Part shown: in pieces, positions 1 through 29,099 of the stretch
Layout: the number at the start of each line of letters is the position of its first letter
Numbering within the stretch: the first letter of the stretch is position 1
Position numbers and translations under genes: made by a program
The notes under the pieces: model-generated
What the model saw: only the letters and a program-made list of their open reading frames with translations
Database searches by the model: none
What the model was told of the DNA's origin: nothing
IMG/VR virus record: IMGVR_UViG_3300025655_000207
Location: 1 to 29,099 of that record
DNA: 29,099 bases
Strand: one strand, 5' to 3'
From: a virus

Positions 1-157
1 AAGACATAACAACAAATTCTTTTGCTGTTCTTTCGGGGTCCGCTTCGGGGTCAATTCTTCTTTGAACCGATCCGAAGGTTGCTTCAGAGAGAATCATGCT
101 TTCTTCTCTTAAAACCTCATTAATCATTTGTTTTAGGGTTTCTTTTGTTAATTTCAT
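1..157 (-). CDS. Partial unknown protein with MKLTK N-terminal module
   Basis: The first 52 codons are present and the 3' part lies beyond the left edge. The ATG is preceded by an AAGGAG site and begins just 1 nt after the stop of the upstream 188-aa gene, so the two are probably translated together. Residues 1-19 form a basic/amphipathic helix-like segment starting MKLTKETLKQMINEVL, closely resembling the start of the 188-aa neighbour (MKLTKQLLEKMIREAV). At residues 22-26 is ILSEA, which fits the (L/I)xE|A cleavage consensus known for the T4 prohead protease gp21. That it is a cleaved, capsid-packaged protein is inference. The function is not recognised. Confidence 0.75.
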   Translation of the reverse strand, partial: MKLTKETLKQMINEVLREESMILSEATFGSVQRRIDPEADPERTAKEFVVMS

Positions 158-158
158 T

Positions 159-725
159 TTATTTTATCTCCTTAATAGCAGCAACAACTTTGGAATATAC
201 CATTGGATGCTTTTTTCTAAATATTTCGATGATCTTTGGTGATCTTTTACGAATCACATCTTTCATTGAGGCGATGACACCATCATCATATCCCTCATAA
301 ACTAACTCGTTTAATTTGTTATAAAGATTATCGGCAAAAACATAAAAATCTCTAGAATCCTTGTCGTTGCCAGTTCTCAACAATTCTTTCATTTTGTCAG
401 ATAATTCTCTTAAACCCATCATAAACTTCATTTGTAGATCGAATTCATCTGGTTCTGATTCAAGGTCCTCGGTGCGATCAATAATAAACCGCATAATAGG
501 ATCGCCGGCTGAACCAAAGGTCCTTTCATCGCCCGTGATTTCAGGTGTATAACCTAGCTCTTTAGCCATATTGATGTTTTGAACATCACCAGATTGTGCT
601 AAGTTTTTTAAACCTGCATAGCCGGGCTCTGAAGGACTTTGAGTCATCCATTGATCAGGATCAACAGCATATTGTTTGACAGCTTCTCGAATCATTTTCT
701 CAAGCAATTGCTTTGTTAGTTTCAC
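159..725 (-). CDS. Unknown protein with MKLTK N-terminal module
   Basis: 188 residues, GTG start, with a GGGAG site about 7 nt upstream. The start overlaps the TGA of the co-chaperonin gene (GTGA), which indicates translational coupling. The N-terminus MKLTKQLLEKMIREAVKQ matches that of the next gene downstream, while the remainder differs. The rest is charged, helical-looking and soluble (many D/E/K), with no membrane segment or recognisable catalytic motif. IREA at residues 12-15 fits the T4-type prohead protease pattern (I/L)xE|A. Being next to a GroES-like gene hints at a head or assembly role, but only weakly. I do not recognise the family. Confidence 0.8.
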   Translation of the reverse strand: MKLTKQLLEKMIREAVKQYAVDPDQWMTQSPSEPGYAGLKNLAQSGDVQNINMAKELGYTPEITGDERTFGSAGDPIMRFIIDRTEDLESEPDEFDLQMKFMMGLRELSDKMKELLRTGNDKDSRDFYVFADNLYNKLNELVYEGYDDGVIASMKDVIRKRSPKIIEIFRKKHPMVYSKVVAAIKEIK

Positions 726-1003
726 GTAATTCTCCCAAAAACATAATTCTCTAACACTAAATAGTATGTTTCGCCCTCAATTTTCAATTCTTGAAGCATT
801 CTTCTTTCAGTTACAATCCGATCGATGGCCTCGCCATAGAACTTTGAGTCCTTGGCGATGGCCACCACCTCGCACACTACATGGAGTGATTGAGGTGGCT
901 TGAAGTCGTCGGGCATTAATAACTGAACTCTGTCGTAATTTGATTCTTGTGATTCCTCAACGGGAACAACCAATAGATGACGGTTTTCTGGTATTAATGA
1001 CAT
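722..1003 (-). CDS. GroES/gp31-like phage co-chaperonin
   Basis: 93 residues. I chose the ATG with AGGAGG five nt upstream rather than an in-frame TTG 7 codons earlier, which lies ahead of that site. The layout is GroES-like: N-terminal strand ENRHLLVVPVEE (6-17), a loop region about 18-28 where the mobile loop should lie, followed by VQLLMPDDF, then CEVVAIAKDSKF (44-55) and the C-terminal ETYYLVLENYVFGRI (78-92), which matches the GroES-type closing strand. T4 gp31 (111 aa) is the functional precedent: it replaces GroES so that the host chaperonin can fold the major capsid protein. It lies 8 nt after the reductase gene in one operon. Assignment is from pattern only, since co-chaperonins diverge strongly. 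Confidence 0.7.
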   Translation of the reverse strand: MSLIPENRHLLVVPVEESQESNYDRVQLLMPDDFKPPQSLHVVCEVVAIAKDSKFYGEAIDRIVTERRMLQELKIEGETYYLVLENYVFGRIT

Positions 1004-1011
1004 TATTCCTC

Positions 1012-2985
1012 CTATACTTCGCAAGTGTCATTTGAACAAAACTTGGTTCCTACTCCGCCTTCATCGTTTTCAATTCGTTGGATTGGAATAACATTTTTTA
1101 TCATGTCCTCGTATTGTTCTTTGGTGATTGGCTCGTATGGAGCCTGCTCGTATCCGGTTTCCTCATAGCGAAGGAAAGACACGGCTTTGAGACGAGTCTC
1201 GTACATTTCCAAAGCATCTTTGATTTGTGATGCTTCCTCGGGCTTAAAAGTAACGGTGATTGATACTGAATTATCGGCCCAATAGTGCTGATATTGAGCG
1301 GCAATCTCCAACTGCTCCCACATACTTACATCTCGCTTTCCTTTGAAAAAGTGTGGCTCTTTTACAGGAAATTCAACACAAAGAGTGTTTGGCGAGTACT
1401 TGTCCTCTTCAATTCTATAACCTGCTTCGCGAAGCGGTTGAATTAACTTTGAGTCTTTTGCGAAGCGAATTCGACGGATATAATACTCGTCTTCTGGGAA
1501 GTGAATACCGGGAGTTGAGCCGTTAAGCAAAGACACGGTGCCTGATGGTTTGATTGAAGTCATTCGAACTGATCTTGGAATACAAAGCCAATCTGAATAT
1601 TGCTCGTCAAGCATTTTAAGATGCTCGTATGCTTTATCGGACCATTTATACATTTCACGGCGACCGAACTTATTGAATGCTTGAACCACACCGGTCTGTG
1701 AAAGGCCGATTCGACGATTTTTTAACATAAGAGCATTGGTCTCGGGCCAATGGGTATTCGCAAGTGTTACGGTCTTTCCGTAAAGGTATGCGATTTTAAG
1801 TGTTCTCAGATAATCTTCATAAGAATCGTGCTTTGCGGGATAAGTCTCAACAAGACAGCATAGCTCGCCGTCTTCCAATTGCTGTTCAACGCAAGGATTG
1901 AAGCCCATAACCTTTAAATCATCATCACGATAACCATCTTTCATACGGCCACGAGTTCTAGCATTATCAAGCCAGATATAGCCGGGCTCTCCGTTCTTTT
2001 GAGATTGCTCGGCGTGCCAAGTATAATCTTGTCCGACCTTTGCTTCAAAAGAATTGTTCGATCCCCAGCGATGGCTATATAGCTTCTCTTGGTCGTTCTT
2101 CATTGTAAGATATTGCATGTCATCGTGCTGGCCCAAAGCAAGAGCAGCAGAACGACGTACATTGCCTGCAACGACACAACGACCAATAAGGTTTTCAGTG
2201 TCAACAATTGTAACCGAATCAATTTCTTTACCGATAAGCGGCGTGTAAAGTTCTTTAAGTGAATCATGTAATTCCTTTAAGGGACCATAGCCCGATGCTG
2301 TTCCTCCAAATCCTTTGATTTCCTCTCCGGGTGGGCGGATGACGGAATAATCGAATTGGGGAAGTTTTTTGCCGAAGAAAAATCCGTCGAGAAGAATCTG
2401 GACTGATTTCACCCAACCTTCACGAGAATCTGAAATAGTATAATTTTCTTCAACATATTCTGGTTCTCGGATTGTGCAAGTTCCTGCTCCAAGAGTGTCG
2501 AAACCAACGCCAATACCAACCATAAGAGCATCCATCATCCAAGCAAAGATGTAACCGCCTTTTGATGAGATCTCGCGAGTTGATCGGAAAGCACAATTGA
2601 AAAGACCCGCTCCTGTTCGTTCATAAATGAACTTGGTTCCCATCATCCAAAGACCTCGGCCGGGTGGTGTCCATTTAAGATTGAAAAGGCGGTCGTATGC
2701 TTCTTTGGCGGTTCTTTGAGCTTTCTGGTCATTCCATTCTAAACCAAGAGCGTGGACGTGTCGCTTCTGAATATCGAACATTCCTTCAATAACACGACGA
2801 CAGGTTTGATACCACTCTTCAGAACCTTCTGCACCTTCTGTGAATTCAGAAAGGCGACGAGCATACGTACGTTTGAATGTAATATAACCCACAGGTCCCC
2901 ACGGGACTTCTTTCTCCGCATACTGTCCGATGAAATTATCGGAAAGCTTAAACTTGCGAACATTGACTTCGCTTATTTTAAACAT
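1012..2985 (-). CDS. nrdJ: Adenosylcobalamin-dependent (class II) ribonucleoside-triphosphate reductase
   Basis: 657 residues, ATG with an AGGAG site. The enzyme converts ribonucleoside triphosphates to deoxynucleotides using coenzyme B12. The catalytic set of monomeric Lactobacillus leichmannii RTPR is present with matching spacing: C131 (equivalent to C119) in FNCAF; NPCVE at 363-367 supplying N363, thiyl-radical C365 and E367 (N406/C408/E410); C376, exactly 11 residues later (C419); and the C-terminal reducing pair C650/C655 with the same five-residue step as C731/C736. GNVRRSA (274-280) is a class II signature. At 657 aa it is slightly shorter than the roughly 740-aa bacterial enzyme, with no intein. 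It lets the phage make dNTPs without a separate radical subunit or oxygen, but needs host or environmental B12. It sits between the helicase and co-chaperonin genes. Confidence 0.93.
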   Translation of the reverse strand: MFKISEVNVRKFKLSDNFIGQYAEKEVPWGPVGYITFKRTYARRLSEFTEGAEGSEEWYQTCRRVIEGMFDIQKRHVHALGLEWNDQKAQRTAKEAYDRLFNLKWTPPGRGLWMMGTKFIYERTGAGLFNCAFRSTREISSKGGYIFAWMMDALMVGIGVGFDTLGAGTCTIREPEYVEENYTISDSREGWVKSVQILLDGFFFGKKLPQFDYSVIRPPGEEIKGFGGTASGYGPLKELHDSLKELYTPLIGKEIDSVTIVDTENLIGRCVVAGNVRRSAALALGQHDDMQYLTMKNDQEKLYSHRWGSNNSFEAKVGQDYTWHAEQSQKNGEPGYIWLDNARTRGRMKDGYRDDDLKVMGFNPCVEQQLEDGELCCLVETYPAKHDSYEDYLRTLKIAYLYGKTVTLANTHWPETNALMLKNRRIGLSQTGVVQAFNKFGRREMYKWSDKAYEHLKMLDEQYSDWLCIPRSVRMTSIKPSGTVSLLNGSTPGIHFPEDEYYIRRIRFAKDSKLIQPLREAGYRIEEDKYSPNTLCVEFPVKEPHFFKGKRDVSMWEQLEIAAQYQHYWADNSVSITVTFKPEEASQIKDALEMYETRLKAVSFLRYEETGYEQAPYEPITKEQYEDMIKNVIPIQRIENDEGGVGTKFCSNDTCEV

Positions 2986-2998
2986 ATTGTTTCTCCTA

Positions 2999-4354
2999 TT
3001 ATTTATTTAATAAATGAGCATATTTGTTCTTTATATGCTCTTGGGCATTAGCCACAGGGTTGGCTCTTTGCTCTTCCATTTCGTCTTGATCTTCAAGGAT
3101 TTTTATACAAACATTGGCTGTGTCCATAAAGATTGGAAGAACAAGACCATCAGGCCCATTTCTGTTCTTCGCAATAAAGATACGACCCATATTTGCTTTT
3201 TTATCCTCGATTGTTCGAGACACAGTAAAAATAAAATCTGCGACAAAGCATTTGTTAAATGCCTCGGAGATTGCTTCCATTGTAATGACCTCCGCATTAA
3301 GACCGGATCTATTGGTTTGAGAAGCGGTCCAAATCGGACAATTCATTTCATTTGAAATACCACGAAGTTCTTCATAAAGAGATTCCAACTCGTGGCGTTT
3401 TTCGGATTGACCCTTGACCGGCCTAAGCAAGTCAGCATAATCAACAATAACCATATCGGGATGTATTCCGCGCTTTTTAAGCTTTTCTAAATGGTTTCTA
3501 ATTGATTGTGTTGTTGCTGACTTGGTAGGATATTCTTTAACAATCAATGAGCCTTCAACATCAGAGATTCGATCGAAAATCTCCGCCTTGTTATGCATCA
3601 AGTCGTTAAGCGGAATACCGGTAATACAAGAGTCATAGCGAGAACCGACAACGGTGTCTGCTAATTCTAATGTGTAATGAACGACAGTTTTGCCTTCTTT
3701 GAGTGCTTGGGTTCCTAAATGGACAAGGACCATTGATTTACCAGCGCCAGTAGGAGCAATAACCACTCCAAGTTCGCTACGGCCAAGACCACCCTTACAG
3801 AGGGTGTCCATTCGTTCCCATCCTGTTGAGATTGGGTTTCTTGCTTTGATCTCGAATCTACGTTCAAAATCAGCCAGCCAATCATGGCCGAAGTTATTAT
3901 CAGAACCAAGTTTAAGAGCATCATTAATTACCTTTGAAATTTCGTCAAATGACGATGTTTTTAGAAGTCCAACTGATTTCATCATCGCTTGCTTTAGAAC
4001 TTGCTTGCGACAAAAATCCATTGCTGTATCTTTAACAAATTGAGCACCTTCGACCTTTGTGGAGACTACTCTTGCATAGAAATCTCGCACTTGCTTCTGG
4101 ACTGCATCATCGTGCTGTGAAATACCAGATCGAAAGATAGTTGCGAGGATTTCATAAGTAGGGTGAACTTTATATTTTATACGATAATCAAGGATTTCTT
4201 GAATAAAGACTTGAAGATATTTGACCTCGAGAAAATTAATATCGAGGACCTCCGTGATTTGATCGCAGAAGGGTCTGTCCTCGAGAATAAGTTGGCATAG
4301 CTTTTCTTGAAAAGTCTTACCGAACTTGGAAAAGTTGTCTGTTTGTGTTTGCAT
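2999..4354 (-). CDS. Replicative DNA helicase, DnaB/T4 gp41-like
   Basis: 451 residues from the ATG with GGAG five nt upstream; an in-frame ATG 17 codons earlier would run back through the promoter and is rejected. The N-terminal domain (about 1-150) is the helical primase-interacting region, followed by a RecA-type core: Walker A APTGAGKS (200-207), a catalytic-Glu region near HYTLEL (227-231), Walker B MVIVDYADLL (301-310) and the ASQTNRSG sensor/DNA-loop segment (344-351). This is the hexameric 5'-3' fork helicase layout. No separate primase domain is fused. A perfect sigma-70 promoter lies directly upstream and the reductase follows 13 nt downstream, so this is the first gene of a transcription unit of helicase, reductase, co-chaperonin and MKLTK proteins. 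Confidence 0.92.
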   Translation of the reverse strand: MQTQTDNFSKFGKTFQEKLCQLILEDRPFCDQITEVLDINFLEVKYLQVFIQEILDYRIKYKVHPTYEILATIFRSGISQHDDAVQKQVRDFYARVVSTKVEGAQFVKDTAMDFCRKQVLKQAMMKSVGLLKTSSFDEISKVINDALKLGSDNNFGHDWLADFERRFEIKARNPISTGWERMDTLCKGGLGRSELGVVIAPTGAGKSMVLVHLGTQALKEGKTVVHYTLELADTVVGSRYDSCITGIPLNDLMHNKAEIFDRISDVEGSLIVKEYPTKSATTQSIRNHLEKLKKRGIHPDMVIVDYADLLRPVKGQSEKRHELESLYEELRGISNEMNCPIWTASQTNRSGLNAEVITMEAISEAFNKCFVADFIFTVSRTIEDKKANMGRIFIAKNRNGPDGLVLPIFMDTANVCIKILEDQDEMEEQRANPVANAQEHIKNKYAHLLNK

Positions 4355-4376
4355 GATTGCTCCGTTGTATATAATT

Positions 4377-4405
4377 ATTATAACATATTTTAAAAGGAAT
4401 GTCAA
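4377..4405 (-). promoter_or_regulatory. Sigma-70-type promoter P1 (helicase operon)
   Basis: On the minus strand, TTGACA (4405-4400), a 17-bp spacer ending in TGT, and TATAAT (4382-4377): a perfect extended -10 consensus. The predicted start is near 4370, about 16 nt ahead of the helicase ATG. Confidence 0.9.
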
Positions 4406-4431
4406 GTTGTTTTTTTTCTTTTTTTAGTCTC

Positions 4432-4466
4432 GAAAAAAGAAAATGCCCTTTTTTACGGGGCATTTT
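4432..4466 (-). terminator. Rho-independent terminator
   Basis: A 9-bp stem (4440-4448 with 4458-4466, AAAATGCCC/GGGCATTTT) with a 9-nt loop, followed in the minus direction by CTTTTTT. It ends transcription from the envelope-protein genes just before promoter P1. The opposite strand also has a T-run, so it may work in both directions. Confidence 0.85.
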
Positions 4467-4528
4467 TGTAATTTTTGAATTATATCGACGATTACTAACT
4501 CGTTATTAAATTTTATTTTGATGACTTA

Positions 4529-4876
4529 CTATTTCATAAACAATTGAACCATAACTATTGTAAAAGCAAGAAGAGTGCAGATTATGGTTTTTGCCGTGAA
4601 AGGCGATTCGCCGAGATAATACCAAGTCATTAACGGAAATGTAAAGTAAGATAATGAAAAAGCAATAAATCGTGAAGTCCAAAGCTCAGGAGTCCATTGC
4701 ATTATGTATCGAGTTCCAAACAGCCACATAAGTCCAGTTGGAATCGCTATTACACAAGTTAATAAAACAGCACGGGCTTTCCACCAAGGAGAAACAAACT
4801 GAAGATTTGCTCCATACCAAGAGAATATGTGACCAACAAGAAATAAAGCAACAGCAATTAATAGATTACTGTTCAA
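4529..4876 (-). CDS. Small four-helix membrane protein (DMT/EamA-like half)
   Basis: 115 residues with a TTG start, chosen because GAGGTGA lies a few nt upstream and no ATG occurs in the first half. Four hydrophobic segments are visible, about residues 3-23, 36-54, 69-87 and 95-113, so it is an inner-membrane protein. The last part (WYYLGESPFTAKTIICTLLAF) resembles the repeated unit of drug/metabolite transporters, where GE-F/T followed by a helix is typical; this similarity is by eye. The start overlaps the stop of the upstream 73-aa gene by 11 nt, so the two are coupled. Its role is unknown: a transporter-like channel, superinfection exclusion or host membrane modification are possible. It is followed by a terminator. 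Confidence 0.7.
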   Translation of the reverse strand: MNSNLLIAVALFLVGHIFSWYGANLQFVSPWWKARAVLLTCVIAIPTGLMWLFGTRYIMQWTPELWTSRFIAFSLSYFTFPLMTWYYLGESPFTAKTIICTLLAFTIVMVQLFMK

Positions 4877-5087
4877 CAGTCACCTCGCTTGCAGCAAATC
4901 TATTAAAAAGATCAACTGTTTCGGTTTTGGTCTCGGGAAGTCGCTGATATGCTTTGATTTGTAAATCGTAAGGCGATGATGGTTCCTCGCAAGTCCATTG
5001 ATAGTTGTAATCCCACTTGTCGCCTTCGCCGTAAGTAATAACAGGGCTTACGCAAGCCGTGAGAATAGAAATAAAATAAGAATGCAT
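4866..5087 (-). CDS. Small exported protein, possible lipoprotein
   Basis: 73 residues from the ATG with GGAGG seven nt upstream; earlier in-frame starts lie within the exonuclease gene's end and lack a site. The N-terminus (MHSYFISILTAC) is short and hydrophobic and ends in LTAC, which fits a lipobox, with C12 as the lipidated residue. The signal is unusually short and has no Lys/Arg, so this is tentative. The mature part is small and polar with one further Cys (WTCEE) and no known domain. It is translationally coupled to the four-helix membrane protein that follows, suggesting a two-gene envelope function. I do not recognise either partner. Confidence 0.6.
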   Translation of the reverse strand: MHSYFISILTACVSPVITYGEGDKWDYNYQWTCEEPSSPYDLQIKAYQRLPETKTETVDLFNRFAASEVTVEQ

Positions 5088-5109
5088 GGTTGTGTCCTCC
5101 GCTGTATAA

Positions 5110-6063
5110 TTATGCTGCAATTCTTCTAAACGCCGCATAGAGATCATCAAATTTATAAGCCACGAAACCGTCCTGAAGGGTCATCTTTTTTATCTCGGTT
5201 AAATTCATTTTTGGCTCAAATTCAGAGACATTATACATAATTCGCTGAAGTGTTTGATGCGACATATTTGGATTATATAGTTGCATTATACCATAATTAG
5301 ATTGGATCAAAGAAGAATTGTCGATAATCTTCTTATGACAGTTGAGAGCCTTTCCCACTTGTCGACAATGTTCAATAAGATCCTGACTGCTGTAACTTTT
5401 TGACTCAGCCATGAAAGGAAAATGCTTTTTAACTGTGCCAAGCCCAACACGAGGAACGCCTTCAATGTTGTCCGATGCATCCCCTGCGATTGCTCGAGCA
5501 AGGGCAAAATTATTGGGATGAATACCAAATTCAGAAATAACGCTATCTTGGGTAACAATTGTGTCTTGAATCGGTCGGTAAAGAGTGGTTTCCTCGTTGC
5601 AGAGTTGGAGGAAGTCTTTATCAGAAGACACAATGATTTTACTACGTCCTCTGTAATGATCTGATCCTGCGAGAACGCCGACCACATCATCTGCTTCAAT
5701 TCCATCAACCATAATTTGTATAACCGGCATTTCATTAAGATATTCAACTAACCTATAAAATTGATATGCTTTATTTTTTTCTTGTTCCTCGTCGGATAGT
5801 TCGTACATTCTTCGGTTAAAGCGGACCGGAGAGCGTCCTTCTTTGTAGTTTTTGTTTTGGGCTTTGCGCCGCTGGCTTCCGCCTTGTCCGTCCCAACAGA
5901 TTACAATTTCGTCGGGACCAAACATTCGGACAACCTTTTGGAGAGATTTGAGAAATCCCATACATCCTCCGAGCGGTCGCCCTTTTGAGTCAATCGTTGG
6001 GTTTACGATGTAACTCCTGATGAACATGTTTAGTCCATCGATTAGCATTATATCATGTTTCAT
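5110..6063 (-). CDS. 5'-3' exonuclease / flap endonuclease (RNase H-like)
   Basis: 317 residues from the ATG with GGAGG four nt upstream, 10 codons inside the longest frame. The FEN/PIN fold is clear: D9 (LIDG), D58 (CWDG), IEADD at 122-126, SSDKD at 146-150, and GDASDNI at 194-200, which is the acidic turn leading into the helix-3-turn-helix GVPRVGLGTVKKHF (202-215). These acidic residues bind the two metal ions. In T4 (RNase H) and T5 (D15), relatives remove RNA primers and 5' flaps on the lagging strand. That suits this phage, whose DNA polymerase gene carries no 5' nuclease domain. It is driven by promoter P2 and lies upstream of the envelope-protein pair. Confidence 0.9.
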   Translation of the reverse strand: MKHDIMLIDGLNMFIRSYIVNPTIDSKGRPLGGCMGFLKSLQKVVRMFGPDEIVICWDGQGGSQRRKAQNKNYKEGRSPVRFNRRMYELSDEEQEKNKAYQFYRLVEYLNEMPVIQIMVDGIEADDVVGVLAGSDHYRGRSKIIVSSDKDFLQLCNEETTLYRPIQDTIVTQDSVISEFGIHPNNFALARAIAGDASDNIEGVPRVGLGTVKKHFPFMAESKSYSSQDLIEHCRQVGKALNCHKKIIDNSSLIQSNYGIMQLYNPNMSHQTLQRIMYNVSEFEPKMNLTEIKKMTLQDGFVAYKFDDLYAAFRRIAA

Positions 6064-6083
6064 TGTGCCTCCATGATGTATAT

Positions 6084-6120
6084 AATATAACATGCCCCAA
6101 GACGGTTGTCAAGGGGCATG
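6084..6120 (-). promoter_or_regulatory. Promoter P2 nested in an inverted repeat
   Basis: TTGACA (6112-6107), 17-bp spacer ending TGT, TATATT (6089-6084). The 8-bp arms CATGCCCC (6091-6098) and GGGGCATG (6113-6120) flank the -35 box: one arm abuts it upstream and the other fills the spacer to 1 nt before the -10. An A-rich tract upstream (6121-6140) could act as an UP element. The hairpin may also terminate the 79-aa gene transcript or be an operator. Confidence 0.85.
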
Positions 6121-6151
6121 CGTTATTTTTTAGGATTTTATTTTGAATTTA

Positions 6152-6391
6152 TTAGAATTTCATGCAGACCATATCCTGACCTGCTGCTGAACCTAAAGCG
6201 ACTTCTATGACACTATTCCTCTGCAAATGTGATGTCAATTCTTTTGTTCCGTTGTAGGTTGCACAGATCCAAGATGTCGAATAAGCATTTGCTTTGGGGA
6301 CAAAGAGACTATATGCTCTCTCTGCTGCTATGAATATAAAGGCCAAAGCAACAATGGCCATTGTGAAAGATTGAAATTTATTATTTATCAT
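6152..6391 (-). CDS. Small exported protein, paralog of the preceding gene
   Basis: 79 residues; the start is the ATG with GGAGG about 6 nt upstream. The N-terminus MINNKFQSF is identical to that of the 84-aa gene just upstream (6441-6695), followed by a hydrophobic segment and VPKANA|YS, a good signal-peptidase I site. The mature domain starts with an S-SW-C pattern and carries a second Cys near the end (C36 region and MVCMKF), suggesting a disulfide-bonded periplasmic or secreted mini-protein. The two genes look like a tandem duplication that diverged after the signal peptide. No family is recognised. There is no promoter of its own in the 49-nt gap, so it is probably cotranscribed with its paralog from P3. 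Confidence 0.75.
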   Translation of the reverse strand: MINNKFQSFTMAIVALAFIFIAAERAYSLFVPKANAYSTSWICATYNGTKELTSHLQRNSVIEVALGSAAGQDMVCMKF

Positions 6392-6440
6392 TTTTACCTC
6401 CGAATGATATTGATATTTGAAATTTGTAAAGAACTGCTTG

Positions 6441-6695
6441 CTATGAAGCGGCACACATGAAGATACCAGCAGATCCGGGACTTGGATCTTGTACCAAAGA
6501 AACTTGAATAATGTTTTCTTGATTTAATATTCGCTGTAGAGTATCGCCTGTGTGATCAATGCGACCACAAGCCCAACTATAAGAACCTGCTCTTGCCTCT
6601 GGTACAAAGGCATCATATATTTTATCTCCGGCCAAGATACACAAAGCCAATGCTATCGTAGCCAACATAAAAGATTGAAATTTATTATTTATCAT
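6441..6695 (-). CDS. Small exported protein, paralog of the following gene
   Basis: 84 residues; ATG with GGAGG five nt upstream. It has the same MINNKFQSF start as the 79-aa gene downstream, then a hydrophobic helix and VPEARA|GS, a plausible signal-peptidase I site. The mature part begins with S-SWAC and ends FMCAAS, so the two Cys of the mature domain are kept in the same relative places as in the paralog, while the sequence between them differs. Cleavage to a periplasmic, disulfide-bridged peptide is the simplest reading; a single-pass membrane anchor is the alternative. It is the first gene after promoter P3. The function is unknown. Confidence 0.75.
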   Translation of the reverse strand: MINNKFQSFMLATIALALCILAGDKIYDAFVPEARAGSYSWACGRIDHTGDTLQRILNQENIIQVSLVQDPSPGSAGIFMCAAS

Positions 6696-6722
6696 TTTTC
6701 CTCCATTATTAATGATGCTTAT

Positions 6723-6759
6723 AATATAACATGCCCCAAGACATTTGTCAAGGGGCATG
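6723..6759 (-). promoter_or_regulatory. Promoter P3 nested in an inverted repeat
   Basis: TTGACA (6751-6746), 17-bp spacer ending TGT, TATATT (6728-6723). Arms CATGCCCC (6730-6737) and GGGGCATG (6752-6759) bracket the -35 box exactly as in P2. It drives the exported paralog pair and sits directly behind the 157-aa gene. Confidence 0.85.
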
Positions 6760-6768
6760 AGACATTAT

Positions 6769-7242
6769 CTACAAAGAATTATACATTAATTCAAATTCTT
6801 TTAATTTCTGTAAGTGATTCATTTTAGACTCAGCTTCACGAACCCACTTATCAAATTGCCAACGACCAAAATTATCGACATCAATGTCATGAGGCGGGCT
6901 GCAAGGCGAACTAATAGAAATATATTCTAAATCATCTTCAAGGCTACCACGCCAGAGAGAAGCTTTGTCGGTTTTTCGAAATATTTGGTTTGGAGAGAGC
7001 GTTTCTTCTTTATACTCAATGCAAATGAATCTCTTATTTTCACATCTCATATCTTCTAATTCAGAAATATAAGGGACTTTAATAGTTCTCTCTCCATATT
7101 CAGCATATTTTCTGCGTGCTTCCTTCTTTAGTTTGGCTCTGAAACAGTCAATATCATCTTTATGCTTCAGTGCTAAACAATAAAAGTAACTTTCTGACAA
7201 CCCGAAATATGATTGCCAGTCACAATATTTATCAAATTCCAT
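6769..7242 (-). CDS. Unknown cytoplasmic protein
   Basis: 157 residues, ATG with AGGAGG upstream, flanked by promoter P4 before it and promoter P3 behind it, so probably a single-gene unit. It is charged and soluble, rich in aromatic residues and with six Cys (for example at YFYC, DDIDC, MRC, FIC), which do not form an obvious zinc-binding CxxC pair. The N-terminal part (YFGLSESYFYCLALKHKDDIDCFRAKLKKEARRKYAEYG) is reminiscent of a small helical DNA-binding region followed by a basic helix, but this is only an impression. I do not recognise a family. Its own strong promoter implies early expression, as for host-takeover genes. Confidence 0.7.
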   Translation of the reverse strand: MEFDKYCDWQSYFGLSESYFYCLALKHKDDIDCFRAKLKKEARRKYAEYGERTIKVPYISELEDMRCENKRFICIEYKEETLSPNQIFRKTDKASLWRGSLEDDLEYISISSPCSPPHDIDVDNFGRWQFDKWVREAESKMNHLQKLKEFELMYNSL

Positions 7243-7272
7243 TTTTACCTCCTAATGACTTTTGATATATAT

Positions 7273-7309
7273 AATGTAACATGCCCCTTGACATTTGTCA
7301 AGGGGCATG
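7273..7309 (-). promoter_or_regulatory. Promoter P4 in a perfect 30-bp palindromic element
   Basis: TTGACA (7301-7296), 17-bp spacer ending TGT, TACATT (7278-7273). Here the repeat is perfect over 14 bp per arm (7280-7293 and 7296-7309) with a 2-bp centre, so TTGACA is present on both strands. The plus-strand copy has only a weak -10 (CATTAT/ATTATT near 7310-7316). It shares its A-rich flank with P2. Confidence 0.82.
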
Positions 7310-7336
7310 CATTATTTTTTAGGATTTTTGTTTAAT

Positions 7337-7534
7337 TTATTCTTGTTTTTCAAGATCGATCATTGCTTTAACAATAGCAGCGGCTTCTTTCTTTACTTCA
7401 CGAAGTGCTTTTCGGGCTCTCGTCCCTGCTGCTTTGTTCCCCTTCTCCAAGCTCTTTTGAAGATCCCACTCTATCGATAATAATAGTTCTTTTAGGTCTT
7501 CGTATTGTTTTTGAATTTTCTCTGCGGATTGCAT
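7337..7534 (-). CDS. Histone H1-like protein (Hc1 type)
   Basis: 65 residues, ATG with AAGGAG eight nt upstream. Residues 31-52, KGNKAAGTRARKALREVKK and on, match the core of the bacterial histone H1-like Hc1 family (chlamydial Hc1 has GNKAAAQRVR; Bacteroidetes versions have GNSAAGTRVRKG-L). The preceding helix LKELLLSIEWDLQKSLEKG also fits. The Lys-rich C-terminal tail of chlamydial Hc1 is absent, as in the short versions. Such proteins bind and compact DNA, so a role in organising host or phage DNA is plausible but inferred. The gene overlaps the end of the upstream 112-aa frame by 137 nt and is followed by the palindromic P4 element. Confidence 0.72.
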   Translation of the reverse strand: MQSAEKIQKQYEDLKELLLSIEWDLQKSLEKGNKAAGTRARKALREVKKEAAAIVKAMIDLEKQE

Positions 7535-7736
7535 AATAATACTCCTTATAAGTTTCAGGTTTATCTAAATACACTAATTCATTAAATTTTGTCCATTCTA
7601 TTTCTAATGTCAAAATATCAATAATTGGAATCATTTTAGTATGGTTCTCGGTTACTCGATCAAGAAGGCGATAAGGGATGTCTTCGAAACCCTCAAAGCA
7701 TACAATCGATCCAAGCGGCCATAGTGTTTTCGCCAT
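7398..7736 (-). CDS. Unknown protein with long 3' overlap
   Basis: 112 residues, ATG with AGGAG close upstream. The first about 75 residues (MAKTLWPLGSIVCFEGF to YYYAIRRENSK) look like a compact beta-rich domain, possibly a small barrel. The last 45 codons run in another frame over the start of the histone-like gene and read as low-quality sequence (GEGEQSSRDESPKS). Either this is a true 137-nt overlap or the ancestral stop near 7535 was lost. The gene lies 32 nt after the VOC gene and has no promoter of its own. I do not recognise it. Confidence 0.6.
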   Translation of the reverse strand: MAKTLWPLGSIVCFEGFEDIPYRLLDRVTENHTKMIPIIDILTLEIEWTKFNELVYLDKPETYKEYYYAIRRENSKTIRRPKRTIIIDRVGSSKELGEGEQSSRDESPKSTS

Positions 7737-7768
7737 AATAGCTCCTATACTAAATAGTTCTTAGGACA

Positions 7769-8245
7769 TCAATCAACAGTGCTTGTCATTAGATCCTTTA
7801 CATTGTCCTTACAAAATCCTTTACCTTCTCGCTCAATTAATTCGTATATAATTCCCGTTAAAGGACTTGGCTTGGTAAACACTTGGATTAAGCCTTCGCA
7901 TACTAGAGGCTTATCTGTTGTAAATTCAATTCCACGGTCTTTCCAGTCTCGCATTGTATCTTCGACTGAATCAACTTGATAAGCAAGATGATGAATTCCG
8001 CTTCCATTCTCTTTTACCCATTTATCGACAATCGAATTATTGGTGCCTTCTGATATAAAAATTTCTGGTTCTGTTGCATCTGATGCATGTATAAGTACAC
8101 TACATTGAGCCTTGCTATTATCCTCGAATTGAATGTCGAAACCATCCGGTAAATCAGGATCAATGATATACCCTAGCGACATTGTAATAAAATCAATCGC
8201 ATCTTGTTTGTTTTCGACACGATAAGCTATGTGATCTAATCTCAT
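7769..8245 (-). CDS. VOC-fold (glyoxalase/methylmalonyl-CoA epimerase-like) protein
   Basis: 158 residues, ATG with GAGG upstream. Two beta-alpha-beta-beta-beta halves are visible: HIAYRV (5-10) opening the first and GIHHLAYQVDSVEDTM (83-98) opening the second. Metal ligands can be placed at H5, E61 (PEIFIS), H85/H86 and E135 (YELIERE), with spacing close to methylmalonyl-CoA epimerase. A CDNVKDLM-like tail closes the protein. VOC enzymes bind a divalent metal and act on glyoxal adducts, epimers or dioxygenation substrates, or sequester antibiotics; the substrate here cannot be told. It follows a strong terminator after uvsX with no visible promoter, so it may depend on read-through. Confidence 0.82.
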   Translation of the reverse strand: MRLDHIAYRVENKQDAIDFITMSLGYIIDPDLPDGFDIQFEDNSKAQCSVLIHASDATEPEIFISEGTNNSIVDKWVKENGSGIHHLAYQVDSVEDTMRDWKDRGIEFTTDKPLVCEGLIQVFTKPSPLTGIIYELIEREGKGFCKDNVKDLMTSTVD

Positions 8246-8262
8246 TTTTTTGCCTCATAAAT

Positions 8263-8288
8263 AAAAAACCGCCCCCCGAAGGGAGCGG
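8263..8288 (-). terminator. Rho-independent terminator after uvsX
   Basis: An 8-bp stem (8281-8288 with 8269-8276, one G-T pair) closed by a TTCG tetraloop and followed in the minus direction by TTTTTT. It is the strongest terminator in the window and separates uvsX from the VOC gene. Confidence 0.9.
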
Positions 8289-8314
8289 CACACAGGAGAA
8301 TAAAGATGAAAAAA

Positions 8315-9415
8315 CTACTCATCTATGTTGATATCACATCCATCGGAATCATATTTCTCAATGATCTCTTTGTCCATAATATCATAAACAACTTTGCGAA
8401 ATTCATCGTCTTGGAGTTGTTCGATCCACTTTGCGGCTTGGAATTTGAACTCTTTACCATCAGAATCCACAATCGTATACCAAGCACCGGCTCGCTTAAG
8501 TCGTTCGGTTCCGGATAATTTGATTGCTTCTAGCCACGACTCTTCATCTTGGATTCCAATATCATCTCCCCACAAGATTTTAAAGGTACAAGTTCGACCA
8601 TAAGATCCAAATCGAGATTTCTCAATTTTTACTTTGGTCTCGGAACCAATTCGAACACCTTTCTCGTTTTCAACAAAGGAAGCCTTTGATTTACGACGAG
8701 TCAACCAAATCCGAAGCGAAGCATAATACTCAATTGCTTTACCACCGGGAGCAAAATAAGGTGTAGTCATTGCTTCTGCTACATTTGAAGTTAGATTGGT
8801 TTTAAGTTGATTGATCATCAACAAGGTTGACTGTGTATTCGCTAGAGGAATTGTGAGTTTAGAAAGAGCCTTGCTCATAATTCTCGGCTTAACAGCCATA
8901 GACGATTGAGGGTTAAAATCGCCTTCAATGTCCTTTTCAGCGGGAGTAGCAGCGATAGAGTCCCAGACAAACAAGAATCTTGTGTCTGGATAAGTGGTCA
9001 TTGCTGCTTCGATTTGTTCGAAGGTTTTCTCAACAGAGACTGCCTGAACATATACTAGATCTTCCAAGTCGATGCCGGCTCGGACCAAGAAGTCAGGATC
9101 AATCGCTGATTCAGAATCAAAATAGACCACTTGTATGCCTTTGTTCTGTGCATTTACAGCAATCTGTGCTGCCATAAATGATTTACCTGATGCTGAAAGT
9201 CCAGCAATCTCAGTGGTTTTGCCGACGGGAATACCCGCCATTTTGCCTTTACAAAGAATTGAATCAAGCCAACGAGAACCCGTTGGGATCCAATCAACAA
9301 CAGCGGTAGGGTTTGCTTCTGTGAGGTTGTGAGCAACATCCATTCCTGCTGTTTTGTTGAATAAAGATTTAAGATCCAATTTACCTGCTTTAGCCATTTT
9401 TAATACTTTTCCCAT
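8315..9415 (-). CDS. uvsX: UvsX/RecA-like recombinase
   Basis: 366 residues, ATG with GGAGG six nt upstream. The RecA core is intact: Walker A GLSASGKS (72-79), the catalytic-Glu strand VVYFDSESA with E102, Walker B FLFVWDS (147-153), and LMINQLKTN (199-207) at the start of the DNA-binding L2 region. Length and the short N-terminal helix resemble T4 UvsX (391 aa) more than the extended bacterial RecA. It catalyses strand exchange for recombination-dependent replication and repair, acting with the ssDNA-binding protein encoded two genes upstream. It ends in an acidic tail (DSDGCDINIDE) and is followed by a strong terminator. Confidence 0.93.
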   Translation of the reverse strand: MGKVLKMAKAGKLDLKSLFNKTAGMDVAHNLTEANPTAVVDWIPTGSRWLDSILCKGKMAGIPVGKTTEIAGLSASGKSFMAAQIAVNAQNKGIQVVYFDSESAIDPDFLVRAGIDLEDLVYVQAVSVEKTFEQIEAAMTTYPDTRFLFVWDSIAATPAEKDIEGDFNPQSSMAVKPRIMSKALSKLTIPLANTQSTLLMINQLKTNLTSNVAEAMTTPYFAPGGKAIEYYASLRIWLTRRKSKASFVENEKGVRIGSETKVKIEKSRFGSYGRTCTFKILWGDDIGIQDEESWLEAIKLSGTERLKRAGAWYTIVDSDGKEFKFQAAKWIEQLQDDEFRKVVYDIMDKEIIEKYDSDGCDINIDE

Positions 9416-9427
9416 TAGGGGCCTCCG

Positions 9428-10036
9428 TTAGTTGATTAGCTTCCATTCTTCAGTAGTTACACGTCGAATTTCCAGTTTATAGGGCTGGAATCCTGTATAT
9501 TGTCCAGTGTCGCCCCAATTATATTTGCAAATTGAAACACCAAAATATTTACGATCAGAAGCCTTACGAGGTCTTTTACGACCGGTTTCTGAATAATCTT
9601 CTTCGAAGACATAAAGCCATTCTTCATAGCCTCTCTTGTAGTCAGCATAAGCATCGGTCATTTTTTCGTCAACACAAGTTACAAAGCCGATCGGTTCTTC
9701 TTCGCCTATGTGTCTATTAACAAAGTCGTCTTCTGATAAAGTTGAAAGATAAGACTCAATGCTTTCATAGGTATCATAATTCTGTTTTTCAATCCATTCT
9801 TCGAATGTTTCTTCTAATTCAGAATGTTCCAAATAAAGTCCTTTGGGCGATGAATAACTATAGTTTGCCTCATCATTTAAAAACCAAACTGTGAACTTCT
9901 TATCTTCGTCAGATTCTTGTCCAACATCATTCTTTATTTTAGCATAGTACTGCTCAAAAGACGAATAGTGTGTGCCATTAAGTTTGTCGTAAAACCCTTC
10001 TTGGGTTTCTTCAACTTCTTGATTTAAATTACTCAT
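9428..10036 (-). CDS. Unknown acidic protein
   Basis: 202 residues, ATG with GGAGG five nt upstream, ending 12 nt before uvsX. It is strongly acidic through the first 150 residues, rich in E, D and Y, with a more basic patch ETGRKRPRKASDRKYFG (about 150-166) and a beta-rich C-terminal part. There is no Walker motif, zinc site or signal peptide. Lying between the ssDNA-binding protein and the recombinase, it might be a recombination accessory factor (T4 has UvsY, 137 aa, in that job) but no sequence similarity supports this. An alternative is a DNA-mimic or host-interaction protein. Confidence 0.75.
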   Translation of the reverse strand: MSNLNQEVEETQEGFYDKLNGTHYSSFEQYYAKIKNDVGQESDEDKKFTVWFLNDEANYSYSSPKGLYLEHSELEETFEEWIEKQNYDTYESIESYLSTLSEDDFVNRHIGEEEPIGFVTCVDEKMTDAYADYKRGYEEWLYVFEEDYSETGRKRPRKASDRKYFGVSICKYNWGDTGQYTGFQPYKLEIRRVTTEEWKLIN

Positions 10037-10059
10037 TTTTCCTCCGATTAAATAAAGTG

Positions 10060-10081
10060 GGGCGGATTTATCCCTCCGCCC
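10060..10081 (-). terminator. Probable terminator hairpin
   Basis: A 7-bp G+C-rich stem GGGCGGA/TCCGCCC (10075-10081 with 10060-10066) with an 8-nt loop, followed in the minus direction by CACTTTATTTAA. The T-run is interrupted, so termination may be partial. It lies between the 49-aa gene and the acidic gene. Confidence 0.55.
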
Positions 10082-10096
10082 AAGGGAATCTAGTTT

Positions 10097-10246
10097 TTAA
10101 CTTCGTCTAGAGCCACCAGATGAATTACCTGATGAGTTATTACTTCTACTGCCGCCTGACGGATTTCCTGTTGTTGATGGCCATCCGCCACCATTACCTT
10201 GTCCTCGGCTAGAATTGCCAGAATTACTACTATGTGATCTTCCCAT
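10097..10246 (-). CDS. Ser/Gly/Asn-rich 49-aa protein
   Basis: 49 residues, ATG with a strong GGAGG five nt upstream and a TAA stop. Composition is extreme: 16 Ser, 13 Gly, 7 Asn and 5 Arg, one Trp, with short repeats of the NSSGNSSGG kind and a basic end (SRRS). It should be intrinsically disordered; Arg/Gly/Ser-rich tails often bind nucleic acid or condense. It lies directly downstream of the ssDNA-binding protein gene, so expression together with that protein is likely. The good ribosome site and the hairpin right after the stop support a real gene. No homolog is recognised. Confidence 0.7.
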   Translation of the reverse strand: MGRSHSSNSGNSSRGQGNGGGWPSTTGNPSGGSRSNNSSGNSSGGSRRS

Positions 10247-10332
10247 ATTTACCTCCTTACGGTTATTGGAAACGAAAAGACATCTGTAACCCCATGCCTT
10301 CCCTGCGGGGAGCGATTGCTCACTGGACTTTG

Positions 10333-11100
10333 TTATTTACCCTGAAGTCGTTGCATTGCTTCTAGAACTGCGTCGCCAGAAGACGCATACTTTTCAACTC
10401 CAGCACTATCATCATCGGAGGCACTCGAATTGCCAGCGAGATAATCGCTCAAAATAGTTTCCAATTCTTGGCTTGATTTTTCATCGAAAAGAGAAGAGAA
10501 ATCAGGGACCGAGTCAAGAAGTTCGGCACAGTCTGCTACAGCATCGTCACATAAAACGGAGGGACGGCGACGAGGCTTAAGAGTTGTCTTTGGAAATGTG
10601 CCGGGAGTTCCGGGAACATCATAATTCAAGACAATATCTGTGCCTTTATCTGGATCTGTAATATCACCATAATCTGGGTCAAGAACATATCCAAGAAGAG
10701 TTTGGTATGCTTGCTTACCATAAGACCATATTTTAACACCTTCTTCTTCTTGACCTCGGACCATAATTGGAGAATAGTAACGATTTCGGGCAAAGAGTTG
10801 CTTTGCTTCTTTCTTCGCTACTTCATCATTGTTGTCAACGCCTTCACGCCACAACTTGGAAGCAAAGTCACAAATAGGACAGTCGCCGCCATGATTCTTT
10901 TTTGGACATAGAAGTCCGGGGTTTTTGCCAACATTGTAATGGAAGAAGTATTCCTTGAACGGATCACCGTCTGATGTTGGTAGGATACGAATAGTTTGAT
11001 CGCCTTGTTGTGGGCGCCACATTGTGTCGGTTGCTTTCTTTTTACCTCCGGTTTTAGATTGCTCGAGTTTTGCTCGCATTGCGTCTAGATCAATAGCCAT
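10333..11100 (-). CDS. Single-stranded DNA-binding protein, T4 gp32-like
   Basis: 255 residues, ATG with AAGGAG upstream. The N-terminal 30 residues are basic (KLEQSKTGGKKK), the place where gp32 binds neighbouring subunits. An OB-fold core follows, with a compact zinc site C65-x4-H70-x3-C74-x2-C77; T4 gp32 uses one His and three Cys as well. The last about 55 residues are acidic and disordered (SASDDDSAG), the tail with which gp32 recruits replication proteins. It coats unwound DNA for the polymerase, helicase and recombinase in this module. It is transcribed from consensus promoter P5, and a hairpin lies at the very 5' end of its leader. The 86-nt gap after its stop holds only weak GC hairpins. 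Confidence 0.85.
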   Translation of the reverse strand: MAIDLDAMRAKLEQSKTGGKKKATDTMWRPQQGDQTIRILPTSDGDPFKEYFFHYNVGKNPGLLCPKKNHGGDCPICDFASKLWREGVDNNDEVAKKEAKQLFARNRYYSPIMVRGQEEEGVKIWSYGKQAYQTLLGYVLDPDYGDITDPDKGTDIVLNYDVPGTPGTFPKTTLKPRRRPSVLCDDAVADCAELLDSVPDFSSLFDEKSSQELETILSDYLAGNSSASDDDSAGVEKYASSGDAVLEAMQRLQGK

Positions 11101-11148
11101 GATTTTATCTCCTTATTAGTTAATCATTGTGGGGATCTACCCTAACGC

Positions 11149-11170
11149 TGAAAGTCAAATATCACTTTCA
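11149..11170 (-). promoter_or_regulatory. 5' leader hairpin of the ssDNA-binding protein mRNA
   Basis: A perfect 7-bp inverted repeat TGAAAGT/ACTTTCA (11149-11155 and 11164-11170) with an 8-nt loop. With the start predicted near 11173, it would fold almost at the 5' end of the mRNA. It could stabilise the message or form part of an autoregulatory site, as the structured leader of T4 gene 32 does. Confidence 0.45.
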
Positions 11171-11179
11171 ACATATATA

Positions 11180-11208
11180 ATTATAACATATTTTGACTCA
11201 TTTGTCAA
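11180..11208 (-). promoter_or_regulatory. Sigma-70-type promoter P5 (ssDNA-binding protein)
   Basis: TTGACA (11208-11203), 17-bp spacer ending TGT, TATAAT (11185-11180): a perfect extended consensus. The predicted start is near 11173, giving a leader of about 70 nt. Confidence 0.9.
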
Positions 11209-11215
11209 GTCTTTT

Positions 11216-11251
11216 TTTAAAAACAGGGGAGATTTTTTACGAGATCTCCCT
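11216..11251 (-). terminator. Terminator after the WYL_2-like gene
   Basis: Stem GGGAGAT/ATCTCCC (11245-11251 with 11228-11234), 10-nt loop, followed in the minus direction by CTGTTTTTAAAAAAAG. A second weak GGGG/CCCC hairpin lies just upstream (about 11257-11274). It insulates P5 from upstream transcription. Confidence 0.75.
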
Positions 11252-11279
11252 AACTCGGGGGTTAACACACCCCACAGAC

Positions 11280-11531
11280 TTATTCTGGGAAGTCGATGTT
11301 CTGTTCTTTCGAGACAACTTCGCCTTGAATTGTATTCCAATTAAATGCTCGGAAACCCATTCGTTGAACATCATAGACTAATTCATAGCCTTCTTGCATT
11401 TTTCGTTTAGGATTTCGCTCATAAGGAGCAAATAGATCTGTTGGAAGGTCCTGAGTGCGGACAAATTGCATTGTACGGTTGGTTCCGTCTTGCTTGGTGT
11501 AAGTACCAGTGTAAACTACATAATTATTCAT
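11280..11531 (-). CDS. WYL_2 / Sm-like SH3-barrel protein (formerly DUF2693)
   Basis: 83 residues, ATG with AGGAGG five nt upstream. Two blocks match the phage WYL_2 family by eye: YTGTYTKQDGTNRTMQFVRTQDLP (7-30; family pattern FTKkDGteRvm-cT--lP) and YELVYDVQRMGFRAFNWNTI (about 49-68; family pattern VwD-e---wRsF--dsI). The fold is a small SH3/Sm-like barrel; family members are common in phages and their role is unknown, with ligand or nucleic-acid sensing suspected. Its ATG abuts the stop of the tubulin-like gene, and an internal promoter (P7) about 160 nt upstream can drive it alone. Confidence 0.68.
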   Translation of the reverse strand: MNNYVVYTGTYTKQDGTNRTMQFVRTQDLPTDLFAPYERNPKRKMQEGYELVYDVQRMGFRAFNWNTIQGEVVSKEQNIDFPE

Positions 11532-12328
11532 TATACCTCCTGAATGAAATGAGTGTAGTGAATCCCGTAAGCATAAGAATGCTCATATGGGGATTGGTAA
11601 ACAGTAAATGAAGAAATAATATCATCATCTAATCTGTTTTTTATCTCAGAGATAAGATTTGAATTATTTTCAATCTCGCTCTTTTTGATATTATTAATAT
11701 AACATGTTTCGGTTACATTGTCAAGTGGAAAAAATAACTTTTTTTCTTTTTTATTGGTCTCGGAGAATGAGAAGGTTCTGATTCTTGAGATTTCCTTTGG
11801 CTCATGCAATTGTCCGAAGACAGGGTCGGTATGAGCGAAAACATTCATTGAATGAACACAATTAAAGATTAATTCGTTCATTTTTGAATAATAAGAGGCC
11901 AATGGGGCTTCTCCAACGATTTCTTGAAGAGAATTATTAGAAACAAGATAAATCGCCTCGAATAAACCAGATCTAGCGTATTCTTGAAGCACCCCCATGC
12001 TTACTTTATTACGCTTTTTTGCTGAATCTGATGAAATTGAGACATCAGGCACGATATAAACAATGTTTATTTTGTTTTCTTTGATTTGTTCAAGTAATCG
12101 TAGAGTCGCCCCAGCAATCTTTCCTGCACCGCAAACAAAAAACCAGATAGTTTCTCCTTTGATCTTTGCAAGTTCTTTTTTATTTGGGAATTCATTTTCG
12201 TATCCTTCTGAAGATTCATTAAGGGGTACATTCTTTCCTCCATCATAGGTCAAAACTTTGTAATTATCATAAGATTTAAACATTTCGGCTATTGAGCAGC
12301 CTGCTTTACCAAGACCAATCACTACCAT
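11531..12328 (-). CDS. Tubulin/FtsZ-like protein (diverged)
   Basis: 265 residues, ATG with GGAGG upstream, overlapping the polymerase stop by 7 nt. It reads like the front half of a tubulin/FtsZ fold: MVVIGLGKAGCSIAEMF (1-17) as the first glycine-rich nucleotide loop, WFFVCGAGKIAGATLRLLE (62-80) where FtsZ has its GGGTGTG signature, INIVYIVPD (88-95) as the following strand, LQEYARSGLFEAIYLVSNNSL (114-134) as the helix-strand-Asn that contacts the base, and MNELIFNCVHSMNVF (150-164) as core helix H7. The canonical GGGTG[TS]G is replaced and no clear T7-loop catalytic Asp is seen, so GTP hydrolysis is doubtful. PhuZ and TubZ are phage/plasmid precedents. A Rossmann-type enzyme is the alternative. 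Confidence 0.5.
   Translation of the reverse strand: MVVIGLGKAGCSIAEMFKSYDNYKVLTYDGGKNVPLNESSEGYENEFPNKKELAKIKGETIWFFVCGAGKIAGATLRLLEQIKENKINIVYIVPDVSISSDSAKKRNKVSMGVLQEYARSGLFEAIYLVSNNSLQEIVGEAPLASYYSKMNELIFNCVHSMNVFAHTDPVFGQLHEPKEISRIRTFSFSETNKKEKKLFFPLDNVTETCYINNIKKSEIENNSNLISEIKNRLDDDIISSFTVYQSPYEHSYAYGIHYTHFIQEV
11696..11724 (-). promoter_or_regulatory. Internal promoter P7
   Basis: Inside the tubulin-like gene: TTGACA (11724-11719), 17-bp spacer ending TGT, TATATT (11701-11696). It would give a transcript from about 11689 carrying the WYL_2-like gene. Confidence 0.75.
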
Positions 12329-13512
12329 GAGAAATCCTCCAATAATCCATAAGTTTTACCTGCTTTTAGGTTGATTTTGAACTTACCAAGACGAGTTTGC
12401 TCGAATATCTGCTTGATTTGAGGCAACAAATGAGCGTCTTGATTCGAGAAGTCGAGAACAACGCAATCGTGAAGACAGAAAGCAATTGTTGACTTACGAC
12501 CAGACAGCATTTTCATTATTTTGTTTGCTCTATCCATGCAATTATCCGATGAGGTGCTTTGAAGAAGATAATTTAAAGCATGAAATGAATCACACTCTAT
12601 TTGTCTTCCAAAGATAGTATTAATATAACCTGTTTTATAATACTTGTCAAGTATTTTTTCTTTATTATAATAATTTTTTAGTTCCTCGTCCTTTGAGTCG
12701 GGATTATAAAGCCAAGCAAAGAATCGTCGCTTCGCATTGTCTCGGCTCATTGGAGTTTTAAAGACATTTTCGATATTAAATTGATGAATGTCCTCGGAAG
12801 GTTGGTCGATTCCGGCAAGAGCCAACAGCGTGCGGATCTCGGCGGCATTGAAGTCAAGTTCGATGAAGAGATCGTTTTGTGGAACAACGATTTTGCGATG
12901 TTCTGCTTTCAGATTCATAATTGGAAACGAGTCTTGGGTTGTGGTCAAACGACCCGTGATTGTACCAAAAAGATTGTAAATAACAGCAGATTTTTGCTTT
13001 GAAAATCGTTTGTAGAGTGATCTTGCCTTTGGGTCTTGGAGGAACAAAAGATTGTGATTATCCCAATCTATTCGCAATTCCTGCTGTCTTATTTTATTGA
13101 TGGTCGACTGTGTTTCGACGAGGAAAGAGTAATTCTTTGGTCTTGGGTTGTTTGCAACGACCCATTCGGTGATTTCGTTTCTCAACTGATAATAATGCCG
13201 CAGAATATGCCGAGGCACCAAGTCATAAATGCAATTATCATCCAAGTTGATCTTTGATCCAACAATCGCCTTAACGTGTGCTTCCAACCGTCGCTTTCGA
13301 AATACATAACGATCAACAAGATGATCAGGAGCGCAATCATCAATGCTCTGTCCATTAACCCAAAGTTCTGCGAAGTCGACATTATAATCCTCCAAATGTT
13401 CTGACCAAGACCATGTAAGATCTAGATTGCGAGGCAACTTATCAAAATAAAAATCTCCGTTGTAGAAAACTCCTTTACAGTCTCGTTTATCGTCTAATGT
13501 TTGAAATGTCAT
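12322..13512 (-). CDS. Minimal family A DNA polymerase
   Basis: 396 residues, ATG with GGAGG upstream. The polymerase domain motifs are in order: GTITGRLTT (183-191), motif A IELDFNAAEIR with D220 and E225, motif B RDNAKRRFFAWLY with R257 and K261, GYINTIFGRQ (295-304), ALNYLLQSTSSD (312-323), and motif C CLHDC with H348, D349, C350. Escherichia coli Pol I has HDE here, so the second acidic residue is replaced by Cys while the essential Asp is kept. No 3'-5' exonuclease domain is present (T7 polymerase is 704 aa, Pol I 928), and the N-terminal 150 residues are unassigned. Proofreading must come from another gene, if at all. Promoter P6 drives it from within the end of the upstream late gene. 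Confidence 0.88.
   Translation of the reverse strand: MTFQTLDDKRDCKGVFYNGDFYFDKLPRNLDLTWSWSEHLEDYNVDFAELWVNGQSIDDCAPDHLVDRYVFRKRRLEAHVKAIVGSKINLDDNCIYDLVPRHILRHYYQLRNEITEWVVANNPRPKNYSFLVETQSTINKIRQQELRIDWDNHNLLFLQDPKARSLYKRFSKQKSAVIYNLFGTITGRLTTTQDSFPIMNLKAEHRKIVVPQNDLFIELDFNAAEIRTLLALAGIDQPSEDIHQFNIENVFKTPMSRDNAKRRFFAWLYNPDSKDEELKNYYNKEKILDKYYKTGYINTIFGRQIECDSFHALNYLLQSTSSDNCMDRANKIMKMLSGRKSTIAFCLHDCVVLDFSNQDAHLLPQIKQIFEQTRLGKFKINLKAGKTYGLLEDFSW
12622..12650 (-). promoter_or_regulatory. Internal promoter P8
   Basis: Inside the polymerase gene: TTGACA (12650-12645), 17-bp spacer, TATATT (12627-12622). The base pattern ahead of the -10 is GGT instead of TGT, so this is the weakest of the set. 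It would feed the tubulin-like gene. Confidence 0.65.
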
Positions 13513-13524
13513 CTTGCCTCCGAT

Positions 13525-14781
13525 TTAATATATTGTAACACCCTCCATCTTTTTTGTCAAGGCCTTTTTTAAATTTCTTTTATTTATTTTTGAGAATGTC
13601 CCTCCGTCCTTGAATTTTCTGACAGATGTGAACTTGTTATTAATTAATTCCATTACTTTTAATCTATCATATCTTTGTAAATATGTTGTCATATCTCTAC
13701 TAAATGTCATTAATTCATTTTCATTTAAAGGATTATCTTCTTCTATATTTCTTATATTAATATATAAATCTATAAATAATATATTATTATTAATTAATCT
13801 ACTAATAACATTATTATTAATATTTTCTTTATAAGATATTTCCGATATAGTCTTACCATCGCAAGGTTTCAGAGTTTTTATGTAAGGTTTTTTATTGACA
13901 AACACCCTATAAGATGTTATAATGTTATCTAAAAGCTTATCAAAATCGGAGGTGTAAGTTTGTTTATATCTTGTTCCAAAAACACTATCGGTGGAACCAA
14001 GAAGATATTTAGCCATATACTTTTTGGTTATTGGTGATTCCAAATCAGCAACCAACATATATGGCACATTCTTGTTTACAGAAAAGCCTGTTTCTTTTGC
14101 AAAATTAAGAAATAGCGGAAAACTCCTGTTTCTAATAAAAAGATCATCCTTGGTTTCATCAACATCCATTGGAAGGTCTGCTATTGTTACTGCGAGACCA
14201 GAACTAAAAATGCTACTTTGATTACTTAACATGAATCCAGAAAATGTCAAGGGAAAAGTTGCTCCTAATTCTTTGCTATATTTTTTCAAATGCATCACAT
14301 ATTGTTCTACAGTTTTAACATCTTTTTCTCTATTACCCCCAAATAGATAATCGTTGTTAAAATTGTCCAATATTGCTGTAATATATTGTTTATAATCAAA
14401 AGCAGGATCAACATAAGAATTATAAGCGACAAGATCGGTAAAATAAGGATCGTTTTGTGGTATTTGGCCTAATTTGCAAGATCTAAAAAACTTTTCTGAT
14501 AAAGTTCCAAACATATCTGCGACAAAATCCATTAAAAATGGAGTAGTTTCGGGTTGCCTAACATAAGGAATCGATTTAACAAATTGATTATCCGGATAAA
14601 CTGGATTTAATCTAGAATCCACACGTCCATAATAAGCTCGTTCTGCAAAATTAAAATCTGTTATTGGTTTTATATCAAGACCATCCTCATCCTTGGCATA
14701 AGCACCATAATTGTACCTGTTCCTTTGTGCCATAAGGTTTTTAGTTTGGTCTGTATCGTTTTTTCCGTTAAATCTAGCCAT
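13525..14781 (-). CDS. Probable virion structural protein (tail/baseplate region)
   Basis: 418 residues, ATG two nt after the stop of the 1220-aa gene; the ribosome site is weak (TTGGA). It is the last gene of the tail operon. No membrane segment, enzyme motif or signal is visible. The sequence is rich in N, D, Y and F (for example DFNFAERAYYGRV, VPYMLVADLESPITKKYMAKYL, SVFGTRYKQTYTSDF), typical of large phage structural proteins, and the Asn/Ile-rich stretch at about residues 315-350 coincides with very AT-rich DNA (13640-13850). Position suggests a baseplate or tail-fibre-attachment component; this is inference. Two promoters lie within it: P6 at the 3' end and an opposing plus-strand one at 13895-13923. 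Confidence 0.75.
   Translation of the reverse strand: MARFNGKNDTDQTKNLMAQRNRYNYGAYAKDEDGLDIKPITDFNFAERAYYGRVDSRLNPVYPDNQFVKSIPYVRQPETTPFLMDFVADMFGTLSEKFFRSCKLGQIPQNDPYFTDLVAYNSYVDPAFDYKQYITAILDNFNNDYLFGGNREKDVKTVEQYVMHLKKYSKELGATFPLTFSGFMLSNQSSIFSSGLAVTIADLPMDVDETKDDLFIRNRSFPLFLNFAKETGFSVNKNVPYMLVADLESPITKKYMAKYLLGSTDSVFGTRYKQTYTSDFDKLLDNIITSYRVFVNKKPYIKTLKPCDGKTISEISYKENINNNVISRLINNNILFIDLYINIRNIEEDNPLNENELMTFSRDMTTYLQRYDRLKVMELINNKFTSVRKFKDGGTFSKINKRNLKKALTKKMEGVTIY
13532..13560 (-). promoter_or_regulatory. Promoter P6 (DNA polymerase), inside the 3' end of the late gene
   Basis: TTGACA (13560-13555), 17-bp spacer ending TGT, TACAAT (13537-13532). The bases also encode the last residues (KKMEGVTIY) of the 418-aa protein. 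The predicted start, near 13525, coincides with that gene's stop codon. Confidence 0.85.
13895..13923 (+). promoter_or_regulatory. Opposing (antisense) sigma-70-type promoter
   Basis: On the plus strand, TTGACA (13895-13900), 17-bp spacer ending TGT, TATAAT (13918-13923): a perfect extended consensus of the same type as the phage's own promoters. All genes around it are on the minus strand, so the transcript, from about 13930, would be antisense to the 418-aa and then the 1220-aa genes. Confidence 0.65.
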
Positions 14782-14783
14782 AA

Positions 14784-17700
14784 TTATAATCCAAATGGAG
14801 GAGCACCAGAATTTGTCTCAACCGCAGCAACTTCATTTCCTTGCTGGTCTATATAAATAGTAAAATTACCATCATCCCTTGTAGAGGCATATGTAACAGT
14901 TGATCCATCATCTAGTGTTACTGTCTGAACTGTTCCGGGCTCTTGTAGCGTGAGAGTTGTTGTTTGTTGAGCGGGTGGATTATTAATTGTTACATCAGGT
15001 GTTTCAGCAACGCTTTGTGTAATGCTGTCGCCTTGAATTTGAGAATCAAAAGCCAATTCCCTCAAATAGTCGGCCTCTCTTGTTAATAAATTATCACAGA
15101 AACCGGATTCACTATCAGTTGATGGAGTTTCAATATTATCTTCAGTTCCATCTTTTGGTTGGTTATTGCCTTGGACTAGGGCTCTGGTTATTCCATCGCC
15201 CGGATACACAAACATGGCCTCAACATCTGTTTTAAAAGAACCATTTGATATAATTGAGCTGACTCTTGTAACGAGATGATACCCACCAAGACCTAGCTTA
15301 TTAGCTATAGAGTTAGGATCGGAGGGAATAAAATCAAGCCCACCAATACCAAAGGGATTAATAAATAAAGTCATTCCGGGATAAAACAAAGTATTGCCAA
15401 ATAATTTTAACGATGCTTTATAAACAGCCGCAAGTTGCAAAAGATCGTCAACTCCTCGTGATTGCTCAAATCGAGCCTCGCGGATATATTCCATGTCAAT
15501 CTTGCTGAACTTGATTTCGTTTAATATACCTCTATCTGTGCCAATTTCAAAATGATAAACTCCTCGCTTTACATCATCGAAATAATTTCCGAGACCTTTA
15601 TTGGTTATTGTGTTGTAAACCGGCATAATAAAAACGTATGTAACAAGATCTGTAATATCTGCTGGTTCCCCTGTTTCTGTCTCGACCGTTAGAGGAAATA
15701 AATCTGCGTTGTTTGGGTCTGCAATATTTATGATATAGTTACCCTGTGTTGCTCCGGAATTTGTACTTGATGCTTTACCAGAAAGAACATCTCCTTTAGT
15801 TGAAATCGTGGTTGAGTTAAATCTAAAAGACTTATTATAATCACGATTTAAGCATGTATCGATCAAAGCATCAACTACTAGATTATTTAATAAATCTCGA
15901 ATAAAATACATTATTGCATAAGATTTACGTTCTGGTTTTACAACTGTTTGTGTATACCACTCTTTAAAATAATCAATAGAAATTGGAATTTCTGCAACAT
16001 TGATAGTATAGCCGGTCTCTCCGCTTAAATAAGCTTCGATTTCAATGCTGGGTAAAATAAATTTTGTTTTATCAATTTTGGGTTCTCCTGACTCGCCATA
16101 CATTGAATCAAGAATGATATAAAACAAATCACCAAGATAGAAAAATTGTATATTATTTTCAGGATCTTCAGGATTGAACGCTTTAGCGTCTCTTGATTGT
16201 ACATCTTCAAATGAATTTGGAGTGGTAGAATTATTACCCGTATTATATTCGGGCATTTTTGTAAATGTACCTGTCTCTCTAAAGCCACCATCATCTAAGA
16301 CTGTTAAATTAAATATTTTGTTTTTTTCATACAATTTATTTATAATTCTTTTTTGCACAGTTCTGACCTCGGCTTTTTCTTGTCCGTTAAAAATTGATTT
16401 CAGTTGTGCTATTTCGCCGGGAGTACATGTTTTTTTTGCAGTTGCTAATTTTCTTTCCCTTGTGTGTCTTGCGGCAGCAATTTTTGGGTCAGATAGAGCA
16501 TCAAATTTAGTTGTTTTTAATTCAGACTCAATATAAGCTCTATATTCGCCAGTAACAGTAACAGTCCCTGTTTTATCAAAATCCAGATCATGCTCTACCA
16601 TGGTAAGATAGAATGATTTATTCATCTTTACAATTGCATTTTTAATGTCAGCAGCACTAAGCCCTCGCTTATTGCATGCAGAAATAAATTGCTGGTCTTT
16701 TTCATTTGGAACCTGCCAACCAACATCGGCTCTAATGCGATAATATTGTGGATCGTATTGCTGTCGTAGCTGATTATTCGTAACTTGTGGGTTGTCTTTT
16801 TGGTCGAAAAGAATTAAATCAACAAATCTTGCCTTTGCTGCTTTTCCTTTTGAATCAACCGTATCAAATGGAGTGACAAAATCTTTAAAATCTTGAAAAA
16901 ATAATTTAATTCCAAACTTAATATCGTTTTTCGCTGTCGCTGGTGATGCACCTTCAAAACTGAAAGAAACTTCTTTAATGCCATAACCAGAGCCTCGTGT
17001 AACATTTGAACTATCAGAGAACAAATTAGACATGTAATTATTGTTGTAAGTATTATTCCGAAAAACAAACTCAACTTGCCTAAGATTATCACCATTGCCA
17101 AAAACTTTAAATAATTTAATTTTTGGAACAAGAAACGCTTGAATATCAGGCGTTATATTTAAAAAATCTTTTATTGTGTCGCCTTTTGGGGCGATCAAAG
17201 TGTTCACAAAGGTCGAATTGTCTTGACCGTCAGTAATCATATAAAAACGATCATTATAAACACCATTCTCATGCCATGTAGATTCTTTATCGTTGGTTAT
17301 ATCTCGAGAATAAAAATCTTTAAGATTATTCATGTGAACCAATAGAACACATTGTTGGAAAAACCTTTGCCTTTTTTCAATTTCTGCTTCGGAAAGAGAA
17401 GAGGAATCATTGATTCGACCAGCAAGACCTGAATCACTTGCTTCTTCTATTGCCGCTGCGTTTGCTTCGTTCAGTGCATTAGCAGCCTCTTCGGGCGTTA
17501 GTTCACCATCGGCATTTGCTTCTGCAAGTCGATTAAAAAGTTCTTTTCTTCTATTATTTTCAAATTCTTTAAAAGATATTTCTGCAATTTTATTTGCCAG
17601 TTCTTTTGACTGATCTTGAAATACCTGAAGTGGTTGAGTGCCTTTTCTGATGACATCTGTAATATAATTTGTATAATATTTAACAAATAAATCATTATCA

Positions 17701-18446
17701 ATAGAACTTACATTTGTAGTATTTAAGGTCGATCCTCCTCCAAGATTACTTGTGAAAGTTATGGAAGATTGCTTTAATTCTGCGATTTCTTCATTGCCTT
17801 CGGCAACAGTATCAAAAGTTGCAATTGGTATTCTATCATTAGTAACAGTCGCTTGGCTGGTTGGGCTTTCTTTTAGTCCGTATTCGGTCGCATTAGCAAG
17901 TGCTACATAGTGCAAATCTTTTAATTGAATTCCAGTTGTGTCTAGTATTTCTCTTACTTTTTTTGCAGCTTCAATATCAAAAGCATTGCCACTTTGTATG
18001 AAAGCAGAAAGTTCAGACGACAAAGAATTAGGATTTTTTATTATAGCTTTTATTATTTCTTCAACGTAATCATCACCTTGAGTAAAAGGGTTTTTATCTA
18101 CAAAATCTAGCCTATTGTCTAGAATTAATTTTAATTCTTCATTGCTTAATGAACCACCTTCAATATTTTTAGCTATTTGTTTTGAATATTTATTTAAGAA
18201 TACTTCATAAGCGTTTTGATAAACCACATCATATGCCGTATAAACATTTAAAGCAACAGTAAATGCAGGAATAAACAACCCAGCAGCGTATAACAAATCA
18301 GAGGTGCTATCGTTCTCTATGTCTGACTTTGTTAATGTTGTAAAAAGGCTTTTACTTGCAACAATGTCTCTCGCATCTTGTAAAGAGAGGGTTGATTCAT
18401 CAAATATTTTTGTAAGTAATTGTTTTTGTTTTTCATCAAAATTCAT
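14784..18446 (-). CDS. Large baseplate hub-like structural protein
   Basis: 1220 residues; the ATG overlaps the stop of the LysM gene by 1 nt (TAATG). A helical N-terminal part carries a hydrophobic stretch AAGLFIPAFTVALNVYTAY (about 54-72) and an Ala/Glu-rich coiled segment (about 300-350). The middle is beta-rich and the C-terminal quarter includes FGNTLFYPGMTLFINPFGIGG and GGYHLVTRVSSIISNGSFKTDVEA, the kind of closing barrel found in gpD/gp27-type hub proteins. The last about 100 residues are a low-complexity T/Q/D linker and a small domain ending GNEVAAVETNSGAPPFGL. Together with the LysM gene next to it and the tape measure gene further up, a central baseplate hub is the best reading. 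The exact T4 equivalent is not certain. Confidence 0.68.
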   Translation of the reverse strand: MNFDEKQKQLLTKIFDESTLSLQDARDIVASKSLFTTLTKSDIENDSTSDLLYAAGLFIPAFTVALNVYTAYDVVYQNAYEVFLNKYSKQIAKNIEGGSLSNEELKLILDNRLDFVDKNPFTQGDDYVEEIIKAIIKNPNSLSSELSAFIQSGNAFDIEAAKKVREILDTTGIQLKDLHYVALANATEYGLKESPTSQATVTNDRIPIATFDTVAEGNEEIAELKQSSITFTSNLGGGSTLNTTNVSSIDNDLFVKYYTNYITDVIRKGTQPLQVFQDQSKELANKIAEISFKEFENNRRKELFNRLAEANADGELTPEEAANALNEANAAAIEEASDSGLAGRINDSSSLSEAEIEKRQRFFQQCVLLVHMNNLKDFYSRDITNDKESTWHENGVYNDRFYMITDGQDNSTFVNTLIAPKGDTIKDFLNITPDIQAFLVPKIKLFKVFGNGDNLRQVEFVFRNNTYNNNYMSNLFSDSSNVTRGSGYGIKEVSFSFEGASPATAKNDIKFGIKLFFQDFKDFVTPFDTVDSKGKAAKARFVDLILFDQKDNPQVTNNQLRQQYDPQYYRIRADVGWQVPNEKDQQFISACNKRGLSAADIKNAIVKMNKSFYLTMVEHDLDFDKTGTVTVTGEYRAYIESELKTTKFDALSDPKIAAARHTRERKLATAKKTCTPGEIAQLKSIFNGQEKAEVRTVQKRIINKLYEKNKIFNLTVLDDGGFRETGTFTKMPEYNTGNNSTTPNSFEDVQSRDAKAFNPEDPENNIQFFYLGDLFYIILDSMYGESGEPKIDKTKFILPSIEIEAYLSGETGYTINVAEIPISIDYFKEWYTQTVVKPERKSYAIMYFIRDLLNNLVVDALIDTCLNRDYNKSFRFNSTTISTKGDVLSGKASSTNSGATQGNYIINIADPNNADLFPLTVETETGEPADITDLVTYVFIMPVYNTITNKGLGNYFDDVKRGVYHFEIGTDRGILNEIKFSKIDMEYIREARFEQSRGVDDLLQLAAVYKASLKLFGNTLFYPGMTLFINPFGIGGLDFIPSDPNSIANKLGLGGYHLVTRVSSIISNGSFKTDVEAMFVYPGDGITRALVQGNNQPKDGTEDNIETPSTDSESGFCDNLLTREADYLRELAFDSQIQGDSITQSVAETPDVTINNPPAQQTTTLTLQEPGTVQTVTLDDGSTVTYASTRDDGNFTIYIDQQGNEVAAVETNSGAPPFGL

Positions 18447-18778
18447 TACTTCATCACCTGCACGACTCTAGCCAAAGGGCGAGGAATCATTAATGTGTCT
18501 CCGACTTTGATATCCCCCTCGAAAGGGATTTTATTAAATTGAGCTATAATATACCAATATTTTGGATCACCGTAGAATTTCTCGGAGACCTTATAGAAAT
18601 TATCATTTGCTTGCCAATAGTACTTTGTTAATTCAAGATTGTCAATCTGCTCTTTTGAGGGATAAGTTAATTTTTTTGTTCGATATTGTTGAATTTGTTT
18701 TATATTTCTGTTCTCAAACAATTCTTCGTATTGCGGATGTTTATTGGTTGCTTTCTTTCTGTTTGAATTTCTAGACAT
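18446..18778 (-). CDS. LysM-domain baseplate protein
   Basis: 110 residues, ATG with GGGAG eight nt upstream. The N-terminal 40 residues are basic and disordered. Residues about 53-98 form a LysM-like module: YWQANDNFYKVSEKFYGDPKYWYIIAQFNKI, then IKVGDTLMIP, matching the tail-LysM pattern (YGDP-xW-x-I-x-xxN and GD-x-L-x-IP). In contractile-tailed phages such small LysM proteins (T4 gp53 type, P2 gpX type) bind inside the baseplate and stabilise it, rather than necessarily binding cell wall. It is placed between the tube/baseplate junction candidate and the hub gene and overlaps the hub start by 1 nt. Confidence 0.8.
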   Translation of the reverse strand: MSRNSNRKKATNKHPQYEELFENRNIKQIQQYRTKKLTYPSKEQIDNLELTKYYWQANDNFYKVSEKFYGDPKYWYIIAQFNKIPFEGDIKVGDTLMIPRPLARVVQVMK

Positions 18779-18780
18779 GA

Positions 18781-19521
18781 TTAGTCTCCCATCGTTGTTT
18801 TAACGGTGCTGTTTGGATTTGCCAAGAGGCCAAGGTCATTGGCGGTGACGGTCGAACCATCGTCAACAACCGGTAAAGCGTCGGAGTTAAATGGAAATCC
18901 GGGCAGTTTTGATTGATTATTGAGAACCAGATTTTCTTGATGAAGAACATTAAAGGTGCAAGACAGCGAAATCACTTTTGGATAAAACTTGCCATTGTGA
19001 GCAAACATTCCTTCATCAAGTTTCGGTTGCCAATTGATCCCATCGACCCAGCCCAAAAGACCGTCGTCAGTGCCGGGTGTTGATGTTGATATTAGATTTG
19101 CAAATTTAAGTTTCAATAAGGGCGGCTTTGTTAAAGAGTTTGCCAAGGTTGCGGAAAAACTACCTTCATCTTGCCCTTGAGGTGTGTAGTTTTGGGTTGC
19201 AGAATAATTTGGATAAAGCATTTGAACCAATACTGAGCATTTGTGAAGATTGTTTTTTGCATCGGTAATATCATATGATGGAATATCCCAACCAACCGAG
19301 ATTGTTCTCTTTGTATTATCAAATGTTGGGATTGGGTCCATGCGCCCAAATACATTTTCTGCGTTCCATGTTGATGCAAAGTTTTGAGAGAAATCAGTCA
19401 AGAATGCCTTAAAAATTACACTAACACCAGAGATCATGCTTTTAAATTCAAGCAGAGCACGGGTTCTTGTTGCGTATTCGGAAGATTTGTCCGAGGAATT
19501 AAAATAATAGTTTGGGATCAT
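18781..19521 (-). CDS. Probable tail tube/baseplate junction protein
   Basis: 246 residues; its ATG overlaps the tape measure stop (ATGA). It looks like a beta-rich structural protein without membrane segments. The segment STWNAENVFGRMDPIPTFDNTKRTISVGWDI (about 50-80) resembles the pattern seen in phage tube-initiator or gp48/gp54-like proteins, in which a strand pair and a GRMDPI-type loop precede a tube-fold strand. The C-terminal 40 residues are Ser/Asn/Thr-rich and flexible. Position directly after the tape measure and before LysM and hub genes fits a tube-initiator or tape-measure cap role. This is position plus pattern, not a firm family hit. Confidence 0.62.
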   Translation of the reverse strand: MIPNYYFNSSDKSSEYATRTRALLEFKSMISGVSVIFKAFLTDFSQNFASTWNAENVFGRMDPIPTFDNTKRTISVGWDIPSYDITDAKNNLHKCSVLVQMLYPNYSATQNYTPQGQDEGSFSATLANSLTKPPLLKLKFANLISTSTPGTDDGLLGWVDGINWQPKLDEGMFAHNGKFYPKVISLSCTFNVLHQENLVLNNQSKLPGFPFNSDALPVVDDGSTVTANDLGLLANPNSTVKTTMGD

Positions 19522-22031
19522 TCTTGTGTTACCTTAAGCACGGCATCTTTAAACTCTTGACCTCCGATTGAAATCTCAGCCTTTAATCCATCGAGGTTAA
19601 ATACATTTTTTAGGTTGCTTACAACATTAGCATTTGATGCTGATATTTTTGCCCCAGTCATAGAATCTTTGGCTGTTCCTGTGCTTAAAAGAGCAAGATT
19701 TTCCAATACGGATGAAACCTTTACTTTCTTTCCGTCAAGGGCGTTGACAGCGTTTGAAAGTTGTACCATTCCAACAGCCATGGTCGAGAAAACCTCACCG
19801 AGTGCCGCAACATTTTCAAGTGATAAGTTAGATATGGCTTGTAGTCCGCTTGCTATTGAAGTCATTCTGTCGGCCGGAATTGTCATCATTGCTATACCTA
19901 ACGCTGCGATTCCAGCGGCTAGAATACCAATTGCCCCACCAAAGGCTAATGCTGCGACCCCACCAGTAAAAGCAAATGCTAGCGCTAGGCCAGTTACGAT
20001 TAGTGTAAGTCCGCCAATAAACTTTAAAAACTCCATCAGCATTCCGCCCTCAAGTTGTGACAATCCATATCCAAGAGCAATTGCAGCCAAACCAATACCA
20101 ATCAATGCACCAGTCAAGATTGCAATAGCGGGTCCAGCCTTTATGACAGATTTGGCCAATATTTCCATTCCTCTGCCAATACCTGTTGCAATCTGCTTCA
20201 TGGCGCTACTTATACTAGGGGCTGCTGCGTTCATTTCAGTGGCAGCAGCAGCTGTTTTACCTGCTGTTAAGCCTAGCATTCCTCCAAGTGCTTGAAACGG
20301 ACCTAGAATTGTCATAATCACTGCCTTGACAGCAGCAAATGCCTTAAATGCCAAGAAAAGAGTTAAAAGACTGGCTGCAATACCTGTTAAAAATTCTTGT
20401 GTATCTTTGTCAAGAGATCCAAAAAAGTCTAAAACACCATCCAAAATGCCATGAATACTTTCAAGGATTGGAACAACACCAACAGCAAACTCTGCTGCAA
20501 TTAATTTGAACTTTTCTTGAATTGGAATTGTTGCTTTAACAGCCTCTTCAAATTTCTTTTGAACCTCGGCTGATTTGTTCATAGCATCTTGGTAATTTTT
20601 ATATTGACTCATATCCATGCCAAAAATACGTTGTGCTTCTGACAAATCATCAATACCAGCAGCGGCGGCGATTGCTTTCTGTGTGAAACGATCCATGTCC
20701 TTAAACGATCGCCCTTGAGCTTGCATACTAGAAATAAGAGTCTCGATTCTTTGTTCTTCCGATTGTCGAAGAAGATCAACAGCAGACATTTGAGTTCCCA
20801 GAATTGCGTTTAACTTACCTGTTGTCTCTGCTGCCGAAGCAAATGTGTCGAACTTTCCGGCCAATCCAAGAAGTTTATTCATCTCAACACCAGCAACCTT
20901 GGCAGCCGCAGCAAGACCCTTGAATACTTCTTGAGAGCGATCACCATACACTGCAAGAGTTGGCAGGGCTGCTTGAAAATCTTTTGTTATCTGAGCAGAG
21001 GTCATTCCCAACTCTCGGCCCATCATAGCCAACTCTTTTGTAACACGAGCGCCCTCTTCTGCTGACATTCCCAAGTTCTGGTTGAAGAAGTTAATAAGAC
21101 CAGCAGATGTATCAGCGGACACACCGATTCTTTCAAGTTGAGCCACATTTGAAACTAATGCTCCTTGTGATTCAGATGAAATATTGACAAAGTTGGTAAA
21201 ACCTGCTGCGAGACTTTGTGTTGCTTTTCCTGCGCCTTCCATTGTGACGCCAAGATAGTTGCCTTGTTGTTGTGCATCACGCATTGTTTGATTAAACTGA
21301 TTCCCGAAGCCTGTTGCTGAAGCAAACGCTGTGGATGCAGCGTCCAAAGCCATAACAAGAGTAAAGGTTGAATCTGTGACAACATTTAGCAGATTACCAG
21401 CAACATTTGTGGCATTAACTGTGTCTATAATTGCTTGACGAAAGTTTTGTTGAGCCTCTTCGCTATTTGCAAGTTCTTTGCCGAGTTCACGAAAACCTAA
21501 CACTTGTTTAACAAGAGGGCCTTTTCCAAAAATAACCATTTTTCTGCCAAGAGAGTCTATAGATCTCTCATATTTATTTGCTGTTTTTTCAGATTCTTTT
21601 GTTGATCTATTGGTTTCGTCTAGATCTTTTTGTAAATCTTCAACTGTTTTACCTTGAGCACCTAATGCAGTTGTCAAACTTGTGATTTGCTCTTCAAGTG
21701 CTTGAAATTGTTCTGCGTTTTCCTCTGTGTAGGGACCCATTAGTTTTTGCTTTTCCAGATATTGCATTAATGTTTCTATCTGAGCGGCTCGTGCTTTTTT
21801 CTCGGCTATAATTCTTTGGGTTCCATCTTGAACAGCATTGGCCAGATCGATCTCAATTTGTACCTGTCTTAATTTTTCATCGTTAAGAGCCTTCAAATCT
21901 TGTATCGATGCTTTATCAATATCAACTTTAGCCGAAGTCTTCTTTTGAAGACCCGCCTTTTCAAGTTCCGACTGATTAAGATCCGCTAAAGCTTTAATTA
22001 AATCGTCTTTATTATTAATTGGAAAACCCAC
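19518..22031 (-). CDS. Tape measure protein
   Basis: 837 residues with a GTG start, GAGGA eight nt upstream. The architecture is characteristic: a coiled-coil N-terminal region (about 1-160, Q/E/K-rich), long Ala/Gly-rich helices with repeated amphipathic pattern (200-500), and three hydrophobic blocks (about 547-588, 634-658, 671-715) as in proteins ejected into the host membrane. By the usual rule of about 1.5 Angstrom per residue it predicts a tail of roughly 125 nm. It follows the chaperone-like pair and a small unknown, and its stop overlaps the next start. An internal terminator upstream may lower its expression relative to tube and sheath. Confidence 0.9.
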   Translation of the reverse strand: MGFPINNKDDLIKALADLNQSELEKAGLQKKTSAKVDIDKASIQDLKALNDEKLRQVQIEIDLANAVQDGTQRIIAEKKARAAQIETLMQYLEKQKLMGPYTEENAEQFQALEEQITSLTTALGAQGKTVEDLQKDLDETNRSTKESEKTANKYERSIDSLGRKMVIFGKGPLVKQVLGFRELGKELANSEEAQQNFRQAIIDTVNATNVAGNLLNVVTDSTFTLVMALDAASTAFASATGFGNQFNQTMRDAQQQGNYLGVTMEGAGKATQSLAAGFTNFVNISSESQGALVSNVAQLERIGVSADTSAGLINFFNQNLGMSAEEGARVTKELAMMGRELGMTSAQITKDFQAALPTLAVYGDRSQEVFKGLAAAAKVAGVEMNKLLGLAGKFDTFASAAETTGKLNAILGTQMSAVDLLRQSEEQRIETLISSMQAQGRSFKDMDRFTQKAIAAAAGIDDLSEAQRIFGMDMSQYKNYQDAMNKSAEVQKKFEEAVKATIPIQEKFKLIAAEFAVGVVPILESIHGILDGVLDFFGSLDKDTQEFLTGIAASLLTLFLAFKAFAAVKAVIMTILGPFQALGGMLGLTAGKTAAAATEMNAAAPSISSAMKQIATGIGRGMEILAKSVIKAGPAIAILTGALIGIGLAAIALGYGLSQLEGGMLMEFLKFIGGLTLIVTGLALAFAFTGGVAALAFGGAIGILAAGIAALGIAMMTIPADRMTSIASGLQAISNLSLENVAALGEVFSTMAVGMVQLSNAVNALDGKKVKVSSVLENLALLSTGTAKDSMTGAKISASNANVVSNLKNVFNLDGLKAEISIGGQEFKDAVLKVTQE

Positions 22032-22034
22032 TTA

Positions 22035-22382
22035 TTAATCCTCGTCTTTAAAAGGCCATGTTATGCCGGTTTTATTTTCAAAATCACCAACGGCCTGATC
22101 TAATACAATACGTTGTTTATTAGTCATTGGGTGGTCTTTACCAAATTGTGCGTAAGCCTCAAGGTAATCTTTTTCAGCAAAAAGAGCGGTTGCATAAGCT
22201 TTGACATCTTTTTGTTCTCCTCGAATGATAAATTTCAATGATTGCTCTTCTTCATTAAGATTTGCAACAATATTAACATCTTTGCCGTACATATACTTAA
22301 GCAAAGCCTTACTCCACAGCCCAAATGCATTAATCCAAGCCTCGGTTAGAAGTCTAGGATTTCTTGTTAAATCAATCTTCAT
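22035..22382 (-). CDS. Small tail-module protein, unknown
   Basis: 115 residues from the ATG preceded by GGAG at 9 nt; the longer in-frame version would start inside the terminator and is rejected. It is soluble, helical and slightly acidic, with an N-terminus MKIDLTRNPRLLTEAWINAFGLW and a Trp-containing end (ITWPFKDED). It sits between a transcription terminator and the tape measure gene, 3 nt ahead of that start, so tape-measure binding or folding is a reasonable guess. I do not recognise the family. A TATAAAAC box at 22412-22419 resembles a T4-type late promoter (TATAAATA) only weakly. Confidence 0.72.
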   Translation of the reverse strand: MKIDLTRNPRLLTEAWINAFGLWSKALLKYMYGKDVNIVANLNEEEQSLKFIIRGEQKDVKAYATALFAEKDYLEAYAQFGKDHPMTNKQRIVLDQAVGDFENKTGITWPFKDED

Positions 22383-22414
22383 GACAACGGTCTCCAATAC
22401 AATAATTAGTTTTA

Positions 22415-22439
22415 TAAAAAAAATGCCCTTGCGGGCATT
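22415..22439 (-). terminator. Internal terminator in the tail operon
   Basis: A 7-bp stem AATGCCC/GGGCATT (22433-22439 with 22422-22428) with a GCAA tetraloop, followed in the minus direction by an unbroken T-run. It stands between the chaperone-like genes and the 115-aa/tape measure genes. Confidence 0.88.
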
Positions 22440-22440
22440 A

Positions 22441-22644
22441 TTATGATTTCTTGCGTGCTTTTTCCATTTCTTTCTTTTCGTCCTCGAATTGTTTCTGCAA
22501 ACGCTTAACAAACCAATTTCGAAGACCTACAGGCAAATTATAAGCTTCAATAAGAGACCATCCGCCAAAATGTTTAAGCAAAAAGAACTGTTCGTATACT
22601 GCTTCTGAGTATTTATCGGTCAGGCCAAAGAAAGTCGGCCCCAA
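22441..22644 (-). CDS. Small overlapping tail protein, candidate assembly chaperone partner
   Basis: 67 residues. I chose a TTG start at 22644 because GGAGG lies five nt before it; the only upstream ATGs lie deeper inside the gp26-like gene and lack such a site. It overlaps that gene by 32 nt. The product (GLTDKYSEAVYEQFFLLKHFGGWSLIEAYNLPVGLRNWF and on) is helical with a charged Lys/Glu C-terminus. It lies between tube genes and tape measure, where phages usually encode tail assembly chaperones, and its overlap with the gene before it recalls frameshifted chaperone pairs. No slippery -1 site is evident. A gp51-like role is possible but unproven. A terminator follows directly. Confidence 0.7.
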   Translation of the reverse strand: MGPTFFGLTDKYSEAVYEQFFLLKHFGGWSLIEAYNLPVGLRNWFVKRLQKQFEDEKKEMEKARKKS

Positions 22645-23455
22645 AGGGCACCTCCATTTCCTGATCAAAGCCACAATTAGAACACTGAAAATGCTTTTGG
22701 ACTTTAACATCAGGATTGACCATTTTATAAGCATTTCTTAAAAATCTTGCATCACGTAAAGGCATATTATCAACATAATGATTGATAACGTTTCTTTGAG
22801 TATTGTTTTGAACTGATACAATCATCATTTTGTACTGATCAGTCATTCCTGTCTCTTGCATCATACCTTTTTTGCGAGATTCTGCAAGGTTTGTGATTTG
22901 TTTTTCATCATTTCCGGTTAAAACTCTGATTTCAACCTCAAATTTGCTAAAAGGCATTGTTAAAAGGAAATTATTATTTTCGGCCTTTCGGATTCCTAGG
23001 GATTCATCGACTTTTGACTCATTTATATGCGGATTTGCAAGATCAAATGACTCGTGAGATTTTGTCTCACAGTTAGGACACATAACTTGGGTCTCATAAT
23101 CACTTCCATAACCTGTTGCACGAGCAGCAATTAAAATTGCATTCTTATCTCCAATCAAAAGATCATTAACTTTAATATTTTTATCAACAATAATATTCTG
23201 GAGGAAGCGATCAATTGCGACACCTTTCTTAAGAAGTGTTTTCGATGTAAGAATATCTTCTTCTTTAGCTGTCATATATCTGATCTCGACTTCTTCCTTG
23301 CCATGAAGCGGATGATCGGGCGGATACAATTGTCCTTTTGATGGAATATCCACCAATTCCGTAGGAGCAACAAACTCAAGCGGATTTAGGGCCGCTGTTG
23401 GCTCCGAATCGATTGTTTGAGGTCCGATTCTATCCTCATTGTTTCTTGTAGTCAA
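22613..23455 (-). CDS. T4 gp26-like baseplate/tail assembly protein with two CxxC pairs
   Basis: 280 residues, TTG start with GAGG six nt upstream. The N-terminal part (LNPLEFVAPTELVDIPSKGQLYPPDHPLHG, 23-52) and the ILTS-ILIAAR helical segment (68-112) resemble the T4_baseplate (gp26-type) family: a promise of short loop, then strand-rich EIRYMTAKEED. Two CxxC pairs, C126/C129 (CPNC) and C258/C261 (CSNC), are about 130 residues apart and would form one zinc ribbon. T4 gp26 is about 208 aa, so this one is longer, mainly through the zinc part. In T4, gp26 is required for hub assembly. The location between tube and tape measure genes suggests an assembly chaperone. Confidence 0.72.
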   Translation of the reverse strand: MTTRNNEDRIGPQTIDSEPTAALNPLEFVAPTELVDIPSKGQLYPPDHPLHGKEEVEIRYMTAKEEDILTSKTLLKKGVAIDRFLQNIIVDKNIKVNDLLIGDKNAILIAARATGYGSDYETQVMCPNCETKSHESFDLANPHINESKVDESLGIRKAENNNFLLTMPFSKFEVEIRVLTGNDEKQITNLAESRKKGMMQETGMTDQYKMMIVSVQNNTQRNVINHYVDNMPLRDARFLRNAYKMVNPDVKVQKHFQCSNCGFDQEMEVPFGADFLWPDR

Positions 23456-23466
23456 ATTTCACCTCG

Positions 23467-24090
23467 TTATACTACAGGGTTGGGTCCAACAGTATTGCTT
23501 ACACCATCTTGTGTTACCGTTTGTCCACCTTGAACATTATCAACAGCGACGGGGACAAAAACAGGATTAACAGAAAGTCCATCAATTTCAGCCCAGTCAT
23601 ATGTTATTGTTAATTCAATTGTCACTAAATCTTCAGAAGAATAATCAAGGCTTCCAAAGTTTACAGATTTTAAAATTGCTCCTCGAAGTTTCCATTCCTC
23701 AAGAACATTGCCTTTATCATCCAACTGGTTTATTGAAATAGCATCAAAATAAGCCTCAGTTTGTGACTTCGAGATGCCATCTATATACTCGGTTATGTTT
23801 GGGTAGTTAGGGTAAATATAACCGAAATTAAAGGCCTTATTCAGCAGCAATTGCGTCTTATCTGATGTGTCGACAATAGAGATTGTGACATCGTTCCAAG
23901 TCAGGATGCCCGGATACTTAAATTTATGATTTATAAGTTGATATTCGTTTGTTGAGATCTCGTATGATGGCTTTGTAACCGACTTGGCCCAATACCAAAT
24001 GGCTTCTCCATCTTCAACACCATCGTTGGCATCAAGAATGGAGAAGCGATATTGTCTTTTAGGTGCAGCGTTGTTGGTCCAAAAAGCCAT
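23467..24090 (-). CDS. Tail tube protein paralog 2 (gp19-like)
   Basis: 207 residues, ATG with AGAGG four nt upstream. It has the T4 gp19-type tube layout: MAFW start, KRQYRFSI strand, WYWAKSVTKPSYEI, YPGILTWNDVTISIVD, and the closing LKSVNFGSLDYSSEDLVTIELTITYDWA (about 148-175). It is clearly paralogous to the 223-aa gene upstream (for example AKxVTxPS, FGxLDYSxEDL, LTIxYDWA). A Gly/Gln/Asn/Val tail of about 30 residues follows. One of the two probably builds the tube and the other caps or initiates it; which is which cannot be told. It is 7 nt after its paralog. Confidence 0.85.
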   Translation of the reverse strand: MAFWTNNAAPKRQYRFSILDANDGVEDGEAIWYWAKSVTKPSYEISTNEYQLINHKFKYPGILTWNDVTISIVDTSDKTQLLLNKAFNFGYIYPNYPNITEYIDGISKSQTEAYFDAISINQLDDKGNVLEEWKLRGAILKSVNFGSLDYSSEDLVTIELTITYDWAEIDGLSVNPVFVPVAVDNVQGGQTVTQDGVSNTVGPNPVV

Positions 24091-24097
24091 TTAACCT

Positions 24098-24769
24098 CTA
24101 TTGGGGTGATCCGTACTTTGGATTGTTTGGAATCTCTTTACCATTATTATCGGGACTATAATTGGGGCCAGAACCGGGGTTTTTCCCGACCTCAAAATAA
24201 GTTGTTTCTTGGGCGAAATCCGGATGAGTATCAGGGAATGTACAAGTAGCCCAATCATATCTAATTGTTAAGTCAACGGTTCTCAAGTCTTCATTTGAAT
24301 AATCTAGATCTCCAAACTTTGCTGATTTAATAAATGGCTGATTAAGAGTCCATTTTTCAACAACCGCACCGTCTGCTTTTAAAATCTCAATAACAATAAG
24401 TTGAAGCCCAGCTGCAATAGATCTGTTTTTTGAGATAGTATGAAATTGACTATCTTCTATTGATTGAGGGACCATATAACCAGAATTAATCAAAATCTGA
24501 TTCATTACACCAACGGCATCAGGAGAAATAGGATCCACTAGCGTCATCGACACCTCAGACCAAGATACTTTTCCGGGAAAGTAATATTTACCTCCTAGGT
24601 AGTGATGCTCTTGTTCGCCAACATCAAAAGATGGAGTTGTAACGGTTTTAGCCCACCAAAGAATTCCATCAATAACAGTGTTTCCATCTCCGCTATTCTC
24701 AGATAAAAATTGTACTCTAAATCTAAAGTTTCTTTTAGGTTCTACACCTGCTGAAGTCCAAAAAGCCAT
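24098..24769 (-). CDS. Tail tube protein paralog 1 (gp19-like)
   Basis: 223 residues, ATG with GGGAG upstream, first gene after the sheath. It shares the tube fold pattern with its neighbour: MAFW, EPKRNFRFRVQFL, LWWAKTVTTPSFDV, FPGKVSWSEVSMTLVD, and IKSAKFGDLDYSNEDLRTVDLTIRYDWA near the C-terminus, followed by a flexible Pro/Asn/Gly tail. T4 has one major tube protein (gp19, 163 aa) and two related junction proteins (gp48, gp54). Placement immediately after the sheath, as in T4 (18 then 19), makes this the likelier major tube protein. Confidence 0.87.
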   Translation of the reverse strand: MAFWTSAGVEPKRNFRFRVQFLSENSGDGNTVIDGILWWAKTVTTPSFDVGEQEHHYLGGKYYFPGKVSWSEVSMTLVDPISPDAVGVMNQILINSGYMVPQSIEDSQFHTISKNRSIAAGLQLIVIEILKADGAVVEKWTLNQPFIKSAKFGDLDYSNEDLRTVDLTIRYDWATCTFPDTHPDFAQETTYFEVGKNPGSGPNYSPDNNGKEIPNNPKYGSPQ

Positions 24770-24806
24770 TATATTAATCTCCCTTTATTGTAATTAGTAT
24801 AGATCA

Positions 24807-27722
24807 TTAGAATTGAACTCCGGATCTCGTGATTACAAAGTCAACTGCGATAAACTCGATTGCTTTGGCTGGCTTCACATAGATTTTGGCATAGAGGATG
24901 TTTCTGTCCTGAAGATCTGGAGTGGTTGTGCTTGAATCAAGAATAACTTTGAACTCTGTGATTCCGCCTCGTGCTTTAATTCTATTAAGCACTCGCTCTG
25001 CTCTGCTCTTGAACTTGTTCCAAGTAACTTGGATGTTCTGGTCGAACAGGATAGTATTAGCAATTCTGCCGATTCTCTTCTTAAGATAAATCATCATACG
25101 ACGAACGTTGATTCTGTCAAGAGCTGATGGAGTTTGCTGAAGCGTCTTTTGTCCGAAGATTACAAACTCTCCTTGAAGACGAGCAATTGGGTTAATATCA
25201 AGTTCGTAAAGATCATCACGATTTGCTTTGTTCATTGTCTCAACAACAGAGAGAACGCTTGGCCCAGCATTTCCGCCGAGGTTTGTAAGTCCACCACGAT
25301 TGAATCCGGCAGGAGCAAACCAAGGAGCACTCAATGCTTGAGATCTTGCAAGAGCACCACAAGCAGCAACTGAAGGAGGAACAGGTGTTACAACTGTATC
25401 ACCTTTCTGCTGAACTCTAACCCAAGGATGATAAGCAGCAGCGTATGATGAATCAAAGTTTCTTGAACGAACAGCAGAAATAACACTTGCTAATGAACCT
25501 TTGCCTTCTTGAGAGGGTGTGGTTTCCGCTGAAGATGAATATGCGTCTTGAAGATCAATAATAGCAAGAGAATCTTGTCTATCATTGCAGATATCGATCA
25601 TTCTGTTAGTAATATCTCGATTATTAATACCGGGCATCAAAAGAAGATCCATTTCAACATTCTCTGGGTCACTGGCAATGTCTAATGCTTTGTTCAAAGA
25701 ATAGAAAGTATAACTTGTAGATTCTGTACTTCCAATGACACCACTTCTGTTATTAAAAGGCTCAAGTTCTTTAATATTTAGACCATCAAAGCCACCAAAT
25801 AAAGGAACAATAAAGCGCTTAATCTTTGCATCAAGGAGTGCTTGGTCGCCATTAGTCGCTGTATAAGAAGTACCAGCTAAACGAGAACCAGAAAGATAAT
25901 AACCCTCAACATTTGTCGAATCATATACGACATCATCCAAAGAAAAAATGAAAGAGGTCACGGTTTCATCAGATGTTGTATGAGCATCCCAATTATAAGG
26001 CATTGCACGGATTAAATCTCTATAAGATTGATCCAACACACTGGATGCTGAAAGTTGCTGATTAATACCAAAGAAATCAGTTACTTTATAATTCGAATCT
26101 TGAACACCCTTGGAATTAACAGTTGTCAATCTCAAAGATGGAAAGTTAAAAGTAACAATTCTTTCATCTGCTCCATCTTTTGAGCCAACAAGAGCGAAAC
26201 CACTTTGATCAGCATCAGCAATCTCTTCTGGAACACCGGGAAGATTACCAGAGCCAACAACCATGGCGGTCAAAAGATTTGAACTATAGTCATTTGGATC
26301 AACAGGTCGTGCATTACTTCCGGAAAGACAGAAGCTCTTGAATTTTTGCGGACCATAAAAACCGAATGGAAGAGCATATTCGTCTTGTGGTTGTTGATCG
26401 TTTTTGAGAGCATCGGCCATTTCAATTCGAATATAATCAGATTGATTATTATATTTTCCGACCATATTGAATTTTTTATCGGCGGCATCCCAAACCATGT
26501 TCATATCACCAATTCTTTTAAGAATGTAGTTATCTGACACTGGATTCATAGAAAGATTTGAGAATTGCTCTATAAGACGATTGGTTCCCCACTCATAAAC
26601 GCTGAGAGTGAAGGTTGAATTCTTATTAACTTGTGTTCCAAGTTTAAGTCCTTCAATAGCACAGTAATATTGGTCTTGGAAAGCCTTGCCTTCATGGAGA
26701 GCAATAATTCTGAATAGCTTTTCAGCATTTTCTGGAGTATAGCTTGTATTGTCCTCAGAAGGATCGCGATTAATAATCCAACCAGATTTAGCAGCAATAG
26801 CACCAAATTGATGATCTGAATATTCTGTCAATGTTGGGCGAGCAGCGCCGGGAACAACACCAGTAGATCCGGAAGCAAGACCAAGGACGATACCCAATTG
26901 CTGTCCGGCAGTTCCGGTAGAAGAGCCATCTCTATTAAGCATTTCTTCAAAAGTTTCACCTAACCAGTATGTCTTGAGATCAGATGTTTCATTGATTGCA
27001 GTAGTAACTTTATGTGGAGTTGTATTGAAAACAGTTCTAATATAGTTCTTGCTTCCGGGATTGAAGTCAAATACGACATTATCAACAACAGTACCACTTG
27101 AATTTTTAATAATCGCTCTAAAAGTCGCAGCATTACCGCTGCCTAAAGAAGCAAACATTGTAGCAGAACCTGTACCCTGAGTAGTTCCGGCATTATCAGC
27201 AATTGTTCCAGAAAGCTCAATAGAACCTTCATTCACATAAAATATAGCAGCCAAAGATCCTGTTGCATTTGCTTGAGGATTTGAACTTGAAGGAGCGACA
27301 AAAAGACCAAAAGCGCCACCAGAAGCAGAATAAGCCGTATCTAAATCTTTAGCTGTATTCCATCCGGCAGTACCGATACCATGAGTTGCACTATCAGAAT
27401 CTTCACCCAAAAGGCGAATAAAAGTAACTGGTGAATCGTTTGCTGCAAGCCATGCTTCGGCTGCAATAGCAGCATATGTAGGAGCAATGGTATTTCCTTG
27501 TCTCCAAACATCCATTGGGCCCGGTTGTGGACCATAAACAGGATTACCAAAAACGGTAACAAAATCGTCAAATGAATTAATTTTGATTGGCTTCATCGAG
27601 GGGCCACGGAGAGCACGTCCAATCAAAAGAGGTCCATCGTCTTGCAATTGCGCAGGAACTGTACTTTGGTCAACCTCGGTTAATTGGATGCCGGGTGAAA
27701 TAAAGTCAAATTTTCTAGGCAT
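24807..27722 (-). CDS. Tail sheath protein (large, gp18-like)
   Basis: 971 residues, ATG with AAGGAG upstream. The N-terminus FDFISPGIQLTEVDQSTVP (5-23) and the C-terminal domain (RINVRRMMIYLKKRIGRIANTILFDQN to IEFIAVDFVITRSGVQF, about residues 870-971) are typical of contractile sheath subunits, whose ends form the interlocking strands that hold the sheath lattice. Length is well above T4 gp18 (659 aa); the extra about 300 residues lie in the middle, Ser/Gly/Ala-rich and beta-like (residues about 120-330), presumably as domains on the outer surface. It contracts to drive the tube through the host envelope. It is transcribed with the tube genes, before a 37-nt gap. Confidence 0.93.
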   Translation of the reverse strand: MPRKFDFISPGIQLTEVDQSTVPAQLQDDGPLLIGRALRGPSMKPIKINSFDDFVTVFGNPVYGPQPGPMDVWRQGNTIAPTYAAIAAEAWLAANDSPVTFIRLLGEDSDSATHGIGTAGWNTAKDLDTAYSASGGAFGLFVAPSSSNPQANATGSLAAIFYVNEGSIELSGTIADNAGTTQGTGSATMFASLGSGNAATFRAIIKNSSGTVVDNVVFDFNPGSKNYIRTVFNTTPHKVTTAINETSDLKTYWLGETFEEMLNRDGSSTGTAGQQLGIVLGLASGSTGVVPGAARPTLTEYSDHQFGAIAAKSGWIINRDPSEDNTSYTPENAEKLFRIIALHEGKAFQDQYYCAIEGLKLGTQVNKNSTFTLSVYEWGTNRLIEQFSNLSMNPVSDNYILKRIGDMNMVWDAADKKFNMVGKYNNQSDYIRIEMADALKNDQQPQDEYALPFGFYGPQKFKSFCLSGSNARPVDPNDYSSNLLTAMVVGSGNLPGVPEEIADADQSGFALVGSKDGADERIVTFNFPSLRLTTVNSKGVQDSNYKVTDFFGINQQLSASSVLDQSYRDLIRAMPYNWDAHTTSDETVTSFIFSLDDVVYDSTNVEGYYLSGSRLAGTSYTATNGDQALLDAKIKRFIVPLFGGFDGLNIKELEPFNNRSGVIGSTESTSYTFYSLNKALDIASDPENVEMDLLLMPGINNRDITNRMIDICNDRQDSLAIIDLQDAYSSSAETTPSQEGKGSLASVISAVRSRNFDSSYAAAYHPWVRVQQKGDTVVTPVPPSVAACGALARSQALSAPWFAPAGFNRGGLTNLGGNAGPSVLSVVETMNKANRDDLYELDINPIARLQGEFVIFGQKTLQQTPSALDRINVRRMMIYLKKRIGRIANTILFDQNIQVTWNKFKSRAERVLNRIKARGGITEFKVILDSSTTTPDLQDRNILYAKIYVKPAKAIEFIAVDFVITRSGVQF

Positions 27723-27782
27723 TAATATACTCCTTATAAACTTATAATCATATTAAATAGTATCGATGAAGATCAATAGTAA

Positions 27783-28622
27783 TTATTGTCGGTATTTCTG
27801 TTTATTTACAGTATTCCAAGGTAATTGGTCTCCAATCATTACTCTTTCTCTACTCATTTTTACTTCAACATAGTTCTCTCTGACGACAACTTTTGGTTTT
27901 TGTCTGTTGCCGGCTTCACCCATTAAATATCCGAGAACTTTAATAGATATTTGGGTTTGAAAATAACGCTCATCTTCGCCCAAATTGGTTATATTTGAGT
28001 CCGGATTAAAATCTTGCTGAATGAATGCCTCGAAGCGATGGCCGTCGTTTGAAAAAAGAAAATGATTTACGCCTCCGGTTCTTGTAATAAGAGGTGTGAC
28101 AAGTTCATTCATTTGTTGTAAATATTCAGTTCTAATTGTGATTTTATAATTGCATGTGACATAGGTCGGAACGGGCATCTCAATGGTTTCATAAACAACT
28201 TTTTTGTTATTTGATTTACCTGTCTCGTCTCCACTGCTTAATTCTCTAGCTTTATCCGCGTTTGCAAAATTTCTTGTTTTTTCTTGTACTATTCTTCTAG
28301 AAACTATTGTAGCGCCACCTTTATAATCACTGTTCTCTGGTAAGTGAGCATAGTGTGTGCCTCTGAAAGACGGGTCCTTTGTCATTGATTCTCTAGTAAC
28401 CGTAATCAAGGGCAGCTTAAGCTTACCAGAAGAATCTCTTAAATCTTTATCGTTCTTAATTTGAAAAACTCTTTCTGCCGAGAGCCATAAGCAAGGTACT
28501 TTTTTCCACCCAGAGTTGGTGTTAGTATGAAGATCCAAACTTTCATTTACCCAGTTGTAAAAGCCAACATCAATTGTTTCAATTGTTGATGGTAAAAATG
28601 GTATCTCTTCTACTTCACTCAC
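27783..28622 (-). CDS. Tail completion / sheath stabiliser candidate (gp15-like)
   Basis: 279 residues with a GTG start that overlaps the upstream stop by 8 nt. There is a beta-rich N-terminal part (TIETIDVGFYNWVNESLDLHTNTNSGWKKVPCLWLSAERVFQ), a charged disordered insert (EKTRNFANADKARELSSGDETGKSNNKK, about 113-140), and strands such as YKITIRTEYLQQMNELVTPLI. Size and place, directly before the sheath gene, match T4 gp15 (272 aa), the terminator that binds the end of tube and sheath. Sequence similarity is not obvious by eye, so this is mainly synteny. A 60-nt gap without a clear promoter separates it from the sheath gene. Confidence 0.6.
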   Translation of the reverse strand: MSEVEEIPFLPSTIETIDVGFYNWVNESLDLHTNTNSGWKKVPCLWLSAERVFQIKNDKDLRDSSGKLKLPLITVTRESMTKDPSFRGTHYAHLPENSDYKGGATIVSRRIVQEKTRNFANADKARELSSGDETGKSNNKKVVYETIEMPVPTYVTCNYKITIRTEYLQQMNELVTPLITRTGGVNHFLFSNDGHRFEAFIQQDFNPDSNITNLGEDERYFQTQISIKVLGYLMGEAGNRQKPKVVVRENYVEVKMSRERVMIGDQLPWNTVNKQKYRQ

Positions 28623-29099
28623 CGTTGAATACTCCGTCTCTTGCTCTAATACAGGTTGCAGTCACCTCGAATCTATGCTCGATTTGTCCAAAAAGTTGTT
28701 TAGGTTCATTAAGTTTTACTATCTCATAGTAAATACTTCCATATCGTACGAAATCACCTTCTCTAACGAAAAGATCTTGATCTTCGGTTAATCTTCGTTT
28801 ATGAAAGTTCACTGTGATATTTGTTGACTTATCCAAGCCAATACCTTCAAGGAAAGAGGTTTCAACTCCACCATACTCAACTAAAGCATAGACTCTGATT
28901 GGATGAAGAAAAGTTTTTTCAATGGCCTCGCCATATACCGGATGGAAGTTGGTGCGAGACATATCAATTGGAAAGTAAAGGACCTGTTGGCCGATGACCC
29001 TTTCGATGATCTCATCATTGACTTGTTTAACAAGATTTCGCTCCTTCTCTCCCAGAAAGAGAGGAGGTGGTGGAGATGCGGGCTTTGACCATTTGTTGT
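28615..29099 (-). CDS. Neck / head-closure protein, 5' end beyond the window
   Basis: At least 160 codons are in the window. Reading upstream of the first in-frame ATG (28962) the frame stays open for 45 more codons to the right edge, giving PPPPLFLGEKERNLVKQV (about 29071-29018 back) and IGQQVLYFPIDM, which continue smoothly into SRTNFHPVYGEAIEKTF. No ribosome site precedes that ATG, so it is an internal Met. The protein is a strand-rich connector (FHKRRLTEDQDLFVREGDFVRYGSIYYEIVKLNEP) of the kind found between head and tail in contractile phages (T4 neck gp13/gp14 region). Its stop overlaps the next GTG start. Confidence 0.72.
   Translation of the reverse strand, partial: NKWSKPASPPPPLFLGEKERNLVKQVNDEIIERVIGQQVLYFPIDMSRTNFHPVYGEAIEKTFLHPIRVYALVEYGGVETSFLEGIGLDKSTNITVNFHKRRLTEDQDLFVREGDFVRYGSIYYEIVKLNEPKQLFGQIEHRFEVTATCIRARDGVFNGE

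Follow-up and report, generated by a model that had tools for sequence, protein, structure and literature searches.

The window, by which we mean the whole stretch of 29,099 nucleotides analysed here, is a 29-kb fragment of a virus record with 38% G+C, and its recognisable genes all lie on the minus strand. It carries T4-like genes for UvsX (phrog_97), gp32 (PF08804), a DnaB-type helicase, a tail sheath (phrog_23) and a baseplate hub (phrog_150), along with a B12-type ribonucleotide reductase and a family-A DNA polymerase. By gene content, the virus is a distant T4-like myovirus with a family-A DNA polymerase. Cultured phages searched at the DNA level gave no near match to the window.

The locus under study is a variable region with two fixed borders, both on the minus strand. 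The left border is a gene for a 65-aa histone H1-like protein, Hc1 (7337-7534; Pfam PF07432, 4.9e-15), and the right one encodes a 5'-3' exonuclease (5110-6060; PF02739, 5.4e-30; phrog_107, 2.4e-35). Between them lie three further minus-strand genes, which we call cargo: a 157-aa protein without a family (6769-7242), and two paralogues with hydrophobic N-termini and 70% DNA identity, of 84 aa (6441-6695) and 79 aa (6152-6391). Both paralogues begin with MINNKFQSF, and both are also found between two elements in the related loci L027 and L017.

Other genes of the window deserve a brief mention. The family-A DNA polymerase ORF (12322-13512, minus strand, 396 aa) matches only positions 110-219 of the Pfam profile, and the adjoining 418-aa ORF (13525-14781, minus strand) matches no family; this may be a split or a highly divergent polymerase. 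The tail sheath (24807-27722, minus strand) has 971 aa and resembles known sheaths only in its C-terminal third, which suggests a large N-terminal insertion or extension. A 265-aa protein (11531-12328, minus strand) has the N-terminal motif GLGKAGCSIAE and a weak TrkA_N match (E 0.007), with no firm family.

Anatomy of the elements

The pattern CATGCCCC-N14-GGGGCATG occurs exactly three times in the window, at 6091-6120 (element 1), 6730-6759 (element 2) and 7280-7309 (element 3), all read on the minus strand, and had no match in 100 dinucleotide shuffles. The three 30-bp inverted repeats described in the initial annotation are thus confirmed at their exact positions. The half-site, GGGGCATG/CATGCCCC, occurs six times in the window, always inside these elements. 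That annotation had also proposed a search of the rest of the genome, and we found no copy beyond the three in the record, which is the 29-kb fragment itself. The element was not found in prokaryote genomes, and a 28-bp match of the cassette to a Staphylococcus phage (E 1e-3) was taken as chance.

Each element contains a minus-strand sigma70-type promoter with a 17-nt spacer and an extended -10 TG, whose hexamers (TTGACA and TATATT or TACATT) reach 10-11 of 12 consensus matches. The promoter of element 3 (7273-7301; -35 at 7301-7296, -10 TACATT at 7278-7273) precedes the 157-aa gene, that of element 2 (6723-6751; -35 at 6751-6746, -10 TATATT at 6728-6723) precedes the putatively exported pair of paralogues, and that of element 1 (6084-6112; -35 at 6112-6107, -10 TATATT at 6089-6084) precedes the exonuclease. 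On the minus strand, 5' to 3', the common unit reads CATGCCCC TTGACA ANN GTCTT GGGGCATG T TAYATT ATA ... GGAGG ... ATG. The -35 box had been described as lying between the arms; its location is right, but the description is incomplete, since the GAC of the -35 itself pairs with the GTC in the spacer, so that the -35 belongs to the stem. The 3' arm stops 1 nt short of the extended -10.

The stem of element 3 has 13 uninterrupted base pairs and a loop AAAT, with the -35 inside the 5' arm, and its GTCTT reads GTCAA. The stems of elements 1 and 2 consist of 8 bp, a 2x2 T/T internal loop and 3 bp, with loops AACC and AAAT, respectively. RNA folding gave -24.8 kcal/mol (z -7.0) for element 3 and -20.1 kcal/mol for each of the other two (z -5.5 and -5.6). 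A single-stranded-DNA or N4-type hairpin promoter was considered and dropped, since the stem does not include the -10 and the hexamers simply match sigma70.

The upstream stop codon lies about 9-31 nt from the element, and about 24-31 nt separate the -10 from the next start and its GGAGG. Thus, the element occupies the entire intergenic space, from stop codon to Shine-Dalgarno, in agreement with its earlier placement between one gene and the next. The predicted transcript from the nested promoter excludes the stem. The copies also share a wider cassette of 76 nt (6074-6149, minus strand), with 86% identity to 7263-7338 and 72% to 6713-6788.

In the related locus L018, 99.3% identical over 10 kb, the copy of element 3 (4390-4425) is inverted with respect to the window (loop AAAT vs. 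ATTT) and the flanks of this perfect palindrome are not, pointing to a flip within the palindrome.

Nested promoters in related viruses

The same nested design is present in relatives from IMG/VR. Loci were gathered by sequence pattern and, independently of the element, by the exonuclease and by the Hc1-like protein, giving 85 distinct promoters that combine TTGACA with an extended -10. A promoter was called nested when a stem of -9 kcal/mol or better spanned the -35. This was the case for 28 of the 85, a proportion that is not a population frequency because element-based patterns had supplied some of the loci. A Shine-Dalgarno and a start follow 27 of these 28 promoters, and an orthologue of the Hc1-like gene adjoins the element in 14 related loci.

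When the arms of nested promoters were swapped with those of other promoters, 156 of 3192 combinations folded as well, and among non-nested promoters 18 of 3192 did. Since so few swapped arms fold as well, the pairing belongs to the arms as matched partners. We used this partner-swap test instead of shuffling the letters of each arm (14 expected, 34 seen), which is a poor null since CCCC and GGGG survive it.

Variation of the arms

An inverted repeat over a promoter could also be a DNA operator, bound at CATGCCCC...GGGGCATG by a dimeric protein of phage or host that either blocks the promoter or activates it, so that the units form a regulon. The exact two-fold arms over the -35 and spacer would suit such a protein, and the inner C/G pairs are identical in 21 of 26 distinct element sequences. 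Within the main family CCCC/GGGG is invariant, which a pure stem would not require, and the extended -10 in part dictates the outer CATG of the 3' arm.

However, the arms change between lineages. At the orthologous site behind the Hc1-like gene in locus L038, whose exonuclease is 63% identical, the arms are AAACCCTTGAC/GTCAGGGGTTT and form 11 bp. Compared with the window family, three base pairs are changed on both sides with pairing kept, a count reached in 0 of 500 shuffles, and the T/T mismatches are replaced by pairs. Covariation at orthologous sites comes from this one lineage. Elsewhere, unrelated arms occupy the same position: ATTACT/AGTAAT (L020, L021), AAGAT/ATCTT (L102) and GTGGATG/CATCCAC (L004, L106), although folding is weak in L021 and L102 (z -2.0 and -2.6). 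A repressor operator would keep its arm sequence wherever the element occurs, and we found it conserved only inside the main family. Moreover, the TT opposite TT kept in most copies (T1 unpaired in 22/26, T2 in 20/26) breaks the dyad in nearly all of them, and no repressor-like gene was recognised beside the elements. Keeping TT opposite TT may prevent a second TTGACA from arising on the opposite strand.

The paired changes in L038, together with the unrelated arms elsewhere, favour a selected stem over a sequence-specific operator. The dimer operator for a phage repressor put forward in the initial annotation is disfavoured by these arm changes despite the invariant CCCC/GGGG, and we consider it quite unlikely. 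The suggestion in that annotation that the three units are one regulon stands only in the sense of a common promoter cassette, because this cassette is found ahead of many unrelated genes in relatives. Replacement of the arms with pairing kept is evidence, at the level of sequence, for selection on the stem itself.

Stems and terminators

A canonical terminator within 110 nt upstream was found at none of the 28 nested promoters and at 11 of the 57 non-nested ones (shuffled rate 0.2%; Fisher p 0.013, which is optimistic, as are p-values across these loci in general, because the loci are not independent samples). With terminators absent upstream of nested promoters and present at some non-nested ones, the nested stem seems to replace the terminator. 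The tandem layout is seen in the window itself, where a separate minus-strand hairpin with a T-rich tail (4439-4467) lies upstream of the non-nested promoter at 4405-4377 and another, GGGAGAT..ATCTCCC followed by a T tract (11227-11250, minus strand), upstream of the one at 11208-11180; the L018 copies of both were scored in the terminator scan.

At least five further near-consensus promoters of the window (11176-11210, 11692-11726, 12618-12652, 13532-13573 and 4373-4418) have no nested CATGCCCC-type stem, and most of them combine an extended -10 with A-rich sequence upstream.

A canonical intrinsic terminator is a GC-rich stem with a U tract directly behind it, and the elements have such a stem. 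Their sense-strand tail, UUAUAUUAUAU, is only moderately T-rich, scoring 3.3-3.8 against a random mean of 2.27 and a 95th percentile of 3.54. The same stretch scores 3.53 at nested and 3.24 at non-nested promoters; thus, the tail score is set by the -10 sequence itself. Tail scoring found no dedicated sense U-tract beyond the -10. An alternative is an RNA processing or stability element, in which read-through RNA would be cut or protected at the stem (an RNase III/E site or a 3' end stabiliser) and the units separated after transcription. A strong stem right after the stop codon in read-through RNA and a T tail that does not clearly exceed what the -10 supplies would fit it. However, the alternation with canonical terminators at other promoters suggests that the nested stem substitutes for a terminator, and we hold the processing element to be unlikely.

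A terminator acting in antisense or in both directions, which would mainly stop rightward (plus-strand) transcription, was weighed as well. The plus strand of element 3 reads as the stem followed by CATTATTTTTT (7280-7309) and was the top terminator-like match of the scan, and a run of at least five A, which is T on the other strand, lies upstream in 20 of the 28 nested elements. But A-runs also lie upstream of 29 of the 57 non-nested promoters and fit an UP element, and eight of the 28 copies, element 2 of the window included, have none. With the recognisable genes of the window all on the minus strand, this function is very improbable.

The nested stem probably terminates transcription of the upstream gene, on indirect grounds. 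A terminator hairpin doubling as promoter had already been offered as one reading of the elements; the co-varying arms of L038, the unrelated arms elsewhere and the lack of a separate upstream terminator at nested promoters lend it indirect support, with termination as its predicted part.

Gene content at the cassettes

Between the Hc1-like and exonuclease genes, element copy number tracks gene content. In three relatives (L012, L032 and L033) the two borders, 85 bp apart in L012, enclose a single element and no gene, whereas in the window 1274 bp hold three elements and three extra genes. Further relatives have one or two elements and other cargo, such as a C5 cytosine methylase (L036), a PD-(D/E)XK nuclease (L013) or a DUF4385 protein (L031). 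The repeat common to the copies reaches up to 76 nt. Bare and filled sites, with copy number following gene content, are the pattern expected from recombination between copies, and recombination events at the cassettes are likewise suggested by this pattern.

Comparison with known systems

Composite elements of this type are reportedly known from T4-type phages: Arbiol et al. in 2010 and Comeau et al. in 2014 are said to have described PeSLs (promoter-early stem-loops), which combine an early sigma70 promoter with a terminator stem-loop and take part in modular shuffling. They have reportedly been described in phage RB49 and its relative phi1. In our scan of the first 50 kb of RB49, seven of 11 intergenic promoters had a stem overlapping the spacer or the -10 (shuffled rate 6.6%; binomial p ~1.5e-6), and two of the 11 had a tandem terminator. 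At the RB49 promoter that precedes gene 43 (-35 at 18532), an interrupted stem encloses the -35, and its geometry matches that seen in the window. PMC4503421 also cites the PeSLs of T4-type phages.

The elements of the window resemble PeSLs in their short cassette, which unites a strong sigma70-type promoter with a stem-loop and is repeated between the small genes of a variable region, in the gene content that varies between relatives at the cassettes, and in their carrier, a T4-like myovirus, although here a distant one. They differ in that most scanned RB49 stems lie in the spacer or around the -10, whereas the stem of the window phage encloses the -35, as at RB49 18532. The overlapping stems of RB49 and the shared cassette features place the elements of the window within the known PeSL kind, with termination by the window's stems as a prediction. 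In the haloarchaeal myovirus HGTV-1, a repeated promoter-like motif with an inverted repeat lies before many ORFs and has been likened to PeSLs (PMC3950731). It shares with our elements a repeated promoter motif containing an inverted repeat ahead of many ORFs, but the promoter is of the archaeal TATA type and the likeness is one of description.

Taking all of this together, we consider it likely that each element is a PeSL-type composite terminator-promoter that mediates gene shuffling in a distant T4-like myovirus. The anatomy of the elements, the arm covariation, the missing second terminator and the relation of copy number to gene content are read directly from the DNA, and promoter activity, including its early class, is predicted from it. 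Polymerase leaving the upstream gene would transcribe the arms, the RNA would fold into the stem, with the AT-only -10 region just behind it, UUAUAUUAUAU, acting as a weak-hybrid release tract. As duplex, the same DNA would serve host sigma70 as a promoter (TTGACA, 17 nt, TGnTATATT) for the next gene, whose transcript would get a short leader without the hairpin. Since about 30-76 bp are common to every copy, homologous recombination could add or remove genes between copies.

After intrinsic termination RNA polymerase often remains DNA-bound and can initiate again at promoters close by (Kang 2020, PMC6978380; Harden 2020, PMC6978322). By analogy, the element might be a hand-over site, where polymerase that has terminated in the AT-rich -10 does not leave the DNA but starts again at the promoter it has just read through. 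Restart near the release site is common to both, and here release site and promoter would coincide; however, recycling after termination is general biochemistry of the bacterial polymerase, and we regard the hand-over site as a speculative idea with a small chance of being right. If true, the output of each unit would be tied to the traffic from the preceding one.

With stop and start signals superposed in about 40 bp, the element would be a compact natural part for studying termination and re-initiation. These findings would add a T4-like lineage that is distant and uncultured to those with composite terminator-promoter cassettes, and the comparison of one locus in its bare and filled states points to the cassettes as marking the joints where phages swap small genes.
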